DNA of 64,000 nt, taken from assembly GCF_016862575.1 (NCBI RefSeq), contig NZ_BONF01000036.1:1-64000 (forward strand), given 5' to 3'. Below the pieces are notes generated by a model. The model was not told where the DNA came from and made no database searches. It saw only the letters and a list, made by a program, of their open reading frames with translations. Source of the DNA: Catellatospora bangladeshensis (GTDB lineage Bacteria > Actinomycetota > Actinomycetes > Mycobacteriales > Micromonosporaceae). Positions 1-64,000 of the stretch are shown in pieces; position 1 is the stretch's first letter; every line of letters begins with the position of its first letter. Made by a program: the position numbers and the translations under genes.

Positions 1-160
1 CGGCGTTGGTGTCAAGATCCGCGATCCCACCGCGCTTCCTGACACGAACCCGCGATCTTCGCCTCGCGACCATCGGCTTCAGCCGCGAGCGGCTGACCCG
101 CGTCCAGCGCATCGCATCGACAGTCTTGACAGGAGCACGGCAACGGACGAACCTCGGCGG

Positions 161-172
161 GAGAGCGCTCTC
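161..172. promoter_or_regulatory. LacI-type operator upstream of the GH64 gene
   Basis: A perfect 12-base palindrome, GAGAGCGCTCTC, lies 67 bases before the glucanase start. A TTGACA -35-like hexamer sits at 126-131, so the predicted transcription start falls on or next to the palindrome. Its GAGCGCTC core is that of LacI/CebR-family sugar repressors in actinomycetes. Repression relieved by an oligosaccharide is inferred. A related palindrome precedes the pectate lyase. Confidence 0.5.
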
Positions 173-238
173 TGCACCACCGCGACGCGGATCAGCCCCC
201 CGCGCCGCGCTTTCCCGTCCGTCCACCAGGGAGTCTTC

Positions 239-2047
239 ATGCCTACCCTCGTGCGGTCCGCGGCTCGCACCCGCGGTCCCGCCCACCTCCTCGCCGTCGC
301 AGCGGCCATGGTGCTGCTGCTCGCCGGGTACGTCGTCACCCTCAGCGGCTCCGGCGCACAGGCCGCCGACCCGCTGATCACCCCGAACTGCGGCGCCACG
401 GCGTCATCCAGCGAGAACGGGGCCACGTCCCCCTCGATGGCGTTCGACGGCAACCCGGGCACCCGCTGGTCCAGCGCGTTCAGCGACCCGCAGTGGATCC
501 AGGTCGACCTGTGCGCGACCGCCACCATCAGCCAGGTCGTGCTCAACTGGGAGGCCGCCTCGGCGCGCGCGTTCCAGATCCAGGTCGCGGGCAGCGCCGC
601 CGGGCCGTGGACCACCGTCTACAGCACCACCACCAGCACCGGTGGGGTGCAGACCCTGACCGTCAACGGCACCGGCCGGTACGTCCGGATGTACGGCACC
701 GCCCGCAACACCGCCTACGGCTACTCCCTGTGGGAGTTCAGCGTGTACGGCGTCATCGGCGGCACCGGCGGCTGCGGCACGGCCAACGCCGCGCTGAACC
801 GCCCCGCGACCGCGTCGTCGGCCGAGAGCGCCACCATGGGCGCGGCGGCCGCGTTCGACGGCAACCCCGGCACCCGCTGGTCCAGCGCGTTCAGCGACCC
901 GCAGTGGATCCAGGTGGACCTGGGCACCGCGCAGCCGATCTGCCAGGTCGTGCTGACCTGGGAGGCCGCCTCGGCCCGCGCGTTCCAGCTCCAGGTGTCC
1001 GGCAGCGCCACCGGCCCGTGGACGAACATCTACTCGACCACGACCGGCACCGGCGGCACCCAGACGCTGAACGTCACCGGCAACGGCCGGTACGTCCGGA
1101 TGAACGGCACCGCCCGCAACACCGCCTACGGCTACTCGCTGTTCGAGTTCGCGGTCCGGCTGGGCAGTGGCGCGACCAGCCCGAGCCCGGTGCCGCCGAG
1201 CAGCTCGCCCTCGCCGAACCCGGACCCGGGCGGCTTCTGGGGCGACACCAGCACCATCCCGCCCGCGCAGAACGTGGTCATGCTCAAGATCCTCAACCGG
1301 ACCAACGGGCGCTACCCCGACAGCCAGGTCTACTGGAGCTACAACGGCGTCACCAGGTCCATCGCCGAGCAGCCGTACTTCGACATGCCGGCGAACACGG
1401 CCGGGCGCATGTACTTCTACCTCGGCTCGCCCACCGGCCAGTACTGGGACTTCATCGAGTTCACGGTCGGCGCGGGGGTGTTCAACGGCAACACCACGCG
1501 GGTCGACGCGTTCGGGCTCAAGCTGGCCATGCGCCTGCACGCGCGCGACGGCTACGACGCCGCCGTCGGCGAGGACTACGCCACGTTCGCCGAGGACCGG
1601 GCGGTGACGTTCCAGCGCTTCGTCAACGCGATGCCGGCCGAGTTCAAGCACCTCGGGCAGGTGCAGGCGCCGTACCGGATCCCGACGCCGGGCAGCGATC
1701 CCGCGTTCCGGCCCGGCGGCCAGTACGCGAACTACCTGAGCGGCTACGCCGCGTCGGTGGGGGTGACCGCGAGCACGTCGGACATCACCGGGTGCGCGGG
1801 CGTGCTGGCCAACAACCCGGCGATGTGCTCGGCGCTCAACCGGCACGTGGCGCACCTGCCGCAGTCGCAGTGGTCCACGCCGAGCCTGTACTACCAGGCC
1901 GCGCCGGCCAACTACTACTCGAAGTTCTGGCACGACAACGCGATCGGCAAGCTGGCGTACGGGTTCCCGTACGACGACTACGCCGATCAGTCCTCGTTCA
2001 TCTCCCACGGCAACCCGCAGTGGCTGCTGGTGGCCGTCGGCTGGTGA
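239..2047 (+). CDS. Secreted beta-1,3-glucanase (GH64-like) with two discoidin domains
   Basis: 602 residues. An N-terminal signal peptide has its hydrophobic core at about 17-33 and likely cleavage after AQA near 43. Two F5/8 type C (discoidin) carbohydrate-binding domains follow at about 50-170 and 185-310. A Pro/Ser linker (about 312-332) leads to a GH64/thaumatin-like catalytic domain (about 333-602) ending in YGFPYDDYADQSSF and WLLVAVGW. E407 (FIEFT) and D423 (RVDAF) are 16 residues apart, as are the catalytic Glu154/Asp170 pair of laminaripentaose-producing glucanase; I take them as catalytic. The protein probably cleaves fungal or algal beta-1,3-glucan outside the cell. ATG follows an AGGGAG ribosome site. 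The discoidin repeats share a 47-base identical DNA stretch (458-504 and 869-915). Confidence 0.85.
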   Translation: MPTLVRSAARTRGPAHLLAVAAAMVLLLAGYVVTLSGSGAQAADPLITPNCGATASSSENGATSPSMAFDGNPGTRWSSAFSDPQWIQVDLCATATISQVVLNWEAASARAFQIQVAGSAAGPWTTVYSTTTSTGGVQTLTVNGTGRYVRMYGTARNTAYGYSLWEFSVYGVIGGTGGCGTANAALNRPATASSAESATMGAAAAFDGNPGTRWSSAFSDPQWIQVDLGTAQPICQVVLTWEAASARAFQLQVSGSATGPWTNIYSTTTGTGGTQTLNVTGNGRYVRMNGTARNTAYGYSLFEFAVRLGSGATSPSPVPPSSSPSPNPDPGGFWGDTSTIPPAQNVVMLKILNRTNGRYPDSQVYWSYNGVTRSIAEQPYFDMPANTAGRMYFYLGSPTGQYWDFIEFTVGAGVFNGNTTRVDAFGLKLAMRLHARDGYDAAVGEDYATFAEDRAVTFQRFVNAMPAEFKHLGQVQAPYRIPTPGSDPAFRPGGQYANYLSGYAASVGVTASTSDITGCAGVLANNPAMCSALNRHVAHLPQSQWSTPSLYYQAAPANYYSKFWHDNAIGKLAYGFPYDDYADQSSFISHGNPQWLLVAVGW

Positions 2048-2054
2048 CGTGCAG

Positions 2055-2081
2055 CGGGGCGCGGCACACCGCCGCGCCCCG
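2055..2081. terminator. Bidirectional hairpin terminator
   Basis: A perfect 11-bp GC stem (2055-2065 with 2071-2081) encloses a five-base ACACC loop. It lies between the convergent ends of the GH64 gene and the ketopantoate reductase gene and could stop both. It has no U tract, as is usual in actinomycetes. Confidence 0.65.
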
Positions 2082-2087
2082 CCCCTG

Positions 2088-3050
2088 TCAGGCGGGCAGG
2101 GTCGACAGCCACTCCGCCGGGTCGAGGGTGCCGGGGCGGCGGCCCTCGCGGGCGAAGCGATCGGCCCACCGGCAGGCGTTCTCGTTGTACGGCGCGGGCA
2201 GCCCGTGCAGCCGCGCGACCAGCACGATCTCGCCGCTGAGGTAGTCGGCCTCGATGTGCCCGGTGCCCCGGTGCAGGCTCTGCCACGACGAGCCGCCGCC
2301 GCGCGAGCCGCCGGTGACGACCTTGAGGATATCGGCCCGCCGCTCGTCGTCCTCGTCGGCAGGGGTGTACGCGATGCCCGCCGCGTCCAGCACGGCCTCG
2401 GCCTCCAGGCGTACCCGCTGGAAGATCTCCTGGGTGCCCTCGGCCCGGCCGCACACCGCGTCGACCGCGTTGCCGACATTGCGCAGCAGCTTGCCGTACT
2501 TCCACCGCATGATGTCCGGGCGCGGCTCGCTGCGGTAACCCGCGTCGCGGAACGCGGCGGCGACCTGTTCGGCGACCGGGTCCGTCCCGGACGGGTAGCG
2601 GCCGATGTCGAGCAGGCCGGGCACCGGGTGGCAGTCGGCGCGCACCACACCCGGGGTGAGGTGGGTGGTCGGCGACATGACGCAGACGCCGTAGACGTGC
2701 TCGAACACGCGCAGCGCCTGGCGCTCGTTGTCGACGCCGTTCTGCAGGCTGACGATCCGCGTGCCCGGCGGGGCGGACGCGGCCAGGCCCTCCAGCGCGG
2801 CCCGGGTGTCCTGGCTCTTGACGGCGAGCAGCACGACGTCGCCGCCGCGCCACTCGATCTCGGCGGGCCCGGCCACCGCCGGGACGTGCATGGTGCGGGA
2901 GCCCGTGCCGGTCTCCAGGGTCAGGCCGCGCTCGCGGATCGCGGACAGGTGCGCGCCGCGGGCGATCAGCACGACGGGGTGCCCGGACAGGTGCAGGTGG
3001 GCGCCGAGCACGCCGCCGACGGCCCCGGCGCCGTAGACGATGAAACGCAT
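2088..3050 (-). CDS. panE: 2-dehydropantoate 2-reductase (ketopantoate reductase)
   Basis: 320 residues with the start placed at MRFIVYGAGAVGG, so that the GxGxxG NADPH-binding loop begins at about residue 8. The frame is open further upstream, but that extension has no family similarity. Other family marks are LQNGVDN at about 100 and MRWKYGKLLRNVGNAV, which holds the catalytic Lys of PanE/ApbA enzymes. Expected reaction: NADPH-dependent reduction of ketopantoate to pantoate in coenzyme A synthesis, in the cytosol. No other pantothenate gene is nearby, and many PanE paralogues act on other 2-oxo acids, so the substrate is uncertain. Convergent with the GH64 gene. Confidence 0.8.
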   Translation of the reverse strand: MRFIVYGAGAVGGVLGAHLHLSGHPVVLIARGAHLSAIRERGLTLETGTGSRTMHVPAVAGPAEIEWRGGDVVLLAVKSQDTRAALEGLAASAPPGTRIVSLQNGVDNERQALRVFEHVYGVCVMSPTTHLTPGVVRADCHPVPGLLDIGRYPSGTDPVAEQVAAAFRDAGYRSEPRPDIMRWKYGKLLRNVGNAVDAVCGRAEGTQEIFQRVRLEAEAVLDAAGIAYTPADEDDERRADILKVVTGGSRGGGSSWQSLHRGTGHIEADYLSGEIVLVARLHGLPAPYNENACRWADRFAREGRRPGTLDPAEWLSTLPA

Positions 3051-3145
3051 CCGGCCAACGTACCGCCCGGCTCCTGGCATCCACCTCCGTCGCATCGAGA
3101 CACACGGTTGACTGCGGTCGCGGCGGGGTCTACGGTCAGCACTCG

Positions 3146-3159
3146 GGGAAGCGCTTTCC
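3146..3159. promoter_or_regulatory. LacI-type operator upstream of the pectate lyase gene
   Basis: GGGAAGCGCTTTCC is a 14-base near-palindrome (one mismatched pair) centred on AAGCGCTT, about 100 bases before the pectate lyase ATG. It shares the AGCGCT core of the element before the GH64 gene. A local LacI-family sugar repressor is the likely ligand; none is encoded in the window. Confidence 0.45.
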
Positions 3160-3259
3160 AAGCGTAGATCCCCAGGTCGTCCGCGCGCCCTACGCGGACG
3201 GCCCGATTGCCCGTGCCGTCGCCCAACGGCATGGTCCATCCCACCCCTGGAGGCACCCT

Positions 3260-4657
3260 ATGGGCGTCCACTCCTTATCCCGGTCACGCTCGTGGCCGCT
3301 GATCGCGGGCCTTGCCCTGGCCCTCACCTTCGGCGCGGTCGTGCTCAGCCAGAACGCGTTCGCCGCCACCGTCTTCAGCGACAACTTCGAGGACGGCAAC
3401 ACCGACGGCTGGTCCAAGTCGGGCGGTGACTGGGCGGTCGGCACCGACGGCAGCCGCGTGCTGACCCAGACCAAGACCAGCACCGACAACGCCCGCCAGT
3501 TCGCCGGCTCGACCGGCTGGACCGACTACTCGGTCACCGCGCGGGTCAAGCCGCTGAGCCTCGGCTCCGGCGGCCACGTCGGCCTGCTGGCCCGCTCCAC
3601 CGGCGCCACCGTCTACTACCGCCTCGCGCTGCGGCCCGGCAACTCGGTGCAGCTCCAGGCGGTCAACGGCAGCACCGTCACCGTGCTGGGCTCGGTCACC
3701 CGGACCGTGTCCACCGGCACCTGGTACACCCTCGGCATCGAGACCTCGGGCAGCACCATCCGGGGCCTGGTCGACGGCACCGTGATCGCGAGCGCGACCA
3801 GCTCGGCGATCGGCAACGGCCGGATCGGCCTGCAGACGGCGTACAGCAGCGCGTCGTTCGACGACGTCGCCGTGGTCACCGGCGGTACGCCGACCCCGAC
3901 CACCCCGGCTCCGTCGGCGACGGGCAGCCCGCGCCCGTCGGCTTCGCCGTCGCGTACCCCCGGACCCTCGCCCTCGGTGAGCCCGCCGCCCACCGGCTGG
4001 CCCACGCCCTCGGGCAGCGCGCCGGTGAACAACGGCACGATCCAGGTCAGCGGCGTGTTCGACGGCGGCATGAAGCGCTACTGCTGCATCGGCGACGGCG
4101 GCCAGGGCGAGAGCCAGGACCCGGTCTTCGAGCTGGCACCGGGCGCGACCATCAAGAACGTGATCCTCGGCGCGCCGGCCGGTGACGGCATCCACTGCAC
4201 CGGCAACTGCACCATCCAGAACGTCTGGTGGGAGGACGTAGGCGAGGACGCGGCGACGTTCCTCGGCGGCTCGGACTACTACGTGATCGGCGGCGGCGCC
4301 CGCAAGGCCTCGGACAAGATCTTCCAGCACAACGGCCCCGGCACCGTGCACATCAGCGGGTTCTACGCCGAGGACTTCGGCAAGCTGTACCGCGCCTGCG
4401 GCAACTGCAGCTCGTCGTACCAGCGGCACGTGGTCATCGACAACGTGCGGGTCACCGACGGCGACTCGATCGCCGGTATCAACATCAACTGGGGTGACAC
4501 GGCCCGGTTCACCCGGATCACGGTGATCAGCGATCCGAGCATCGTGATCTGCGACAAGTACCACGGGGTGCCCAAGGGCAGCGAGCCGACCCACGTCGGC
4601 AGCGGCGCGGACGGCGTGAACTGCTTCTATTCGCCGAGCGACATCACGTACCAGTAA
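3260..4657 (+). CDS. Secreted pectate lyase (PL3) with N-terminal laminin-G-like domain
   Basis: 465 residues. A signal peptide ends near AFA at about 36. A beta-rich concanavalin/laminin-G-like module (about 37-205, starting VFSDNFEDGNTDGWSKSG) is probably sugar-binding. A Thr/Pro/Ser linker covers about 206-252, and a PL3 pectate lyase domain about 255-465. PL3 marks are IQVSGVFDGGMKRY, DGIHCTGNCTIQNVWWEDVG, ASDKIFQHNGPGTV and the Cys-containing LYRACGNC. It would cleave polygalacturonate by Ca-dependent beta-elimination outside the cell. The ATG follows a clear CTGGAGG ribosome site. With the neighbouring glucanase and the GH43 enzyme at 33.5 kb it points to a saprophyte of plant or fungal walls. 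Confidence 0.87.
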   Translation: MGVHSLSRSRSWPLIAGLALALTFGAVVLSQNAFAATVFSDNFEDGNTDGWSKSGGDWAVGTDGSRVLTQTKTSTDNARQFAGSTGWTDYSVTARVKPLSLGSGGHVGLLARSTGATVYYRLALRPGNSVQLQAVNGSTVTVLGSVTRTVSTGTWYTLGIETSGSTIRGLVDGTVIASATSSAIGNGRIGLQTAYSSASFDDVAVVTGGTPTPTTPAPSATGSPRPSASPSRTPGPSPSVSPPPTGWPTPSGSAPVNNGTIQVSGVFDGGMKRYCCIGDGGQGESQDPVFELAPGATIKNVILGAPAGDGIHCTGNCTIQNVWWEDVGEDAATFLGGSDYYVIGGGARKASDKIFQHNGPGTVHISGFYAEDFGKLYRACGNCSSSYQRHVVIDNVRVTDGDSIAGININWGDTARFTRITVISDPSIVICDKYHGVPKGSEPTHVGSGADGVNCFYSPSDITYQ

Positions 4658-4677
4658 GCGCCCGGCTCGCCAGACCA

Positions 4678-4713
4678 GGCGCCGCTCCCCGGCCACCAGC
4701 GGGGAGCGGCGCC
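4678..4713 (+). terminator. Hairpin terminator after the pectate lyase gene
   Basis: A perfect 14-bp stem (4678-4691 with 4700-4713) and an eight-base loop begin 20 bases after the pectate lyase stop. It separates that gene from the ABC uptake operon. Confidence 0.75.
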
Positions 4714-4782
4714 TCCTGCTTTCCGGGTCCACATCGCACCACGGGTGATCGGGCGGTCACCCGGATGGCCATTCCCATAATT

Positions 4783-4805
4783 CCTATCGGGTTGATAGCC
4801 TATCG
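4783..4805. promoter_or_regulatory. Candidate operator of the ABC uptake operon
   Basis: A CTATC-GGGTT-GATAG dyad (4784-4798) overlaps a direct repeat of CCTATCG (4783-4789 and 4799-4805), in unusually AT-rich DNA 35-57 bases before the substrate-binding protein start. The position suits a repressor or activator responding to sulfur (or nitrogen) supply; this is inferred from the operon type only. Confidence 0.4.
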
Positions 4806-4839
4806 CCGTCCGACGGCCCCGCCCCCCAGGAGATCCTCC

Positions 4840-5805
4840 ATGCACGACCAGCCCCGACTTTCCCGCCGCTCGCTACTGACGGCACTGGCCGCGGCGCCGC
4901 TGTCCGCGTCGTTCCTGGCGGCCTGCGGCGGTGACGAGCCGGCCGCCGCCGGGCAGCCGCTGCGCATCGGATACCAGCGATTCGGCGGCCTGAGCCTGGT
5001 CAAGGCCCGCAACGCCGCGGACCCGACGGCCACCTGGGCGCTGTTCGAGAGCGGCCCGGCGCTCACCGAGGCGTTCAAGGCCGGCTCGATCGACCTCGGC
5101 CAGACCGGCGAGGCACCGCCGATCTTCGCCGCTGCCGGCAAGATCGACTTCAAGATCATCGGCACCTCCGCGCCGGTGCCCAAGGGCGAGGCCGTCCTGG
5201 TCAAGCAGGCCAAGGGCTTCCAGACCTTCGCCGATCTGAAGGGCAAGACGGTCGCCCTGAACAAGGGGTCCAACGTGAACTGGCTGCTGGTCAAGCTGCT
5301 GGAGAAGCACCAGCTGAAGATCACCGACATCAACGTCAAGTACCTCAAGCCGGCCGAGGCGCGGCCCGCCTTCGACGGCGACCAGGTGGACGCATGGATC
5401 ATCTGGGACCCGTACTTCGCCCTGGCCGAGCAGCCCGGCGTCGCCGTCCTGGAGGACGCCACCGGCCTGGCCAGCAACCGCGAGTACGTGCTGGCCGACC
5501 CCAAGGCGCTGGAGCAGAAGACCGACCAGATCGCCGAGTTCCTCAAGCAGTACCGCGCCGTCACCGACTGGGGCATCGCCAACCCGGCCGAGCGCGCCAA
5601 GGTGATCGCGCCCGAGCTGAAGATCGACCTCGACGTCGCCACCCGTGCGCTGTCGCGCAGCGCCCAGCCGCTCGCCGCGCTCACCCCGGAGATCGGCGAC
5701 GAGCTGCAGGCCATCGCCGACGGCTTCACGGCGCTGCAGCTCATCCCCGAGAAGATCGACATCAAGTCCCGCATCGACAACCGCTTCAACTCGGTGCTCG
5801 GATGA
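4840..5805 (+). CDS. ABC transporter substrate-binding lipoprotein (SsuA/TauA/NrtA type)
   Basis: 321 residues. The start is the ATG at MHDQPRLSRRS, which has an AGGAG ribosome site eight bases upstream; an earlier in-frame ATG lacks one. The N-terminus combines a twin-arginine-like SRRSLLTALAA with a lipobox LAAC, so this is a membrane-anchored lipoprotein outside the cell. The body is of the NMT1/SsuA fold: RIGYQRFGGLSLVKARN, then GEAPPIFAAAGKIDFKIIG, FADLKGKTVALNKGSNVNW and DAWIIWDPYFA. The family binds alkanesulfonates, taurine, nitrate or thiamine precursors; the aliphatic sulfonate/taurine branch seems closest. It overlaps the permease gene by ATGA. Confidence 0.82.
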   Translation: MHDQPRLSRRSLLTALAAAPLSASFLAACGGDEPAAAGQPLRIGYQRFGGLSLVKARNAADPTATWALFESGPALTEAFKAGSIDLGQTGEAPPIFAAAGKIDFKIIGTSAPVPKGEAVLVKQAKGFQTFADLKGKTVALNKGSNVNWLLVKLLEKHQLKITDINVKYLKPAEARPAFDGDQVDAWIIWDPYFALAEQPGVAVLEDATGLASNREYVLADPKALEQKTDQIAEFLKQYRAVTDWGIANPAERAKVIAPELKIDLDVATRALSRSAQPLAALTPEIGDELQAIADGFTALQLIPEKIDIKSRIDNRFNSVLG

Positions 5806-6653
5806 CCACCGCCGCCGGGACGGCGGCCCCCGCCGCCGTCCCCGCCCACCCCCTCGACGACGCCGACACCCCTGCTCCCGCCCCACCCGGCCGGGCCGGG
5901 CGCCGCTGGCAGCGCCCGATCACGCCGGTCGTCCTGTTCGGCGTATGGGAGACCGCCGCCCGCACCGGCCTGCTGCCCCCGCACAAGCTGCCCGCCCCCA
6001 GCGACGTGCTCGCCGCCGGGTGGCGGCTGTCCGGTGACGGCACGCTGCTCGTGCACCTGCTCGACTCGCTGCAGCGCGCCGCGATCGGGCTGGCCGTCGG
6101 CGGCGGCCTGGCGCTGGTGCTCGGCGCGGTGGCCGGCCTGCTGCGCATCGGCGACGACCTGGTCGACCCGCCCGTGCAGATGGCCCGCATGCTGCCCCAC
6201 CTGGGCCTGGTGCCGCTGCTCATCATCTGGGTCGGCATCGGCGAGGAACTGAAGATCACCCTGGTGGCGCTGGGCAGCTTCTTCCCGATCTACTTCAACA
6301 CCTACGCCGGGATCCGGGACATCGACGAGCGTCTCGTCGAGGCGGCCCGCACCTGCGGCCTCGGCCAGCTCGCCCGGCTGCGCCACGTGGTGCTGCCCGG
6401 CGCGCTGCCGTCACTGTTCCTCGGGCTGCGGCTGGCCATCGGCGCGGCCTGGCTCAGCCTCGTGGTCGGCGAGCAGGTCAACGCACAGACCGGCATCGGC
6501 TTCCTGATGATGGAGGCCCGCGAGTTCGCGCAGACCGACGTGGTGCTGCTCGGGCTGCTGGTGTACGCGCTGCTGGGACTGCTGTCCGATCTGGCGCTGC
6601 GGATCGCGGAGAGGAGGACCCTGTCATGGCGGCGCGGCCTGCAGGCGAGGTGA
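5802..6653 (+). CDS. ABC transporter permease (SsuC/TauC type)
   Basis: 283 residues. Starts at the ATG inside the ATGA overlap with the binding-protein stop. After a Pro/Ala-rich cytoplasmic tail come about six membrane helices and the EAA loop (about 172-192, EAARTCGLGQLARLRHVVLPGALP), which contacts the ATPase. It is the single membrane subunit of the homodimeric importer formed with the flanking genes. Its C-terminus overlaps the ATPase gene by 28 bases, so translation is probably coupled. Confidence 0.85.
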   Translation: MTTAAGTAAPAAVPAHPLDDADTPAPAPPGRAGRRWQRPITPVVLFGVWETAARTGLLPPHKLPAPSDVLAAGWRLSGDGTLLVHLLDSLQRAAIGLAVGGGLALVLGAVAGLLRIGDDLVDPPVQMARMLPHLGLVPLLIIWVGIGEELKITLVALGSFFPIYFNTYAGIRDIDERLVEAARTCGLGQLARLRHVVLPGALPSLFLGLRLAIGAAWLSLVVGEQVNAQTGIGFLMMEAREFAQTDVVLLGLLVYALLGLLSDLALRIAERRTLSWRRGLQAR

Positions 6654-7345
6654 CCCCGGTGCTCACCGCCCACGGTGTGCGCCGGTCGTTCGGGCCCACC
6701 GTCGTGCTCGACGGCGTGGACCTGGCGATCCGGCCCGGCGAGGTGGTGGCGCTGCTCGGCGGCAGCGGCTCGGGCAAGAGCACCCTGCTGCGCATCCTCG
6801 CCGGGCTCGACGCCGACGCCGCCGGGCTGGTCGACCGGCCGAAGGACCTGGCCGTGGTGTTCCAGGAGCACCGGCTGCTGCCCTGGAAGCGCGTCCTCGA
6901 CAACGTCTCCCTCGGACTGACCGGGCCGGGTGTACGCGAACGCGCCCTCGCCGCGCTGGAGGAGGTCGGCCTGCGCGGCCGGGACACGGCGTGGCCGGTC
7001 GAGCTGTCCGGCGGCCAGGCGCAGCGGGTCGCCGTCGCCCGCGCGCTGGTCCGCGAGCCCGCGCTGCTGCTGCTGGACGAGCCGTTCGGTGCGCTCGACG
7101 CGCTCACCCGGCTGCGCATGCAGCAGCTGTTCAACCGCCTGCGCGACCAGCACGGCTTCGCCGCGCTCCTGGTCACCCACGACGTCGAGGAGGCCCTCCT
7201 GCTCGCCGACCGCACCCTGGTCCTGGAGGACGGCCGCCTCGTCGAGGACTCCCCCGTCACCCTGCCCCGCCCCCGCACCCCCGACGACCCCGGCTTCGGC
7301 ACCCTCCGCCGCCACCTCCTCGACCGCCTCGGCGTCGCCGCCTGA
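6626..7345 (+). CDS. ABC transporter ATP-binding protein (SsuB/TauB type)
   Basis: 239 residues. Walker A GGSGSGKST, Q-loop VVFQEHRLLPW, signature LSGGQAQRV, Walker B LLLLDEPFGALD and switch LLVTHDVEEAL are all present, so it should be active. The ATG follows GAGGAGG at 6611-6617 inside the permease gene, which fixes the start. Q-loop and D-loop sequences are those of the nitrate/sulfonate/taurine importer family. Third gene of the operon starting at 4840. Confidence 0.88.
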   Translation: MAARPAGEVTPVLTAHGVRRSFGPTVVLDGVDLAIRPGEVVALLGGSGSGKSTLLRILAGLDADAAGLVDRPKDLAVVFQEHRLLPWKRVLDNVSLGLTGPGVRERALAALEEVGLRGRDTAWPVELSGGQAQRVAVARALVREPALLLLDEPFGALDALTRLRMQQLFNRLRDQHGFAALLVTHDVEEALLLADRTLVLEDGRLVEDSPVTLPRPRTPDDPGFGTLRRHLLDRLGVAA

Positions 7346-7379
7346 CCCCCGCCGCCCGCCCCGCCCCGGCCCGCCCCGG

Positions 7380-7462
7380 CCAAGATCGCCCAAGTTGCCA
7401 GGCAACTGGGCGAATGAGCGCCCAAGATACGTACATCTGCCAGGCAAGTCGGACGATCTTGG
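7380..7462. repeat. REP-like intergenic inverted-repeat element A
   Basis: Twenty-base outer arms (7380-7399 and 7443-7462; 17 of 20 pair) begin CCAAGATCG. Inside lies a perfect GTTGCC-A-GGCAAC palindrome (7394-7406). The 83-base element fills the space between the convergent ABC ATPase and ABC-2 permease genes. A similar element with GATCTTG arms is at 39134-39212. It may also act as a bidirectional terminator. Confidence 0.65.
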
Positions 7463-7495
7463 CGGGCGCGGGGCGGGGCGGGGCGTGGCGGCCGG

Positions 7496-8329
7496 TCAGA
7501 CGTCGCAGCGGTCGACGATCCAGAGGGCGAGCAGGGCGGCAGACAGCGGCCAGGCGGCCAGGGCGATCCAGGAGCCGGTCACCGTGGCGGGGTAGTCGAC
7601 CGGCGGACCCATGTACAAGGGGCCGTAGTCGGTGAGGTCGGTGAGGCGCCCCCAGGCCATGACGGGCAGGGCGTGGTGCAGGAACGCCGTCCAGGGGCGG
7701 TCCGGGGAGAACAGCATCGGGAGCAGGAGCAGCACCGCGACGGTGGCCGCGACGGTGGTGGCCGCGTGCCGGACCAGCGCGCCGATGCCCAGGCCCACAA
7801 CCGCGCACACCGGCGGCAGCAGTGCCGAGGCGGCCAGCGCCCGCCACACCCCGGGGTAGCCGAACGACAGGCCCGCGTCGCGGCCGGACAGCACCGCCTG
7901 GGTCAGCCAGAACGACACCACCGACAGTACGGTGCCGTACGCCGCCATCACCGGCGTCAGCACGAGCAGCTTCGCCGCCGTCACCGCGCGCCGGGCGGGC
8001 ACCGCCGCGAACGTGGTCCGGATCAGACCCGTCGAGTACTCCCCCACCAGCGTGATCGCCCCGATGGTCCCGGCGGCAAGCACCAGCACCAGCATCGCCG
8101 GGTCGGTGAACGCGTCCCGGATCGCCCACGTCGGCACGAAGCCCGCCCGCAGGCCCTCGCTGTACCCGGGCCAGTTGCGATGGTCGGCCCAGGCCGCGTT
8201 GACGTTCATGCCGACGACCACCAGCGCGGTGGCCAGCAGCGCCCAGCGGATCGAGCGCAGCGACCACAGCTTGAGCCACTCGGCGGCGAGCAGGTCGGTG
8301 AAGCGGGCCGGGGGTGTGGTGATCGTCAT
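7496..8329 (-). CDS. ABC-2 type exporter permease
   Basis: 277 residues with about six hydrophobic helices. N-terminal FTDLLAAEWLKLWSLRSIRWAL is the typical opening of ABC-2 permeases, and GEYSTGLIRTTFAAVPARR is the conserved cytoplasmic loop between helices 2 and 3. The start ATG overlaps the stop of the ATPase gene (ATGA). Together they form a DrrAB-like exporter for a drug, peptide or lipid. The divergent two-component system next door is the likely regulator; the substrate cannot be read from sequence. Confidence 0.82.
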   Translation of the reverse strand: MTITTPPARFTDLLAAEWLKLWSLRSIRWALLATALVVVGMNVNAAWADHRNWPGYSEGLRAGFVPTWAIRDAFTDPAMLVLVLAAGTIGAITLVGEYSTGLIRTTFAAVPARRAVTAAKLLVLTPVMAAYGTVLSVVSFWLTQAVLSGRDAGLSFGYPGVWRALAASALLPPVCAVVGLGIGALVRHAATTVAATVAVLLLLPMLFSPDRPWTAFLHHALPVMAWGRLTDLTDYGPLYMGPPVDYPATVTGSWIALAAWPLSAALLALWIVDRCDV

Positions 8330-9234
8330 CGCGGCGCTCCTGCGGCGTACTCGACTCGGTCGGCGGTCAGTTCCAGGAAGGCCTCCTCCAGCGAGGCGGC
8401 GCGGGTGGTGAGCTGCTCCAGCAGCACGCCGTGCCGGTGGGCGAGCGCGCCGACGGCGGCGGCGCTCAGCCCGTCCACGACCAGCTCACCGGGCTCGCCG
8501 GCGCGCACCGCCGCGCCCTCGGCGGTGAGCCGCGCGGCGAACCCGGCGTCGGGGGTGCGTACGGCGACCGACTGCCGGCCCGCGCGGGCGGCGAACTCGC
8601 CGAGGCTCTCCGCGGCGATCAGCCGGCCGCGGCCGACGACGACCAGCTGGTCGGCGGTGTTCTCCATCTCGCTCATCAGGTGGCTGGAGACCAGCACCGT
8701 GCGGCCCTGCGCGGCCAGGCGCCGGAACAGCCCGCGCGCCCACAACACCCCCTCCGGGTCGAGGCCGTTGACCGGCTCGTCGAACAGCAGCACCGGCGGG
8801 TCGCCGAGCAGCGCCGCGGCGATACCCAGCCGCTGCCGCATGCCGAGCGAGAACCCGCCGACCCGGCGGTGCGCGGCGGCGGCCAGCCCCACCTCGTCGA
8901 GCACGTGCTCGACCCGGGCCCGGCCGATGCCGTTGGCGCGGGCCAGCACCATCAGATGGGCCCGCGCGCTGCGGCCGCCGTGCACGTCGTGGGCGTCCAG
9001 CAGCGCCCCGGCGTGGTGCAGGCCGCGGGGCCGTTCCCGGAACGGGCGCCCGTCGATGAGCGCCGCGCCGCCGGTGGGCGCGTCGAGGCCGAGCAGCAGC
9101 CGCAGCGTGGTGCTCTTGCCGGCGCCGTTGGGGCCGAGGAACCCGGTGACCTGACCGGGCCGGACGGTGAACGTCAGGCCGTTGACGGCGGTCACCCGGC
9201 CGTAGCGTTTGACCAGTTCGTGGACTTCGATCAT
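8326..9234 (-). CDS. ABC exporter ATP-binding protein (DrrA/bacitracin-exporter type)
   Basis: 302 residues with the start at MIEVHELVKRYG; the frame stays open upstream, but that part is unrelated. Walker A GPNGAGKST, signature FSLGMRQRL, Walker B VLLFDEPVNGLDP and an H-loop VSSHL are present. The C-terminal extension of about 80 residues (MENTADQLVVVGRGRLIA onward) is usual for ABC-2 ATPases. Partner of the downstream permease. Confidence 0.85.
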   Translation of the reverse strand: MIEVHELVKRYGRVTAVNGLTFTVRPGQVTGFLGPNGAGKSTTLRLLLGLDAPTGGAALIDGRPFRERPRGLHHAGALLDAHDVHGGRSARAHLMVLARANGIGRARVEHVLDEVGLAAAAHRRVGGFSLGMRQRLGIAAALLGDPPVLLFDEPVNGLDPEGVLWARGLFRRLAAQGRTVLVSSHLMSEMENTADQLVVVGRGRLIAAESLGEFAARAGRQSVAVRTPDAGFAARLTAEGAAVRAGEPGELVVDGLSAAAVGALAHRHGVLLEQLTTRAASLEEAFLELTADRVEYAAGAPR

Positions 9235-9367
9235 GCCGACGACGATGCCGGGAGCGGGACCCGCACCGCATCGGGCCGTGGACCGCATCGCTGTGCCACG
9301 ACTACGCCCCCGGGCGTACGCCCACGGGCCAATGCCCTGGTCCCGGCCCCGCGGCTAGCATCGGGTC
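9235..9367. promoter_or_regulatory. Divergent promoter region of exporter and two-component system
   Basis: These 133 bases separate the ABC exporter genes from the divergent histidine kinase and must hold both promoters. I see a CGGGCGTACGCCC palindrome-like core near 9310-9322 but no convincing -35/-10 pair. The layout suggests the response regulator binds here. Confidence 0.35.
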
Positions 9368-10540
9368 GTGTCCCAGGACCCCCCGCCCCCATCCCGGACC
9401 CCGCTGCGCGGCGCCGTGCTCGGCACGCTGCGGGTGCTCGCGGTCGTGCTCTACCCGCTCGCGCTGATCGCCTCGCTCGACGGTGCGGGCGGTCCGCTCG
9501 GCTACCGCTTCCTGGGCACGGCACTGCCCCTGGTGATCATGCTGCTGCCCATGGCGCTGCTGCCCCGCCTGCCCCTGGCCGCGCTCGGCCTGGCCCTGAC
9601 CGGCACGGCCGTGCTGAACTACCTCGTCGACCCGCACACCGCCGCCTACCTGTGGCAGGTCCGCAACCTGCAGGTGATCGGACTCGACCTGCTCGTCGGC
9701 GTGCTCGCGGCCACTCGCCGCCCCCGGGTGTCGCTGCCCGCCGCCGTGTCCGTGCTCGCCGTACAGGCGCTGCTCACCGGATCCAGCCGGTACAACATCG
9801 ACGATCTGGCGTCCGAGGCGGTGATCCTCACCCTCGGTATGGCTGCCGCGTGGCTGGGCGGGCACCAGCTCGGCGCATACCGCCGCCAGAGGGCCGCGCA
9901 GCGCGCCTCGGCCACCGCGCAGGCCGTCACCGACGAGCGGCTGCGCATCGCGCGCGAGCTGCACGACATGGTCGCGCACAGCATCGGGGTCATCGCCATC
10001 CAGGCCGGCATGGGCCGCCGCGTCATCGACACCCGGCCCGAGGCCGCCCGCGACGCGCTGGCCGCGATCGAGGACACCAGCCGGGAGACGCTCGCCGGGC
10101 TGCGCCGCATGCTCGGCGCGCTGCGCCGCGCCGACGGCGACGGCCCGGCGCGCGAGCCCGCTCCGGGCCTGGCCGACCTGGACCGGCTCGTCGCGCACGC
10201 GAGCGCCGCCGGGGTCGAGGTGCGGGTGCGCCGGGTCGGCGGCGAGCGGCACCTGCCGCCCGAGATCGACCTGTCGGCGTACCGCATCGTGCAGGAGGCC
10301 GTCACCAACGTGGTGCGGCACGCGGCCGCCCGCGCCTGCCAGGTCGTGGTCGAGCAGCGGGACGGGGAGCTGCTCATCGAGGTCGTGGACGACGGCCGCG
10401 GCGGGCCCGTGGGCAGCGGGTACGGCATCGCGGGCATGCGGGAGCGGGTCGGGCTGCTGCACGGCCGCTTCGACGCCGGGCCGCGCCCGGAGGGCGGGTT
10501 CCGCGTCGCGGCCCGGCTGCCGCTGGTGGCTGCGTCATGA
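9368..10540 (+). CDS. NarL-type sensor histidine kinase
   Basis: 390 residues, GTG start. About six membrane helices in the first 170 residues form a small sensor without an obvious external domain. A HisKA_3 dimerisation domain follows, with ERLRIARELHDMVAHSIG and phospho-acceptor H199, then a HATPase_c domain with N box IVQEAVTNVVRHA and G box VDDGRGG. It should autophosphorylate and pass phosphate to the overlapping response regulator. Divergent from an ABC-2 exporter, the arrangement used for sensing cell-envelope stress or antibiotics. Confidence 0.87.
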   Translation: MSQDPPPPSRTPLRGAVLGTLRVLAVVLYPLALIASLDGAGGPLGYRFLGTALPLVIMLLPMALLPRLPLAALGLALTGTAVLNYLVDPHTAAYLWQVRNLQVIGLDLLVGVLAATRRPRVSLPAAVSVLAVQALLTGSSRYNIDDLASEAVILTLGMAAAWLGGHQLGAYRRQRAAQRASATAQAVTDERLRIARELHDMVAHSIGVIAIQAGMGRRVIDTRPEAARDALAAIEDTSRETLAGLRRMLGALRRADGDGPAREPAPGLADLDRLVAHASAAGVEVRVRRVGGERHLPPEIDLSAYRIVQEAVTNVVRHAAARACQVVVEQRDGELLIEVVDDGRGGPVGSGYGIAGMRERVGLLHGRFDAGPRPEGGFRVAARLPLVAAS

Positions 10541-11193
10541 GCATCCGGGTGCTGCTCGCCGACGATCAACCACTGGTGAGGGCGGGTCTGCGCACCGTCA
10601 TCGCCGAGACCGGCGACCTGGTGGTGGTCGGCGAGGCCGCCGACGGCGACGAGGCGGTGCGCCTGGCCGCCGCGACGCGGCCGGACGTGGTGCTGATGGA
10701 CATCCGGATGCCGGGCACCGACGGAATCGCCGCGACCCGGGCGATCACCGCGTCGGCCGATCCGCCCCGGGTGCTGATGCTGACCACGTTCGACCACGAC
10801 GACCACGTGTACGCCGCGCTGCGCGCCGGGGCCAGCGGCTTCCTGGTCAAGGACATGGCGCTGGACGACATCCTGGCCGCGATCCGGGTCGTCGCGGCGG
10901 GCGATGCGCTGCTGGCCCCGGGCGTGACCCGCCGCCTGATCGAGGAGTTCGCCCGCCGGCCCGCCGCGGCGCCCCCCGCCCGGCAGCCCGCCGGAGTGAC
11001 CGACCGCGAGCTGGAGGTGCTGACGCTGGTCGGGCGGGGCCTGTCCAACCAGGAGATCGCCGCCGAGCTGTTCATCAGCGTGGCCACCGCGAAGGCGCAC
11101 GTGGCCCGGCTGCTGGCCAAACTCGACGCCCGCGACCGCGTCCAGCTCGTGATCATCGCGTACGAACTGGGCCTGGTTCACCCGTCCCGCTGA
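10537..11193 (+). CDS. NarL/LuxR-family response regulator
   Basis: 218 residues. The receiver domain has acidic pair D9/D10, phospho-acceptor D55 (VLMDIRMPG) and KD at FLVKDMA. The C-terminal LuxR-type helix-turn-helix (about 148-210) reads TDRELEVLTLVGRGLSNQEIA. Start at the ATG of the ATGA overlap with the kinase. Probable target: the divergent ABC exporter operon. Confidence 0.9.
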   Translation: MSIRVLLADDQPLVRAGLRTVIAETGDLVVVGEAADGDEAVRLAAATRPDVVLMDIRMPGTDGIAATRAITASADPPRVLMLTTFDHDDHVYAALRAGASGFLVKDMALDDILAAIRVVAAGDALLAPGVTRRLIEEFARRPAAAPPARQPAGVTDRELEVLTLVGRGLSNQEIAAELFISVATAKAHVARLLAKLDARDRVQLVIIAYELGLVHPSR

Positions 11194-11247
11194 CGTTCGT
11201 CCACGGACCGGTGTGACATCGCGGACACCGGTGGCGCTGTAGGGGGT

Positions 11248-11274
11248 GGGGCGGGTGTCGCACCCACCCGCCCC
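11248..11274. terminator. Candidate hairpin between convergent genes
   Basis: GGGGCGGG (11248-11255) pairs perfectly with CCCGCCCC (11267-11274) over an 11-base loop. It lies in the 251-base gap between the response regulator and EamA gene ends. Nothing else is evident in the gap. Confidence 0.45.
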
Positions 11275-11444
11275 GCATCGCCCGACCCCGTCTTGCAGCC
11301 CGGTTCCTGACTCACCACGCGCCGCCGCCTCGATACCGGCGTCGCGTGCGAGGCGCCGGTCGGCAGGGGGTGCCGCTGCGGCACGGGGTCGGGCGGACAC
11401 CCACCACCTGAAGATCGCCGTTCGGTGTCGCGCCGTGGTCCGCC

Positions 11445-12392
11445 TCAGGCTTCGGCGCCGGACAGTGATCTCGGCGGTGCGGAGATCGGCTCCGGCGCGG
11501 CAGGAGCCGGGGTGCGGCCGCCGGCTGCTCCCCACACCAGGCCCGCCACGACGACGAGCACACCCGCGGTCTGGGTGAGGCCGGGCAGGGCCTGGTCCTG
11601 CAGCGCCGCCACGGTCAGGGTCGCCGCCGGGACCAGGCCGGTGAACATGCCCGCGCGCTCGACCCCGAGCAGCCGCAGCCCGGTGAACCAGGCCAGGAAC
11701 GCGACCACCGTCATCATCACGGCCAGGTAGAGCAGGATCAGCGCCTCGGTCGCCGTGGGCATCCGCAGCCGCGCCCACTCCCCCGTCGCCAGCGCCGCCA
11801 CCACCAGCATCGGCACCGCGAGCGCGCAGCTGTACGCCGACACCCGCACCGCCCCGAGCCGCGGCAGCACCGCCGCGGCCAGCAGCGAGAACGACACCTC
11901 GCACACCAGCGTGCCGAGCGCCGCCGCGAGCCCGACACCGTCCGCCGCCCCCGCGCCGTGCACCAGCGCGGTGCCCACCACCACGACCCCGGCGGCGGTG
12001 ACCAGCCGCGCGGCCGGCCGGGCGCCGCGCAGCAGCGGCCCGGCCAGCGCCAGGCCGAGCGGCGCCGCCCCCACGACCGTGCCGACCACGGCCGCGTCCG
12101 CGTGGTCGAGCGCGGTCAGCAGCAGCGTGTTGAACAGGGCGAGCCCCATCAGCGCGACGGCGGCCAGCAGCGCCAGCTCGCGGCCGGTCGGGCGGGATGC
12201 GGGCACGGTGCCGCCCAGGCGCGGGAACAGCCGCAGCAGCGCGGCCAGCAGCACGGCGGCCAGGGCGTAGCGCAGCGCCTGCCCGGTCAGGATCGGATAG
12301 TCGAGGACGAGGCGGCTCAGGCTCACCGAGCCGCCGAGGATCATCATGCCGAAGCCGCACAGGGCCGCTCCGGTCAGGCTGTCGCGGTTCAC
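11445..12392 (-). CDS. EamA/DMT-family metabolite exporter
   Basis: About 315 residues from the GTG at 12390-12392; an adjacent GTG (12393-12395) is equally possible and neither has a ribosome site, so the mRNA may be leaderless. Ten hydrophobic helices form two EamA repeats, opening with LTGAALCGFGMMILGGSVSLSRL. This drug/metabolite transporter family exports amino acids, purines or other metabolites. Only about 40 bases separate it from the divergent MocR-type regulator, which very probably controls it. Confidence 0.8.
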   Translation of the reverse strand: MNRDSLTGAALCGFGMMILGGSVSLSRLVLDYPILTGQALRYALAAVLLAALLRLFPRLGGTVPASRPTGRELALLAAVALMGLALFNTLLLTALDHADAAVVGTVVGAAPLGLALAGPLLRGARPAARLVTAAGVVVVGTALVHGAGAADGVGLAAALGTLVCEVSFSLLAAAVLPRLGAVRVSAYSCALAVPMLVVAALATGEWARLRMPTATEALILLYLAVMMTVVAFLAWFTGLRLLGVERAGMFTGLVPAATLTVAALQDQALPGLTQTAGVLVVVAGLVWGAAGGRTPAPAAPEPISAPPRSLSGAEA

Positions 12393-12410
12393 CACCTGAC
12401 GGTATGGTCG

Positions 12411-12463
12411 CCATTGGTACACCGGACAGGGCCACTTGAGCACCGGAACAGAGGACCAATTGG
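12411..12463. promoter_or_regulatory. Candidate MocR operator between divergent genes
   Basis: CCATTGGT (12411-12418) faces ACCAATTGG (12455-12463), making an interrupted inverted repeat that spans the TTG start of the MocR gene. MocR/PdxR proteins often bind repeats of this size class over their own promoter. The match was found by eye only. Confidence 0.35.
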
Positions 12464-13827
12464 CGGTACGCGAGGCGCTGCTCGACCTGGACCGGGACCT
12501 GCCCGGGATCGGCGAGCGGCTGGTCGGGGCGCTGCGGGAGGCGATCGCGCAGCAGCGCATCGCGCCCGGCACCCGGCTGCCGTCCAGCCGGGACCTCGCG
12601 GCCGACCTGGGCCTGTCCCGAGGGGTGGTGGTGGCGGCATACGAGCAGCTCACGGCTGAGGGCAGGCTGGTGAGCCGGCGCGGTTCGGGCACCACGGTCG
12701 CGCCCGCGCCCCCGCCCGCGCCGGCCGTCGCGGGCGAGCCGGTGGCGGTGCCGCCGGGCCGGGTGGCGCCGTTGCGGCCGGGCGTGCCCGACCTCGGCAT
12801 GTTCCCGCGCGCGGCGTGGCGGCGGGCGTACGAGCGCGCGCTCGCCACCGCCGCCGACGCCGACCTCGACTACACCGACCCGGCGGGTGTGCCACGGCTG
12901 CGCAGCGAGCTGGCGTCATACCTGGGCCGGGTCCGCGCGGCGCGCGCGGGCGCGGACGGGGTCGTGGTCACCACCGGAGCGGCGCAGGCGCTCAGCCTGC
13001 TCGGCCGGGTGCTCGCCGCGCGCGGCCTGACCGAGGTCGGCGTGGAGGATCCGGGCAGCGCGGGCATCCGCGGACACCTGCTCGCGCACGGCCTTTCACT
13101 GCGGCCGGTGCCGGTCGACGGGCAGGGCGCGGTCGTGTCGGCGCTCGGGGACGCGCGGGCCGTGTTCGTCACGCCCGCGCACCAGTTCCCGACGGGCGTC
13201 GTGCTCGCGCCGGGGCGGCGGGCCGAGCTGATCGACTGGGCACGGCGTACCGGCGGCCTGATCATCGAGGACGACTACGACGCCGAGTTCCGCTACGACC
13301 GGGATCCCGTGGGCTGCCTGCAGGGTGTCGCGCCGGACGTGGTGGCCCTGGTCGGCTCGGCGAGCAAGGCGCTCGCGCCAGGGCTGCGGCGCGGCTGGCT
13401 CGTGCCGCCGCCGGGCTGGCTGGACGCCGTACGCAAGGCGAAGTCCGACGCGGACATGGGCGGCTCGGCGCTGGAGCAGCTCGCCTTCGCGGAGCTGCTC
13501 GCCTCGGGCGGCTACGACCGACACCTGCGCCGGGCACGCCGCGCCCAGCGCGCCCGCCGCGACGCATTGGTCGCCGCGCTGCGCACCCACCTGCCGCAGG
13601 CCCGCATCTCGGGCGTCGCCGCAGGGCTGCACCTGGTCGTCGAGCTGCCGTCCGGCACGGACGACCGGACCCTGGCCGCGCGGGCCAGAGCCGCCGGGCT
13701 CGGCCCACTCGCCCTGTCCGAGCTGCGATACGGCGGCGACGGCCCGCCGGGGCTCGTGCTGGGCTACGCCGCACAGACCCCGGACGAACTCACCGCCGCG
13801 GTGGTGGTCCTGGCCTCGCAGCTCTGA
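12436..13827 (+). CDS. MocR-family transcriptional regulator (GntR-HTH/aminotransferase fusion)
   Basis: 463 residues, TTG start. A GntR winged helix (about 20-90, including SSRDLAADLGLSRGVVVAAYEQL) is joined by an Ala/Pro linker to a fold-type I aminotransferase-like domain. The PLP-binding Lys is K311 in SASKALAPG, and EDDYDAEFRYD supplies the Asp of the cofactor site. MocR proteins use PLP or a PLP-amino-acid adduct as signal (PdxR, GabR, TauR). Divergent from an EamA exporter with a 40-base gap, so an amine or amino-acid efflux switch is a reasonable inference. Confidence 0.87.
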   Translation: MSTGTEDQLAVREALLDLDRDLPGIGERLVGALREAIAQQRIAPGTRLPSSRDLAADLGLSRGVVVAAYEQLTAEGRLVSRRGSGTTVAPAPPPAPAVAGEPVAVPPGRVAPLRPGVPDLGMFPRAAWRRAYERALATAADADLDYTDPAGVPRLRSELASYLGRVRAARAGADGVVVTTGAAQALSLLGRVLAARGLTEVGVEDPGSAGIRGHLLAHGLSLRPVPVDGQGAVVSALGDARAVFVTPAHQFPTGVVLAPGRRAELIDWARRTGGLIIEDDYDAEFRYDRDPVGCLQGVAPDVVALVGSASKALAPGLRRGWLVPPPGWLDAVRKAKSDADMGGSALEQLAFAELLASGGYDRHLRRARRAQRARRDALVAALRTHLPQARISGVAAGLHLVVELPSGTDDRTLAARARAAGLGPLALSELRYGGDGPPGLVLGYAAQTPDELTAAVVVLASQL

Positions 13828-13863
13828 CCACGATGCTCCCCGGCCCGCGTCCTCCGCCCCGGG

Positions 13864-14829
13864 TCAGCGGAGCTCGGCGTTGAGCTGCGGGGTGGTCGCG
13901 CCCTCGTAGCCGCGCTGCTCGGTGTAGGCCAGCAGGACGCCGGCGAACTGGAACATCGTCACCGGGAGCTGGACGACCACGCCGAACACGATCGACACGA
14001 CCAGGCCGAGCGAGAGGATCGCGACGCCCTCGACGCTCGGCCCGAAGCCCTCGCTGTTGACAGCGCTGAAGCCCGCCTCAATGGCAGACTCGAAGCCGGA
14101 CACGACCGTCGATGCGGCGATCGAGATCAGCACGATCAACGCGAGCCGGCCGAGCACCCGGCCGCCCGAGCGGTGCAGCATCTGGAACGAGCGGCCGATC
14201 GGGTTGCGGCGCTCGAACAGCAGGACCGGCCCTACCAGCGCCGTGCCGGCCATGACGTAGAAGGCGGGCAGCACGCATGCCAGCGCACCGGCGACGACCA
14301 TGAGCGCCACCGGGACGTACCAGGCGAACATGCTCCAGCAGCGGCGGAAGCCGTACCCGAACGACTCGCCGAGGGTGACGGTTTCGCCGGCCGCCTGCCG
14401 GACGACCGAGTGCGTCGCCGCGGCGTAGCCCGCCAGCTGGACGACGTAGAGCAGGATGATCACCGCGAGCATGGCGCCGAGGATGGCGATGAGCCCTGCC
14501 GCGTCGAGGGTCGCCTCCCCGGTGGCCGGGTTCAGCTGCAGCGCACTCAGCCCGAAGTACGCCACCGCCACGACCCCGGCGATGCCGAGCACCACGCTGG
14601 GCACCAGCTGAGTGACGGCAAGGATGACCAGGGTCGAGCGCCAGCTCCGCCGGAACAGCTGGCCGATGCGGTTGAACCAGCCGCCCACTCCGCCATGCTG
14701 CGGCGCGACCAGCGGATCGTAGTAGGGGTCCGCACCGGGCTGCACGTACGCCGACTGCGGCGGCAGGTATCCCACGCCCGGCGCGGAAGGCACGCCAGAG
14801 TCGTACGGGTTGGGCGTGAGATCGGACAT
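13864..14829 (-). CDS. Multipass membrane protein of unknown function
   Basis: 321 residues from the ATG at MSDLTPNPYDSG, preceded by TGGAG. A Pro/Tyr/Gly-rich N-terminal tail of about 50 residues leads to about six long hydrophobic segments with the motif FRRSWRSTLVILAVTQLVPS. The arrangement resembles actinomycete proteins annotated as glycerophosphoryl-diester-phosphodiesterase membrane-domain-like or DUF975-like, but I cannot assign a function. Ends tail-to-tail with the MocR gene. Confidence 0.65.
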   Translation of the reverse strand: MSDLTPNPYDSGVPSAPGVGYLPPQSAYVQPGADPYYDPLVAPQHGGVGGWFNRIGQLFRRSWRSTLVILAVTQLVPSVVLGIAGVVAVAYFGLSALQLNPATGEATLDAAGLIAILGAMLAVIILLYVVQLAGYAAATHSVVRQAAGETVTLGESFGYGFRRCWSMFAWYVPVALMVVAGALACVLPAFYVMAGTALVGPVLLFERRNPIGRSFQMLHRSGGRVLGRLALIVLISIAASTVVSGFESAIEAGFSAVNSEGFGPSVEGVAILSLGLVVSIVFGVVVQLPVTMFQFAGVLLAYTEQRGYEGATTPQLNAELR

Positions 14830-14968
14830 CGACAGCTCCAGGTCGGCTCGAGGGGCGGCTAAGTGTGCCACGACCTCCTGACCAGGCAAAACCCGCGCCC
14901 GGCGGAAGGTGCGCCCGGCGTCCAGCGCCGACCTTTTCGTCCATGTGTTCCCGAATCGCGCCGGCAGG

Positions 14969-15712
14969 CTACATACCGAAGCCGGAGCCCCTGGCCATGT
15001 CTATGAAGCTCCACAGCACGGCTCCCAACCCGCCGGCCACGGCAGCGGAGCCCAGGTAGAGCCACCACGACCGGCTCGGGCCGCGGAACACCAGCAGCAG
15101 GACGGTGACGACCAGCGAGAGCGACACGGTCACCGCGTTGGAAATGACGATCACCTGGACGAAGCTGTCGGGGATCGGCCAGTAGTAGCCGTGGCTGAGC
15201 TGGTTAAGCCCTTCGGCAGCCAGCATCCCGAAGGCGAGCCCCGCAGCCGCCGACGATCGCCGGCGCGGCCCGCTTCTGACAAGGTGGCCGAGGCTGCCGA
15301 GAACCAGCCCGGCCGCCACTGAGATCAGCAGCCAGAAGCCCGCGGCGCGGGCGACCGACATCAGCCCGTACAGGTCCGCCGACGAGCCGTCTTCCAGGGT
15401 TCCGCCGCTCCACCGCCTCGACACGACCAGGATGAGTCCGTAGTACAACGTCGTGGCGACGAGCAGCAGCGCCGTCGCCACGACCGGGGCTCGACGGGCG
15501 CGGCGCACCAGGTACCCCGCCACCAGCGCGGCCGCACCCCAGGCGAATCCGTTGCTGGTCAGCGTCAGCACGATCTGGCCCGTCGCGTCCGGCAGTTCGT
15601 CGCCGAGGAACGCCAGCGCGCCCAACGGCACTCCGCTCGCCGTCAGCAACAGCGTACTGTCGCGCGGCGTGCTGCTGGTGACCGTCGTCGCGGACTCCGC
15701 AGTCGTCGTCAC
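14969..15712 (-). CDS. Membrane protein of unknown function
   Basis: 247 residues with about seven hydrophobic helices, including GALAFLGDELPDATGQIVLTL and WLLISVAAGLVLGSLGHL. I do not recognise the family. It follows the 15.8 kb small gene in the same direction after about 80 bases. The 139 bases to the next membrane-protein gene hold no clear signal. Confidence 0.55.
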   Translation of the reverse strand: MTTTAESATTVTSSTPRDSTLLLTASGVPLGALAFLGDELPDATGQIVLTLTSNGFAWGAAALVAGYLVRRARRAPVVATALLLVATTLYYGLILVVSRRWSGGTLEDGSSADLYGLMSVARAAGFWLLISVAAGLVLGSLGHLVRSGPRRRSSAAAGLAFGMLAAEGLNQLSHGYYWPIPDSFVQVIVISNAVTVSLSLVVTVLLLVFRGPSRSWWLYLGSAAVAGGLGAVLWSFIDMARGSGFGM

Positions 15713-15794
15713 ATCAACCCCCGAGCAAGAAACGAGTCCGGTCGCGGAATCGGTCCCGGTGTGTCGCCGGCAGCAGGCAGCCGGCCCGCGCAGC

Positions 15795-16124
15795 CTAGGC
15801 CACGGGCGGCTGCGTCAACTTGCTCCGCCACCGCGCATCGACCTCGGCGGGCCGCTGGTGACCGCATTCGATGACGCGACCTTCACTGTCGACGACCTCG
15901 GGATAGACATCGCCCTGGTCGATCCAGACCGTCACGTTCTCGATGCCGGCCGCACGATCATCGGCATTCGCCCAGTACTGGACGGTGAAGGCCGACTCAT
16001 CCCCGGAGTAGTCGGAACGGACGACGAACCTCTCACCCGGTCGAAGCCAGCGGTCCTCACCGAGCGGCTCGATCCACAGCGTGAGCCATCCTTCTGAGTC
16101 ATTGTCCACGGTGATGGCGGCCAT
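15795..16124 (-). CDS. Small acidic protein of unknown function
   Basis: 109 residues, acidic and soluble, with Trp-rich beta-type sequence (GWLTLWIEPLGEDRWLRPGERF). No family recognised. Coding third positions are strongly G/C, supporting a real gene. No membrane or signal sequence. Confidence 0.55.
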   Translation of the reverse strand: MAAITVDNDSEGWLTLWIEPLGEDRWLRPGERFVVRSDYSGDESAFTVQYWANADDRAAGIENVTVWIDQGDVYPEVVDSEGRVIECGHQRPAEVDARWRSKLTQPPVA

Positions 16125-16269
16125 GCCTCACCGTAGCGCGCGTGAAACGGCTGGCCTCCACCCGTGCGCGCCGTACCCGCTGACCGCTTCTTCTGAATCT
16201 GGTGGAGACGCGGACGTTTCCCGGCGGGTGATGCTGACCAGGTACGAGACGAAGCGGCGAGCGCGGTTC

Positions 16270-16638
16270 CTACGATCCGCCGGGCAGCGCCGGATCGTCA
16301 CCCGCGACGAGTAGCCGCAACAGGGCCTTCACCTGGTGCGCTGCGATGGCAGGCAGCTCGGAGCCGCCCAGGCGCACGGCTCGCTCGGCCGACACCAGCG
16401 GATGCAGCCGGGCGAGCACACCACCGGTGTGGAGAACGCTGTCGCACCGATCGGCCAGGTCCATCGACGGGAACCGCCGCGCGGCCTCCACCAGCCCCAG
16501 CTGCGACGGTGACACGAACACCTGCGGTCCGAGCCGTCGCAGCGACAAGCCGGCGAGCTGCCGGTGGTGACGCAGCTCCGCGCCGAAGAAGTGCAGCGCG
16601 GAGGCATGCGGCGTCAGATCGCGTAGCTGCGCACCCAT
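16270..16638 (-). CDS. Small XRE-type helix-turn-helix protein
   Basis: 122 residues with the start chosen at MGAQLRDLTPHASALHFFG, eight bases after an AAGG; the frame is open upstream. Residues about 12-70 are a lambda-repressor-like domain, FFGAELRHHRQLAGLSLRRLG. This opening is typical of actinomycete XRE proteins with a C-terminal DUF5753, but here that domain is missing, so the protein may be a truncated descendant. Divergent from a second XRE regulator; the two may share an operator. Confidence 0.6.
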   Translation of the reverse strand: MGAQLRDLTPHASALHFFGAELRHHRQLAGLSLRRLGPQVFVSPSQLGLVEAARRFPSMDLADRCDSVLHTGGVLARLHPLVSAERAVRLGGSELPAIAAHQVKALLRLLVAGDDPALPGGS

Positions 16639-16763
16639 TGCCTTGGACGCTCCTTCGTATTCAAGCCGCCTGCCTGGTGCAGGTCGATCAGCGGCGTGCT
16701 CCGAGGCAGGGCCTTGTGGACAGCCGTACCTTCTGCGCAGAACCGTAAGCCCATAGATGGAGG

Positions 16764-16784
16764 CCACTGGTGCCAAGTGGCACC
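16764..16784. promoter_or_regulatory. Nested palindromes between the two XRE genes
   Basis: Two overlapping inverted repeats: GGTGCC-AAGT-GGCACC (16769-16784) and CCACT-GGTGCCA-AGTGG (16764-16780). They lie 53-73 bases before the large XRE regulator, just upstream of a CATACT -10-like hexamer (16791-16796). Autoregulation by one of the XRE proteins is inferred. Confidence 0.55.
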
Positions 16785-16836
16785 GCCCGCCATACTCTGG
16801 TGCAGACAACGACGGTTCGTGCGAGAAGAGGGCTGG

Positions 16837-18036
16837 ATGCGACCGCCGAAGCTGATCTCAGCCGAGCCGATCGGAGAGCGGATTCGCCTGCTGCGCCAGC
16901 AGCGCGGCTGGTCGATCCGGTACGCCGCCAGCGTGGCCGGGATTAGCCACACGCAGTGGTCGCGGATCGAGAACGGGCTACGCTCGGCTGACAATCGGTT
17001 CATCCTCGCCGAGATCGCAGCCGCACTTCGGGTTCCGCTATCCGATCTGACCACCGTTGCGGCACCGCCCGACGACCGAGGCCAGAACCGCGAAGCCGTC
17101 TACGGCATCATCAAAGCGGTCATCGAAGCCGATCTCGACTACCCCGCGGCCACCGCCGGCGGGTCGACGGCCCAGGTCCTGGCCCAGCTCGACACGGTCT
17201 GCGCACTGCGTTTCAACTGCGACTACCTCGCTGCGGCACGGTTGCTTCCGGAGGTGCTCGCAGGGTTGCACGCCGCCGCATCCGGACCTGACCGTGCCCA
17301 GGCGTTGCGCGCGATGGTCATCGGCGCCGACGCCGCGTCGTTCATCATCCGATACCTCGGCGAACCGGCCTCGGCCGTGCTCGTCGCCGACCGCGCCCGC
17401 CAGGCCGCCATGGCACTCGAGGATCCGATCATGATCGGTCTGGCGTCATGGTCGCAGGCACACGCCGCCAGCGGCATCGGCCTCTACACGCGCGCGCAGA
17501 CAATCGCTGATCAGGGTGTGCAGCTATTACAGGGGGTCCACGGCTCGGGGGTGCTGGAGCTACAGGGGCAGCTGATCACCGTGTCCGGCTTCGCCCGCTA
17601 CGCCCAGGGTGACCATGTCGGAGCGGCGGCGGCGCTGGAGGAAGCCGCCCTGATCGCAGACCAGACCGGGCAGTCCGACGCCCTCGGGCTCAACTTCGGC
17701 CCTACCAACATCTCCTTCTGGCGCATCAGCATGGAAGCCGACGGACACGACCCCGGCCACGCTGTCGAACTCGCCCGCACCGTCAACCCCCAGCTCGTAG
17801 GTGCAGTCTCCCGGCAGGTCGCCTTCTACATCGATCTGGCTCGCGCGTTGTCCAACATCGGCAAAGACACCGAAGCCGTGCGCATGCTGCTCGTCGGGGA
17901 GCGGCTGGCTCCCCAGCGAGTGCGCACCTCGCCGATCGTCGCCGAAACCTTGCGCGGGGCTCTCGGGCGGGCGCGGCGCGGCGCCGGCTGGGCGGAGCTA
18001 CGTGGCCTGTGCGAACGCGTCGGCATCCAGTGGTAG
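16837..18036 (+). CDS. XRE-family regulator with a TPR-like C-terminal domain
   Basis: 399 residues from the ATG at MRPPKLISAEPIGERI; a GTG at 16820 is an alternative. The N-terminal helix-turn-helix (about 12-70) reads RIRLLRQQRGWSIRYAASVAG and GISHTQWSRIENG. The remaining 330 residues are Ala-rich paired helices of TPR type, as in actinomycete regulators that sense a small ligand or peptide. A deoxyribosyltransferase-like gene follows 11 bases later, a pairing seen repeatedly in Streptomyces relatives from memory. Part of the accessory patch. Confidence 0.75.
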   Translation: MRPPKLISAEPIGERIRLLRQQRGWSIRYAASVAGISHTQWSRIENGLRSADNRFILAEIAAALRVPLSDLTTVAAPPDDRGQNREAVYGIIKAVIEADLDYPAATAGGSTAQVLAQLDTVCALRFNCDYLAAARLLPEVLAGLHAAASGPDRAQALRAMVIGADAASFIIRYLGEPASAVLVADRARQAAMALEDPIMIGLASWSQAHAASGIGLYTRAQTIADQGVQLLQGVHGSGVLELQGQLITVSGFARYAQGDHVGAAAALEEAALIADQTGQSDALGLNFGPTNISFWRISMEADGHDPGHAVELARTVNPQLVGAVSRQVAFYIDLARALSNIGKDTEAVRMLLVGERLAPQRVRTSPIVAETLRGALGRARRGAGWAELRGLCERVGIQW

Positions 18037-18047
18037 AGGACGCCACG

Positions 18048-18800
18048 GTGGGCGACGTGGTCGTGGTGCACGCCGGGGAAGACCCTCCGGCGCGATGGCA
18101 AGCATCGGTGTTTCTCGCAGGGCCGATGCCCCGCGACCCGAGTCTGCCGTCCTGGCGTCCCGAAGCCATCAGCGAGTTGACCACCGCATGGACGGGGCCG
18201 GGAACACTGGCCGTCTTCACACCCGAAGCCCGTGACCGTCATCAGCCCCGTCCCGGCTACGTCAGCCAGCTCTGGGAGGAGCAGTGGATGGCGGTAGCCG
18301 ACGTCATGCTGTTCTGGGTGCCGCGCAACACAACCACCATGCCAGGCCTCAACACCAATATCGAGTTCGGCCGGAATGAGTCCTCCGGACGGCTCGTCCT
18401 CGGCCTGCCACCCGAAGCCGTCAGCGTGCACTACCTCCGCCGAGCCGCCGAAACCCACGGCGCACCGGTACGAACTACTCTGCGGGAGACCACGCAAGCC
18501 ACGATCAACATGATCAACGGTGGAGCCGACCGGGCAGGACCTGACCGTGATGTCCCTCTACTGATCTGGCGCACCGACGCATTCCAGACATGGCGAGCCA
18601 ACCTCAACGGCGAACTGCAGGGTGCCCGACTGCTATGGGCTTGGTCGCCCGCCTCCGACTTCCGACTTCGTGCTTGGACCATGCGTGTGCGATACATCCG
18701 AGAGGGCTCGCACGCGGATGAACTGCTGATGGCCGGACCAGCCACTACGGCGCTACTGGCCAGCCCCCTCTCATCGACGGGGTTATCCGCCGAGCAGTGA
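18048..18800 (+). CDS. Nucleoside 2-deoxyribosyltransferase-like protein
   Basis: 250 residues from the GTG at 18048, chosen because GAGGA sits seven bases upstream. The first half resembles the nucleoside 2-deoxyribosyltransferase-like fold: VFLAGPMPRDPSLPSWRPEA, WEEQWMAVADVMLFWVPR and NTNIEFGR, the last holding the likely catalytic Glu. Known relatives cleave or exchange the N-glycosidic bond of deoxynucleosides. The C-terminal 100 residues (VPLLIWRTDAFQTWRANLNG onward) are unassigned. Co-oriented with the XRE regulator, so it may be a regulated nucleotide-modifying or defence-type enzyme; this is speculative. Confidence 0.65.
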   Translation: MGDVVVVHAGEDPPARWQASVFLAGPMPRDPSLPSWRPEAISELTTAWTGPGTLAVFTPEARDRHQPRPGYVSQLWEEQWMAVADVMLFWVPRNTTTMPGLNTNIEFGRNESSGRLVLGLPPEAVSVHYLRRAAETHGAPVRTTLRETTQATINMINGGADRAGPDRDVPLLIWRTDAFQTWRANLNGELQGARLLWAWSPASDFRLRAWTMRVRYIREGSHADELLMAGPATTALLASPLSSTGLSAEQ

Positions 18801-19042
18801 CCTCATGTAAGCGTGGAACGGATGAAGTCCATGCCGCTCCCTCAGCGTCGCTGGCTCGACGCACCTTTAGTTTGGAAGACCGTCAGGAGCTAGACGAGTT
18901 GTCCGGAACGCCTGTCAGCGGCAGCCGGGCCGCTGTCCTCTACTGCCGGCTCGTGACCGGCGATGGCACAGTGATCTGGCACGTCGATGGGAGTCGGCGA
19001 TACGCGGCGTCTGCTAGCCGTCCTGGACGTACAGTGGGTTAG
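18797..19042 (+). CDS. Possible small protein downstream of the deoxyribosyltransferase
   Basis: 81 residues, GTG start overlapping the previous stop (GTGA). No recognised domain, no membrane segment, and codon use is less G/C-biased than its neighbours. It may be real because of the overlap, or chance. Confidence 0.3.
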   Translation: MTSCKRGTDEVHAAPSASLARRTFSLEDRQELDELSGTPVSGSRAAVLYCRLVTGDGTVIWHVDGSRRYAASASRPGRTVG

Positions 19043-19132
19043 AGGCGCAGCCCATGAGGGGCATCTACTCACCGCGTCGCACCCCAGCCCAGCAGCGGGC
19101 CTCTTTGGCAGCATGCCGGCGAAGGGCAAACC

Positions 19133-19390
19133 ATGATCCTAGAACTGGTTACCTCGGCCATCATGGGATCGGGAGCCGCTGTAGCTATAAGCCCACCCGG
19201 ACCCGACCCGATCTGCGATAGCCCGACGCACGTGCAGACGACCGACGAGCGACAGTACTGCTTCGATCGATGGGCACGGTGGGTCTACGACAGCTGCGAT
19301 TGCAGTTTCCTAAACAGTGCGGATTGTCAGGCGATCTGGCATTACGGCCAGCAGCAGGGATGGCCCAACAAGTGCAAGAACGGGCAGTGA
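19133..19390 (+). CDS. Small cysteine-rich protein, possibly exported
   Basis: 85 residues with six Cys (PIC, QYC, SCDC, DCQ, KCK), an N-terminal hydrophobic stretch (ILELVTSAIMGSGAAVAI) that could be a weak signal or anchor, and many aromatic residues. An AAGGG site precedes the ATG. Base composition is more AT-rich than the window. Three disulfides in an exported peptide would explain the Cys count; no family recognised. Confidence 0.45.
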   Translation: MILELVTSAIMGSGAAVAISPPGPDPICDSPTHVQTTDERQYCFDRWARWVYDSCDCSFLNSADCQAIWHYGQQQGWPNKCKNGQ

Positions 19391-19519
19391 TGCCTTCCAT
19401 CTCCAGGTGAAGCGTAACAACCTTCCACGAGGCCAACGCCGAGCTTAACGACCTCTAGCAGCACTCAAACAGCTGCTTGGGTTGGCACAGATCGATGGCA
19501 GATCCTGAGGTTTCGCAGT

Positions 19520-20266
19520 GAGCCTTTCCCAGTAACGGTTCGTAACTCGGTGTGGTCATGTGGTGCGGCCGTGTTCGATGTGCAGCAGGACGAGGGCGGC
19601 GGCGACGATGGCGCCGATGATGTCGGGTGACAGGCTGACCCGGCGTAATGCCTTGAAGGTGGTCTTGAGCAGCGAGTTGGCTTGTTCGGCTCGGGCTCGG
19701 GCATACGCCTGAAGCCAGTTGAGCTGGCGTTGGTCGTCGGTCAGAGCGCCGTCGGCGGGTTTCCTGATCGGTAGGAGGAAGGTCGCTGCTTCGCCTTCGT
19801 AGCCCAGATCGGCCAGGACGGGCAGGTCGTCGCCGGTCCACTCGCGCAGCGCGGGCAGCATCTCTGCGTGTTCGCGCAACGCCGTGGTGTCGTGCTCGCG
19901 GCCGGGTCGCAGTCGGAGGTCCATAGCGGCCAGCCGTCTGGGGCCGAGACGACCTGGATGTTGGCGCCGTGGTGGTGATGTTTGCCCGACCAGTAGAGAT
20001 CCACGCCGGGGGTCGGGCCGGGGATCCGGCAACGGTCGGTGCAGATCAGGGTGCCGTCGACGTTGATGTGGCTGTGCCCGGCCATCTTGGCTGCCAGCAG
20101 CGCCGCGTGCAGGGATAGTTCGTCAGCCACGCACACCGACGTCGAGAGGCTCAACACGTCGACGACGACACTCACGTCAGCGCAGACATCCTGCGCACCT
20201 ACGGGCCCCAGTCGAAGCGCACGGAGTGCCGGCGCAGGCCGAACAGGTCTGCCTGGACAGGCATAA
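19520..20266 (-). mobile_element. Decayed IS5-type insertion sequence, copy 1
   Basis: The left end is placed where homology to copy 2 begins: GAGCCTTTCCCAGTAACGG here against GAGCCCTTCCCGGTAACGG at 21361. The body holds a frameshifted DDE transposase remnant. The right end is uncertain because the N-terminal part is degraded. Confidence 0.6.
19556..20266 (-). pseudogene. IS5-family DDE transposase remnant (frameshifted)
   Basis: The C-terminal frame reads GREHDTTALREHAEMLPALR, ADLGYEGEAATFLLPIRKP, LNWLQAYARARAEQANSLLK and AALVLLHIEHGRTT; the upstream part (NVDGTLICTDR, WSGKHHHHGANIQV, DGWPLWTSD) is in another frame. The shift lies near 19905-19915, where comparison with copy 2 suggests a one-base loss. 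The first Asp (NVDGTL), the second (ADLGYEG) and a later Glu are the likely DDE triad. The N-terminal helix-turn-helix is unrecognisable. Inactive. Confidence 0.75.
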
Positions 20267-20362
20267 TCAGGCCACCCGCATCGGCGTGATCGCGGCGACC
20301 TTATGCTCAGCGCCGAGCACGGACATCGCGTTCTCTTGGCGCATCGCCCGAATGGAGAGCTC

Positions 20363-21271
20363 ATGACCACGGCCTCGTCCACCAGCTACGCACCCGCGGT
20401 GCCCGAGAAGCACGGGATGGCGCCGATCGCCATCCCCCCACAGCCTGACGCCATCGAGCTCGGAACCGGGCAGCCGCCGAACGCCTCGGCACCAGAGGCC
20501 TGGCACAGCGAGTACGGCAGCATGTTCGCCCGCAACGTCGGCATCGCCACGCTCACGCCGTTCCTGCCGGATCCGGCCAAGGCCACGGGCGCCGCCGTGA
20601 TCGTGGCTCCGGGCGGAGGATTCATGTCCCTGTCCATGGAGAACGAGGGCTGGGACGTTGCGCGCGCGCTCGCGAACCGCGGCGTAGCTGCCTTCGTGCT
20701 GAAGTACCGGCTCAAGCCGACCCCGGAGGACCTTGACGACTTCGCCGTAGCGATCAGGGCGATGCTGGCCGGACCACGTCCATCGGACTGGCATGACCCA
20801 GCCACCGCGCTCCGCGCCCTGGACCCGCAGATCGCCGACGCCCGCGCAGCGTTCGCGCTCGTGCGCAGCCGAGCGTCCGAGTGGACAATCGATCCCGAGC
20901 GCGTCGGCATGGTCGGCTTCTCCGCCGGTGCCATGCTCACCGTCGCCACTGCCCTTGTCGGTGAGGATGCGAAGCCGGCCTTCATCGGCGATATCTACGG
21001 TCCGCTCACGGCGTTCGAGGTACCCGACGACGCGCCGCCGCTGTTCATCGCACTTGCCGCAGACGATGGCCTGATCGACCCGAGCGGGTTCCCCCTGGTG
21101 GAGAGCTGGCGCGCTGCCGGGCGGCCCGTGGAGCTCCACTTCTACGAGCAGGGCGGGCACGGATTCGGCATGTACCCGAAGGAGACGACCAGCACCGACT
21201 GGTTCGACTCCTTCGTGAGCTGGATGAGGATGCACGGTCTGCTCGAGAACCCTGAGGCGACATCCCCCTGA
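20363..21271 (+). CDS. Alpha/beta-hydrolase esterase (BD-FAE/acetylhydrolase-like)
   Basis: 302 residues from the ATG after GGAGAGC. An oxyanion-hole motif APGGGFMSLSMENEGWDVAR, nucleophile elbow GFSAG, an acidic AADDGLIDPSG and a terminal HGFGMYP give a full Ser-Asp-His triad. The pattern is that of small-ester hydrolases related to acetyl-xylan or kynurenine-formamidase-like esterases. No signal peptide, so cytosolic. The gene is intact yet lies between two decayed IS5-type copies, so it may have been carried in by transposition. Confidence 0.75.
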   Translation: MTTASSTSYAPAVPEKHGMAPIAIPPQPDAIELGTGQPPNASAPEAWHSEYGSMFARNVGIATLTPFLPDPAKATGAAVIVAPGGGFMSLSMENEGWDVARALANRGVAAFVLKYRLKPTPEDLDDFAVAIRAMLAGPRPSDWHDPATALRALDPQIADARAAFALVRSRASEWTIDPERVGMVGFSAGAMLTVATALVGEDAKPAFIGDIYGPLTAFEVPDDAPPLFIALAADDGLIDPSGFPLVESWRAAGRPVELHFYEQGGHGFGMYPKETTSTDWFDSFVSWMRMHGLLENPEATSP

Positions 21272-21360
21272 GGCGACCAGCTCCTGCGAAATGGCCCCCC
21301 CAAGGCAAGCTCGGGTTGGCCGGTGGCCAATCGCGCGTGTCCGCGGTGATTGAAGGCATT

Positions 21361-21860
21361 GAGCCCTTCCCGGTAACGGCTCGTGACTGACCGTGGTCAG
21401 GTGGTGCGGTCGTGTTCGGCGTGCAGCAGGACGAGGGCCGCGGCGACAATCTTGCCGATGTACTGGGGCGACAAGCTGATCCGCCGCAGGGCCTTGAAGG
21501 CGGTGTTGAGAAGGGCGTTTGCTTGTTCGGCGCGGGCCCGGGCGTACGCGTGCAGCCAGTTGAGCTTGCGCTGGTCGTCGGTGAGCTTCCCGCGGGCGGG
21601 TTTCTTGATCGGCACGATGAACACGTCCTCGCCTTCGTAGCCCAGGTCGGCCAGGGCGGGCAGGTCATCGCCGGTCTACTCGCTGAGCGCGGGCAGCATC
21701 TCTTCGTGTTTGCGCAGGCAGGTGGTGTCGTGTTCGCGGCCGGGACGTACCTCGGAGGTCCAGATCGGCCACCCGTCGGGGGTGGACGCGACCTGGATGT
21801 TGCCGCCATGGTGGTGGTGTTTGCCTGACCACCAAAGATCTACTCCTGGGGTCGGGCCGG
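21361..21860 (-). mobile_element. Decayed IS5-type insertion sequence, copy 2
   Basis: The left end at GAGCCCTTCCCGG matches copy 1. The right side is cut at about 21860 after PGPTPGVDLWW, where homology switches abruptly to an IS3-type fragment on the other strand. Same orientation as copy 1, but proteins differ at roughly a quarter of positions, so these are different members of one family. Confidence 0.6.
21397..21860 (-). pseudogene. IS5-family DDE transposase remnant (nonsense mutation, truncated)
   Basis: Reads GVDLWWSGKHHHHGGNIQV, PDGWPIWTSE, GREHDTTCLRKHEEMLPALSE, then a TAG where copy 1 has Trp (21675-21677), then TGDDLPALADLGYEGEDVF, LNWLHAYARARAEQANALLN and AALVLLHAEHDRTT. A single TGG-to-TAG change thus breaks the frame. 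The N-terminal half is missing. Confidence 0.75.
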
Positions 21861-22040
21861 GTGTTGCAGAACAACGTCCTGGACCGCCGGTCCTGGGCCA
21901 CCCGTGAGCAGCTGCGTACCGCGATCGTGACCTGGATCGAACGCACCTACCACCGGCGCCGGAGGCAGCGCCCGCTGGGCAAGTTGACCCCCATCGAGTT
22001 CGAGACAATCATGACCCCACAGGCCAGCCAGGCCGCGTGA
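21861..22040 (+). pseudogene. IS3-family transposase C-terminal fragment
   Basis: Fifty-nine residues: LQNNVLDRRSWATREQLRTA, then TWIERTYHRRRRQRPLGKLT, PIEFE and a stop. This is the end of an IS3 OrfB integrase-core transposase, including the last part of the rve domain. All upstream parts are absent; the fragment abuts IS5 copy 2 exactly, so one element inserted into or recombined with the other. Confidence 0.75.
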
Positions 22041-22098
22041 CTACACCTGTCACCTATCCGATGAACTGCCTACCGTCATCCGGCTCCTCACCGCCGAG

Positions 22099-22323
22099 TT
22101 GGCTGCCCTGGTCGAGAGTTATGGCGGTCGCCGCAAGCGTTTCAACCTGGCTGACAAACGCCGGGAGCACCCTAATGCTTGTGCATCGTGGACCGATGAC
22201 CTGGACGCGCAGCTGCTGACCCGGTTCGAGGCCGGCGATACGGTCGCTGAGATCGCAAGTGACATGGGCCGAAAGGAGTCGGCGATCGTGCCGCGGCTCC
22301 GGAAGCACGGCGTGGACATCTGA
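22099..22323 (+). CDS. Small helix-turn-helix protein, probably a 3' gene fragment
   Basis: 74 residues from a TTG. The C-terminal 50 residues (WTDDLDAQLLTRFEAGDTVA, EIASDMGRKESAIVPRLRKHG) match a small helical DNA-binding motif seen at the C-terminus of some helicases and as a free domain. The frame stays open upstream to the end of the IS3 fragment without a good start, so it is probably the tail of a gene cut by the insertion. Confidence 0.4.
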   Translation: MAALVESYGGRRKRFNLADKRREHPNACASWTDDLDAQLLTRFEAGDTVAEIASDMGRKESAIVPRLRKHGVDI

Positions 22324-22517
22324 TCGGCGGCAAGCTGGCGCGCCCGCATGCCCGCGCTGCGGCCTGGAGGCCGGTCACGGGCACGCGGGAGCGCCGCCGC
22401 GCTCGCGCGGCCCTTGATCATTAGAGGGGTGTGTTCGGCAGCCGCGCCAATGAAGGTGACCTAATTGATCTTGAATGCTGAACGGCGTAGACACTCAGTA
22501 GACACGCACCTACAAGC

Positions 22518-22550
22518 AGAGGGCCCGTCCGATGATCGGACAGGCCCTCT
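22518..22550 (-). terminator. Strong terminator downstream of the tRNA-Val-like sequence
   Basis: AGAGGGCC-C-GTCCGAT-G-ATCGGAC-A-GGCCCTCT: fifteen pairs with one internal mismatch and a one-base tip. It lies directly after the CCA end of the tRNA-like sequence on the minus strand, where tRNA genes normally carry such hairpins. Confidence 0.8.
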
Positions 22551-22554
22551 GAGC

Positions 22555-22603
22555 TGGTGGGCGATACTGGGTTTGAACCATCGACCTCTTCCGTGTCAAG
22601 AAG
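22555..22603 (-). other. 3' fragment of a tRNA-Val(GAC) gene: pseudo-tRNA or attachment-site remnant
   Basis: On the minus strand the sequence has TTGACAC as anticodon loop (anticodon GAC), 3' anticodon stem GGAAG, variable region AGGTCG, an intact T arm ATGGTTCAAACCCAG, and acceptor ATCGCCC-ACCA with encoded CCA. The 5' half is missing or badly deleted: upstream only CGATTAGAGCTTC is left. A 3' half with CCA and native terminator is the usual footprint of an element integrated into a tRNA gene; a tRNA pseudogene with a D-arm deletion is the alternative. No intact tRNA-Val is in the window. Confidence 0.65.
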
Positions 22604-22620
22604 CTCTAATCGTGACGCGC

Positions 22621-23247
22621 TCAGATGAGGCGGGCGGTGGCCAACACCACCGGTGTGGACAGGCCGGGCCAGGAGCCGACCAGAGTGTCGTCGCCGGACG
22701 GGGCATGAACACCCGCCACGCGCACAACGCTGAGCTCGACGCCCTCTGCCTTGACGAACGTCAGGGCACCGTCGGTGACGTGTCGGACCTCACCCAGGGC
22801 CGGCACCTGCGCATGCGAGCCGCTGCCGTCCACCGTCATGACCGGTTCGCGGACCTGCTTCTGGCCGTCGACTTCGAAGTACTCCTCAGCCTGGGTGCCG
22901 CCTGTGAGCACGGCGTGGGCGAGCGCGGCCGCGTAAACCGGATCGCCGCAGGCGTCGTACACCCAGCGCTTGCCCAGCACGGAGTGCTCCGTGGTGCCGA
23001 TCAGGAACGCGTCGCCCCCGGCCAGTGGCGCCCCGCGGTAGGTCATCGGCACGTGCAGCACCGGGCCGTCACCGGCGCGGACCATCATGATCTCGATGCC
23101 GACCTCGCCCGCCGGGTCGTCGAAGCGGCAGGCGGCGACCCGCTCGACGGCGCTCGCGTCGCCGGAGAACCAGGTCCGGCCGGGCAGCCAGGCGGCGAGC
23201 AGTTCGAGCTTGGTGGGGCTGATGTCAGCGTGGTGAAGCAGAGCCAT
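22621..23247 (-). CDS. Maltokinase N-terminal cap-like protein
   Basis: 208 residues. MALLHHADISPTKLELLAAW, CRFDDPAGEVGIEIMMV, HVPMTYRGAPL, FLIGTTEHSVLGKRWVYDAC and GDPVYAAAL are characteristic of the N-terminal cap of mycobacterial-type maltokinase, here as a stand-alone protein without the kinase lobes. Role unknown; it may bind a sugar or regulate trehalose/glycogen metabolism. The stop lies 18 bases from the tRNA-like fragment, so the gene sits at the border of the accessory patch. Confidence 0.75.
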   Translation of the reverse strand: MALLHHADISPTKLELLAAWLPGRTWFSGDASAVERVAACRFDDPAGEVGIEIMMVRAGDGPVLHVPMTYRGAPLAGGDAFLIGTTEHSVLGKRWVYDACGDPVYAAALAHAVLTGGTQAEEYFEVDGQKQVREPVMTVDGSGSHAQVPALGEVRHVTDGALTFVKAEGVELSVVRVAGVHAPSGDDTLVGSWPGLSTPVVLATARLI

Positions 23248-23272
23248 ACCCGCATCCTAGTCTCATGATCAG

Positions 23273-23722
23273 TTACCGGTGTCCCGCCATGACCTCGGGC
23301 AGCCGCCATACCAATGCGCCCTGCCCGGCCTGGAGCACGTGCGCGGCGGCCAGCGGGATCCAGAAGCACTCGAACCGGATCGGCTCGTCGCCGTGGTCGT
23401 CCTCGCTGCTGAACCAGCGCTCCGGGGTGTCCTCGGTGACGGCCAGGTGGAAGACGTGCCGGTGGTGTAGCTCGTACAGGTACGGGCTGGGGTCGTACTC
23501 CATCTCGCCGAGCTTGCCGAGCAGCTTCAACCCGGTGAGGCCGGTCTCCTCGCCCGCCTCGCGCAGCGCCGCCTGTTCCGGGGTCTCCCCCGGCTTGATG
23601 CTGCCCGCAGGGACCTGGATGCCGACCTCCTCCCAGCTGTAGTCGACGTGCCGGAAGACCAGCAGCCTGCCGTCGCGCACGATGTAGCAGACGACTTTCT
23701 CGCGTACCCGCTTGTCTCGCAT
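23273..23722 (-). CDS. Nudix hydrolase
   Basis: 149 residues. The complete Nudix box, GSIKPGETPEQAALREAGEE followed by TGL, supplies the Mg-binding REAGEE. Start at MRDKRVREK, with GAGG close upstream. The box is followed by a Tyr/Pro-containing loop and HHRHVFHL. Hydrolyses a nucleoside diphosphate linked to something; the substrate cannot be read from sequence. Two bases from the DUF4419 stop, so probably co-transcribed. Confidence 0.85.
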   Translation of the reverse strand: MRDKRVREKVVCYIVRDGRLLVFRHVDYSWEEVGIQVPAGSIKPGETPEQAALREAGEETGLTGLKLLGKLGEMEYDPSPYLYELHHRHVFHLAVTEDTPERWFSSEDDHGDEPIRFECFWIPLAAAHVLQAGQGALVWRLPEVMAGHR

Positions 23723-23724
23723 CC

Positions 23725-25248
23725 TCACCCCTCGTGCTCTGGCCGTGGACGGAGCAGGTCGCTGAGCCGCCCGCTGCGCAGGGACTCGATATCGCCCCCG
23801 TTGTCCAGTGCGACTTCCAGCAGTGCCGCGAAGCTCGTGCCGTACAGCCAGACCTCGGCCGGGTCGTCGGTGAAGTGGTAGTTGCGGACGGTGATCCCGT
23901 GGCCGGCGTCGGTCAGCACCTCCTCGAAGCGGCACACCGCCACGTGGTATCCCGCCTCGCGGTACCGGTGCAGCGAGCAGATGCTGCGCCCGTCGGGCAG
24001 CTCGATCACCGCGGTCGCCGTGATGTCCTCGCCAACGGGCGTATGGCGGATCGGAACGGACGGTCCCAGGCGCCACGCGCCGTCGAACAGGACGGCCGAG
24101 GCCATGCGCCGGTAGACCGCGACGACGTCTGCGGGCCCGTGCGCCAGCGAACCGGTGGCCGGCGTCGTCACGTGCTCACGTTCGATCCGGTCGAGCAGAT
24201 CCTCGATCTCGGCGCGGGCCGGGGCCAGGTGCCAGCCAGCCACCGGGCGCAGCGCGCCATCGGGGTCCTGCGCCACCGCGGCGACACCGCCGTGCAGCGC
24301 GAGCGTGTGGTGCTGGCCCGCGTTCCGGTCCTCGACGTGCACGACGACCCGGGACTGCCGGGCCGGCACGTCCGCCGGTCGTACGCCGGGGCCGAAGTAG
24401 AGCCGGCCGTCGACCGTGACGTCGCGCGGCTCGTCGAGCGGCAGCTCAAGCAGCGGGTTGACCCGCTCGGCGACGCCGTCCTCGTCGATGTACGGGTGCA
24501 GCCGCGCGAGCCAGCCGGTGGTGACCGAGGCGCCGTACGCGTCGGCGGGGTTGTAGATGCGCTGCCAGAACGCCGTGTCCACGTCACCGGAGGCGGCGCG
24601 CACGAACTGTTCGGCGATCGGCGCCAGCGAGCGGTGCCAGTCGCCCAGCCCGAACCGGGGCAGCTCGTCGATCCGGGTGCGGATCGTGCGCCAGTCCTGC
24701 TCGGTGCCGGTCAGCGTGATCGACGGGATGCCGCACACGCTGTACACCCACACGTCGAAGTACGGCGAGTACGCGTCGAGCAGCACCACCCGCGCCGCCG
24801 TGCGCTCGACGTCGGTGCTGGTGGTGAAGTCGCAGGCGAACAGGGCAGCGTCGGTGACCTGGTCGTCGAGCAGCTTGGCGTACTGCGCGACCAGGTGCCG
24901 CCAGGAGTCGGCGTCCTGCGGCACCGGGCCGTCGAGCGTGATCTCCAAGCGGCGCCGCCCGGCGTGGTTGACCAGCAGCGGGCGCAGCTGCTCGGCGTGC
25001 AGCCGGATGTGCTGCGCCAGGCCCTGGGTGATGGTCAGCCACACCACGTCCGGGGAGAGCACGAGCGGGCGGTGCTCGGCGAAGGCGCGGCCTGCCGCGT
25101 ACAGCAGCGGATGCACGCCATTGGGTGGCAGTACGGGCAGATCCGGGTCGCCACCGATCGTGATCGCGTCGGGGCACAGCTCGCGCAGCGGCACGGTCGG
25201 CAGCGGCTCAGCTGCGGGAACGACGTCGTCGACGGGGAAGATCACCAC
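23725..25248 (-). CDS. DUF4419 domain protein
   Basis: 507 residues, GTG start. GVHPLLYAAGRAFAEHRPLV, LSPDVVWLTITQGLAQHIRL and the NHAGRRRLEI region fit DUF4419, a family of unknown function found in bacteria and fungi. The C-terminal 150 residues hold RSICSLHRYREAGYHVAVC and a DNGGDIESLRSGRL tail. Soluble, no signal peptide. Upstream of, and nearly touching, the Nudix gene. Confidence 0.72.
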   Translation of the reverse strand: MVIFPVDDVVPAAEPLPTVPLRELCPDAITIGGDPDLPVLPPNGVHPLLYAAGRAFAEHRPLVLSPDVVWLTITQGLAQHIRLHAEQLRPLLVNHAGRRRLEITLDGPVPQDADSWRHLVAQYAKLLDDQVTDAALFACDFTTSTDVERTAARVVLLDAYSPYFDVWVYSVCGIPSITLTGTEQDWRTIRTRIDELPRFGLGDWHRSLAPIAEQFVRAASGDVDTAFWQRIYNPADAYGASVTTGWLARLHPYIDEDGVAERVNPLLELPLDEPRDVTVDGRLYFGPGVRPADVPARQSRVVVHVEDRNAGQHHTLALHGGVAAVAQDPDGALRPVAGWHLAPARAEIEDLLDRIEREHVTTPATGSLAHGPADVVAVYRRMASAVLFDGAWRLGPSVPIRHTPVGEDITATAVIELPDGRSICSLHRYREAGYHVAVCRFEEVLTDAGHGITVRNYHFTDDPAEVWLYGTSFAALLEVALDNGGDIESLRSGRLSDLLRPRPEHEG

Positions 25249-25299
25249 CTGGCGACACTACCGTCCGGTGAGCGCCCACGCTGTCCCGCGCGGACGAAC

Positions 25300-25328
25300 G
25301 GGGTGAACCGGCGCTGCCGGTCCACCCC
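25300..25328 (-). terminator. Hairpin terminator after the DUF11 gene
   Basis: GGGGTG-A-ACCGGC pairs with GCCGGT-C-CACCCC around a GCT loop (25300-25312 with 25316-25328; one internal mismatch). It lies between the end of the DUF11 gene and the start of the DUF4419 gene. Confidence 0.6.
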
Positions 25329-25379
25329 GTCGACGTGTCCGTGCGACCCCCGAACGGGAGTCGCCGGCGGGACGTCAGC

Positions 25380-27605
25380 TCACTCGCGGCCGCGGCCGAC
25401 GAGCACCGCGGTGTTGGTGTTGTTCTCCAGGTTCGGGTCGGCGGTGGAGCTGCTGACCGTCGCGGTGTTGGTGATCCGCGGCGCGGCCTCGGCGTCGCCG
25501 TTCCCGTTGACCTTGATCTTCGACTTGATGACGAACTGCGCGGTCGCGCCGTCCGCCAGCGTGGCCAGGTTGCAGGTCACCGTGTGGGTGGCCTGCGTGT
25601 AGGTGCACTCCGGCGAGGTGAACAGCACCTGCAGGTGGGCCGGGTCGAGCGGCAGCTCGTCGGTGACCACCACGTTCTGCGCGTCGGACGGGCCGCCCAT
25701 CCCGCAGTTGCGCTGGTCGCCCCGGACGTCGCCCTCACAGCCCTCGTCGTTGTGGACGGTGATCGTGAAGATCGCGAGCTGCTCCTTGGTCTTGTCGCCC
25801 TTGCCCTTGTCGCCCTTCTCCCCCGCCGACTCCTCGTCGTACGAGAACGCGACCGCGGTCTTGTCGATCCACAGGTCGGCCGAGGTGTCGACGGTGTTGG
25901 TGGCGGTGGCGGTGTTGTTGTCGGGGTTGGTGTCGGCCGTCGTCGAGGCGACGGTGACCGAGTTGACCAGCTCCGTGCCGTCGGGAGTGGACGCGGCGAC
26001 GGCGACCGTCAGGCGGACCGTCTCGGACGCGCCCGCGGCGAGCGTGCCCAGCGCGCAGACGACCTCGCCCGGCTCGGTCTCGCTGCACACCGAGTCGCCC
26101 CCGGCGTCGACGCCGCTGACGAACGTGGTGCCGTCGGGCAGCTCGTCGGTGAGCGTGACCAGCTGCGCGTCGGACGGGCCGCCGTTGTTGGCGGTGATGG
26201 TGTAGGTCAGGTTGTTCCCGGCGAGCACCGGCTCGGGCGCGCCGGCCTTGGTGACCGACAGGTCAGCCTCGGTCTCGACCGTGGTGTCCACGCGGGCCAG
26301 GTTGTCGCTGTTGTCGGGCGTGGCCGTCGCGCTGGACACGACGGCGTTGTTGGACAGCAGGGTGCCGTCGGCGAGGTCGGCGTCGAGCCGGCCGTTGAGG
26401 GTGATGGTCACGTCCGGGTCGTCCTCGTCGAGGTTGCCCAGGTTGCAGACCACGTCCCGGCCGGGCGGCTGGTTGTTGACGCAGGTGCCCACGGAGGAGG
26501 TCACCGATACGAAGGTGACGCCCTCGGGGAGGCTGTCGCGCAGGACGACCGCGTTCGCGACGGACGGGCCCTCGTTGTCGACGGTGAGGGTGTACTGGAT
26601 CGGGCCGCCCGCGACGGCGGTCTCCGGACCGGTCTTCTCCAGCACCAGGTCCGCGGAGCCGGCGAAGTCGACCCGGCCGGTGGCCTTGTTGTTGCTGGTG
26701 TCCGGGTCGGGGGTGGTGGCGCGTACGGTGGCCACGTCGTTGATCTGGGACACGTCGTCGGCGCTGACCTCGACCCGGATCGTGGCCCGGCCGCCGGCCG
26801 GCAGGGTGCCGGGGCCGCAGGTGACGGTGACCTCGGTGATGTCGTTGACCGGCGTGGCCGGCGACGCGCAGGGCACGTCGGGGTCGGCCTGGAGCGCGGC
26901 GGACAGCAGGTTGAACGGGGTCGCGGAGGTGAGGTAGTCGGTCAGCACGGCGCCGGCCGCGTCGGACGGACCGAGGTTGTCCACGATGATGTCGCAGAAG
27001 CCGGTCTCGCCCGCGGGTGCGGGGTCGTCGGGCTTGCACAGCTTGGTGACCGACAGGTCGGCCGAGGCCTGGACCGCGGTGCTGATCTCGACGGTGTTGT
27101 TGGCGAGGTTCGGGTCGGCCACGTCACCGTTGAGCGCCACGGTGGCGCGGTTGATGATGAAGCCGGGTGCCTGGCCCGCCGGGACCAGCGCCTGGATGAC
27201 GACCGGGAACGTCTGGCCGACGGGCAGGTCCGACAGCTCACAGGTGACCGTGGAGACCTGGGTGGGCGCGTCGGTCGTCACCTCGCAGGAGCCCTCGGGC
27301 GGGTAGGTGGCCAGCACGGTCAGCCCGGCGGGCAGCACGTCGGTGACGGTCAGCGAGGCCGCCGTCTCCGTGCCCGCGTAGTTGGCGACGGTGAGGGTGT
27401 ACGTCAGCACCTGGCCCGCGAGGACGGGGTCAGGCGAGTCCTCCTTGGTGATGCTGAGGTCAGGCTGCAGGGCCTGGGCGCGTACCGCGGCGAAGGCGGC
27501 AGCGGACGGTTTCGGTGCCGCGGCCGCCCATTGCGGCGCGGCGCCCACCGCGAGCGCGCTGGTGACGGCCAGCACGCCGTGCGCGGCGAGAAGACGTCTG
27601 GACAA
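25380..27605 (-). CDS. Secreted DUF11-repeat protein (five repeats)
   Basis: 741 residues. A TTG start is supported by AGGGGG just upstream. Signal peptide at 1-30 (cleavage near WAAAA-P). Five DUF11 beta-sandwich repeats of 110-140 residues each open with a motif such as PDLSITKEDSPDPVLAG, ADLSVTK, ADLVLEKTG, ADLSVTKAG or ADLWIDKTA. Repeat 5 carries an insert, GEKGDKGKGDKTKEQ, rich in Lys and Glu. There is no LPxTG motif or terminal helix, so it is released or loosely attached. DUF11 repeats form stalks of surface proteins, suggesting a structural or adhesive role. Confidence 0.8.
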   Translation of the reverse strand: MSRRLLAAHGVLAVTSALAVGAAPQWAAAAPKPSAAAFAAVRAQALQPDLSITKEDSPDPVLAGQVLTYTLTVANYAGTETAASLTVTDVLPAGLTVLATYPPEGSCEVTTDAPTQVSTVTCELSDLPVGQTFPVVIQALVPAGQAPGFIINRATVALNGDVADPNLANNTVEISTAVQASADLSVTKLCKPDDPAPAGETGFCDIIVDNLGPSDAAGAVLTDYLTSATPFNLLSAALQADPDVPCASPATPVNDITEVTVTCGPGTLPAGGRATIRVEVSADDVSQINDVATVRATTPDPDTSNNKATGRVDFAGSADLVLEKTGPETAVAGGPIQYTLTVDNEGPSVANAVVLRDSLPEGVTFVSVTSSVGTCVNNQPPGRDVVCNLGNLDEDDPDVTITLNGRLDADLADGTLLSNNAVVSSATATPDNSDNLARVDTTVETEADLSVTKAGAPEPVLAGNNLTYTITANNGGPSDAQLVTLTDELPDGTTFVSGVDAGGDSVCSETEPGEVVCALGTLAAGASETVRLTVAVAASTPDGTELVNSVTVASTTADTNPDNNTATATNTVDTSADLWIDKTAVAFSYDEESAGEKGDKGKGDKTKEQLAIFTITVHNDEGCEGDVRGDQRNCGMGGPSDAQNVVVTDELPLDPAHLQVLFTSPECTYTQATHTVTCNLATLADGATAQFVIKSKIKVNGNGDAEAAPRITNTATVSSSTADPNLENNTNTAVLVGRGRE

Positions 27606-27760
27606 ACTGTGCCCCCTGTCTGTGATCGGGGTCCATTCCCCCGTAGATCAACGAGCGGGGTTACAGGTGGTGATCGGATCGTTACGGATTGCTTACATCG
27701 CTCGCGGTAGGACCCGGCTGGGAACTGCCCCGGCCGCCGCCCGCGGTCCAGGCTGAGGGG
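27606..27760. promoter_or_regulatory. Divergent promoter region of DUF11 and AraC genes
   Basis: These 155 bases separate the divergent genes. The stretch around 27655-27705 (GGTTACAGG, GGATCGTTACGGATTGCTTAC) is AT-richer and repeats GTTAC; promoters for both genes are likely here. No clean operator seen. Confidence 0.35.
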
Positions 27761-28666
27761 ATGTCCCTGCCACTGCACAGGCTCACGGTGCCGCAGTCGC
27801 TGCCGGTGCCGTTCGCGGTGGACACGTTCGACGCGCTCGGCCCGCTGTCGCACGCGCCGTTCCCGCACCGGCACACCTTCTACGAGGTGGTGCTGATCAG
27901 GGCGGGCGCGGGCACGCACGTGGTGGACCTGGCGGCGTATCCGCTGCGCCCGCCGCAGCTGGCGGTGGTGCTGCCCGGCCGGACCCACCACTGGCAGGAC
28001 ACGTCCGGCCTGGACGGCCGGCTGGTCCTGTTCGGCGAGGAGTTCCTGGCCGGCTGCCCGCGGGTGCGGGAGCTGCTGCACCTGCTGGGGCGGCGGCCCT
28101 GCGTCACGCTGGACCGGGCGACCGCGGCCGAGGCGGCCGCCATCGTCGCGCGGATGCGCCGGGAGTACGCCGCTCCGGACGCGGACTCGCTCGGGGCACT
28201 GCAGGCGTACCTGCACATCCTGCTCGTGAAGGCGGCGCGGCTCGCGGAGACGCCACCGGCGGCGACCGGGGCCGGGCGGCGCGCGGAGCTGGCGGCGAGG
28301 TTCGCCGACCTGGCGGCCCGGCCCGGCGGGCGGCGCACGGTGGCCGAGTTCGCGGCCGCGTTGGGCGTGTCCGCGGGCTACCTGGGCGAGGCGGTACGGG
28401 AGGCGACCGGCCACTCCCCCGGCGAGCTGATCCGGCAGGCGTACGCGGTGGAGGCGATGCGGCTGCTCGCGGGCACCCGGCTCAGCGTGGCCCAGGTGTC
28501 GCGGGAGCTGGGGTTCGCCGACACGGCGTACTTCTGCCGGTTCTTCCGGCGGCAGACCGGGTCGACGGCGGGCGCGTTCCGGCGCTCGGCCGGAGGCGGC
28601 CCGGCTGCGGAAATCACCACGATCACCGGATCACGTCCATCGAACAGCGACGATGTACAACCCTAG
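27761..28666 (+). CDS. AraC-family transcriptional regulator
   Basis: 301 residues from the ATG preceded by GAGGGG. An N-terminal cupin-like ligand domain (FPHRHTFYEVVLIRAGAG, WQDTSGLDGRLVLFGEEFL) is followed by two helix-turn-helix motifs at about 205-290: VAEFAAALGVSAGYLGEAVR and LSVAQVSRELGFADTAYFCR, then FFRRQTG. It probably controls the divergent DUF11 gene, or the dioxygenase gene 34 bases downstream. The inducer is unknown. Confidence 0.85.
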   Translation: MSLPLHRLTVPQSLPVPFAVDTFDALGPLSHAPFPHRHTFYEVVLIRAGAGTHVVDLAAYPLRPPQLAVVLPGRTHHWQDTSGLDGRLVLFGEEFLAGCPRVRELLHLLGRRPCVTLDRATAAEAAAIVARMRREYAAPDADSLGALQAYLHILLVKAARLAETPPAATGAGRRAELAARFADLAARPGGRRTVAEFAAALGVSAGYLGEAVREATGHSPGELIRQAYAVEAMRLLAGTRLSVAQVSRELGFADTAYFCRFFRRQTGSTAGAFRRSAGGGPAAEITTITGSRPSNSDDVQP

Positions 28667-28700
28667 TGTTGCGGGCGACGACCTCACGAAGGAGAGATCC

Positions 28701-29525
28701 ATGACCGGCGACGAACCCCGTACTCCGGGCGTCACCCGCAAGACGCTGCTGCGCGCGGCGATGGCGGTCCCGGCGGCGCCCCTGCTGTTCGCGGCCGTGC
28801 CCGCGCTGGCGCGCACGCCCTCCGGGCAGCCGCTCGCGGCCACCCCGGAGTCCTGTGACGACGACGACCTGACTCCACCGCAGATGGAGGGCCCGTACTT
28901 CAAGCCGGGCTCGCCGCAGCGCACCACCATGCTCGACGGCAGCGGCACCCGGCTGACGCTCACCGGCTACGTGGTCGGGCTGGCCTGCCAGCCGATCGCG
29001 GGCGCGCTGCTGGACTTCTGGCAGGCCGACAACGCGGGGGCGTACGACAACGTCGGCACCCGCTTCCGGGGCCACCAGTTCAGCGACGCGCAGGGGCGGT
29101 TCACGCTGACCACGATCGTGCCGGGGCTCTATCCCGGACGGACCCGGCACATCCACGTCAAGGTGCAGGCGCCCGGCCGCCCGATCCTCACCACCCAGCT
29201 GTACTTCCCGAACGAGCCGCGCAACAGCACCGACAGCCTGTACGACCCGGCCCTGCTGATGACCGTGCAGCAGGTCGGCTCGGCCCGGCAGGCCACGTTC
29301 GACTTCGTGCTGAACGTGCCGGGCACGCCGCCGTCGCCCTCCCCGACCGCGACGGCCTCGCCGAGCCCGACCCCGCCCGGCGGCGGCACGTGGCAGCCCT
29401 ACGTGTCGTACGCCGCCGGGGCGCGGGTCACCTACGGCGGGGTCGGGTACGCCTGCCAGATCGCGCACACGTCGCTGCCGGGGTGGGAGCCGCCGAACAC
29501 CCCGGCCCTGTGGCGCCGCCTCTGA
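28701..29525 (+). CDS. Exported intradiol ring-cleavage dioxygenase with C-terminal chitin-binding-like module
   Basis: 274 residues; ATG after AAGGAGAG. A long signal region (VTRKTLLRAAMAVPAAPLLF) ends near ALAR. The intradiol domain (about 60-205) has GPYFKPGSPQR, DFWQADNAGAYDN, GHQFSDAQGRFTLTTIVPGL and YPGRTRHIHVKV; the two Tyr and two His of the Fe(III) site are visible. A Ser/Pro/Thr linker follows, then a 45-residue CBM5/12-like module (WQPYVSYAAGARVTYGGVGY with QIAHTS and PALWRRL). Secreted intradiol dioxygenases with carbohydrate-binding domains attack lignin- or humus-derived catechols; the tether would hold it on chitin or another polymer. Confidence 0.85.
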   Translation: MTGDEPRTPGVTRKTLLRAAMAVPAAPLLFAAVPALARTPSGQPLAATPESCDDDDLTPPQMEGPYFKPGSPQRTTMLDGSGTRLTLTGYVVGLACQPIAGALLDFWQADNAGAYDNVGTRFRGHQFSDAQGRFTLTTIVPGLYPGRTRHIHVKVQAPGRPILTTQLYFPNEPRNSTDSLYDPALLMTVQQVGSARQATFDFVLNVPGTPPSPSPTATASPSPTPPGGGTWQPYVSYAAGARVTYGGVGYACQIAHTSLPGWEPPNTPALWRRL

Positions 29526-29534
29526 CGGGCGGCC

Positions 29535-29572
29535 GCGTCGCGGGCGCCCGCCGCTCCGGGCGCCCGCGACGC
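29535..29572. terminator. Bidirectional hairpin terminator
   Basis: A perfect 16-bp stem (29535-29550 with 29557-29572) and a six-base loop lie between the convergent dioxygenase and DUF488 genes. Confidence 0.8.
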
Positions 29573-29585
29573 CTCACCGCCGTTC

Positions 29586-29960
29586 TCAGCGCAGGTGCCG
29601 GGCGAGCACCTCGAGGTGGCTCTGCGGGATGTCCTTCACCGCGGTCAGCAGGGTGACGGTGCCCTGCCGGACGTGCTCCCGCAGCTCGCGCAGCGCCTCC
29701 TGCGCGGCCGGGGCGCCCAGCTCGGCCTCGTAGCGGGTGACGAACTCCGTGTGCCGGTCCTCGGGCGACTCGTGATACCAGCGCCGCAGCTCGGTGGAGG
29801 GCGTCAGGTCCTTGGGCCAGTCGTCGACGCGCGCCTGCTCCTTGGCCAGGCCGCGCGGCCACAGCCGGTCGACCAGCACCCGCCGCCCGTCGTCGGGGGA
29901 CGGTTCGTCGTAGACCCGGCGCATACGCAGGTGCGACGCAGGTGCGGCACGTGACGGCAT
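29586..29960 (-). CDS. DUF488 family protein
   Basis: 124 residues from the ATG at MPSRAAPASHLRMRRVYDE, preceded by GGGGGT; an internal Met at 13 is possible. RRVYDEPSPDDGRRVLVDRL, WPRGLAKEQARVDDWPKDL and TPSTELRRWYHE define DUF488 (YeaO-like). Function unknown. The MarR gene behind it ends 21 bases upstream in the same direction. Confidence 0.8.
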   Translation of the reverse strand: MPSRAAPASHLRMRRVYDEPSPDDGRRVLVDRLWPRGLAKEQARVDDWPKDLTPSTELRRWYHESPEDRHTEFVTRYEAELGAPAAQEALRELREHVRQGTVTLLTAVKDIPQSHLEVLARHLR

Positions 29961-29980
29961 ACCCCCATTATCGGCGCGGG

Positions 29981-30502
29981 TCAGGCCGGCCGGGCCTCGC
30001 CGCACTGGTCGCCGGGGTCGACGGCGTGCATGATGCGGCGGCCGATGTCGCACAGCTGGCGGGTCTGCGCCTTGGTGAGCGGGTCGAAGACCAGGCTGCG
30101 GACGGTCTCCACGTGCGCTGGAGCGGTGGCCACGACCTTGTCCCAGCCCTCGTCGGTGAGCACGGCCAGCGTGAAGCGCCCGTCGGTCGGATCAGGGGTG
30201 CGCCGCACCCAGCCCCGCTGCTCCAGCCGCGCCACCACCTGCGACAGCCGCGACAGCGAACCCTCGGCCAGCATGGCGAGCCGGCTCATCCGCAGCGTGC
30301 GCTCGGGCGCCTCGGACAGCGCGGCCAGCACCTGATACTCGAAGTGGCTGAGCCCGGCGTCGCGCTGCAGCTGGGCGTCGAGCGCGGACGGCAGCCGGAT
30401 CATGAGGGCGGCGAGCGCCAGCCAGGTCTGCCGCTCCTCGGCGGACAGCCAGCGGGTGTCCTGCGGCGCGTCCATGGCGACCACTATAGCTTCGTCACTC
30501 AT
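29981..30502 (-). CDS. MarR-family transcriptional regulator
   Basis: 173 residues. A winged helix of MarR type: SHFEYQVLAALSEAPERTLR, MSRLAMLAEGSLSRLSQVVA, RLEQRGWVRR, and wing PTDGRFTLAVLTDEG. A start ten residues downstream (MDAPQDTRW) is possible. Divergent from a DoxX gene across 114 bases holding three related half-sites; it probably represses the DoxX gene and itself, with release by a phenolic or oxidative signal as in other MarR systems. Confidence 0.87.
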   Translation of the reverse strand: MSDEAIVVAMDAPQDTRWLSAEERQTWLALAALMIRLPSALDAQLQRDAGLSHFEYQVLAALSEAPERTLRMSRLAMLAEGSLSRLSQVVARLEQRGWVRRTPDPTDGRFTLAVLTDEGWDKVVATAPAHVETVRSLVFDPLTKAQTRQLCDIGRRIMHAVDPGDQCGEARPA

Positions 30503-30510
30503 GTCCGTTC

Positions 30511-30595
30511 ACGCTTCAAGCTTGAACCGACTTCGCGACACTGTCACTTGACGCTTGAAGTCATCGCGCTTAGGTTTCAGTTCACGATTGAAGTG
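30511..30595. promoter_or_regulatory. MarR operator cluster between MarR and DoxX genes
   Basis: A perfect palindrome TTCAAGCTTGAA (30515-30526) is followed by two related direct half-sites, ACGCTTGAAGTC (from 30551) and ACGATTGAAGTG (from 30585). The shared TTGAAG core and position between the start codons make this a likely MarR-controlled divergent promoter. Confidence 0.6.
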
Positions 30596-30616
30596 ACACC
30601 CACCCCTGGAGACCTC

Positions 30617-30997
30617 GTGAACGTCGTTTTGTGGATCATCGCCGGGCTGCTCGCGGCCGCCTTCCTCGGCGCCGGAGTGATGAAGCTCAGCAAGCCGAAG
30701 GACCAGCTGATCGCCTCCGGCATGGGCTGGGCCGAGAACTACAGCGCCGGGGCGATCAAGGCGATCGGCGGGGTCGAGCTGCTCGCCGCCGTCGGCCTCG
30801 TGCTGCCCGCGCTGCTGGACATCGCGCCGGTGCTGGTCCCGCTGGCCGCCGCCGGCCTCGCGGTGATCATGGTCGGCGCGATCGTGATCCACGCCCGGCG
30901 CGGCGAGCGCCAGGCCATCATCGCCAACGTGGTGCTGTTGATCCTCGCCGCCGTGGTGGCCTGGGGCCGGTTCGGCCCGTACGCCTTCACGTCCTGA
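30617..30997 (+). CDS. DoxX family membrane protein
   Basis: 126 residues, GTG start after CTGGAG. Four hydrophobic helices, with GAGVMKLSKPKDQLIASGMG after helix 1 and AIKAIGGVELLAAVGLVLP in helix 2, as in DoxX/SURF4-type proteins. Relatives take part in thiol or oxidative-stress handling with partner membrane proteins. Divergent from, and probably controlled by, the MarR gene. Confidence 0.8.
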   Translation: MNVVLWIIAGLLAAAFLGAGVMKLSKPKDQLIASGMGWAENYSAGAIKAIGGVELLAAVGLVLPALLDIAPVLVPLAAAGLAVIMVGAIVIHARRGERQAIIANVVLLILAAVVAWGRFGPYAFTS

Positions 30998-31022
30998 CCG
31001 GGCCCGGCGGGTTGCCGGGGCG

Positions 31023-31334
31023 TCACCGCACGTCCAGGTAACCCGCCACACCCGCGATCTCGAACACCCGCCGCACCCAGGGCTGCACGTTGACGCAGTG
31101 CATGGCCACGCCGCGGCCGGCGGCGTACTCCCGGGCCCGGACCAGGCCGCGTATCCCCATCGAGTCCAGGAACGCGGTCTGCGCCAGGTCGACCTCCACC
31201 TCCCGGCAGTCCGCGTGGTCCACCGCCGCTCGCAGCCACCGGTGCACGTCCTCGGAGGCCGACATGTCGACGTCACCGAGGATCCGGATCACGCACGCGT
31301 CGTCGCGGACCGTCATCGTGTGCGTCAGGCCCAT
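31023..31334 (-). CDS. STAS-domain anti-sigma factor antagonist
   Basis: 103 residues from the ATG at MGLTHTMTVRDD, which follows GGGGGTGG. The STAS fold shows CVIRILGDVDMSASEDVHRW, VDLAQTAFLDSMGIRGLV and the phosphorylatable Ser in FLDSMGIR. Such RsbV/SpoIIAA-like proteins bind RsbW-like kinases when dephosphorylated. No kinase is adjacent; the SpoIIE/RsbW set at 45-47.5 kb could be a partner. Confidence 0.8.
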   Translation of the reverse strand: MGLTHTMTVRDDACVIRILGDVDMSASEDVHRWLRAAVDHADCREVEVDLAQTAFLDSMGIRGLVRAREYAAGRGVAMHCVNVQPWVRRVFEIAGVAGYLDVR

Positions 31335-31390
31335 GAAGAACCACCCCCGCAGCCGCGTACCCGGCCACCCGCGGTGATACACCCGGCTGG

Positions 31391-33295
31391 TCAGGCGGGA
31401 GCGCGTGCCGCCGGGAACGTCCCGCCCTGGGCCGTCCTGTCCACGACCCGCACCCGGTCACCAGTGGGATCACGTTTCGCCTGGTACATGGCCTCGTCGG
31501 CGGCGCGCATGAGGGCGTCGAACTCCTCCCCCGGCCCGATCGCGACGCCCACGCTGGCCCCGGCGTCGACCTCGTGCCCGTCGATGAGCACCGGCCGCCG
31601 CAGCGCGGCGAGGATGCGGCGCGCGGTGGCCACGGCGCCGTCCCTCGTGGTGCCGGTCAGCAGCACCACGAACTCGTCACCGCCGAGCCGGGCCACCACG
31701 TCGGTGGGCCGTACGCTCTCGCGCAGCCGGTCGGCGACGACGGTCAGCAGGCGGTCGCCCGCCTGGTGGCCGAGCACGTCGTTGACCTCCTTGAAGTCGT
31801 CGAGGTCGAGCATGAGCACGGCCTCGTGCCGTCCCGGCTGCCGCGGCTCCTGGCGCAGCCGCAGCGCCTGCTCGTTGAGCAGCACCCGGTTGGGCAGGCC
31901 GGTGAGCGGGTCGTGGGTGGCCTGGTGGCGCAACTGCTCCTCCAGCACCCGCGCCTCGGTCACGTCACGGACGTTGATGATGACGCCGCCGACGCTGGGG
32001 TCGTCCAGCCGGTTGGTGGCCATCGCCTCCAGCCAGCGGCTGGACCCGTCGGCGTGGTGCACCCGCAGCGGCCGCCGCACGTCGGCGCCGGGGCTGGCGA
32101 TCACCTCCTCGAGCAGCCGCTGCGCCGCGGGCACGTCCTCGGGGCGCAGCACCTCGCCGATCGGCCGGCCGGCCGCGGCCTGCGGGTCCACCCCGAGCAG
32201 CTCCCACAGCGCCGGGCTGGCGAAGCGCACCGTGCCGTCCGCGCCGACCAGCAGGGTCAGGTCCGAGGCGTGCTGCACCAGCGAGCGGAAGCGCTCCTCG
32301 TGCCGGCGCAGGTCCCGCATGCTCGTCTTGAGCCGTTTCAGCAGCGCCGCGTTGTCCAGGAACGCGAGGTTCTGGCGCAGCATCACCAGCATCGACACCA
32401 CCACGGTGCCCACCACCACGCCCCACCCGCGCAGGGTGAGCCCCTCTACCGCCAGTTCGGTCACGAGCAGGGCCTGCGTGCCGATGACCGCCAGGTACGG
32501 CAGACGGCTGTAGGTCGGCGCCGCCCGCCGGGTCACGCCGGTGGGATCGTGGTGCATCTTCAGGTACTGCATCCGGGCCGCGATGCTGAGCAGGAACGCG
32601 CAGGCGATCTGTCCCGCCTCGATCAGCGGCTCCTCGCCGGGTTCGACGGTCAGCATGTTGAACAGCGACCAGGAACCGATGAGCACACCGGCGCCCAGGA
32701 TCACCCCCGCCGCCAGGGTGAACGGCGCCGCGCCGCCGAGCAGCAGCTTGATCGCACCGAACACGGCCAGCAGGGCGAGCCCGCAGGCCAGCACGTTGGC
32801 CACGAGCTGGGCGGGGTTGCCCGGCGGGTCTCCCCCGGGCAGGCACTGATACCAGGCGAGCAGCACGAACGCCGCCATCACCGTGGCCAGGTCCAGCCGC
32901 ATCCGGACGCGGGGCGGGCCGCGCACCTCCAGCGGATACCGGATCATCACCCAGCCGGCCACCGCGATGCCGACCGTGGTGACCGCCGTTGCCGCGATCG
33001 CCGCGGCGACCGGCGGCGCCTTCTCCCCGTCGGTGCCCAGCCGCAGCAGGCTGGACGTGGTGAAGAAGAAGCCCGCCACGGCCAGGCCCCGCCACACCGA
33101 CACGGCCGCACAGGCCAGGCCCTCCCGCCGCGCGACCCGCAGGCACAGCACGGCGAAGGTCAGCCAGGCGGCCGCCTCGGCGACGTCGGCGACGGTCGCC
33201 GGCACCACTCCAGCGAGCGTCGCGCCCACGCTGAGCAGGGCGAGCACGATGAGGAGCGTGATCACCGGATCGGGTCGGCGACCGTGCCGCTTCAC
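31391..33295 (-). CDS. Membrane diguanylate cyclase (PAS-GGDEF)
   Basis: 634 residues. About nine hydrophobic helices cover roughly residues 10-315. A short coiled linker leads to a PAS domain (about 335-450: HEERFRSLVQHASDLTLLVG) and a GGDEF domain with active-site GGDEF at 538-542. The inhibitory site RPTD lies exactly five residues before it (RPTD-VVARL-GGDEF), so feedback by cyclic di-GMP is expected. No EAL or HD-GYP domain, so synthesis only. In filamentous actinomycetes cyclic di-GMP controls development. Confidence 0.88.
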   Translation of the reverse strand: MKRHGRRPDPVITLLIVLALLSVGATLAGVVPATVADVAEAAAWLTFAVLCLRVARREGLACAAVSVWRGLAVAGFFFTTSSLLRLGTDGEKAPPVAAAIAATAVTTVGIAVAGWVMIRYPLEVRGPPRVRMRLDLATVMAAFVLLAWYQCLPGGDPPGNPAQLVANVLACGLALLAVFGAIKLLLGGAAPFTLAAGVILGAGVLIGSWSLFNMLTVEPGEEPLIEAGQIACAFLLSIAARMQYLKMHHDPTGVTRRAAPTYSRLPYLAVIGTQALLVTELAVEGLTLRGWGVVVGTVVVSMLVMLRQNLAFLDNAALLKRLKTSMRDLRRHEERFRSLVQHASDLTLLVGADGTVRFASPALWELLGVDPQAAAGRPIGEVLRPEDVPAAQRLLEEVIASPGADVRRPLRVHHADGSSRWLEAMATNRLDDPSVGGVIINVRDVTEARVLEEQLRHQATHDPLTGLPNRVLLNEQALRLRQEPRQPGRHEAVLMLDLDDFKEVNDVLGHQAGDRLLTVVADRLRESVRPTDVVARLGGDEFVVLLTGTTRDGAVATARRILAALRRPVLIDGHEVDAGASVGVAIGPGEEFDALMRAADEAMYQAKRDPTGDRVRVVDRTAQGGTFPAARAPA

Positions 33296-33521
33296 CTACT
33301 ACACGCTACGCGGAGACGCTCCGGCCATACCGGCCGATCACCAACCCGGCGCGCCGGGCTTGTCGAGCGGTGTCGATCTGCGCGATACTCGCGTTACCAC
33401 TGAGGTGACGGGTAGGCGCGCCGTCCCTTCCCCCGGCGATGCTGCCGGACGGGCACAGGGCGGCGGCATACACCGCAGGGTCTGTCGACACTGCCGCCTA
33501 TCCACCGAAGGAATCCTCATC

Positions 33522-35279
33522 GTGAGACGCTCCCCTCGCCTCGCCCTGCTCGCCGTGCCGCTGGTCGCCGCCGGCGTGCTGCTGGTGCCGCAGCCCGCGG
33601 CGGCCATCGTCACGTTCACCACGACCGCCGTGAATCAGAACGGCGGCAACTGCGCCGCGCTGCCCGGCGGCAGCACCACCAACGCGCTCCAGCTGACCCA
33701 GCAGGGCTGCAACGGCGCCAACTACCAGCAGTTCACCTTCACCCCGGTGTCCGGGGCCACGGACACGTACACCATCGTGATGCCGGCGACGGGCAAGTGC
33801 GTCGACGTCAACGGCGCGTCCACCGCCGACAACGCCACGATCATCCAGTGGCCCTGCCACACCAACCCGAACCAGCGGTGGCGGCTGACCGCGGTCGGCT
33901 CGGACAAGACGTTCAACGTCGTCTCGGTCGGCTCGGGTAAGTGCATCGTGCCCGCGGGCGGCTCCTCGGCGGCCAACACCGGCCTCGTACAGCTGCCCTG
34001 CAGCACCGCGACCAGCCGGGTCTGGCGGCTCGCCGGACATGTCAGCGACGGCACCACCGTCACCGTGACCAACCCGGGCAACCGCTCCACCACGGTCAAC
34101 ACGGCCACCAGCCTCACCCTGTCCGCCTCCGGCGGCAGCGGCGGCTACACCTGGTCGGCCTCGGGGCTGCCCGCCGGGCTGAGCATCAACTCCGCCACGG
34201 GCATCGTCAGCGGCACGCCGACCACCGTCGCGACGTACACGGTGACCGCCACGGCCACCAGCGGCGGCGTCAGCGGAAGCGCCACCTTCACCTGGACCAT
34301 CACCTCGGGCGGGACCACCAACACGTTCACCAACCCGCTCAAGGCGCAGGGACCAGACCCGTGGATGACCTACTACAACGGGTACTACTACCTGGCCACG
34401 ACCACCTGGAACCGCACCATCACGATGCGCCGGGCCACCACCCTGCGCGGCCTGTCCACCGCCCAGGACCAGGTCATCTTCAACCTCACCAACCCCAACG
34501 GCGCCGGCACCATGTGGGCCCCGGAGTTCTTCCTGCTCAACGGCCCGAACGGGCTGCGGTGGTACTTCTACTACACCGCCGGGCAGGAGCCGTACAACCT
34601 GGGCACGCAGCGCATCCACGTGCTGGAGAGCGCGGGCACGGACCCGATGGGCCCGTACACGTTCAAGGCGTCGATGCTCGACCCGACCGCCAACAACACC
34701 TGGGAGCTGGACCCCAGCATCCTGCAGCTCAACGGCCAGCTCTACCTGCTGGGCACGTTCTACAACGGCTCGCAGCCGCTGTTCATCCGGCCGCTGAGCA
34801 ACCCGTGGACCGCCAGCGGCACCCGGCGCACCCTGGTCACCCCGACCTACAGCTGGGAGACGGTCGGCGGGGCGGTCGCCGAGGGCGGTGAGGTGCTGCA
34901 GCGCAACGGCAAGACCTTCATCGTGTACTCGGCCAGCCACTGCTCCACGCCGGACTACAAGCTGGGCATGATCACGTACAACGGCACCGGCGACCCGCTG
35001 CTGTCGTCGTCGTGGACGAAGTCCCCCAACCCGGTGTTCCAGCGCTCCAACGCCAACGGCGTCTACGGGCCGGGTCACAACGGCTTCTTCAAGTCGCCGG
35101 ACGGCACCGAGGACTGGATCGTGTACCACGCGAACAGCTCGTCGTCGGGCGGCTGCGACATGAACCGCTCCACCCGGGCGCAGAAGTTCACCTGGAACGC
35201 CGACGGCACGCCGAACTTCGGCACGCCGGTGGCCACCGGGGTCACCCTCACCGCCCCCTCGGGCGAGCCCGCGTCCTGA
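33522..35279 (+). CDS. Secreted GH43 glycosidase with ricin-type lectin and Ig-like domains
   Basis: 585 residues; GTG start supported by GAAGGAAT. Signal peptide 1-27 (cleavage near QPAAA). A beta-trefoil lectin domain follows (about 35-165, TGKCVDVNGASTADNATIIQ, NQRWRL, GKCIVPAGGSS), then a putative Ig domain (about 170-255, LPAGLSINSATGIVSGTPT), then a GH43 five-bladed propeller (about 260-585). The three GH43 acids appear in GPDPWM, WELDPSI and VAEGGEVL. Probably an extracellular alpha-L-arabinofuranosidase or beta-xylosidase; exact activity not readable. No LacI-type palindrome precedes it, unlike the 0.2 and 3.2 kb genes. Confidence 0.85.
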   Translation: MRRSPRLALLAVPLVAAGVLLVPQPAAAIVTFTTTAVNQNGGNCAALPGGSTTNALQLTQQGCNGANYQQFTFTPVSGATDTYTIVMPATGKCVDVNGASTADNATIIQWPCHTNPNQRWRLTAVGSDKTFNVVSVGSGKCIVPAGGSSAANTGLVQLPCSTATSRVWRLAGHVSDGTTVTVTNPGNRSTTVNTATSLTLSASGGSGGYTWSASGLPAGLSINSATGIVSGTPTTVATYTVTATATSGGVSGSATFTWTITSGGTTNTFTNPLKAQGPDPWMTYYNGYYYLATTTWNRTITMRRATTLRGLSTAQDQVIFNLTNPNGAGTMWAPEFFLLNGPNGLRWYFYYTAGQEPYNLGTQRIHVLESAGTDPMGPYTFKASMLDPTANNTWELDPSILQLNGQLYLLGTFYNGSQPLFIRPLSNPWTASGTRRTLVTPTYSWETVGGAVAEGGEVLQRNGKTFIVYSASHCSTPDYKLGMITYNGTGDPLLSSSWTKSPNPVFQRSNANGVYGPGHNGFFKSPDGTEDWIVYHANSSSSGGCDMNRSTRAQKFTWNADGTPNFGTPVATGVTLTAPSGEPAS

Positions 35280-35285
35280 CCGGAC

Positions 35286-35321
35286 CGGCCCGCCGCCGCC
35301 GGTTTCGGTGGCGGCGGGCCG
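35286..35321 (+). terminator. Hairpin terminator after the GH43 gene
   Basis: A 15-bp GC stem (35286-35300 with 35307-35321, one non-Watson-Crick pair) and a six-base loop start seven bases after the GH43 stop. Confidence 0.7.
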
Positions 35322-35406
35322 CCGTCCGCCGCCTCGTGGCGCGGAGGGACCGCGAGATCGCCGAACGCCGTCCTCCGCGCACGACCCGGACTATAGTCGG
35401 CGGCAT

Positions 35407-36069
35407 ATGACGGTGTACCACCGGCTGCTGGGCCGGCATGCCCCGGCGCTGCGCCGCGCCGCCCTGGCCGTGTGCGCCGGGCTGGCCGTCGGCGCGGTGG
35501 TGCTGCGGTTCGCGCCCTGGCAGCTCGCGATCGTCGGCGGCTGGGACGCCACCGCCCTGACGTTCCTGGCCACGGTGTGGCCGATCGTGCTGGCCTCCGA
35601 CGCGCACACCACCCGCCGCCACGCCGCCCGCGACGACGACACCCGCGGCGCGGCCGCGCTGCTGCTGGTCGCCGCGAGCCTCGGCAGCATTCTGGCGGTG
35701 GCGGCCACGCTGCCCACGGCCGCGCAGCAGACCGGCTGGCAGAAGGGCGTACTGGCGGGGCTGGCCGTGCTGACGATCCTGCTTTCCTGGGCCGTGGTCA
35801 ACACGATCTTCCTGCTGCGGTACGCCGACCTGCACTACGCGCCGCGCGGGCCGGGCATCGACTTCAACGACCCGCCGTCCCAGCAGCCCGACTACCTCGA
35901 CTTCGCGTACGTCGCCTTCACCATCGGCATGACGTACCAGGTGTCGGACACCGACATCCGTGATCCGCGGATCCGGCGCACGATCATCGTGCACGGGCTG
36001 GTGTCATACCTGTTCGGCGTGGTCATCGTGGCGGGCGCGATCAACATCATCGCGGGGCTGCTCCGCTGA
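35407..36069 (+). CDS. DUF1345 family membrane protein
   Basis: 220 residues with about six membrane helices. GWDATALTFLATVWPIVLAS, AVVNTIFLLRYADLHYA and DYLDFAYVAFTIGMTYQVSD are the core of DUF1345. The last motif looks like a pore or selectivity segment, and the family sits near voltage-gated channel folds in some schemes, so a channel role is possible but unproven. Confidence 0.78.
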   Translation: MTVYHRLLGRHAPALRRAALAVCAGLAVGAVVLRFAPWQLAIVGGWDATALTFLATVWPIVLASDAHTTRRHAARDDDTRGAAALLLVAASLGSILAVAATLPTAAQQTGWQKGVLAGLAVLTILLSWAVVNTIFLLRYADLHYAPRGPGIDFNDPPSQQPDYLDFAYVAFTIGMTYQVSDTDIRDPRIRRTIIVHGLVSYLFGVVIVAGAINIIAGLLR

Positions 36070-36156
36070 TCCGGCGACGAAGTGTGTGACCTGGATCACA
36101 GCGACGTTTCACCGACGCCGGACGCGGGCAGACGACGATCCGCACGGGAGGTGAAC

Positions 36157-36408
36157 ATGACGGACACGAGGGACGCAGTGCGACCACACGGGCGGCCGGA
36201 TCCGGAGCACGCCGGTGAAGCCGAGCCGCCGCCGACCCGCGAGGTGCTCGCCGAGCTGCGCGAGCGCGCCGCCGGGCTGATCGCCGAACTCACCCGGCTG
36301 TCGAGCCAGGTGACGCACCTGCAAGACAAGATCAACTCGCGCCGCCGGGCGCGGCCTCGCAACGCCGACCGGCCGGCCGACGGCAAGGAGCACGTCCCCT
36401 CGACGTAA
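36157..36408 (+). CDS. Small coiled-coil protein
   Basis: 83 residues; ATG after GGGAGGTG. Polar N-terminus, then one heptad-rich amphipathic helix (REVLAELRERAAGLIAELTR, LSSQVTHLQDKIN) and a basic tail RRRARPR. No known family; it could bind DNA or a partner through the coil. Confidence 0.6.
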   Translation: MTDTRDAVRPHGRPDPEHAGEAEPPPTREVLAELRERAAGLIAELTRLSSQVTHLQDKINSRRRARPRNADRPADGKEHVPST

Positions 36409-36721
36409 GCCGGGGAGCCGACACGAAGTCGCGATCGTCCATCCGGACCGACCGACGGCCCGCCCGCACCGCCCGAGCGCGGCCTTCGGTCGTGAATGGT
36501 TGATCGGCCGCCGACTGACCAGGGCCCCTTCGCGCCGAGGTGCTCCTCGATGCGCGGGAAGTCCAGCAGCAGGCACTCCCGCACCACCTCGCCCAGCGCC
36601 CGGCCCACCCCGTCTATCGCAAGGCGGGGGCGGGCGGGCACCTCCCGGGCAAAACAGATTATTTCCCCCCAGCCCCGCATAGCATGGATTGGTCCGGGCC
36701 CGGAACTGCCAGGGAGGATCC
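36409..36721. other. Intergenic stretch with an unexplained open frame on the minus strand
   Basis: These 313 bases hold the promoter of the flavoenzyme gene. On the minus strand, 36680 down to about 36490, a frame starting at ATG (MRGWGEIICFARE) shows nearly pure G/C third positions over about 35 codons (GVGRALGEVVRECLLLDFPR). It has no good ribosome site and no recognisable family. It may be a gene fragment or chance. Confidence 0.25.
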
Positions 36722-38101
36722 ATGTCTACGGCTGCCGTGACCGCGCTGCGCGAGCAGGTGACCGGACTCGTGGTGACCGAGGGTCACGACGACTACGAGG
36801 AAGCCCGCCGCGTCTACAACTTCATGATCGACCGGCGGCCCTCCGCCGTCGTACGCTGCGCGAACACCGACGACGTCCGCACGGTCGTCCGGTTCGCCGC
36901 CGAGCAGGGCGCCGACCTCGCCGTACGCGGCGGCGGCCACTCCGTCCCCGGCTTCGGCACCGCCGACGGCGCGATCGTCGCCGACCTGTCCGCCCTGACC
37001 CAGGTCGTCATCGACCCCTCGACCTCCACCGCCCGCGTCGGCGGCGGCGCGACCTGGGGCATGTTCAACGAGGCCGGCGCACCGTACGGCCTGGCCACCA
37101 CCGGCGGCATCATCTCCACGACCGGCGTCGGCGGCCTGACCCTGGGTGGCGGCATCGGCTACCTGACCCGCCGCTACGGCCTGTCCTGCGACAATTTGAT
37201 CTCCGCGGACGTCGTCCTGGCAGACGGCAGCCTGGTGCACGCCGACGAGACCGAGCACGCCGACCTGTTCTGGGCGCTGCGCGGCGGTGGCGGCAACTTC
37301 GGCATCGTCACCGAGTTCGAGTTCCGGGTGCACCCGGTCGGCGACATCTTCGGCGGCCCCATGTTCTTCGAGCTCAGCGACGCCACCAACGTGCTGCGCT
37401 TCTTCCGCGAGTTCATCGCCGAGGCCCCGCGCGAGTACGGCGGGTTCCCGGCTTGGCAGATCGCGCCGCCGCTGCCGTTCGTGCCCGAGAACCGGGTCGG
37501 CGAGCCGTTCCTGGCGCTGGTGTCCTGCTGGACCGGGGACATGGGCAAGGGCGAGCGCCTGCTGGCCCGCTTCCGCGAGGTGGCCACCCCGGTGGCGCAG
37601 CACGTCGGTCCGATGCCGTACGCGGCGCTCAACTCCGCGTTCGACGCGCTGGTGCCGCGAGGGCTGCAGCACTACTGGAAGGCCGTGTTCGTCAAGGACC
37701 TGACCGACGACGCGATCGCCGCCCACCTGGAGCACGGCCCCAAGGTGCCGGTGGTGAACTCGACCATGCACCTCTACCCGATCAACGGCGCGTGCCACGA
37801 CGTGGCGCCGGACGCGACGGCGTTCGGGCACCGCGACGCCAACTTCGCGTGCGTGATCGCCGGCATGTGGCCGGACCCGGCCCAGAACGAGGCCAACATC
37901 CGGTGGGTCCGCGACTACTACGACGCGCTCGCTCCGTTCTCCGAGCAGGGCGGATACATCAACTTCGCGTCCGACGACGACCAGCGGCGGGTACGCGAGA
38001 ACTTCGGCGCCGGGTACGCGCAGCTCGCCGAGATCAAGCGGCGGTACGATCCCGGCAACCTGTTCCACCACAACCAGAACGTCCTGCCGGCGTCGGATTA
38101 G
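36722..38101 (+). CDS. FAD-dependent oxidoreductase, berberine-bridge-enzyme type
   Basis: 459 residues; ATG after GGGAGGATCC. An FAD_binding_4 domain (about 35-205) has RGGGHSVPGFGTADGAIVAD, whose His is the usual 8-alpha-histidyl FAD attachment, and TTGVGGLTLGGGIGYLTRRY. A BBE C-terminal motif (RRYDPGNLFHHNQNV) ends the protein. The Cys that gives a second covalent bond in bicovalent enzymes is not in the equivalent place (IISTTGVGG). No signal peptide. Family members oxidise sugars, alkaloids or polyketides with O2. A reductase-like gene follows 47 bases downstream. Confidence 0.85.
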   Translation: MSTAAVTALREQVTGLVVTEGHDDYEEARRVYNFMIDRRPSAVVRCANTDDVRTVVRFAAEQGADLAVRGGGHSVPGFGTADGAIVADLSALTQVVIDPSTSTARVGGGATWGMFNEAGAPYGLATTGGIISTTGVGGLTLGGGIGYLTRRYGLSCDNLISADVVLADGSLVHADETEHADLFWALRGGGGNFGIVTEFEFRVHPVGDIFGGPMFFELSDATNVLRFFREFIAEAPREYGGFPAWQIAPPLPFVPENRVGEPFLALVSCWTGDMGKGERLLARFREVATPVAQHVGPMPYAALNSAFDALVPRGLQHYWKAVFVKDLTDDAIAAHLEHGPKVPVVNSTMHLYPINGACHDVAPDATAFGHRDANFACVIAGMWPDPAQNEANIRWVRDYYDALAPFSEQGGYINFASDDDQRRVRENFGAGYAQLAEIKRRYDPGNLFHHNQNVLPASD

Positions 38102-38148
38102 CCCGCACGGGCCGGCCGCTGCCCGCCGGGCGGGCGAGAGGACGCCTC

Positions 38149-38826
38149 ATGGCCCGGCTGCACCTGATCGGCAGCGCCCACGAGTACGGCGCCGTGCACA
38201 CGTACCGGTTCGGCGCGCAGCGCCCGCTGGAGTTCGCGCCGGGCCAGTACGGCCACCTGTTCTTCCCGAAGCTGCTGCGGCAGTTCACCAAGCCGGTGCG
38301 GGAGATCTCGTTCGCGTCGGCGCCCGGTGACGACGAGGTCTGGTTCACCCTGGACCACAGTTCGGGGTCGCCGTTCCAGCTGCACTTCCAGGCACTGGAG
38401 CCGGGGGCGCAGCTGCACGTGTTCGGCATCGGCGGGCACCTGGAGCTGCCCGAGGACCCGGCGCGGCCGCTGGTGCTGATCGGCGGCGGCATCGGGGTGA
38501 CGCCGTTCCGGTCGATCCTGCGCCATCTGCAGCGGCATCGGCCGCAGACGCCGGTCGTGCTGGTCCACGCGGGGCGCGCCGACTACCTGTACAGCGCGGA
38601 GTTCGCGGCCATGCCGATCGCGTACCACCGGGTCGGCCGGGAGGGGCTGGCCGACGCCCTGGTGGGGGTGACGGACCTGGAGCCCGCCCCGCAGTACATG
38701 GTCGCGGGTTCGGACGGGTTCGTCAGCGGCGTGGTCGAGCAGCTGCGCAACACCGGCGTGCCGGGTGACGCGATCCAGACCGACACCTTCAAGGGCCTGC
38801 ACGGGCACGACGGCGCCGCCGCCTGA
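38149..38826 (+). CDS. Ferredoxin-NADP-reductase-like FAD/NAD(P) oxidoreductase
   Basis: 225 residues; ATG after GAGAGGAC. FAD-binding barrel with FAPGQYGHLFFP and REISFASAPGDD, and a nucleotide-binding half with VLIGGGIGVTPFRSIL. No iron-sulfur centre is fused. The likely role is electron transfer to or from a partner, possibly the upstream flavoenzyme, with which it seems co-transcribed. Confidence 0.8.
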   Translation: MARLHLIGSAHEYGAVHTYRFGAQRPLEFAPGQYGHLFFPKLLRQFTKPVREISFASAPGDDEVWFTLDHSSGSPFQLHFQALEPGAQLHVFGIGGHLELPEDPARPLVLIGGGIGVTPFRSILRHLQRHRPQTPVVLVHAGRADYLYSAEFAAMPIAYHRVGREGLADALVGVTDLEPAPQYMVAGSDGFVSGVVEQLRNTGVPGDAIQTDTFKGLHGHDGAAA

Positions 38827-38830
38827 CCGG

Positions 38831-39073
38831 CTAGTCGAGCCACACCCGGATCAGCCCGTACACCCCGATCACCGCACCGATGACGAGGAACGCCACCCCG
38901 CCGCGGCGTTCCTCGGTCCGGGACGGGTTCGACGCCCGCCCGGCCCGCCACAGCAGGAACCCGCCGATCGCGACGAGGACGAGGCCCAGCGGCAGGATGG
39001 CGCCGCGCGACAGCGCACGCGCCGCCTGCAGCGGCAGTTCGGGCGAGGGCGTGACGGAGAGCAGGCGCAACAC
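38831..39073 (-). CDS. Small membrane protein
   Basis: 80 residues, GTG start. Two hydrophobic helices (ILPLGLVLVAIGGFLLWRAG and VAFLVIGAVIGVYGLIRVWL) flank a charged loop NPSRTEERRG. Unknown function. Convergent with the reductase gene with only four bases between the stops. Confidence 0.5.
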   Translation of the reverse strand: MLRLLSVTPSPELPLQAARALSRGAILPLGLVLVAIGGFLLWRAGRASNPSRTEERRGGVAFLVIGAVIGVYGLIRVWLD

Positions 39074-39133
39074 GCCGCCAGGCTACCGCTCCCCCGCGAA
39101 CCACCCCGCCGCCCGACCGTCCACCGTCATGAT

Positions 39134-39212
39134 CGCGACGATCTTGCGCCAACTGTTAGGGATATGTCCGGATAGGGCGTGTCGTCCCCACATTCCGCGC
39201 AAGATCAGCGCG
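39134..39212. repeat. REP-like intergenic inverted-repeat element B
   Basis: Arms 39134-39149 and 39197-39212 pair at 14 of 16 positions, including a perfect ten-base GATCTTGCGC/GCGCAAGATC block, around 47 bases rich in short repeats. Size (79 bases) and GATCTTG arms resemble element A at 7380-7462. Confidence 0.6.
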
Positions 39213-39234
39213 GGAGAGAAATCTTTGGGTTGGG

Positions 39235-39261
39235 TGTCCGGAACCGGTCCGGCTGTTCGTC
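39235..39261 (+). promoter_or_regulatory. Candidate ECF-type promoter of the DGPF/ECF42 operon
   Basis: TGTCCG (39235-39240) and CGTC (39258-39261) are 17 bases apart, 36 bases before the DGPF start. ECF42 sigma factors are reported to use TGTCGA-like -35 boxes at genes for DGPF proteins. Autoregulation is inferred. Confidence 0.4.
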
Positions 39262-39296
39262 ACCATGGTGAGGTCACGACGATCAAGGAGCCCAAG

Positions 39297-39632
39297 ATGA
39301 AGTACATGATGCTGGTGTGCACCGACCTGGAGCCGGACACCGACAAGGAGAACGAGCCGGACATCGACGTGTGGGTGGCGGAGAACGACGCCGCGGGGCG
39401 CCGGGTGTTCGGCAACCAGCTCGCGCCGGTGTCGGCGGCCACCACGGTGCGGGTGCGCAACGGGCGGCTGCTGGTGACCGACGGGCCGTTCGCCGAGACG
39501 CGGGAGGTCATCGTCGGGTTCGACCTGCTCGAGTGCGCCGACCTGGATGAGGCGATCGAGGTCGCGCGTGCCCACCCGATGGCCCGGGGCGGGCGGCTGG
39601 AGCTGCGCCCGCTGGCGGACTTCGAGCAGTGA
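39297..39632 (+). CDS. YCII-related DGPF-domain protein
   Basis: 111 residues; ATG after AAGGAG. MKYMMLVCTDLE, VRNGRLLVTDGPFAETREVI and the DGPF tetrad define the DGPF family. These small dimeric proteins accompany ECF42 sigma factors across actinobacteria; their chemistry is unknown. The stop overlaps the sigma-factor GTG. Confidence 0.87.
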   Translation: MKYMMLVCTDLEPDTDKENEPDIDVWVAENDAAGRRVFGNQLAPVSAATTVRVRNGRLLVTDGPFAETREVIVGFDLLECADLDEAIEVARAHPMARGGRLELRPLADFEQ

Positions 39633-40834
39633 CGACGGCACATCCCGCGGTCGCCGAGGCGGCGCTCGATGCGTACCCGCGCATCGTCGCCGCCCTCATC
39701 CGGGTGACCGGCGACTGGACGCTGGCCGAGGACTGTGCCCAGGACGCGCTGGCCGCCGCGGTGGAACGCTGGCCGGTTGACGGCGTGCCGGGCAACCCGG
39801 GCGGCTGGCTGATGACCACGGCCCGCAACCGGGCGGTGGACGTGCTGCGCCGGGCCACGGTCGAGCAGCGCAAGCTGCGCGAGCTGGCGATGCTCACCGA
39901 CTTCACCCCGCCCGCGGCCGTACAGGAGGATGTGGTGGACGACCGGCTGCGGCTCGTCTTCACCTGCTGCCACCCGGCGCTGGCGCCGGAGGCGCAGGTG
40001 GCGCTGACGCTGCGGACCATCTGCGGGGTGCCGACCGCCGACGTCGCCCGGCTGTTCCGGGTGAGCGAGGCGACCATGACCCGGCGGCTGACCCGCGCGA
40101 AGACGAAGATCGCCCAGGCCCGCATCCCGTATCGGGTGCCGCGCGGCGCGGCGCTGGCCGAGCGGCTGCCGGGCGTGCTCGCGGTGCTGTATCTGCTGTT
40201 CACGCGCGGTTACGACCCGGGCGGCGAGCCGGCGTTCGCCGACGAGGCCGTGCGGCTGGCCCGGCTGGTGCACGAGCTGATGCCGGCCGAGCCGGAGCCC
40301 GCCGCGCTGCTGGCGCTGTTCCTGCTGCACCACTCGCGCCGGGCGGCCCGGCGGGACGCCGACGGGCGGCTGCTCAGCCTGGACCGGCAGGACCGCGGCC
40401 GCTGGGACTCCGCCGCCATCGCCGAGGCGGTGGCGATCCTGGACCGGATACGGGCGGACGGGCCGTACGCGCTGCAGGCCCGCATCGCCGCCTGCCACGC
40501 GACTGCCGCGTCCGTCGAGAGCACCGACTGGGCCCGGATCGCCGCCTGCTACGACGCGCTCGCGCAGGACGAGCCGGACCCGGTGATCGAGCTGAACCGG
40601 GCCGTGGCGCACGGGTATGCGTACGGCCCGGCGGCGGGGCTGGACCTGCTGGCCCGCGCTCGCGCGGACGGGGCGCTGGACGGCGACCCGTACGCGGTGG
40701 CGACCGAGGCCGACCTCACCGCGCGCGGCGGCGACCCCGCCCGCGCCGCCGCGCTGTTCCGAGCGGCCGCCGCGCTGGCCAACAGCGAACCCGAACGCCT
40801 GGCGCTGCTGGAGCGCGCCGCCGAGCTGTCCTAG
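39629..40834 (+). CDS. ECF42-type sigma factor with C-terminal TPR-like domain
   Basis: 401 residues, GTG start inside a GTGA overlap with the DGPF gene. Sigma region 2 (AYPRIVAALIRVTGDWTLAE, DCAQDALAAAVERWP) and region 4 (LRTICGVPTADVARLFRVSE, ATMTRRLTRAKTKI) are followed by about 225 residues of helical TPR-like repeats including RGYDPGGEPAFADEAVRL. This is the ECF42 layout; the C-terminal domain replaces a cognate anti-sigma factor. It probably transcribes its own operon. Confidence 0.88.
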   Translation: MTTAHPAVAEAALDAYPRIVAALIRVTGDWTLAEDCAQDALAAAVERWPVDGVPGNPGGWLMTTARNRAVDVLRRATVEQRKLRELAMLTDFTPPAAVQEDVVDDRLRLVFTCCHPALAPEAQVALTLRTICGVPTADVARLFRVSEATMTRRLTRAKTKIAQARIPYRVPRGAALAERLPGVLAVLYLLFTRGYDPGGEPAFADEAVRLARLVHELMPAEPEPAALLALFLLHHSRRAARRDADGRLLSLDRQDRGRWDSAAIAEAVAILDRIRADGPYALQARIAACHATAASVESTDWARIAACYDALAQDEPDPVIELNRAVAHGYAYGPAAGLDLLARARADGALDGDPYAVATEADLTARGGDPARAAALFRAAAALANSEPERLALLERAAELS

Positions 40835-40843
40835 GAGGACGCC

Positions 40844-41353
40844 ATGACCATCGCCCCGGTCGACACCGAGATCGAGTCGCTGCTGGCGTGCCTGCACGGG
40901 CAGCGGCGGCACGTGCTGGGCATCGTGGAGGGACTGCCCGAGGCCGACCTGCGCCGCCCGGTGCTGCCGTCGGGATGGAGCTGTCTGGGGCTGATCCAGC
41001 ACCTGACGCACGACGTGGAGCTGTTCTGGTTCCGTGCGGTGGCGGGCGGCGACCCGGCCGCGATCGCCGCCCTGCGGGAGACCGCCGACGCCTGGCAGGT
41101 CGGCGACGACGTGCCCGCGCAGGTCGTCCTGGAGGCATACCGGCGGCAGATCGAGCTGGCCGACGCGGCGGTGCGCACGCTGCGCGCCGACGCGCCGCCC
41201 GCGTGGTGGCCCGACGGGCAGTTCGGCGACTGGCGGCTCGGTGACCTGCGCGAGATCCTGCTGCACGTGATCACGGAGACGGCCTGCCACGCCGGGCACC
41301 TCGACGCGGCGCGCGAGCTCATCGACGGGCGGCGGTGGATGGTCCTGTCCTGA
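40844..41353 (+). CDS. DinB/DUF664-family thiol-dependent enzyme
   Basis: 169 residues; ATG after AGGAGG, ten bases from the sigma-factor stop. Four-helix DinB fold: GWSCLGLIQHLTHDVELFWF, then HVITETACHAGHLDAARELI. The His residues (QHLTHD, HAGH) form the usual metal triad of mycothiol- or bacillithiol-dependent DinB enzymes. Third gene of the ECF42 operon, so probably a target of that sigma factor. Confidence 0.8.
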   Translation: MTIAPVDTEIESLLACLHGQRRHVLGIVEGLPEADLRRPVLPSGWSCLGLIQHLTHDVELFWFRAVAGGDPAAIAALRETADAWQVGDDVPAQVVLEAYRRQIELADAAVRTLRADAPPAWWPDGQFGDWRLGDLREILLHVITETACHAGHLDAARELIDGRRWMVLS

Positions 41354-41362
41354 GCGGGGCCG

Positions 41363-42472
41363 TCACGGCGTCCAGCGCCACAGGGGCGGCCCGGTCAGCG
41401 CGGCGACGTACAGCTCGCCGTGTGGTCCCACCGCGAGCTGGTGCGGGTCGGCGTCCTGGTCGCGCAGGGCCCAGCGGCGGGTGACGGTGCCGTCGCCGGC
41501 CAGCGCGACCACGTACCCGCGGCGGCGGCCGCCGTCCTCGTCGAGGGCGTCGCCGCCGTCGAGGGCGAGCAGGGTGCCGTCGGCGCCGAAGGCGACGTCG
41601 TACGGGCGCCCGAGCTGCCCGGAGGCGTGCGTGGCCAGGTGGCCGCCGTCGGGTGTGAACAGCTGCACGCGGGCGTTGCGGCGGTCCGCGACGGCGACGA
41701 CGCCGTCCGGCCGCAGCGCGATGCCGTGCGGGATGCTGAACTCGCCCGCCGCGTCACCGAGTTCGCCCCAGGCGTGTGCGAACGTGCCGTCCGCGGCGAA
41801 CCGGGCGACCCGGGAGTTGCGGTAGCCGTCGGCGACGTAGGCCGCGTCGGCGCCGGGAGCGACGTCGGTCGGGCGGGCGAAGATGTACGGGTCGCCGGTG
41901 CAGGGCAGGTTGGTCAGCTCGTTGCGCACGGCCAGGCAGGTGTCGAGGCCGGTGCCGTAGTCGTGGCCGAGGGTGCGGCGGGGCGTGCCGTCGCGGCCGA
42001 AGACGGTGACCTTGTTGGTCATCACGTCGGTGACCCAGAGGTCGCCGTTCGGGGCGGCGGACACGCCGTGCGGCGACCGGAACAGCCCCGCGCCCCAGGA
42101 ACGGCGCACCTCGCCGGTGCCCGGATCGAGCACGACGATCGGGTCGGCCGTCATCGGCTGCCCGGAGGCGAACGGGGCCCCGGCCCGGTGCAGCAGGACG
42201 ACCTCGCCGTCGGGGGTCACGGTGACGCCGGTGCCTCCGGCCGCCTGCGGCGGCGTACGGCCCCACGGGGTGAGCACGTCACCGGCGGCGGTGGCGCGGT
42301 CGACCGCGTCGTCCACCGTGGCGGCGGCCGGCGGGCTGCCCCGCAGCACCAGCCCGGCGGCGGCGAGCCCGGCCAGTGGCAGGGCGGTGAGCAGCGAGCG
42401 CCGGGCGATGAGCGCGGCACGTTCCCGGTTGGACACGGTTTCACTGTGGCGGGCGGCGGAGCCGCACTCCAT
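41363..42472 (-). CDS. Exported NHL-repeat protein
   Basis: 369 residues from the ATG at 42472, or 357 from the GTG at 42436 (MSNRERAALIARRSLLT), which gives a neater signal peptide; neither has a clear ribosome site. ARRSLLTALPLAGLAAAGLV resembles a Tat or Sec signal. At least five NHL-type beta-propeller repeats follow: RSPHGVSAAPNGDLWVTDV, FSIPHGIALRPDGVVAVADR and PYDVAFGADGTLLALDGG. Such propellers bind ligands or act as lyases; here the role is unknown. Convergent with the DinB gene. Confidence 0.72.
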   Translation of the reverse strand: MECGSAARHSETVSNRERAALIARRSLLTALPLAGLAAAGLVLRGSPPAAATVDDAVDRATAAGDVLTPWGRTPPQAAGGTGVTVTPDGEVVLLHRAGAPFASGQPMTADPIVVLDPGTGEVRRSWGAGLFRSPHGVSAAPNGDLWVTDVMTNKVTVFGRDGTPRRTLGHDYGTGLDTCLAVRNELTNLPCTGDPYIFARPTDVAPGADAAYVADGYRNSRVARFAADGTFAHAWGELGDAAGEFSIPHGIALRPDGVVAVADRRNARVQLFTPDGGHLATHASGQLGRPYDVAFGADGTLLALDGGDALDEDGGRRRGYVVALAGDGTVTRRWALRDQDADPHQLAVGPHGELYVAALTGPPLWRWTP

Positions 42473-42486
42473 CGGGGACGTCCCCG
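42473..42486. promoter_or_regulatory. Perfect 14-base palindrome at the NHL gene start
   Basis: CGGGGACGTCCCCG lies directly before the ATG at 42472 on the minus strand, and upstream of the divergent STAS gene. Its place suggests an operator serving one or both genes, and if so favours the downstream GTG start of the NHL gene. Confidence 0.4.
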
Positions 42487-42609
42487 AGTGCCGGTCAGGG
42501 GTGGCTCAGGGGACGTTACACAGCTGTTACCGGAGTGGGGTTTGGCGATGCCGTCCGGGGGCAACTGGGAGAGCCACGGTCACCCATCCCCCTCATTGGA
42601 GCGGCGGCG

Positions 42610-43044
42610 ATGAGCGAGTCACTGGACCTGCGCCTGTACGCGGCACCGTCGGGCCTCTACCTGACGGTGCGCGGCTGGCTCGACGCGACGACCGCGCACC
42701 TGCTCGGCAAGGCGATAGCGGTGGCCCTGGAACGGTTCGAGTCCGACCGGCTCACCGTGGATCTGGCCGAGGTCGAGGCGATCGACGTGGCCGGGATCGC
42801 GACGCTGACCATGTTCCGCGCGGCCGCGCTGCGCCACGGGGTCGAGCTGTGCGTCGCCCGGCCGCCCGCAGCGGTGCGCGCGGCCATCCACGCCGCGGGC
42901 GCTGACGTGCTGCTGGCCACGGAGTCCCCCGACGAGGACTGGTGGGACGAGCAGCCGCGCCGGTTCACCGCGACGGGGTACGCGTGCCTGCGCCCGCGTA
43001 CCCCGGCCGGGCGGGCCAGGGCCAGGCGCCACCCGTCTGCTTAA
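42610..43044 (+). CDS. STAS-domain protein
   Basis: 144 residues; ATG after GGAGCGGCGG. STAS fold (about 8-105) with LYLTVRGWLDATTAHLLGKA and VDLAEVEAIDVAGIATL. The usual phosphorylatable Ser (DSSG) is replaced by DVAG, so it may be constitutively active or a pseudo-substrate. The C-terminal 45 residues are basic (ARARRHPSA) and unassigned. Confidence 0.7.
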   Translation: MSESLDLRLYAAPSGLYLTVRGWLDATTAHLLGKAIAVALERFESDRLTVDLAEVEAIDVAGIATLTMFRAAALRHGVELCVARPPAAVRAAIHAAGADVLLATESPDEDWWDEQPRRFTATGYACLRPRTPAGRARARRHPSA

Positions 43045-43048
43045 GCGG

Positions 43049-43873
43049 TCAGCGGGCCGCGGCCTGCGGGGCGGCCAGGAACTCCGCGATCGGGTCGACC
43101 AGCCGCGCGGGCGCGATCGCGATGGCGTCGTGCCGGGCGCGCGGCACCCGCAGCGTGCGGGCGCCGGGGATGACCTGAGCCAGGGCGTCGATGTGCGCGG
43201 CGAAGTACGCCGGGGCGTCGTCGCCGCAGGCGAGCAGGACCTGTGCCGTCACGCCCGCGTACTGCGCGGCCGGGCCGTCGTGCGCGGCGACCTCCCGGGT
43301 CTCGGACATCGTCATCGGCAGCAGCTCACCCATGCCGCGGCCGACGGGGGTGCGCAGGAACGCGGCGCAGATCGCGGTCCGCAGCCAGAGCGGCCAGCGG
43401 GACATCGCGCTGTGGGTGTTGACGCCCGCCCCGACCAGGGCGACGGCGCGGGCGAGCCGACCCTCGCGCAGCGCCTCGTCGACGGCGCCGAGGTACGCCC
43501 ACGAGGGTGTGCCGTCGATCGCGAGCGCGGGGTCGTAGAGGGCCAGCCGGCCGACGGGCAGGCGCAGCGCCGCGCGCAGGGCGATGAAGCCGCCGTAGCT
43601 GTGGCCGATGACGTCGCGGGCGCCGGTGTGCGCCAGCACCGCACCGAGGTCTTCGACCTCCTGCTCGATCGAGTACGGCTCGCGGCGGGCGGGGGCGTCT
43701 GCCCGGCCGCGCCGGTTGTAGGCGTGCACGGTGAACCGGGTGGCGAGCCGGTCGACGAGACGGCGGTAGACGTCGACGGTGACGCCGCCGCCGTGCACCA
43801 GGACCACGCCGGGGCCGGTGCCCGTGGTGTGCAGGACGATGCTCGCGCCGTCGGGTGCCGTGATCCGTTCCAT
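43049..43873 (-). CDS. Alpha/beta-hydrolase
   Basis: 274 residues from the ATG after GGGGAGA. VVLVHGGGVTVDVYRRLVDR is the oxyanion-hole strand, VIGHSYGGFIALR the nucleophile Ser, and RARHDAIAIAP the catalytic His. No signal peptide. Divergent from a TetR regulator with a clear operator between them, so expression is probably induced by the hydrolase substrate or product. Confidence 0.82.
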   Translation of the reverse strand: MERITAPDGASIVLHTTGTGPGVVLVHGGGVTVDVYRRLVDRLATRFTVHAYNRRGRADAPARREPYSIEQEVEDLGAVLAHTGARDVIGHSYGGFIALRAALRLPVGRLALYDPALAIDGTPSWAYLGAVDEALREGRLARAVALVGAGVNTHSAMSRWPLWLRTAICAAFLRTPVGRGMGELLPMTMSETREVAAHDGPAAQYAGVTAQVLLACGDDAPAYFAAHIDALAQVIPGARTLRVPRARHDAIAIAPARLVDPIAEFLAAPQAAAR

Positions 43874-43893
43874 GCCGTGTCTCCCCTGCCATA

Positions 43894-43918
43894 AAACTGT
43901 GAACGCTGTTCGCAGTTT
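43894..43918. promoter_or_regulatory. TetR operator between hydrolase and TetR genes
   Basis: AAACTGTGAAC-GCT-GTTCGCAGTTT: 11-base arms with one mismatched pair. It lies 20 bases before the hydrolase ATG and 11 before the TetR GTG, so a bound dimer would block both promoters. Confidence 0.75.
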
Positions 43919-43929
43919 ATAGTGGGTCA

Positions 43930-44598
43930 GTGGATCACACAACGCCGGGCGGTGAGTCCATCTGGGCGCGGCCCGAACGCGGCAGGCGCGGTCCCGCGCC
44001 TGCGCACAGCAGGGACGCGATCGTCGCAGCCGCCGTCGAGCTGGCCGACACGGGCGGGCTGGACGCGGTGTCCATGCGCGCCGTGGCCGCCGCGCTCGGC
44101 ATGTCGGCCGCCGCGCTCTACCGGCACCTGTCCTCCCGCGAGGACCTGCTCGACCTGATGGTCGACCGGTGCGTCGGCGAGCTGCGGCCGTATCCGGCGG
44201 ACGCCGGCGACTGGCTCGACGGGCTGATCCGGCTCGCGCGCCACCAGCTCGACCTCTACCGGCGGCACCCCTGGCTGCGCGACGCGATCGCGCACGGGCC
44301 TGCCCCCGGGCCGAACACGCTCTCCTACTTCGACGAGTGCCTGCGCATCCTGACCCCGGCCCGGTGCGGCACGACGGCGAAGTTCGAGGCCATCGGCATG
44401 CTGACCGGCGTCGTGCTGCTGTTCGCCGCGCAGAGCGGTGCGCCCGCGCCCGGCCTCGGGCAGGTGGATCCGGCGGCGTACCCACACCTGGCTGCGGCGA
44501 TGACCGCGCCCGCCGCCGCGGTCCCCCACCGCGACCTCTTCGAGCGCACCCTGCGCGCCCTGCTCACCGGCCTGCTCACCGACGCGCCCGCGCCGTGA
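43930..44598 (+). CDS. TetR-family transcriptional regulator
   Basis: 222 residues, GTG start. The N-terminal helix-turn-helix (about 28-75) reads AAVELADTGGLDAVSMRAVA, AALGMSAAALYRHLSSREDL. The C-terminal ligand domain is of the TetR_C type seen in regulators of hydrolases and monooxygenases. It probably represses the divergent hydrolase gene through the operator at 43894-43918. Confidence 0.87.
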   Translation: MDHTTPGGESIWARPERGRRGPAPAHSRDAIVAAAVELADTGGLDAVSMRAVAAALGMSAAALYRHLSSREDLLDLMVDRCVGELRPYPADAGDWLDGLIRLARHQLDLYRRHPWLRDAIAHGPAPGPNTLSYFDECLRILTPARCGTTAKFEAIGMLTGVVLLFAAQSGAPAPGLGQVDPAAYPHLAAAMTAPAAAVPHRDLFERTLRALLTGLLTDAPAP

Positions 44599-44657
44599 CC
44601 GGCGGCCGGACCGGAAAACTTCGCGCGCGCCGGCACCCCGTCACGTAGCCTGCCCCG

Positions 44658-45167
44658 GTGCCCGACCTCCAGCGCCTCCGCCTCGACCATGCCGCCGCAC
44701 TGCTGGTGTTCGAGCAGGTGAACCGGCAGTACTTCGCCGCGTCGATCCCGGATCGCGGCGATGCGTACTTCACCGGATTCACGGCCCGTCTCGAGTCGCT
44801 GCTGGCCGAGCAGGAGGCCGGGGTGTGCCACTTCCACCTGCTGGTCGACGCCGACGGGGCCGTGCTGGGGCGGATCAATCTCATCGACGTGGCCGACGGG
44901 GCGGCGGAGCTGGGTTACCGCATCGCCCGTGCCGCCGCCGGGCGCGGGCTGGCCACGGCCTGGGTGGCCCGGGTGTGTGAGCTGGCCGCCGACGTCTACG
45001 GGCTGACCAGCCTGCGCGCTGCGACGACTTTGGACAACACCGGGTCGCGGACGGTGCTCGCCCGCAACGGGTTCACCGCCGCCGCCGAGATCGTGCTGGA
45101 CGGCCGGCCGGGCCTGACGTACGTGCGCGACCTGACGCCACACCACCCGGATCGGCGTCTACGCTAG
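44658..45167 (+). CDS. GNAT-family N-acetyltransferase (RimJ/RimL-like)
   Basis: 169 residues, GTG start. GNAT motif A is visible at ELGYRIARAAAGRGLATAWV and motif B at SLRAATTLDNTGSRTVLARN. The pattern LRLDHAAALLVFEQVNR...YF at the start fits RimJ/RimL acetyltransferases. Substrate unknown. The next gene starts six bases after its stop, so the two may be co-transcribed. Confidence 0.8.
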   Translation: MPDLQRLRLDHAAALLVFEQVNRQYFAASIPDRGDAYFTGFTARLESLLAEQEAGVCHFHLLVDADGAVLGRINLIDVADGAAELGYRIARAAAGRGLATAWVARVCELAADVYGLTSLRAATTLDNTGSRTVLARNGFTAAAEIVLDGRPGLTYVRDLTPHHPDRRLR

Positions 45168-45172
45168 GGCCC

Positions 45173-46768
45173 GTGGACGGCGACACCCGATCCCGTGACC
45201 GCCGGCCGCCTGCCGGCGGCCCGGCACCCGCGGCCGGTCCGGAAGACCTGCCGGCCATCGGCCGCGCGATGCTTCCCGTGGTCCGGGAGCTGCTCTCGGG
45301 CGTGCCGGCGAGCTGCACGTGGCTGTTGCCCGTGCTCGACGAGCAGGGCCGGACGGCCGATTTCACGATCGCCGCGGTCGGCACGCACTCGCACGACGTC
45401 GCCGGCCGCGACGGCGACCAGCGGCTGGGCCAGCGCCTCGGCGTGCTGTACCCGGGGATGGTCGGCGGCCCCCTGTGGGACCTGTACCACCAGGTCTACA
45501 CCGACGGCCGGCCCCGGCAGCTGCCCGACTTCCAGTACCACGCCGACGGTGAGGGCGTCATCGCCACGTCCCTGTTCGACCTCTCCGTCCACCGGGTGTG
45601 CGGTGGGCTTCTGGTGTGGTGGCAAAGGCTGGACGAGCAGGAGCGCCGCCGCGAGCAGACCGAGCTGCTCGGCAATCTCGGGTGGGGCGAGACCGACCTG
45701 CTCACCGGCAAGGTCAGCTGGTCGCCGGGCATGTACCGGATCTTCGAACGTGACCCGGCGCTCGGCCCGCTGAGCGCCGCCGAGCAGTCCGCGCACATCG
45801 TCGCCGACGACCAGCCGCTGCGCGAGACCGCGTGGCAGATGCTCGACAGCGGCCTCGTCTCCGACCTGACCATCCGTGTCCAGGTCGGCGGGCAGGTCAA
45901 GCACCTGCGGCTGCTCGCCGACACCGCACGCGACGCCACCGGCAAGCCGGTGAAGCTGTACGGCGTCGTGCAGGACGTCACGGCTCGCGAGGCCTCCCGC
46001 ACCGACGTCGAGAGGCTGCAGGAGGAGCTGCGGATACGTGAGCTGACGACGGTGGCCGAGCAGCGGCTCACCGGGCAGCTCCAGCAGATCATCCAGCCGC
46101 TGCCCGACGCGCCGTTCGCCCTCGCCGACCTCGAGGTGTGGGTCGAGTACCTGCCCGCCGAGGACAGGGCTCGCGTCGGCGGCGACTGGTACCACGCCCT
46201 GGCGCTGCCCGACGGGCGGATCATGCTCGCCATCGGCGACGTCGTCGGCCACGGGCTGCCCGCCGCGACCGCCATGGCCCACCTGCGCTACTCACTGGTG
46301 GGGTGGACCGCGGTCGAGGCCGCCGACCCCGGGCGGCTGCTGTCCCATCTCAACCAGCTCTGCCTGCGCCTCGGCACCACCGGCACCGCCGCTATCGCCG
46401 TGTACCAGCCCGCCGACCGGACATTGCGCTGGGCACGGGCGGGCCACCCGCTGCCCCTGCTCCATCACGCCGGCCGCACCGAGCCGCTGACCCGGGTGGA
46501 CGGCCTGCTTCTGGGCGCCCTGGCCACAGCCGAATACCCGGAGACCGTATGCCGGCTGCACCCCGGCGATCTGCTCCTGTTCTACACCGACGGGCTCATC
46601 GAACGCCGCGCGCAGCACACCGGCGACACCCTGCGCGAGGTCGCCGCCGCGGTCACCGCGGCCGCCGTCCATCCTGACGGCAGACCGCTGGATCACCTGC
46701 GGGCCCTGCTGGGCGACGCCAGCCCGTTCGACGACACCTGCCTGGTCGCCGTCCAGGTGCGGCCCTAG
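45173..46768 (+). CDS. PP2C-type SpoIIE/RsbU phosphatase with PAS sensor
   Basis: 531 residues, GTG start. A GAF/PAS-like N-terminal sensor (about 30-155) is followed by a PAS domain (about 160-275, TGKVSWSPGMYRIFERDP), a coiled linker and a SpoIIE phosphatase domain (about 310-530). Metal-binding motifs RVGGDWYHALALPDGRIMLA, IGDVVGHGLPAATAMAHLRY, LLLFYTDGLIERR and FDDTCLVAV are intact. It should dephosphorylate RsbV-like STAS proteins; an RsbW-like and an RsbV-like gene lie just downstream on the opposite strand. Confidence 0.88.
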   Translation: MDGDTRSRDRRPPAGGPAPAAGPEDLPAIGRAMLPVVRELLSGVPASCTWLLPVLDEQGRTADFTIAAVGTHSHDVAGRDGDQRLGQRLGVLYPGMVGGPLWDLYHQVYTDGRPRQLPDFQYHADGEGVIATSLFDLSVHRVCGGLLVWWQRLDEQERRREQTELLGNLGWGETDLLTGKVSWSPGMYRIFERDPALGPLSAAEQSAHIVADDQPLRETAWQMLDSGLVSDLTIRVQVGGQVKHLRLLADTARDATGKPVKLYGVVQDVTAREASRTDVERLQEELRIRELTTVAEQRLTGQLQQIIQPLPDAPFALADLEVWVEYLPAEDRARVGGDWYHALALPDGRIMLAIGDVVGHGLPAATAMAHLRYSLVGWTAVEAADPGRLLSHLNQLCLRLGTTGTAAIAVYQPADRTLRWARAGHPLPLLHHAGRTEPLTRVDGLLLGALATAEYPETVCRLHPGDLLLFYTDGLIERRAQHTGDTLREVAAAVTAAAVHPDGRPLDHLRALLGDASPFDDTCLVAVQVRP

Positions 46769-46786
46769 CGGCCCGCCACAGCACGA

Positions 46787-47188
46787 TCAGCGGGTCATCC
46801 GCAGCTGGACCGCCGTTCCTCCGGCTGCCGTGGACACGACGTCACACACCTGCTCGACGATCGCCAGGCCGCGTCCCCGCATCGCATCCGCGGCCGGCAT
46901 CACCGCCGCGCCGGGCGGGCGGAACCCGCGTGGCCGCCGGTCGCGCACCTCACACACCACCGCGCCCGCCTCCGTCCACACCCGCACCAGCCCGCCGTCG
47001 CCGGTGTGCTCGAGCGTGTTCGACATCAGCTCACTGGCGGCCAGCATCAGCAACTCCGCCCGCGCCGTCGCGAGCCCGGCCGCGACAGCCCGGTCCCGCA
47101 CGAACCCGCGCAGGCCGGCAAGGTCCGTGGCGACCGCGAACGACATCTCGTCACCCATGGTGCGGCCGGTGTCGTAGGCGGCGTTCAA
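46787..47188 (-). CDS. RsbW-like anti-sigma factor kinase (HATPase)
   Basis: 133 residues from a TTG overlapping the stop of the upstream STAS gene; ATG at 47158 (123 residues) is the alternative. ATPase motifs ELMSNTLEHT (N box) and GRGLAIVEQVCD (G box) are present. It would phosphorylate the STAS partner and sequester a sigma factor. Convergent with the SpoIIE gene with 18 bases between the ends. Confidence 0.82.
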   Translation of the reverse strand: MNAAYDTGRTMGDEMSFAVATDLAGLRGFVRDRAVAAGLATARAELLMLAASELMSNTLEHTGDGGLVRVWTEAGAVVCEVRDRRPRGFRPPGAAVMPAADAMRGRGLAIVEQVCDVVSTAAGGTAVQLRMTR

Positions 47189-47517
47189 CTCCGATCACCG
47201 CTCGCCTGCGGCGGCGGGGCCAGCAGCGCGGCCACTCCGGTGAGTTCCAGCACCGTCGCCACCACACCCGCCGCATGGGTCACGTACATGATCGCCTGGC
47301 GCGCTCGGGCGTCGCGGTGTGCCGTGACGAGCACGTGAATGCCGCTGGAGTCCAGGAACCGCAGCCCGCCCAGGTCGACCTCGGTCCGCGGCGAACGCCC
47401 TATGGCGGCGCTGAGCGCCGCGGCCAGCTCGTCGCTGCAGCTCATGTCGCATTCACCGCTGAGCCGCACCACCAGGCGGCCCGCCGTCTCGACGGTGGAC
47501 ACCGTCAGCACTCCCAT
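47185..47517 (-). CDS. RsbV-like STAS anti-anti-sigma factor
   Basis: 110 residues. STAS fold with LVVRLSGECDMSCSDELAAA, VDLGGLRFLDSSGIHVLVTA; the phosphorylatable Ser is in LDSSGIH. Translationally coupled to the RsbW-like gene, and with the adjacent SpoIIE phosphatase it completes a partner-switching module. The cognate sigma factor is not in the window. Confidence 0.85.
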   Translation of the reverse strand: MGVLTVSTVETAGRLVVRLSGECDMSCSDELAAALSAAIGRSPRTEVDLGGLRFLDSSGIHVLVTAHRDARARQAIMYVTHAAGVVATVLELTGVAALLAPPPQASGDRS

Positions 47518-47663
47518 GTCGCTACAGCACCCATCTGCCGGCGGTGAACGGAACGGTGGCCATCATCGCACCATGCCCGGCGGGTGAGGTAGCCGTCGGC
47601 GCACCCCGCTCGCCGGGCAGGCCCGTGCGCCCGGCAGGCTCGCGGACGTGATCCGCCGCGACG

Positions 47664-48368
47664 TCAGGCGCCGTGCATGACGTCGTACCTGGCGGCGTCG
47701 ACGAACTGGGGCGCCCACTTGCGCTTCAGGCGCAGCATGTGCCGGTTGAGCCGGCGGGCGAAGAAGCCCATGGGGCGGTGGAAGTCGACGATCACGATGA
47801 CGCGCGCCTGGCCGCTGTCGTTGACCACCTCGTGCTCGTGGTTGACGTCCAGCACCACGCCCTCCCCCTCGGACCAGGTGTAGTACTCGTCACGGAGCCG
47901 GATGCGCGGCGGGTTGTCGGTCGGGATCCGCACACCCAGGTGGTAGCGGAGGATGCCCGCGTACGGATCCCGGTGCGAGGGCAGCCGGACGCCCGGGTCG
48001 AGGATCGACACGAACGCGTTGACGACGTTGGGCGTCGACTCGGCGAAGGCGAGCAGCGTGGGCAGTTCGGTGCGGGCGAGCTCGTTGGGCTGGCCGAACA
48101 TGTACGCGTAGTACAGCTTCCAGTCCTCCGACACCTGAGCGGCGCGGACCGGGTCGAAGGCGCCGTAGCGGGGGATCTCCCGGTGCGCGAGCAGCGCGTC
48201 CACCTCGGCCTTGAGCTGCGGGAAGCGTTCCTCGAGGGCGCGTACCTCGGGGAAGTAGGCCGGTGCGGACAGGACGGCCGGCCGGTCCTCGCCACCGGCG
48301 GCGCGCAGGAAGACCCAGTTGGTGAGGGCGCGGATCCTGGGCTGGTTGACGCTGGGCGAACCCTTCAT
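47664..48368 (-). CDS. Aspartyl/asparaginyl beta-hydroxylase-family oxygenase
   Basis: 234 residues; ATG after GAGAGG. PF05118-type double-stranded beta helix: LPSHRDPYAGILRYHLGVRI supplies one Fe ligand (H132), GEGVVLDVNHEHEVVNDSG the second (H179), and ARVIVIVDFHRP the 2-oxoglutarate-binding Arg. As in the family, no third carboxylate ligand is needed. Members hydroxylate the beta carbon of Asp, Asn or related residues. Last gene of the NRPS operon; since the adenylation domain looks Asp-specific, beta-hydroxylation of carrier-bound or released Asp is a coherent hypothesis. Confidence 0.82.
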   Translation of the reverse strand: MKGSPSVNQPRIRALTNWVFLRAAGGEDRPAVLSAPAYFPEVRALEERFPQLKAEVDALLAHREIPRYGAFDPVRAAQVSEDWKLYYAYMFGQPNELARTELPTLLAFAESTPNVVNAFVSILDPGVRLPSHRDPYAGILRYHLGVRIPTDNPPRIRLRDEYYTWSEGEGVVLDVNHEHEVVNDSGQARVIVIVDFHRPMGFFARRLNRHMLRLKRKWAPQFVDAARYDVMHGA

Positions 48369-48396
48369 GTGCCTCTCCCGGTTGCTGGTGAGTGGG

Positions 48397-49677
48397 TTAC
48401 CGGCCGCCGGCCGGCGGCTGCAGGCCCTCGCGGGTGGCCTGCCAGCGGCGCGTCGTGCCGTCGGGGTGCTCGATGTCGTATTGCAGGTGGGCGAGGCAGC
48501 GATCGAGGGTGTCCAGCATCGCCTGGTGGCCGGGCGCCTGGCCGCGCAGGAAGTCCAGGAAGAACGTCATGACGCCCGGGGCCAGCTCCGCGCCGGGCGC
48601 GACCGACTCGGCGTAGCCGACGAGCCCCGGCTCCAAGGCGGCCTGCGCGGACCCGTGGAAGGCGCGCAGCACCCCGCCGGCCGGTGGCGGCTGGTTGCCG
48701 AACTGGAAGTGGACCGGGCCGGTGTCGCGCGGTTCGGGCAGCGTGACCGGCTCGCCGCAGGTCTCGGCCATGCCGAGTTCCAGCAGCCGCAGGCCGGTGG
48801 CGCGCTCGTACAGATCGGTCACGTAGCCGCCGATCCGGCCGTTGACCTCGATGATCCGCGGCCCGCCCGCGGTGAGCTTGAGCTCGGTGTGCACCAGCCC
48901 GCGCCGGATGCCCAGCGCCCGCACCGCCGCCGCCGCGAGGCGGGCGCATGCCGCGCGGACCTCCGGCGACAGGCGCGCGGGAAAGAACTGGCCCTGCTCC
49001 CGAAACGGCGTGAGCAGCGGGAACTTACCCGTCACGCCGATCGTCGAGGGCTCGCCGCCGACGACGAGCGACTCCACGGAGACGTAGTCGCCGATGTCCT
49101 CGCCGCCGATGCCGACCAGGAACTCCTCGACGACGAACGGCCGCTCGGCGCTGGGCTCGACCTCGGCGGGCAGGTCCCCGGCCGCCGCCACGAGGAAGGT
49201 GTCGCGGCTGCTCTGGCTGCGCCTGGGCTTGACGACCAGCGGGCCGGGCCGGCTGGCGAGCGCGTCGAGGACCTCCTGGCGGCTGGTGGCCACGGCCGAC
49301 CACACGGTGTCGACGCCGTGCTCGGCCAGCCGCCGCCGCTGGACCCACTTGTCGGTCAGCGCGGCGACGGTGTCCCGGTCGTGATAGGGCAGCCCCAGCC
49401 CTTCGGCCAGCTCCCCGGTCGTCGGGACCATGCCCTCGCTGAACGTGGTGATCGCCACCGGGTGGTGTTCGCGCAGCCGCGCGATCAGGTCGCCGGGCCG
49501 CTCGGGGTCGACCTCCAGGACCGGCCCGAGCGCGGCGTACTCCGCCTTCTCCGCCGGGTCGAGGCCGCCCGCCGCGGCCACGAACACCGGCGCGTGCCCG
49601 CACGCGGCGGCGGCCTTGGCGAGGTCGGCCGGCCGGATGGCCGAGCGCGGGACTACGGCGACGGCGACGGTGTTCAC
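48397..49677 (-). CDS. ATP-grasp ligase (second of pair)
   Basis: 426 residues from a GTG (VNTVAVAVVPRSA); a GTG four codons earlier is possible. ATP-grasp features: central PLVVKPRRSQSSRDTFLVAA, hinge RPFVVEEFLVG, catalytic HTELKLTAGGPRIIEVNGRI with the Mg-binding Glu and Asn. It resembles carboxylate-amine ligases of the BacD/carnosine-synthase group that join amino acids through acyl phosphates. In a cluster whose NRPS lacks a condensation domain, it probably forms a peptide bond. Confidence 0.82.
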   Translation of the reverse strand: MNTVAVAVVPRSAIRPADLAKAAAACGHAPVFVAAAGGLDPAEKAEYAALGPVLEVDPERPGDLIARLREHHPVAITTFSEGMVPTTGELAEGLGLPYHDRDTVAALTDKWVQRRRLAEHGVDTVWSAVATSRQEVLDALASRPGPLVVKPRRSQSSRDTFLVAAAGDLPAEVEPSAERPFVVEEFLVGIGGEDIGDYVSVESLVVGGEPSTIGVTGKFPLLTPFREQGQFFPARLSPEVRAACARLAAAAVRALGIRRGLVHTELKLTAGGPRIIEVNGRIGGYVTDLYERATGLRLLELGMAETCGEPVTLPEPRDTGPVHFQFGNQPPPAGGVLRAFHGSAQAALEPGLVGYAESVAPGAELAPGVMTFFLDFLRGQAPGHQAMLDTLDRCLAHLQYDIEHPDGTTRRWQATREGLQPPAGGR

Positions 49678-49681
49678 CTGG

Positions 49682-50941
49682 CTACCCACTTTCGCTGATC
49701 CGGTAGACGCGGTCCTTGAGCACGCCGATCCGCTGGTAGTCGCGGTCGATGGCGGCCATGTCGGCACCGCACATGAAGATGCGCATCGTGCTGGAGTAGA
49801 GGTCGACGGTGGGCCGGATGCGGTCGCCGGGGGCCAGTTTGAGGTCGAACCGGTGCACGGTCTCCAGCGCGGCGATCTGCTCGACCGCATCGCGGCCGAT
49901 GTGGTCGACGACGCCGTCGAGCGTCGTGGAGGTGGTGCAGCAGACCGCCTCGCAGCGTTTGCCGTACCGGCGCCCGGCGTGGTCGCGCAGGAAGCGCCCC
50001 GGCCGCAGCCAGGCCAGGGCGGTCAGGCCGGCCTGGTTGCCGCCCGCGCACCGGTCGTGGAAGCCCGGGTGCATGTTCCCGGCGATCCGGCAGCCGACCT
50101 CCACCAGCGCCGGGCCGTCCGGCGTCATGATCACCTCTGCGTGCGACGGGCCGTACCGGACGCCGAGGGCGTCGAGGGCCTGCTCCACGTACGCCGCCAG
50201 CTGCGGCACCGGCTCCTCGTCGGGGTGCAGCAGATGCTCGCGGTCGTAGATGTTGCGGCCCGAGGCGAGCAGGCGCTTGTGGTACTGCCACACCCCGCAC
50301 AGGTAGCGCCTGCCCTCGTAGGACACCATGTCGACGACGTACTCGGGGCCGTGCAGGTAGGACTGGACCAGGGCCTCCGCGTTGCCCTCGCCGTAGATCG
50401 TGTCGGAGGCCAGCACGGCCGCCGCTGCCGCGCGCACCTCGCCGTCCGTGGCGCACACGAAGACACCGTCCCCGGCCGCCGACCGCAGCGGCTTCACCAC
50501 CACCGGATAGCCGTTCCGCCCCGCCCAGTCGGCCAGCGCCGCGACGTCGCCGCTCTTGAACTGCCCGGCACAGTGCAGTCCGGCCGCACGCAGGGTCTCG
50601 ATCATCTGGTACTTGTCGCGCCGTGCCGCGGACAGCGACGCCGTGTTCGCGGGCAGGCCCAGCTCCCCCGCCAGCTCGTCGGCCAGCAGCACGCCCGGCT
50701 CCTGGCCCGCCATGACGCACACCGGCCGGTACGGCGCCAGCTGCGCGACGGTCTTGACGAGGTCCTCGTGGACGATGTTCTCCCGGTAGACGCTCAGGTC
50801 CGGCGCGGGCATCGACGGCATCAGCTCGGCGGTGCTCTGCACGTGCACCAGCTCCGCGCCGAGGGCGGCGAACTCGGGCGGCAGGTACTGCCCCGAGGTG
50901 TACGCGTCGACCAGCACGACTACCGGACCAGGCGGTGACAA
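49682..50941 (-). CDS. ATP-grasp ligase (first of pair)
   Basis: 419 residues; TTG start supported by GAGGAGGG seven bases upstream. An N-terminal pre-ATP-grasp domain (about 1-115) is followed by RRDKYQMIETLRAAGLHCAG, YPVVVKPLRSAAGDGVFVCA, ALVQSYLHGPEYVVDMVSYE and GPALVEVGCRIAGNMHPGFH. Mg and ATP ligands are intact. Amino-acid ligase-like. The low similarity to the following ATP-grasp gene suggests different acceptors or donors, so perhaps two successive ligations. Confidence 0.82.
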   Translation of the reverse strand: MSPPGPVVVLVDAYTSGQYLPPEFAALGAELVHVQSTAELMPSMPAPDLSVYRENIVHEDLVKTVAQLAPYRPVCVMAGQEPGVLLADELAGELGLPANTASLSAARRDKYQMIETLRAAGLHCAGQFKSGDVAALADWAGRNGYPVVVKPLRSAAGDGVFVCATDGEVRAAAAAVLASDTIYGEGNAEALVQSYLHGPEYVVDMVSYEGRRYLCGVWQYHKRLLASGRNIYDREHLLHPDEEPVPQLAAYVEQALDALGVRYGPSHAEVIMTPDGPALVEVGCRIAGNMHPGFHDRCAGGNQAGLTALAWLRPGRFLRDHAGRRYGKRCEAVCCTTSTTLDGVVDHIGRDAVEQIAALETVHRFDLKLAPGDRIRPTVDLYSSTMRIFMCGADMAAIDRDYQRIGVLKDRVYRISESG

Positions 50942-50980
50942 ATGGGAACCCTCCTCGAAGAAGCGCGCTGCGGCGGCAGG

Positions 50981-51754
50981 TCAGGTGGCCGAGAAGCCGC
51001 CGTCGACGAAGATCGTCTGGCCGGTCACGTACGCCGCGCTCTCACCGGCCAGAAACACCGCGACCCCGGCGAAGTCGGCCAGCTCGCCGTTGCGGCCGGC
51101 CATGGTGCGCCGCGCCATCGCGCCGGTGCGGACGGGGTCGCGGAAGACGGCCTCGGTCAGCGGTGTGTGCACGAACCCCGGGGCGATGGCGTTCACGCAC
51201 ACCCCGCGCGACGACCACGCCTCGGCCTGCGAGCGGGTCAGCCCGGCCAGGGCGGCCTTGGACACGCCGTACGCGCCGCTGTTGCCGAAGGCGCGGATCG
51301 CCTGCTGCGACGCGATGTGGATGATCCGGCCCCAGCCCCGTTCGGCCATCTTCGGGCCGAACCGCTGGCCCAGCACGAACGGCGCGTCGAGGTTCAGGGC
51401 CAGGGTGAGGTCCCAGTCGCGCTCGGCCAGCTCGTCCAGCGGCGGGCGCAGGTTGATCCCGGCGGAGTTCACCAGGATGTCGGGCACGCCGTGCCGGGCC
51501 AGCACCTCGTCGGCCAGCCGGTGCACCCCGGCACGGTCGCCGAGGTCCGCGCTGAGCCAGGCGGCGCTGCCGCCCTCGGCCCGCAGCGCCTCGGCGGCCT
51601 CGCGCAGGGCCTGCTCCCGGCGGGCGACGAGCAGCACGTCGGCCCCGGCCCGGCACAGGGCCTCGGCGATCGACCAGCCGATGCCCGAGCTGCCCCCGGT
51701 GACCACCGCCTGGCGGCCCTTCAGCGAGAACAGGCTGCTGAAGTAATCCTGCAC
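50981..51754 (-). CDS. Short-chain dehydrogenase/reductase (FabG-like)
   Basis: 257 residues. NAD(P)-binding TGGSSGIG, NSAG, catalytic Ser in IIHIASQQ, Tyr/Lys in YGVSK, and C-terminal FVDGGFSAT. The classic 3-oxoacyl reductase/gluconate dehydrogenase type. Co-transcribed in the NRPS operon; it could oxidise a hydroxyl made by one of the oxygenases or reduce the aldehyde released by the NRPS. Confidence 0.87.
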   Translation of the reverse strand: MQDYFSSLFSLKGRQAVVTGGSSGIGWSIAEALCRAGADVLLVARREQALREAAEALRAEGGSAAWLSADLGDRAGVHRLADEVLARHGVPDILVNSAGINLRPPLDELAERDWDLTLALNLDAPFVLGQRFGPKMAERGWGRIIHIASQQAIRAFGNSGAYGVSKAALAGLTRSQAEAWSSRGVCVNAIAPGFVHTPLTEAVFRDPVRTGAMARRTMAGRNGELADFAGVAVFLAGESAAYVTGQTIFVDGGFSAT

Positions 51755-51792
51755 GGTTCACTCCTTCTCGGGTCGCCGCGTGGCCGCGGCGC

Positions 51793-52551
51793 TCATGCTC
51801 GCTGCCGGGTGGGGCGCAGCCGGATGTCGTCGAGGTGCACGTGCCGGGGCCGGTCGATGACGAACCCGACGGTCTCGGCGACGTCGTCGGGGGTCAGCAG
51901 CGGCCCGCACTCCTCGGCGATCCGGTCGAACCACGCCATGTCGTACCCGGCCGCCTCCTGGAAACCGGAGCGGACGAAACCGGGCTCGATCAGGGTGACC
52001 CGGACGTTGAGCGCGCAGACCTCCTGGCGCAGCGCCTCGACCAGCGAGTGCAGCGCGAACTTGGTCGAGCCGTAGACGGGGTTGGCCGCCGAGACCTGGC
52101 GGCCCACCGTCGATCCGATGACGACGATGTCGCGCGCCTGGCCGCCGCCGTCGGCCGCGGCCTGCCGGGTGAACTCCGCCCCGCCGGCCCGCAGCTGGTG
52201 CAGCACGGCGAGATAGTTGGCCTCGACCAGCTCCCGCCACCGGGCGGGATCGGAGCCCAGCACGGTGCCGGGCAGGCCTTTGCCCGCCGACAGCACGAAC
52301 ACCGTCGCCGGTCCCCACGTCCGCTCCGCGGTGGCGAGCAGACCTTCGGCGTACCCCGGTTCGGTCATGTCCCCGGGCGCGGTGACGATCTCGCCGGGCG
52401 CCGCGGCGAGCTCGTCGGCGAGCCTGCCCAGCTGATCGGCGTTGCGGCCGGCGGCCACCACGCGGGCACCGGCGCGGGCGAGGTGCCCGGCGACCGCGCG
52501 GCCGATGCCGGAGGACGCCCCGGTGACGATGGCGATGCGTCCGTCAGCCAT
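51793..52551 (-). CDS. Short-chain dehydrogenase/reductase (YdfG-like)
   Basis: 252 residues. TGASSGIG, SAGKG, Ser in VVIGSTVGRQ, Tyr/Lys in YGSTK, and IEPGFVRSG. Shares only the SDR framework with the following SDR. Resembles serine/3-hydroxy-acid dehydrogenases (YdfG), which act on beta-hydroxy amino acids, a fitting activity if the cluster makes beta-hydroxy-Asp. The ATG lies eight bases inside the NRPS 3' end. Confidence 0.86.
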   Translation of the reverse strand: MADGRIAIVTGASSGIGRAVAGHLARAGARVVAAGRNADQLGRLADELAAAPGEIVTAPGDMTEPGYAEGLLATAERTWGPATVFVLSAGKGLPGTVLGSDPARWRELVEANYLAVLHQLRAGGAEFTRQAAADGGGQARDIVVIGSTVGRQVSAANPVYGSTKFALHSLVEALRQEVCALNVRVTLIEPGFVRSGFQEAAGYDMAWFDRIAEECGPLLTPDDVAETVGFVIDRPRHVHLDDIRLRPTRQRA

Positions 52552-55500
52552 GTGCCGCTCCTGTCCGTGCGGGCGGGACCAGCTCGCCCTGCCGTTGCAG
52601 TCCGTCGAGGTGCCTGACCAGCCAGTCGCGGGTCAGCACGGGGAACTCCACGCCCAGCGCGGCGAGCGTGCGCCGGGTGCGGGAGTGGTCGTACCGGACG
52701 TTGCGCTCGGGACGGCCGGCCCAGAAGTGTGCGAGCAGCACCGCGGGGTCACCGCCGGACAGGTGCGGCTCGAACAGGTCGGCGAACCCGGGCGCGTCGT
52801 CCTCGTCCAGCTCGCAGCCCAGGTCCCGCAGGGCCGCGAACACGTCGGTGTAGCGGACGTGGTGGGCCGTGTCGACGTGGAAGGTGCCGCCGGGGATCCG
52901 GGCGCAGCGCGAGATCTCCAGGATGCCCGCGGCGACGACGTCCACCGGGCTCAGCGCCAGCGTCTGCGGCCCGAGGCGGGGCACCCGACCGAGGCGTACG
53001 CAGGCGCGCAGCAGCTGCACCAGCCGGCTGTCGCCGCCGTTGCGCTGGAAGCGGCCGGTGACCGAGTGCCCGGTGACGTTGCCCGTCCGGTACACGAACC
53101 CGGCGCCGCCCTGCGCGGCGAAGTCCCGGACGACCCGTTCGGCGTCGTACTTGCTGCGCTCGTACTCGTTGAGGAAGCGCTGGCCGATGTCGAGGCTGTC
53201 CTCGCAGAACCCGGCCGGGTCGCCGTCGGGTCCGCTGCCGCACACCGCGAGGGTCGACACGTGGTGCAGGTCCTTCGGGCGGCCGGTGGCCGCGAGGCGG
53301 ACCAGCGCGCGGACCGAGCCGACGTTGTGCGCGGCGAAGGTGTCGCGCTCGCCGAACAGCCGGGTGTCGGCGGCCAGGTGGTAGATCGCCTCGACGTCGC
53401 GGCTCAGCCGGGCGTGCTCGGCCGGGGCGAGCCCGAGATCGGGTTCGGACAGGTCCGCGGCCAGCACCTCGATACGGCCGGCATACCGGTCGAGCCCTTC
53501 CCCGGGGATGTGCCAGGCGTACGCGTCGCGCAGGCGCTGCAGCGGGGTCGTGCCCGCCTTCTCGCGCACCAGGCAGGTGATCCGGGCTTCGGTCCGGGTG
53601 AGCAGCAGGTGCAGCAGGTGCGCGCCGATGAAGCCGGTCGCGCCGGTCAGCAGGACGCGGCGGTATGCGCGGACCGTCGCGGCGGGCGGCTCGCCGAGCA
53701 GCGCGGACGGCACCTGGACCAGCAGGCCCGTGCTGGATCCCCGCTCGGTCACCAGCGGCGCCGCGCTGTCGGGCAGGCCGCACGCGTCCAGCAGGCAGGC
53801 CCGCATCGCACGGGCGAGCGCCCGCATCCGCTCGGGGTCGTGCCTGCGGGCACTGAACGACAGGTCGACGACCAGCCGTCCGTCGCTGATCCGGGCGGTG
53901 ACCTTCAGGCCGTGGACCCGGTCGTTGCCGGGGCCGCGCACCGGTCCCACGGCGTGGCGGGACACCACCGGCCGCAGGTCGTCGGTGTGCGGAAGCGGCA
54001 GCGAGCCGAGGTGGTTGAAGCACACGTCGGTGCGGCGGGGCAGGCCGTGCAGGCCGTAGGCGACGCCGAGCCGGGGCACGCCGTCCAGCGCCGCGGCCGC
54101 CGACTTGGTGGTGGCGGCCAGGTCGCCCGCGGTGACGGCAAGCCGGACCGGGAAGGTGGAGGTGAACCAGCCCACCGTCCGGGCGATGTCGATCGTCTCG
54201 TCGAGCGCCGCCCGGCCGTGGCTCTCGACGTCCAGCACGACCTCGTCGGTGCCGTGCAGGTCGGCCAGGGCGTGGGCCAGTGCGCCGAGCAGCATCACGT
54301 GTGGCGCCGCACCGCCCGCCCAGTTCGCGGCCGTGCCGGTCATCGCGTCGGTCTCGGCCGGGCTCAGCGCGAACCACACCGCCTGCGCGTCCTGTTCGAG
54401 GTTGTCGCCGTCGGCGGCGGTGGCCGGGTATGCGGGGAGCCGGTCCAGGCCGTCCCAGTACGCCAGGTCCGGGCGCAGCCGGTCGGCGTTGTCGCGCAGG
54501 TGGGTGGCCCATGCCCCGAACCCGGGCGCGCTCTGCCGCAGGCGGGGCTCACCGCCGCGTGAGCGCTCGTCGTAGCAGCGGCTGAGGTCGTCGACGAGGA
54601 TGCGCCAGGAGACGGCGTCGACGGACAGGTGATGGCAGAGCAGCAGCAGGTGCGCCTGGGTGTCGCTGCGGAACAGGTGCGCCTTGAAGACGGTGCCGTC
54701 CGCGATGCTGAGCTCGGCCTGCCGGTCCCCCGCGATCTGCTCGATGTGCCCGGCCGCGGCCTCCTCCCCGGCGGGCAGCGCGGTGCTGGTGAACACGTCC
54801 TGTGGTGGGCGCACCTCGCGGCGGCGGGCCCGGCCGCCGGGGCCGTGCGGGCGGAACGCGGTGCGCAGCATGGGATGCATGGTCAGCACGTCCCGCACGG
54901 CGGCGGCCAGCTCGGGCACGCGCACCCCGGCGTCGATGTCCAGCAGCAGCGCCTGATTCCACCGGTCCGGCTGGGCGAAGTCCTGGGCGAAGAACCAGGA
55001 CTGGGCCGGGGACAGGGCGGTGCCGTCGTCCGCCGCGGGCGGCCGGGCCGGGCCGGGCGCGTCGCGGTGCGCCGCCGCGCGCAGCCGGGCGGCGAGCGCC
55101 GCCGGGGTCGGCGCGGCCAGGAACGCCGCGGCCGAGACGTGGTAGCCCAGGGCCTGCAGGTTGCCGATCACCGTGATGGCGTCGATGGAGTTGCCGCCGG
55201 CGGCGGTGAAGTCGTCGTCCGCGCCGAACGCCTGGTGGCCCAGCGCCCGCTGCCAGGCGGCGCGGACGTCGGCGAGGACCGGGTCGGCCGGTGGCGCGGC
55301 GGGCGGGGCGGCGCCGCGCGCGAGCCGTGTCTCGATCAGTTCGCGCAGGGTGCCGTGGTCGGTCTTGCCGTTGTCGTTGCGGGGAAAGGCGTCGAAGAAC
55401 TCGATCCGGTCGGGGACCAGGTACGGCGGCAGCACCTGGCGCAGCTGCCGGTGCACGTCGGGCCGGGGGCCGTGGCGGCGGCTGTCCGTGACGACGGCGG

Positions 55501-56842
55501 CGACCAGGGCCGGGCGGCGGTCGGCGCGGTGCACGACGACCGCGTCGGCGACGGCGGGCAGGCGGCGCAGCCCGTTCTCGACGTGGCCCAGCTCGACCCG
55601 GTACCCCTTGATCTTGACCTGCCGGTCGCCGCGGCCGAGGAACTCCAGCACGCCGTCGGCGCTGATCCGTACCCGGTCACCGGTGCGGTAGGCGCGGCCG
55701 GCCCCGGGGTGGGCCTGTTCGAGGTCGCGGGTGAAGGCGGCGGCGGTCGCGGCGTCGTCACCGCGGTACCCGAGGGCGACCGAGGGCCCCGCCACGTACA
55801 GCTCCCCGGTGGCGTCGCGCTCCCGGAAGCGCCCGTCGGCGGTCCGCACGAACAGCCGGTTGGCGCCCAGCGGCCGGCCGATCGGCACGGACGCCGCGTC
55901 GCCGAGGCCGTCGACGTGCGCCGGGCTGTCGAGCACGTGGCAGGCGACGCCCACGGTCGTCTCCGTGGGACCGTAGTGGTTGACCAGTGTCCGGGCCGTG
56001 CCGGAGGCGAGCACGCGCCGGGCGAGCGGCAGGCTGAGCAGTTCACCGCCGAGGACGAGCATGCGCAGGGCGGGTCCGGCCTGCGCATCGTCGTCGAATC
56101 CCGGCAGCACGGCGGCCCAGTGCGACGGCGTCGTCTTCAGCACGTCGATACGTTCTGCGCGCAGGTAGCGGCGCAGCGCCTGGGGGTCGCGGCGGGTCGC
56201 GTCGTCGACCAGGTGCAGCGTGCCGCCGGTCCACAGGGCCAGGAACACGCAGGTGTTGCCGAGGTCCGCGGCGAGCGTGGTGACGTGGGCGTAGGCGAGC
56301 GGCTCGGTGATGGCGAGCCGGTCGAGCAGCGACTCGGTGTAGTGGCGGATGTTGGCGTGGGAGACCACCACGCCCTTGGGGACGCCGGTGGACCCGGACG
56401 TGTAGAGCACGTACGCCGGGTCGTGCTCGCCGGCTGTAGCCTCTGGCGCCGGGCCGGTCTGCGGGTGCGGTCCGGTCTGCGGCTGGGCCACGGGCAGGCC
56501 GAGACCGGTGAACTCACCGGCGTGGCAGGGTGCGGCCAGCACGACGTCGGGATCGGCCGCGGCGAGCCGGGCCGCGCTCTCGCCGACCGGCTCGGTCGGG
56601 TCGACGACGGTGTACGCGGCGCCGGCCCGGAGCGCGGCGAGCATGGCCACGACGGCGTCCGGGGTCCGGTCGAGGTAGACGCCCACGAGCCGGCCCGGCC
56701 CGATGCCGTGCTCGTGCAGCAGCCGGGCGGTGCCGGTGACGCGGTCGTCGAGTTCTCGGTAGGTGACCCGCCCCGGTCCGGCGACCACGGCGGTGCGGTC
56801 CGGGTGGGCGTGTGCGTGCGCGCGAAGCAGCCCCGTGAGCAT
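52544..56842 (-). CDS. NRPS: adenylation - thiolation - epimerization - thioester reductase, Asp-specific by code
   Basis: 1432 residues from the ATG after AGAGGAA. A domain 1-505 (A3 LYTSGSTGVPKG at 146-157, A5 NHYGPTET, A7 YRTGD, K493 in NGKTD). Specificity residues by alignment to GrsA PheA: D193 L194 T197 K236 V263 G265 H289 V297 G298 K493, i.e. DLTKVGHVGK; published Asp code DLTKVGHIGK. T domain at about 520-595 with pantetheine Ser552 (GGNSI). E domain about 608-1040: HHLSVDAVSW (H738, D742), ESHGR (E873), RTVGWFTSTFPVRL. Reductase about 1060-1425: GATGFIG, HVSTLAV (T1197), YERSK (Y1227, K1231). No condensation domain. Expected: load Asp, epimerise, release as an aldehyde or alcohol. 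Confidence 0.88.
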   Translation of the reverse strand: MLTGLLRAHAHAHPDRTAVVAGPGRVTYRELDDRVTGTARLLHEHGIGPGRLVGVYLDRTPDAVVAMLAALRAGAAYTVVDPTEPVGESAARLAAADPDVVLAAPCHAGEFTGLGLPVAQPQTGPHPQTGPAPEATAGEHDPAYVLYTSGSTGVPKGVVVSHANIRHYTESLLDRLAITEPLAYAHVTTLAADLGNTCVFLALWTGGTLHLVDDATRRDPQALRRYLRAERIDVLKTTPSHWAAVLPGFDDDAQAGPALRMLVLGGELLSLPLARRVLASGTARTLVNHYGPTETTVGVACHVLDSPAHVDGLGDAASVPIGRPLGANRLFVRTADGRFRERDATGELYVAGPSVALGYRGDDAATAAAFTRDLEQAHPGAGRAYRTGDRVRISADGVLEFLGRGDRQVKIKGYRVELGHVENGLRRLPAVADAVVVHRADRRPALVAAVVTDSRRHGPRPDVHRQLRQVLPPYLVPDRIEFFDAFPRNDNGKTDHGTLRELIETRLARGAAPPAAPPADPVLADVRAAWQRALGHQAFGADDDFTAAGGNSIDAITVIGNLQALGYHVSAAAFLAAPTPAALAARLRAAAHRDAPGPARPPAADDGTALSPAQSWFFAQDFAQPDRWNQALLLDIDAGVRVPELAAAVRDVLTMHPMLRTAFRPHGPGGRARRREVRPPQDVFTSTALPAGEEAAAGHIEQIAGDRQAELSIADGTVFKAHLFRSDTQAHLLLLCHHLSVDAVSWRILVDDLSRCYDERSRGGEPRLRQSAPGFGAWATHLRDNADRLRPDLAYWDGLDRLPAYPATAADGDNLEQDAQAVWFALSPAETDAMTGTAANWAGGAAPHVMLLGALAHALADLHGTDEVVLDVESHGRAALDETIDIARTVGWFTSTFPVRLAVTAGDLAATTKSAAAALDGVPRLGVAYGLHGLPRRTDVCFNHLGSLPLPHTDDLRPVVSRHAVGPVRGPGNDRVHGLKVTARISDGRLVVDLSFSARRHDPERMRALARAMRACLLDACGLPDSAAPLVTERGSSTGLLVQVPSALLGEPPAATVRAYRRVLLTGATGFIGAHLLHLLLTRTEARITCLVREKAGTTPLQRLRDAYAWHIPGEGLDRYAGRIEVLAADLSEPDLGLAPAEHARLSRDVEAIYHLAADTRLFGERDTFAAHNVGSVRALVRLAATGRPKDLHHVSTLAVCGSGPDGDPAGFCEDSLDIGQRFLNEYERSKYDAERVVRDFAAQGGAGFVYRTGNVTGHSVTGRFQRNGGDSRLVQLLRACVRLGRVPRLGPQTLALSPVDVVAAGILEISRCARIPGGTFHVDTAHHVRYTDVFAALRDLGCELDEDDAPGFADLFEPHLSGGDPAVLLAHFWAGRPERNVRYDHSRTRRTLAALGVEFPVLTRDWLVRHLDGLQRQGELVPPARTGAAHG

Positions 56843-56907
56843 GCGGCATTCCTCTGCGTGTCGACTCGCGAAGTACCGGTCCGGCGGCCGAGCCGCCGGT
56901 GGCTGGT

Positions 56908-57717
56908 TCAGCTCCAGAACACGAGCGGTTCCGCCGGGCCCTTCGACGCGATGAACGCGGCCGCGCCGACGCGGTGGGTGCCCTGTCCGGGGGTCACCGC
57001 GTGCAGCATGCGAGGGCTGAAGATGATGAGGTCGCCGGCCTCCGGGTGGATCACGTGGACCGGTTCCTCCACGGACTTCGGGTCCAGTCCCTCCACATCG
57101 AGGATGATCTCGGTCTCCGCGGCGGTGGGCTCCCGCAGCCACAGGTGCAGGTCGCCGCCCCGCTCGGGGACCTGGAGGTAGATGTTGGCGACCAGCTGGT
57201 TCAGGACGCCCTCGATCTCGGGGGCGTCGGTCTCCTGGTCGATGGCGTCGTTGTGCGGGTAGAACTCCGACGTCGACGGCTGGAAGACCCGGAAGGCGCC
57301 GACGAAGCAGGCCCGCCCCCGCAGCCGCAGCAGGTTGGCTCCCGCGGGCCACAGCTCCTGCAGGTCCAGGCGCACCTTGTCCACGGGCGCCAGGTAGGGG
57401 TGGAACATCGAGCGGACGTCGGCGATGGCGGGCAGCGCGGCGTCGTGGTACTTCGCGGTCAGCTCCGGGTCCCACTTGGTGTCGATGTGCGGCATGTACA
57501 CGCGGCCGACGCTGCTCGTGTACTGCTTGTGGTAGTGCCCGAGCGCGGGGTGGTCGATCGCCTTCTGCGCCACCTCGGCGGCGATGGCGACCGGGTAGTA
57601 GCCCTTGACGTGGATGGCGCCGATCTCCCGGCCCGCCAGCGCCAGCAGCGTCTCGGTCGTCAGTTCGGTGGCGATGACGTTCGTCGCTGTCCTGACGATG
57701 GTCTCGGTGGCAGACAT
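56908..57717 (-). CDS. 2-oxoglutarate/Fe(II) oxygenase, distantly WelO5-like, with hydroxylase-type HxD
   Basis: 269 residues from ATG 57717 (MSATETIV), chosen for GGGGG eight bases upstream; ATG at 57726 is possible. Beta-helix oxygenase: Fe ligands H155 and D157 (FYPHNDAID) and H239 (SPRMLHAVTPG), 2OG-binding R249. Local resemblance from memory to WelO5-type halogenases (GYYPVAIAAEVAQKAID, PEAGDLIIFSPRMLHAV, C-terminal FW), but Asp occupies the site where halogenases have Gly, so a hydroxylase or desaturase is expected. First gene of the NRPS operon; the substrate may be carrier-bound Asp or the final peptide. Confidence 0.78.
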   Translation of the reverse strand: MSATETIVRTATNVIATELTTETLLALAGREIGAIHVKGYYPVAIAAEVAQKAIDHPALGHYHKQYTSSVGRVYMPHIDTKWDPELTAKYHDAALPAIADVRSMFHPYLAPVDKVRLDLQELWPAGANLLRLRGRACFVGAFRVFQPSTSEFYPHNDAIDQETDAPEIEGVLNQLVANIYLQVPERGGDLHLWLREPTAAETEIILDVEGLDPKSVEEPVHVIHPEAGDLIIFSPRMLHAVTPGQGTHRVGAAAFIASKGPAEPLVFWS

Positions 57718-57726
57718 GGCACTCAT

Positions 57727-57900
57727 CCCCCGTCGCATGTGGAGTCCCGGCCGCACCGTTGCGGCGAGTCGGCAGTCGATCGGCCCTCGATGGAACGCCG
57801 TGGTTCGGTATATCATCAAGCGTGGACATACTAAGCCCAGCCGTCAGCACCCTGTCAATGACTTGAATTCACCGATGCGTTCAGAACCGGAGTGTGGCCA
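57727..57900. promoter_or_regulatory. Divergent promoter region of the biosynthetic cluster
   Basis: The 174 bases between the oxygenase and GNAT genes hold an AT-rich block, TATATCATCAAG through GGACATACTAAGC (about 57809-57837), unusual for this genome and a likely position for both -10 boxes. A small GTCA-A-TGAC palindrome lies at 57854-57862. No regulator gene is adjacent. Confidence 0.45.
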
Positions 57901-59037
57901 GTGCAGACCCGAGCGGAGACCGTCCTGCTGCCCGACGGCGTGCGGATGGTCCACCACGCAGCCGACCTGCCCCGCGCCGCCTGGGACGCGCTGACCGGAC
58001 CCGCCGACTTCTGGCTCACCTGCCGCTGGCTCGACGTCGTCGAGGCCACCGCGGGCGTCCCGATGGCCTACCTGTGGACCGAACGCGCAGGCAGGCCGGT
58101 CGCCTGCCTGGCCACCGCGACCGCGACCGCCGCCGTGCCGTGGGCGCTGGGCCGGCCGGACGTCCTGCTGCGGCTGGCCGCGAAGTCCCGGCTGCCCGGG
58201 GCCGCCGAGTTCCTGGCGGAGCTGCCGGGCGAGCCGACCGAGCAGCTCATGCCCACCCTGCTGGCCGGTGGGCGGCACACCGGCAGCACCCGGATGCTGT
58301 GCGGGCCGGACGCCACCCCGGCCGACGTCACGGCGCTGGCCGCCGCCGCCGAGGAACTCGGCCGCCAGGCACAGGCCGCGACCGTCTGCTACCTCTACCT
58401 CGACGAGCACGACCGCGGCCTGGCCGACGTGCTCGCCCGGCGCGGCTATCGGCACTTCACCACCGGGGAGTACTGCTCACTGCAGGTGCCGCCCGGCGGC
58501 TTCGACGGCTACCTGGCCGCGCTGCCCCGCAAACGCCGCCAGGCCGTCACCGCCGACCGCCGGCGCATCCAGGCCGCCGGCGTCACGGTCACCGCCGAGG
58601 CCCTCGGCCAGTCCGACCTCGACCGGTTCGCCGAGCTGGAATCCGGGCTGCTGGCCAAGTACGGCATCGACCTGCGCCCGCCGCAGCTGCTGCCGCTGCT
58701 CCGGCAGCTGCGCGACGGCTTCGGCGGCGACGCGTTCGCGATGGTGGCCCGCGCCGAGGGAGAGGTCCGCGGCTTCGCCCTGATCCTGCGCCACCACGAC
58801 ACCTGGTACGCCCGGCAGACCGGCTACGACTACGCCTACCAGCAGCGCACCGGCGCCCCGCTGTACTTCGAGCTGCTCTACTACCGCCTCGTCGAGGAGG
58901 CGGCCGCCGCCGGGGTGCGCGCCATCCACTACGGACTGGGCAGCGCCGACACCAAACGATCGCGCGGCTGCACGTCCAGCGAACAGCGCTGCCACCTGCT
59001 GTTCCTCTCCGGCCGGCGGGAAGGAGCACCGGCATGA
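57901..59037 (+). CDS. FemAB-like GNAT acyltransferase
   Basis: 378 residues from the GTG at 57901 (GGAG ends eight bases upstream); GTG 57892 is an alternative. FemAB/BioF2-type double-GNAT layout: FDGYLAALPRKRRQAVTADR, RRIQAAGVTVTAEALGQSD, DAFAMVARAEGEVRGFALIL, QRTGAPLYFELLYYRLVEEA and HYGLGSADTKRSRG. Relatives transfer amino acids from aminoacyl-tRNA in antibiotics or cell-wall precursors. First gene of the unit divergent from the NRPS operon; it could add an amino acid to the amine of the product. Confidence 0.75.
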   Translation: MQTRAETVLLPDGVRMVHHAADLPRAAWDALTGPADFWLTCRWLDVVEATAGVPMAYLWTERAGRPVACLATATATAAVPWALGRPDVLLRLAAKSRLPGAAEFLAELPGEPTEQLMPTLLAGGRHTGSTRMLCGPDATPADVTALAAAAEELGRQAQAATVCYLYLDEHDRGLADVLARRGYRHFTTGEYCSLQVPPGGFDGYLAALPRKRRQAVTADRRRIQAAGVTVTAEALGQSDLDRFAELESGLLAKYGIDLRPPQLLPLLRQLRDGFGGDAFAMVARAEGEVRGFALILRHHDTWYARQTGYDYAYQQRTGAPLYFELLYYRLVEEAAAAGVRAIHYGLGSADTKRSRGCTSSEQRCHLLFLSGRREGAPA

Positions 59038-60269
59038 CCCTGCTCGACACCGCCAAGGCCGCCGAACGCGCCCCGGTGCTCCCCCGCGGGCCGGGCGTCG
59101 CGCTGTACGGCGCGGCCGGCTTCACCAACGCCCTCGGCATGGGCTTCTTCTACCCGTTCAGTCTGCTGTTCTACACCGAGCTGTCGGGCGTGCCGCTGCG
59201 CACGGTCGGCCTCGTGCTGACCGTCACCGCGCTCGCGGTGCTGCCGGGCCTGTTCGCCGTCGGCCGCCTCGTGGACCGCGTCGGGCCACGGCCGGTCCTC
59301 GTCGCGTCGTCGGTGCTGCGCGGCCTGTGCTTCATCGGATTCATCGCCCTGCCGGGCGTGGTGCCGCTGGCGGTCTTCAGCCTCCTGCTCGCGCTGGGCA
59401 ACCGGGCCGACAACGCCGCCGCCCCGCTGCTCGCGCTGCGCCTGGCCCCGCCAGGGCAGTCCAGCCGGTGGCTCGCCCTGTCGCGGGTGGTGTTCAACGC
59501 GGGCATGGGCCTCGGCGCGCTCATCGCGGGCGTGTTCATCGTGGACACCACGTCGGGCTTCGTGGCCCTCGGCGCGGTGTACGCGGCGGGCATGGCCCTG
59601 ACCGCCGGGCTCTACTTCAGCACCCGGGCCGTCACCCCGCCCGGACCGGCGCCGGCCGGACCCACCCGCAGCCGGCCCGCCCCGCCGTGGGGCGACGTCG
59701 CGTTCATCCGCGTCGCGACCGCCAACGCGGTGCTGCTGACGGCCGCGCTCGCCGTGGAGACCGGGATGCCGGTGTTCGTGCTGCACGAGCTGGCCATGCC
59801 GTCCTGGACGGTCGGTCTGCTGTTCGCCGTCAACACCGCCCTGCTGGCGCTGCTCCAGCTGCCGGTCAGCCGGGTGCTGGACCGGTTCCGGCCCGCGGTC
59901 GTGCTCGCCCTCGGCGGGATGTCGTACGCGGCACTGTACGCGGCGCTGCTGCTCGCCGGCGGGGCCGGTCCGCAGGTGCAGGTCGCCCTGCTGGTCGGCG
60001 GCATCGCCGTCTACACGCTGGGCGAGCTGGCCGTCTCGCAGGCCGCCCTGGTCATGCTGACCGGCCTGCCCCCGGACCGGCAGAAGGGCTCCTACCTGGC
60101 CTTCAACCAGTTCTTCGTGGGCGGTGCCACGGCGCTGTCGCCGCTGCTGGCCACCTCCCTGCTCACCGGGATGCCCACCGCGCTGTGGTGGGCGCTGGCC
60201 GGGCTCAGCACGGTGTCGGCCGCGGTGCTGCTGCCTGGCCGCCTGCGCGGCTGGCGAGCGGCGGCGTAG
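59034..60269 (+). CDS. MFS exporter
   Basis: 411 residues; ATG in ATGA overlap with the GNAT gene, GGAAGGAG upstream. Twelve hydrophobic helices with the MFS signature GRLVDRVGPRPVLVASSVL between helices 2 and 3 and a central hydrophilic loop (PPGPAPAGPTRSRPAPPWGD). Most likely exports the cluster product and confers self-resistance. Confidence 0.85.
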   Translation: MTLLDTAKAAERAPVLPRGPGVALYGAAGFTNALGMGFFYPFSLLFYTELSGVPLRTVGLVLTVTALAVLPGLFAVGRLVDRVGPRPVLVASSVLRGLCFIGFIALPGVVPLAVFSLLLALGNRADNAAAPLLALRLAPPGQSSRWLALSRVVFNAGMGLGALIAGVFIVDTTSGFVALGAVYAAGMALTAGLYFSTRAVTPPGPAPAGPTRSRPAPPWGDVAFIRVATANAVLLTAALAVETGMPVFVLHELAMPSWTVGLLFAVNTALLALLQLPVSRVLDRFRPAVVLALGGMSYAALYAALLLAGGAGPQVQVALLVGGIAVYTLGELAVSQAALVMLTGLPPDRQKGSYLAFNQFFVGGATALSPLLATSLLTGMPTALWWALAGLSTVSAAVLLPGRLRGWRAAA

Positions 60270-60320
60270 AAGTCTCCGGCCCGGGAGGCGCGGGCGATCC
60301 ACACCTTTGCGACGGCGCCC

Positions 60321-60893
60321 TCAGGCGAGGTCTGCCCGCTGCTCGGCGGCCGGGGCCGGCTGTTCACGGGCGAACCCGTGCCAGTACGCGGCCTGGGCGG
60401 AGGTCTGGCGCAGGACGGCGTCCGGACGGGGCGCCTCGTCGCCCACCGGCCAGAACTGCATGAGGTACCGATCGCGGGCGGGCTGGTCGTAGCTGGTCCG
60501 TTCCGCCTCGCGGCAGCGGGCCATGTCGGTGGCGCAGTAGCGCACCCGGTAGGCGGCGTGCCCGCCGAGGTCGAGTTCCCAGTCGTCGTCGCCGCCCCAG
60601 GACTGCAGCCACACACCGTCGCCGGTGGGAACGAACGGCGCCTCGACGACCTCCTCCCATCCGGGTTCCGCCGGGGCGGGTTCGGCTTCGAGCAGCTCGA
60701 TTCTGAGCCATACGTGGCCGGTATGGGTTGCGGTGATCAGGAACAGCCCTCCCGCCACGGCGGCGCCGCACAGCCCGTTCTCCTGGCCGGCGAACGCCGC
60801 GGGCAGGTCGAGGAAGTCATCGTCGCTGTTCACGTAGAACTGGCCGTAGCTCACCGGCATCAGCGCATCGAAGATGATCCGCACGGTGCCCAT
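60321..60893 (-). CDS. Hypothetical acidic protein
   Basis: 190 residues from the ATG at MGTVRIIFDALMPVSYGQFY. Acidic and aromatic-rich, with YGQFYVNSDDDFLDLPAAF near the start and VWLQSWGGDDDWELDLGGHA in the middle. Resembles a group of unannotated actinomycete proteins that look like small immunity or stress proteins, but I cannot name a family. Convergent with the MFS gene; probably outside the cluster. Confidence 0.6.
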   Translation of the reverse strand: MGTVRIIFDALMPVSYGQFYVNSDDDFLDLPAAFAGQENGLCGAAVAGGLFLITATHTGHVWLRIELLEAEPAPAEPGWEEVVEAPFVPTGDGVWLQSWGGDDDWELDLGGHAAYRVRYCATDMARCREAERTSYDQPARDRYLMQFWPVGDEAPRPDAVLRQTSAQAAYWHGFAREQPAPAAEQRADLA

Positions 60894-61002
60894 GCTAGGT
60901 GCCCGCCGCGGCTGATGTGATCCGGTCCGCTCGCCGAGCCGGGCCGCTCCGCCCACGGATCGGATGATCCACAGGACGCGCGGGAGCGGCTAGCCTTCCG
61001 GC

Positions 61003-61983
61003 GTGACGCACGAGCGAGAGATCACCGAACCGGTCGACCTGTGCCTGCCCGGCGGCAGCCTGAACCCGGGCGCGGTCGGCTGGAGCAGGCGGCCGCTGCA
61101 CCGCGGCAACCTGCGCGGCTGGGGACGCGCCAAACGCTGGGAGTACTGGGGCGTGGTCACCCCCGGCCACATCGTCGGGCTCGTCGCGTCGTCGCTGGAC
61201 TACGCCGGGGTGCACGGGGTGTACGTGCTCGACCGGGCCACCGGCCGCGAGCTGAACACCGACGCGGTCGTGCCGTTCGCGCGCGGCACCGTGTTCGCCG
61301 ACCGCAGCGGGCAGGGGCGTACGTCGGTGCGCGGCGGCGGGCTCCAGATCGACATCGAGGAGGGCCCGCACGGCAGCTCCGTCCGGGCCACCGCGCCAGG
61401 CGTGGCGGTGGACCTGACCATGCCGCTGCCCGACGGGCACGAGTCGCTGAGTGTGGTCATCCCGTGGAGTTCGCGCCGGTTCCAGTACACGGTCAAGGAT
61501 GTCGGCCGCCCCGTGCACGGCACGCTGACCGTCGAGGGCCGGACGGTGGCGGTGGCCGCCGCGGACTCGTTCGCGGTGCTCGACCACGGCCGGGGCAAGT
61601 GGCCGTACCGGATCCGCTGGAACTGGGCGGCGGGCAGCGGGCCCGGGCGGGCGATCCAGCTCGGCGGGCGGTGGACGGACGGCACGGGGCTCACCGAGAA
61701 CGCGCTGTTCGTGGACGGGCGGCTGCACAAGATCGGCGACGAGCTGAGGTGGAGCTACGACCGTACGGACTGGCTGCGCCCGTGGCGGATCACCGGAACG
61801 CGGGTGGACGCCCACTTCCACCCGTTCCACGAGAAGGTGTCCCGGACCGAGCTGGGCGTGATCGCCAACGAGACGCACCAGTGCTTCGGCCACTTCACCG
61901 GCTGGGCCACGACCGACGGCGGCGAGCGCGTCGACCTGGACGGCCTCACCGGCTGGGCGGAGGAGGCCCGCAACCGCTGGTGA
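61003..61983 (+). CDS. DUF2804 family protein
   Basis: 326 residues, GTG start. REITEPVDLCLPGGSLNPGA, RGWGRAKRWEYWGVVTPGHI, FQYTVKDVGRPVHGTLTVEG and THQCFGHFTGWATTDGGERV fit DUF2804, a beta-sandwich family related to lipocalin-like hydrolases. The family is of unknown function. No signal peptide. Confidence 0.75.
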   Translation: MTHEREITEPVDLCLPGGSLNPGAVGWSRRPLHRGNLRGWGRAKRWEYWGVVTPGHIVGLVASSLDYAGVHGVYVLDRATGRELNTDAVVPFARGTVFADRSGQGRTSVRGGGLQIDIEEGPHGSSVRATAPGVAVDLTMPLPDGHESLSVVIPWSSRRFQYTVKDVGRPVHGTLTVEGRTVAVAAADSFAVLDHGRGKWPYRIRWNWAAGSGPGRAIQLGGRWTDGTGLTENALFVDGRLHKIGDELRWSYDRTDWLRPWRITGTRVDAHFHPFHEKVSRTELGVIANETHQCFGHFTGWATTDGGERVDLDGLTGWAEEARNRW

Positions 61984-62034
61984 CCGCGCCCGCCCTGCCG
62001 TCGCGTGGACGCCCCCCGGCCTGGTGCGGCGAAC

Positions 62035-62065
62035 TTGACCTTGACGTAGCGTCAACGTTTTTAAT
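62035..62065 (+). promoter_or_regulatory. MerR-type promoter with 19-base spacer and central dyad
   Basis: -35 TTGACC (62035-62040) and -10 TTTAAT (62060-62065) are 19 bases apart, the overlong spacing of MerR-activated promoters. The spacer holds a perfect dyad TTGACG-TAG-CGTCAA (62041-62055). The expected transcription start is at or next to the ATG at 62072, so the mRNA is probably leaderless. Confidence 0.75.
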
Positions 62066-62071
62066 GTGGTC

Positions 62072-62827
62072 ATGCGTATCGGCGAGCTGGCGGCGCTGGT
62101 CGGGGTGACCACCCGTACCGTGCGCCACTACCACCACCTGGGACTGCTGCCCGAGCCCGGCCGGACCCCCGGCGGCTACCGGGAGTACCGGCTGCGCGAC
62201 GCCGTCCTGCTCGCGCGGGTGCGCCGCCTGGCCGAGCTGGGCCTGTCCCTTGACGAGATCCGCGACGTGCTCGCCGACGACCAGGGCCGCGAGCTGCGCG
62301 AGGTGCTCACCGAGCTGGACGCCGACCTGGCCCGCCAGCAGGAGGCGATCGCCGCCCGCCGGGCCCGGCTCGCCGCGCTGCTGGCCGGCGCGGAGCTGAA
62401 CCCCGACGCGACCGTCGCGCCCGACCTGGCCGACGCGCTGCGCGACCTGCACCCGGCCGGTTCCGCGTTCGCCGCGCTCGACCGCGAGATGATCTCGCTG
62501 ATCGACACCGGGGCCGACCCGGCCGCCCGTGACCACGTGCTGGCCCTGTTCCAGCCGCTGACCACGCCCGAGGCGCGGGAGCGGGGTCACGCGCTGACCG
62601 CGCGGATGGACGCGATCGCCGGGGCCGACCCGGCCGACCCGCGGGTGGCGGTGCTCGCCGCCGACCTGGCCGCGCACCTGCCCGCGGAGATGGCCGCGGC
62701 GATGCTGGCCAGCCTCGACGACGCCGAGACCGGCCGCTGGCTGGACCTGATGTCCGACGAGCTCACCCCCGCGCAGGCCGAGGTGCTGCGCCTGATGATC
62801 ACCACCCTGAAGGAGCCGAAGACATGA
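62072..62827 (+). CDS. MerR-family transcriptional regulator
   Basis: 251 residues from ATG 62072 (MRIGELAALVGVTTRTVRHY), rather than GTG 62066, because the promoter predicts transcription from there. MerR helix-turn-helix plus wing HHLGLLPEPGRTPGGYREYR, then a coiled coil (about 80-115) and a C-terminal effector domain of about 130 residues with no Cys cluster, so it is not a metal sensor. It probably binds a hydrophobic or drug-like ligand and activates its own promoter. The membrane-protein gene overlaps by ATGA. Confidence 0.87.
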   Translation: MRIGELAALVGVTTRTVRHYHHLGLLPEPGRTPGGYREYRLRDAVLLARVRRLAELGLSLDEIRDVLADDQGRELREVLTELDADLARQQEAIAARRARLAALLAGAELNPDATVAPDLADALRDLHPAGSAFAALDREMISLIDTGADPAARDHVLALFQPLTTPEARERGHALTARMDAIAGADPADPRVAVLAADLAAHLPAEMAAAMLASLDDAETGRWLDLMSDELTPAQAEVLRLMITTLKEPKT

Positions 62828-63675
62828 TGAAGACCGCCCGCGCCGTGCTGTTCGCCGTGATCCCGGCGGAGGTCGTGTTCGCCGTGCTGCTGGTGTCCGG
62901 CGTCGCGCTCCCCCGGCCCGTGCTCGCCGCCGCCGAGCTGCTGGTCCTGGCGGTACTGGTCTTCGAGGCGGCGGTGCTGTGGCGGGTCTGGCGCGGGCTG
63001 CGCCGGCAGGGCCTGGGCGGCAGGGCGGCGCTGCGGGGAGCGTACGAGGAGCTGGTGCCCCTGCCGGTGCGCCGGGTCATGGGCTTCGACGCCAAGGGCC
63101 TGGTCAGCCTCGGGTTGTGGGTCACCGGACGCCGGCACGGGGTGCCCGCCGGGGCGGCGGCGTTCTCGTACGCCAGGGAGCAGGTGCCGCTGATGGCCGG
63201 GTTCCTGTTCGCGTGCGTGCTGGAGCTGGTCGCGGTCGAGATCCTGCTGCGCTCCCTGGACGCCCCGGTGGGGCTGCGCGCGGTGCTCCTGGCGGTCGAC
63301 GCGTACGGCATCCTGATCGCGCTGGCGGTCATCGCCTGCTACGTCACCCGGCCGCACGTCGTGGACGCCGCCGAGCTGCGGGTCCGGCACGGTGCCTTCT
63401 TCGACCTGCGCATCCCCCGCGAGCTGATCACGGGTGTGCAGCACAGGCGCAGCTACACCGAGACCGGCATGCTCAAGGTCGAGGACGAGCGGCTGGCGCT
63501 GTCCGTGAACAGCCAGACCAACGTGATCGTCGAGCTGGCCGAACCGATCGAGGCGATCCGCCCGCTGGGCCGCCGGGAGCGGGTGCGCGTGGTGCGCTTC
63601 TTCGCCGACGATCCGGCGGGCGCGTACGCGGCGCTCTGCACCGGCCCGGTCCCCGCGGCGGCGCCCGCTCGCTGA
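62824..63675 (+). CDS. Membrane protein co-transcribed with the MerR regulator
   Basis: 283 residues; ATG in ATGA overlap with the MerR stop. Helices at about 8-27, 33-55, 118-140 and 150-178 are followed by a cytoplasmic PH-like beta domain (about 185-270, ELRVRHGAFFDLRIPRELIT, DERLALSVNSQTNVIVELAE). Family not identified. Being in the MerR operon, it is likely the function induced by the MerR ligand. Confidence 0.7.
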   Translation: MMKTARAVLFAVIPAEVVFAVLLVSGVALPRPVLAAAELLVLAVLVFEAAVLWRVWRGLRRQGLGGRAALRGAYEELVPLPVRRVMGFDAKGLVSLGLWVTGRRHGVPAGAAAFSYAREQVPLMAGFLFACVLELVAVEILLRSLDAPVGLRAVLLAVDAYGILIALAVIACYVTRPHVVDAAELRVRHGAFFDLRIPRELITGVQHRRSYTETGMLKVEDERLALSVNSQTNVIVELAEPIEAIRPLGRRERVRVVRFFADDPAGAYAALCTGPVPAAAPAR

Positions 63676-63753
63676 CCACCGACTGGTTTGACGGAACTGT
63701 CGGGATTCCTACGTGTTCACCTGACCGGCGGCGGCCGCGCCTAGGGTGGCCGC

Positions 63754-64000
63754 GTGGACGTGCGCGTACTGGGACCGGTGACGGTGCACGCCGGCGGGAA
63801 CGCGATCGACCTGGGCCCCCGCAAGCGGCGCTACCTGCTGGCGCTGCTCGCGCTGGAGGTCAACCACGTGGTGCCGGTGGACCGGCTGGTCGATCTCATG
63901 TGGCCGGACGGCCCGCCCCGCACCGCCGTGCACGCCGTACGCGTCGCGGCGTCCACGCTGCGGCTGGCGCTGCGCGAGGTCGCCGCCGTCGAGGCGGCGG
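63754..64000 (+). CDS. SARP/AfsR-type transcriptional regulator, 5' end only
   Basis: GTG start; 82 codons before the window ends. RVLGPVTVHAGGNAIDLGPR, KRRYLLALLALEVNHVVPVD and MWPDGPPRTAVHAVRVAAST are the N-terminal winged helix of Streptomyces antibiotic regulatory proteins, with the BTAD domain presumably beyond the edge. Whether it is a small SARP or a large AfsR/GutR type with NB-ARC cannot be told. Such genes often activate nearby biosynthetic clusters. Confidence 0.82.
   Translation, partial: MDVRVLGPVTVHAGGNAIDLGPRKRRYLLALLALEVNHVVPVDRLVDLMWPDGPPRTAVHAVRVAASTLRLALREVAAVEAA

What the first reader, a model, noticed from the sequence alone, without database searches (positions are those of the whole stretch)
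47664..60269. Undescribed-looking Asp-centred biosynthetic cluster without a condensation domain
Seen: one A-T-E-reductase NRPS, two dissimilar ATP-grasp ligases, two SDRs, two different iron oxygenases, a FemAB-like GNAT and an MFS exporter in two divergent operons with tight spacing. Known: ATP-grasp and FemAB enzymes form amide bonds independently of NRPS C domains. Inference: the pathway makes a small peptide aldehyde, alcohol or amine from (hydroxy)aspartate, with peptide bonds made by three non-NRPS enzymes. I recall no characterised cluster with this combination.
Basis: partly seen in the sequence, partly recalled or inferred. Interest (0 to 1): 0.9.

Follow-up and report, generated by a model that had tools for sequence, protein, structure and literature searches.

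The report
Aspartate-reducing enzyme cluster with peptide ligases
A soil actinobacterium carries a compact set of nine genes that probably turns aspartic acid into an unusual reduced building block and then stitches amino acids onto it with stand-alone enzymes, a route for which no product or description was found in the searches made here.

Summary
In detail: nine intact genes at 47664-60269, seven on the minus strand (AspH-family oxygenase, two ATP-grasp ligases, two SDRs, an A-T-E-R NRPS, a WelO5-like oxygenase) and a divergent FemAB-like/MFS pair. The NRPS "condensation" hit has epimerization motifs; the adenylation code reads as Asp. Eight related loci (found by the oxygenase) all have NRPS and SDR2; both ATP-grasps and AspH occur at 5, FemAB and MFS at 4, SDR1 at 3. 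SDR2 belongs to a rare NCBIfam family (SDR_TniO). Its two close matches in 72,556 plasmid records both lie near an Asp-coded A-T-E-R: Paraburkholderia phymatum (with a Ddl-like ATP-grasp and MATE exporter) and Rhizobium leguminosarum. Neither has the oxygenase nearby, so A-T-E-R + SDR2 is the true core. Best reading: the core makes a D-configured reduced aspartate (amino alcohol, or aldehyde), and stand-alone ligases couple amino acids to it. Chemistry is inferred, not shown. A second A-T-E-R family followed by an aminotransferase was found in Streptomyces. The NCBI name "TniO" suggests such a cluster may already have been named; no paper was found, but the searches were weak.

The parts
47664..48368 (-). 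AspH: aspartyl/asparaginyl beta-hydroxylase-family (PF05118) oxygenase, HxD...H motif intact
   Evidence: Pfam E 1.5e-31; PDB AspH E 4.4e-12; orthologues 73-97% at 4 of the 7 other loci; alignment
48397..49677 (-). ATPg1: ATP-grasp ligase, nearest solved relatives L-amino acid ligase BL00235 and BacD (GTG start)
   Evidence: PDB 3vot E 2e-15, BacD about 1e-10; orthologues 57-94% at 4 of the 7 other loci
49682..50941 (-). ATPg2: ATP-grasp, L-amino-acid-ligase-like, DdaF/PRK07206 group
   Evidence: NCBIfam PRK07206 339.6 bits against cut-off 302; DdaF 213.1 bits, below its cut-off of 840; PDB 30vh E 1.2e-60; orthologues 70-96% at 4 of the 7 other loci
50981..51754 (-). SDR1: FabG-like short-chain dehydrogenase, accessory
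   Evidence: Pfam E 4.1e-58; orthologues only in G051 and G207 of the 7 other loci
51793..52551 (-). SDR2: SDR_TniO-family short-chain dehydrogenase, reading frame overlaps the NRPS end by 8 bp
   Evidence: NF038213 334.5 bits against cut-off 300; orthologues at the 7 other loci above cut-off
52544..56842 (-). A-T-E-R single-module NRPS, code DLTKVGHVGK (read as Asp)
   Evidence: Pfam domains; PDB chains of TycA, GrsA and MxaA; code and motifs; orthologues 59-94% at the 7 other loci
56908..57726 (-). Oxy: WelO5-like Fe/2OG oxygenase with intact HxD (H158, D160) and H242, so read as hydroxylase and not halogenase
   Evidence: Pfam WelO5 E 1e-6; profile to PDB: uncharacterised 3w20 7.5e-7, WelO5 1.8e-5; invariant in 14 of 14 aligned rows, window included; orthologues 73-99.6% at the 7 other loci, which were found through this gene
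57727..57891 (.). 165-bp divergent promoter region between the two operons
   Evidence: spacing; alike in G000 and G051; no common motif seen by eye with G207 and L046
57892..59037 (+). FemAB-like / GNAT acyltransferase, accessory
   Evidence: PF04339 E 1.4e-14, PF13480 E 3e-12; no PDB match at E 0.1; orthologues 67-96% at 3 of the 7 other loci
59034..60269 (+). MFS exporter
   Evidence: PF07690 E 1.4e-32; orthologues 62-97% at 3 of the 7 other loci

Best explanation
A two-stage pathway. Stage 1 (core A-T-E-R NRPS and SDR2, with Oxy in the actinobacterial form): L-Asp is loaded by the A domain onto the T domain; Oxy hydroxylates it, probably at the beta carbon; the E domain inverts C-alpha; the R domain releases it by reducing the alpha-thioester to an amino aldehyde, which SDR2 most likely reduces on to the alcohol. 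The product would be (R)-3-amino-4-hydroxybutanoate or its 2-hydroxy derivative, a small beta-amino acid with a free carboxylate. Stage 2 (ATPg1, ATPg2, AspH; FemAB, SDR1 and MFS accessory): the L-amino-acid-ligase-like ATP-grasps couple one or two amino acids to it, AspH adds a further hydroxyl, the FemAB-like enzyme caps an amine, and the MFS pump exports the peptide. Shown here: gene content, domain order, intact motifs, Asp-type code, conservation, and the coupling of SDR2 with A-T-E-R. Inferred: every chemical step, their order, and the product.
For: Domains and motifs intact in the eight A-T-E-R orthologues. NRPS and SDR2 beside Oxy at 8 of 8 loci. SDR2 passes the NF038213 cut-off at 8 of 8. 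Of 101 relatives only G000 and G051, both known to carry the cluster, pass it. SDR2 relatives at E<1e-45 occur in 2 of 72,556 plasmid records, both near an Asp-coded A-T-E-R, so NRPS reductase plus this SDR is a conserved unit in three bacterial classes. P. phymatum pBPHY02 sets A-T-E-R + SDR beside a Ddl-like ATP-grasp (below the NCBIfam Ddl cut-offs) and a MATE exporter: a different ligase and exporter in the same roles, which fits ligase coupling of a D-configured block. ATPg1 and ATPg2 match L-amino acid ligases. Block first, stand-alone ligases second is reported for cystargolide and belactosin (PMC11427300, passages). An iron beta-hydroxylase, an A-T-R protein and a short-chain dehydrogenase occur together in the chloramphenicol cluster (PMC4249514, passages with table).
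Against: The 8 loci were found through Oxy, so Oxy at 8 of 8 is by construction; the two proteobacterial A-T-E-R loci have no Oxy match. Of 12 loci with Oxy at 59% or more, 4 lack A-T-E-R and SDR2: three lie upstream of a multimodular NRPS with a Thr-like first code (read by eye, recalled codes) and one in a radical SAM/ATP-grasp cluster. Asp as Oxy's substrate is therefore not secure. Three of the 8 lack the ligases in the stretch seen (genome-wide for ATPg2 only in G249). In the chloramphenicol paper CmlJ was placed among genes whose role was obscure. Structure models were too poor to use. Nothing shows 2- versus 4-electron reduction, and no product is known.
Confidence: 0.45

Rival explanations
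1. Aldehyde warhead: SDR2 does not reduce the R-domain product; a di- or tripeptide ending in D-Asp-al (or hydroxy-Asp-al) is exported as a covalent protease inhibitor, or cyclises through its free amine to a pyrazinone.
For: R domains release aldehydes, and a minimal A-T-R synthetase gives amino aldehydes that become a pyrazine (PMC7586950, abstract and passages). R-domain motifs intact.
Against: A TniO-type SDR lies with the NRPS at all 8 loci and near it at the beta- and alphaproteobacterial ones, which argues that the aldehyde is processed further.
Confidence: 0.25
2. The beta carboxylate is the ligation handle and the reduced residue is N-terminal: a bestatin-like alpha-hydroxy-beta-amino acid peptide, with the ATP-grasps activating the block's own carboxylate. 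This is a special case of the best explanation.
For: DdaF, to which ATPg2 is related (213.1 bits, below its cut-off), is recalled to activate a modified amino acid carboxylate. A beta-hydroxylated, C-alpha-inverted and reduced Asp would have the 3-amino-2-hydroxy acid pattern of bestatin (recalled).
Against: No test of which partner is the carboxyl donor; Oxy regiochemistry unknown; Oxy kin occur without Asp-coded modules in the stretch seen.
Confidence: 0.2
3. The core and the ligase genes are two neighbouring pathways; the ligases do not act on the NRPS product.
For: Core-only loci exist (3 of 8). ATPg2-like ligases occur in 5 plasmid records, none of which has an E-R match; one of them also holds an AspH-family gene (L097).
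Against: One operon with gaps of -8 to 65 bp, kept in the same relative order at 5 loci in two families, 3 of them (G207, L045, L046) without the window's flanking genes; an unrelated ATP-grasp beside the P. phymatum core.
Confidence: 0.1

Closest known systems
Chloramphenicol cluster CmlA, CmlP, CmlJ (Streptomyces venezuelae; PMC4249514, passages with its gene table seen)
   Same: iron beta-hydroxylase, adenylation-PCP-reductase protein and short-chain dehydrogenase in one cluster
   Different: L-PAPA substrate, no E domain listed, no ATP-grasp ligases listed; hydroxylase of another iron-enzyme type (recalled); CmlJ's role unsettled there
Minimal A-T-R NRPS ATRed (Xenorhabdus indica; PMC7586950, abstract and passages seen)
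   Same: single-module NRPS without C domain and with reductive release
   Different: no E domain, Phe and not Asp; product a pyrazine; no ligases or SDR in the passages seen
Cystargolide / belactosin ligase assembly (PMC11427300, passages seen)
   Same: unusual block made first, amino acids added by stand-alone ligases including ATP-grasp enzymes
   Different: block is a beta-lactone acid; no reductive NRPS in the passages seen
L-amino acid ligases: BL00235, BacD, 30vh, DdaF
   Same: ATPg1 and ATPg2 are of this ATP-grasp group
   Different: below the equivalog cut-offs of DdaF and BacD; here two are paired with a reductive NRPS
NCBIfam NF038213 SDR_TniO_fam
   Same: SDR2 passes its curated cut-off at all 8 loci and the two proteobacterial ones
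   Different: the model text shown names no pathway; no paper naming TniO was found (one search was swamped by the kinase TNIK)

Membership tests
Single-module reductive NRPS (A-T-R type) | A and T domains with a terminal thioester reductase in one protein, no C domain | tested here: met
   Pfam order AMP-binding, PP-binding, PF00668 (E motifs), NAD_binding_4; C-terminus matches MxaA chain 4u7w (its being an R domain is recalled)
Single-module reductive NRPS (A-T-R type) | releases an amino aldehyde or alcohol | not testable with these tools
   needs an enzyme assay
NRPS epimerization (E) domain, not condensation | HHxxxDxxSW, E(S/T/G)HGR, GWFTS, FNxLG motifs (recalled) | tested here: met
   present in the window protein and, with small changes (GWLTS in L037 and L047, YNYLG in L036), in the 7 orthologues
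Chloramphenicol-type hydroxylase + reductive NRPS + SDR set | iron hydroxylase, reductive NRPS and SDR in one cluster | tested here: met
   8 of 8 loci, which were found through the oxygenase; functional analogy only
Chloramphenicol-type hydroxylase + reductive NRPS + SDR set | aromatic (PAPA) substrate and CmlA-type hydroxylase | tested here: not met
   Asp-type code; WelO5-like 2OG enzyme. Not filed as a member
SDR_TniO_fam (NF038213) | score above the curated cut-off of 300 bits | tested here: met
   334.5 bits; orthologues 327.8-371.9, G051 338.9, L094 367.1 and L095 319.4
L-amino acid ligase (ATP-grasp) | sequence relationship to characterised L-amino acid ligases | tested here: met
   ATPg2 to 30vh E 1.2e-60; ATPg1 to BL00235 (3vot) E 2e-15
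Dapdiamide synthase DdaF / alanine-anticapsin ligase BacD | NCBIfam equivalog cut-offs 840 and 850 bits | tested here: not met
   ATPg2 to DdaF 213.1 bits; ATPg1 to BacD 33.9 bits
FemAB aminoacyl-tRNA-dependent ligase | FemX-like fold and tRNA use | tested here: inconclusive
   PF04339/PF13480 matches only, no PDB match at E 0.1, model pLDDT 43.7
WelO5 carrier-independent halogenase | loss of the metal-binding carboxylate (recalled) | tested here: not met
   HxD intact in 14 of 14 aligned rows, window included: predicted hydroxylase
Published or MIBiG cluster with the same gene set | matching entry | not testable with these tools
   no MIBiG or antiSMASH; seven open-access paper searches showed none in their listings

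The most novel reading that the evidence does not exclude
The Asp-coded A-T-E-R + TniO-family SDR unit is a portable 'reduced D-aspartate' factory, used in three settings (Actinomycetota, Betaproteobacteria, Alphaproteobacteria) and joined each time to different coupling machinery. In the window it feeds two ATP-grasp ligases to make a bestatin-like peptide built on (R)-3-amino-2,4-dihydroxybutanoate, i.e. a metallo-aminopeptidase inhibitor with an Asp-derived zinc-binding head group made by chloramphenicol-like logic.
Probability: 0.15. Interest if true: 0.75.

Novelty: new variant of a known kind. Interest (0 to 1): 0.55.

Why it matters
If right, it is a block-first, ligase-second route in which an NRPS only reduces and inverts one amino acid, and simple stand-alone ligases do the rest. 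Such ligases should be easier to swap than NRPS modules. The core (A-T-E-R + TniO-type SDR) gives a clear search handle for a family of reduced-aspartate natural products in actinobacteria and plant symbionts, and the serS gene near the Rhizobium version suggests a testable target. The second A-T-E-R family, followed by an aminotransferase, points to 3,4-diaminobutyrate (aminocarnitine-like) products from the same chemistry.

Tried and rejected
Structure prediction of Oxy and the FemAB-like protein gave mean pLDDT 31.2 and 43.7, so no fold search was run. phmmer of Oxy against the PDB found nothing at E 0.01; a 14-row profile found an uncharacterised chain and WelO5 weakly. Seven paper searches aimed at this cluster showed no match: searches returned no paper; 42 two and 58 four papers, none on such a cluster by title and abstract; 25 ('TniO') 11 papers, 10 listed, none on biosynthesis; 81 was swamped (1,411 papers, 15 listed, all on the kinase TNIK because I included tniK) and is no real negative. 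Searches looked for aminocarnitine biosynthesis without success among the papers listed (15 of 1,835 and 12 of 37); one search was for chloramphenicol. The review PMC6146020 is not held. A halogenase reading of Oxy was rejected because HxD is intact. A condensation reading of PF00668 was rejected on motifs. The idea that Oxy marks Asp pathways was weakened. No common promoter motif was seen across genera. The expectation that Streptomyces genomes without the first A-T-E-R family lack the TniO SDR agreed (0 of 246), but nothing rang in the control genomes of that run either and only 10 candidates a genome were scored.
Full report
Observation. The window lies on contig C36 of an 8.83-Mb genome. 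A relative in its family (G249) carries a 12.5-kb stretch 98.7% identical to Actinoplanes rectilineatus, so the family is probably Micromonosporaceae (inference). Frame analysis and ORF listing give nine genes between 47664 and 60269. Minus strand, in transcription order: Oxy 57726-56908, NRPS 56842-52544, SDR2 52551-51793, SDR1 51754-50981, ATPg2 50941-49682, ATPg1 49677-48397, AspH 48368-47664. Plus strand: FemAB 57892-59037 and MFS 59034-60269.

The NRPS. The 1432-aa protein matches AMP-binding, PP-binding, PF00668 and NAD_binding_4 in that order. The PF00668 part has HHLSVDAVSW, ESHGR, RTVGWFTS and FNHLG, kept in the 7 orthologues with small changes (GWLTS in L037 and L047, YNYLG in L036). 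It aligns with chains of tyrocidine synthases 1 and 2, gramicidin S synthase 1 and bacitracin synthase 3, and the C-terminus with MxaA; that those stretches are E and R domains is recalled. The ten specificity residues are DLTKVGHVGK, and DLTK(V/I/L)GHVGK in the orthologues, close to the recalled Asp code DLTKVGHIGK. The T-domain serine and the R-domain YxxxK are intact.

Conservation. An Oxy search of 300 genomes drawn from the family found a match at E<=0.001 in 42, of which 4 are orthologue-grade (100, 97, 82, 78%: G000, G051, G207, G249). The E-R part of the NRPS found the same four, and no others, in 250. A pattern-based scan of the named genome collection with an Oxy alignment gave four more loci from 98 candidate stretches: Streptomyces sp. 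CB02056 (L045), S. albidoflavus NRRL B-1271 (L046), A. rectilineatus (L047), Streptomyces sp. 150FB (L048). At these 8 loci: NRPS and SDR2 8 of 8 (Oxy too, by construction); ATPg2, ATPg1 and AspH 5 of 8; FemAB and MFS 4 of 8; SDR1 3 of 8. A search of 392 Streptomyces genomes gave further Oxy relatives; four of them at 59-70% (L065-L068) have neither this NRPS nor SDR2, so 8 of 12 loci with Oxy at 59% or more carry the core. A phylum sample of 396 gave no further orthologue-grade match (2 matches at E<=1e-30: G000 itself and a partial one in G349).

Borders and limits. G207 keeps all nine genes in the same order at 63-85% identity without any of the 8 flanking window genes tested, which sets the borders at AspH and MFS. 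L045 has another transporter-like ORF (by eye, not scanned) between ATPg1 and AspH. G249 and L047 are nearly the same sequence and G000/G051 are close kin, so there are about six independent lineages. L045 ends about 270 bp past AspH, and L047 and L048 reach about 5 kb past SDR2, so absences there are local; in G249 ATPg2 has only a 28% match anywhere (E 2.4e-6). The NRPS tree does not resolve Streptomyces from Micromonosporaceae rows (open fork); the patchy distribution hints at horizontal spread but the tree does not show it.

SDR2 and the core. SDR2 scores 334.5 bits against NCBIfam NF038213 SDR_TniO_fam (cut-off 300); orthologues 327.8-371.9 and G051 338.9. Of 101 relatives only G000 and G051 pass. 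In 72,556 plasmid records SDR2 at E<1e-45 finds two, and both carry an A-T-E-R. P. phymatum pBPHY02 (L094): Ddl-like ATP-grasp, MATE transporter, A-T-E-R (DLTKFGHIGK, 40%) and the SDR (367.1 bits), all on one strand; a class III aminotransferase is annotated 12.5 kb further on. R. leguminosarum GLR17 p3 (L095): A-T-E-R (DLTKVGHIGK, 33%), the SDR (319.4 bits, about 1.8 kb away with another SDR between), serS, a cupin-like protein and two NRPS genes. Neither has an Oxy, AspH, ATPg or FemAB match at E 1e-3. A third plasmid hit, S. meliloti (H11), covers only 44% of the query, the reductase part. The NRPS tree joins P. phymatum to the window family with full support but on a long branch, which the tool warns about; R. 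leguminosarum joins the second family although it has the TniO-type SDR.

A second A-T-E-R family. Of 246 Streptomyces genomes, 4 have a 34-37% relative covering E and R at E<=1e-60, code DLTKIGHVGK, each followed by an aminotransferase-like gene; the two scanned (L086, L088) are class III. Neighbours include TauD (L088), a weak PhyH match (L087) and, in L086, a carnitine acyltransferase, methyltransferases and a CmlS-like halogenase. I infer that these aminate a D-Asp aldehyde to a 3,4-diaminobutyrate of aminocarnitine type. An aminotransferase here stands where the TniO-type SDR stands in the window (other SDR genes are nearby), which fits an aldehyde as the A-T-E-R product.

The oxygenases. 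Oxy is WelO5-like but keeps HxD and the distal His in 14 of 14 aligned rows (14 rows chosen from more loci), so hydroxylation is likely. In G728, G1020 and G740 Oxy relatives (64-70%) sit just upstream of a multimodular NRPS, of which only part was fetched, whose first code looks Thr-like by eye; the L068 copy is split in two pieces. In G1075 (59%) one sits with an ATP-grasp protein, a second protein that looks ATP-grasp-like by eye but has no Pfam match, aminotransferases and radical SAM proteins. More distant kin (34-36%) stand next to cyclodipeptide synthase-like genes in L069 (above the Pfam cut-off) and L070 (below it). So Asp as Oxy's substrate rests on gene order only. AspH's substrate is open.

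The ligases. ATPg2 is in the PRK07206/DdaF group and close to the solved L-amino acid ligase 30vh; ATPg1 is closer to BL00235 and BacD. Both are well below the DdaF and BacD equivalog cut-offs. ATPg2-like proteins of 49-57% occur in 5 plasmid records, none with an E-R match; L097 also holds an AspH-family gene and two more ATP-grasp proteins.

Mechanism and comparison. The best-supported path is given in Best explanation. It works like the chloramphenicol set (hydroxylase, A-T-R, dehydrogenase; PMC4249514) joined to a ligase stage like cystargolide/belactosin (PMC11427300), but is a member of neither. No description was found in the listings of seven paper searches, which cover open-licence PubMed Central only and of which one search was uninformative. 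The NCBIfam name TniO warns that a named cluster may exist elsewhere.

Noticed in passing
L086 3062-15797, L087 6725-15475, L088 3439-13003, L089 4514-13238: Second Asp-coded A-T-E-R family in 4 of 246 Streptomyces genomes, each followed by an aminotransferase-like gene (class III in the two scanned); L086 also has a carnitine acyltransferase, methyltransferases and a CmlS-like halogenase: possible aminocarnitine-type pathway.
   Followed up: partly
L095 2871-16605 (R. leguminosarum GLR17 plasmid p3): A-T-E-R + TniO-type SDR beside NRPS genes and an annotated serS: candidate seryl-tRNA synthetase inhibitor cluster with self-resistance; whether serS is a second copy was not checked.
   Followed up: no
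L094 8716-17324 (P. phymatum pBPHY02): Ddl-like ATP-grasp, MATE exporter, A-T-E-R and TniO-type SDR on a plasmid typed as conjugative, next to annotated transposase and recombinase genes.
   Followed up: partly
L065, L066, L068 (Streptomyces G728, G1020, G740): Oxy relative (64-70%) directly upstream of a multimodular NRPS whose first A domain looks Thr-like and methyltransferase-bearing by eye; L068's Oxy match is split in two pieces.
   Followed up: partly
L067 385-11994 (G1075): Oxy relative (59%) with a GrpB-family protein, an ATP-grasp protein, a second ATP-grasp-like protein (by eye), radical SAM proteins (one KamA-like by eye) and two aminotransferases.
   Followed up: partly
L069 6614-9745, L070 6831-9936: WelO5-like oxygenase (34-36%) next to a cyclodipeptide synthase-like gene and a transporter-like gene.
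   Followed up: partly
L071 1400-7821 (G1057): A 53% ATPg2 relative about 4 kb from a 33% Oxy relative, with transporter-like genes between them.
   Followed up: no
L049 3833-19847 (G207, about 3 kb beyond AspH): Two more ATPg2-like ligases (36 and 34%) and adenylation-domain matches just beside the G207 copy of the cluster.
   Followed up: no
L037 2063-12428, L047 4570-14403: Core-only copy (Oxy, NRPS, SDR2) with lower GC3; recombinase/transposase-like genes nearby (by eye in L037, Pfam rve_3 in L047) and a gamma-glutamyltranspeptidase gene upstream in L047.
   Followed up: partly
L097 3404-29011 (Streptomyces sp. NBC_01006 plasmid): ATPg2-like ligase in a cluster with three ATP-grasp proteins in all, an AspH-family gene, NRPS and ketosynthase genes and an aminoglycoside-phosphotransferase-family gene.
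   Followed up: no
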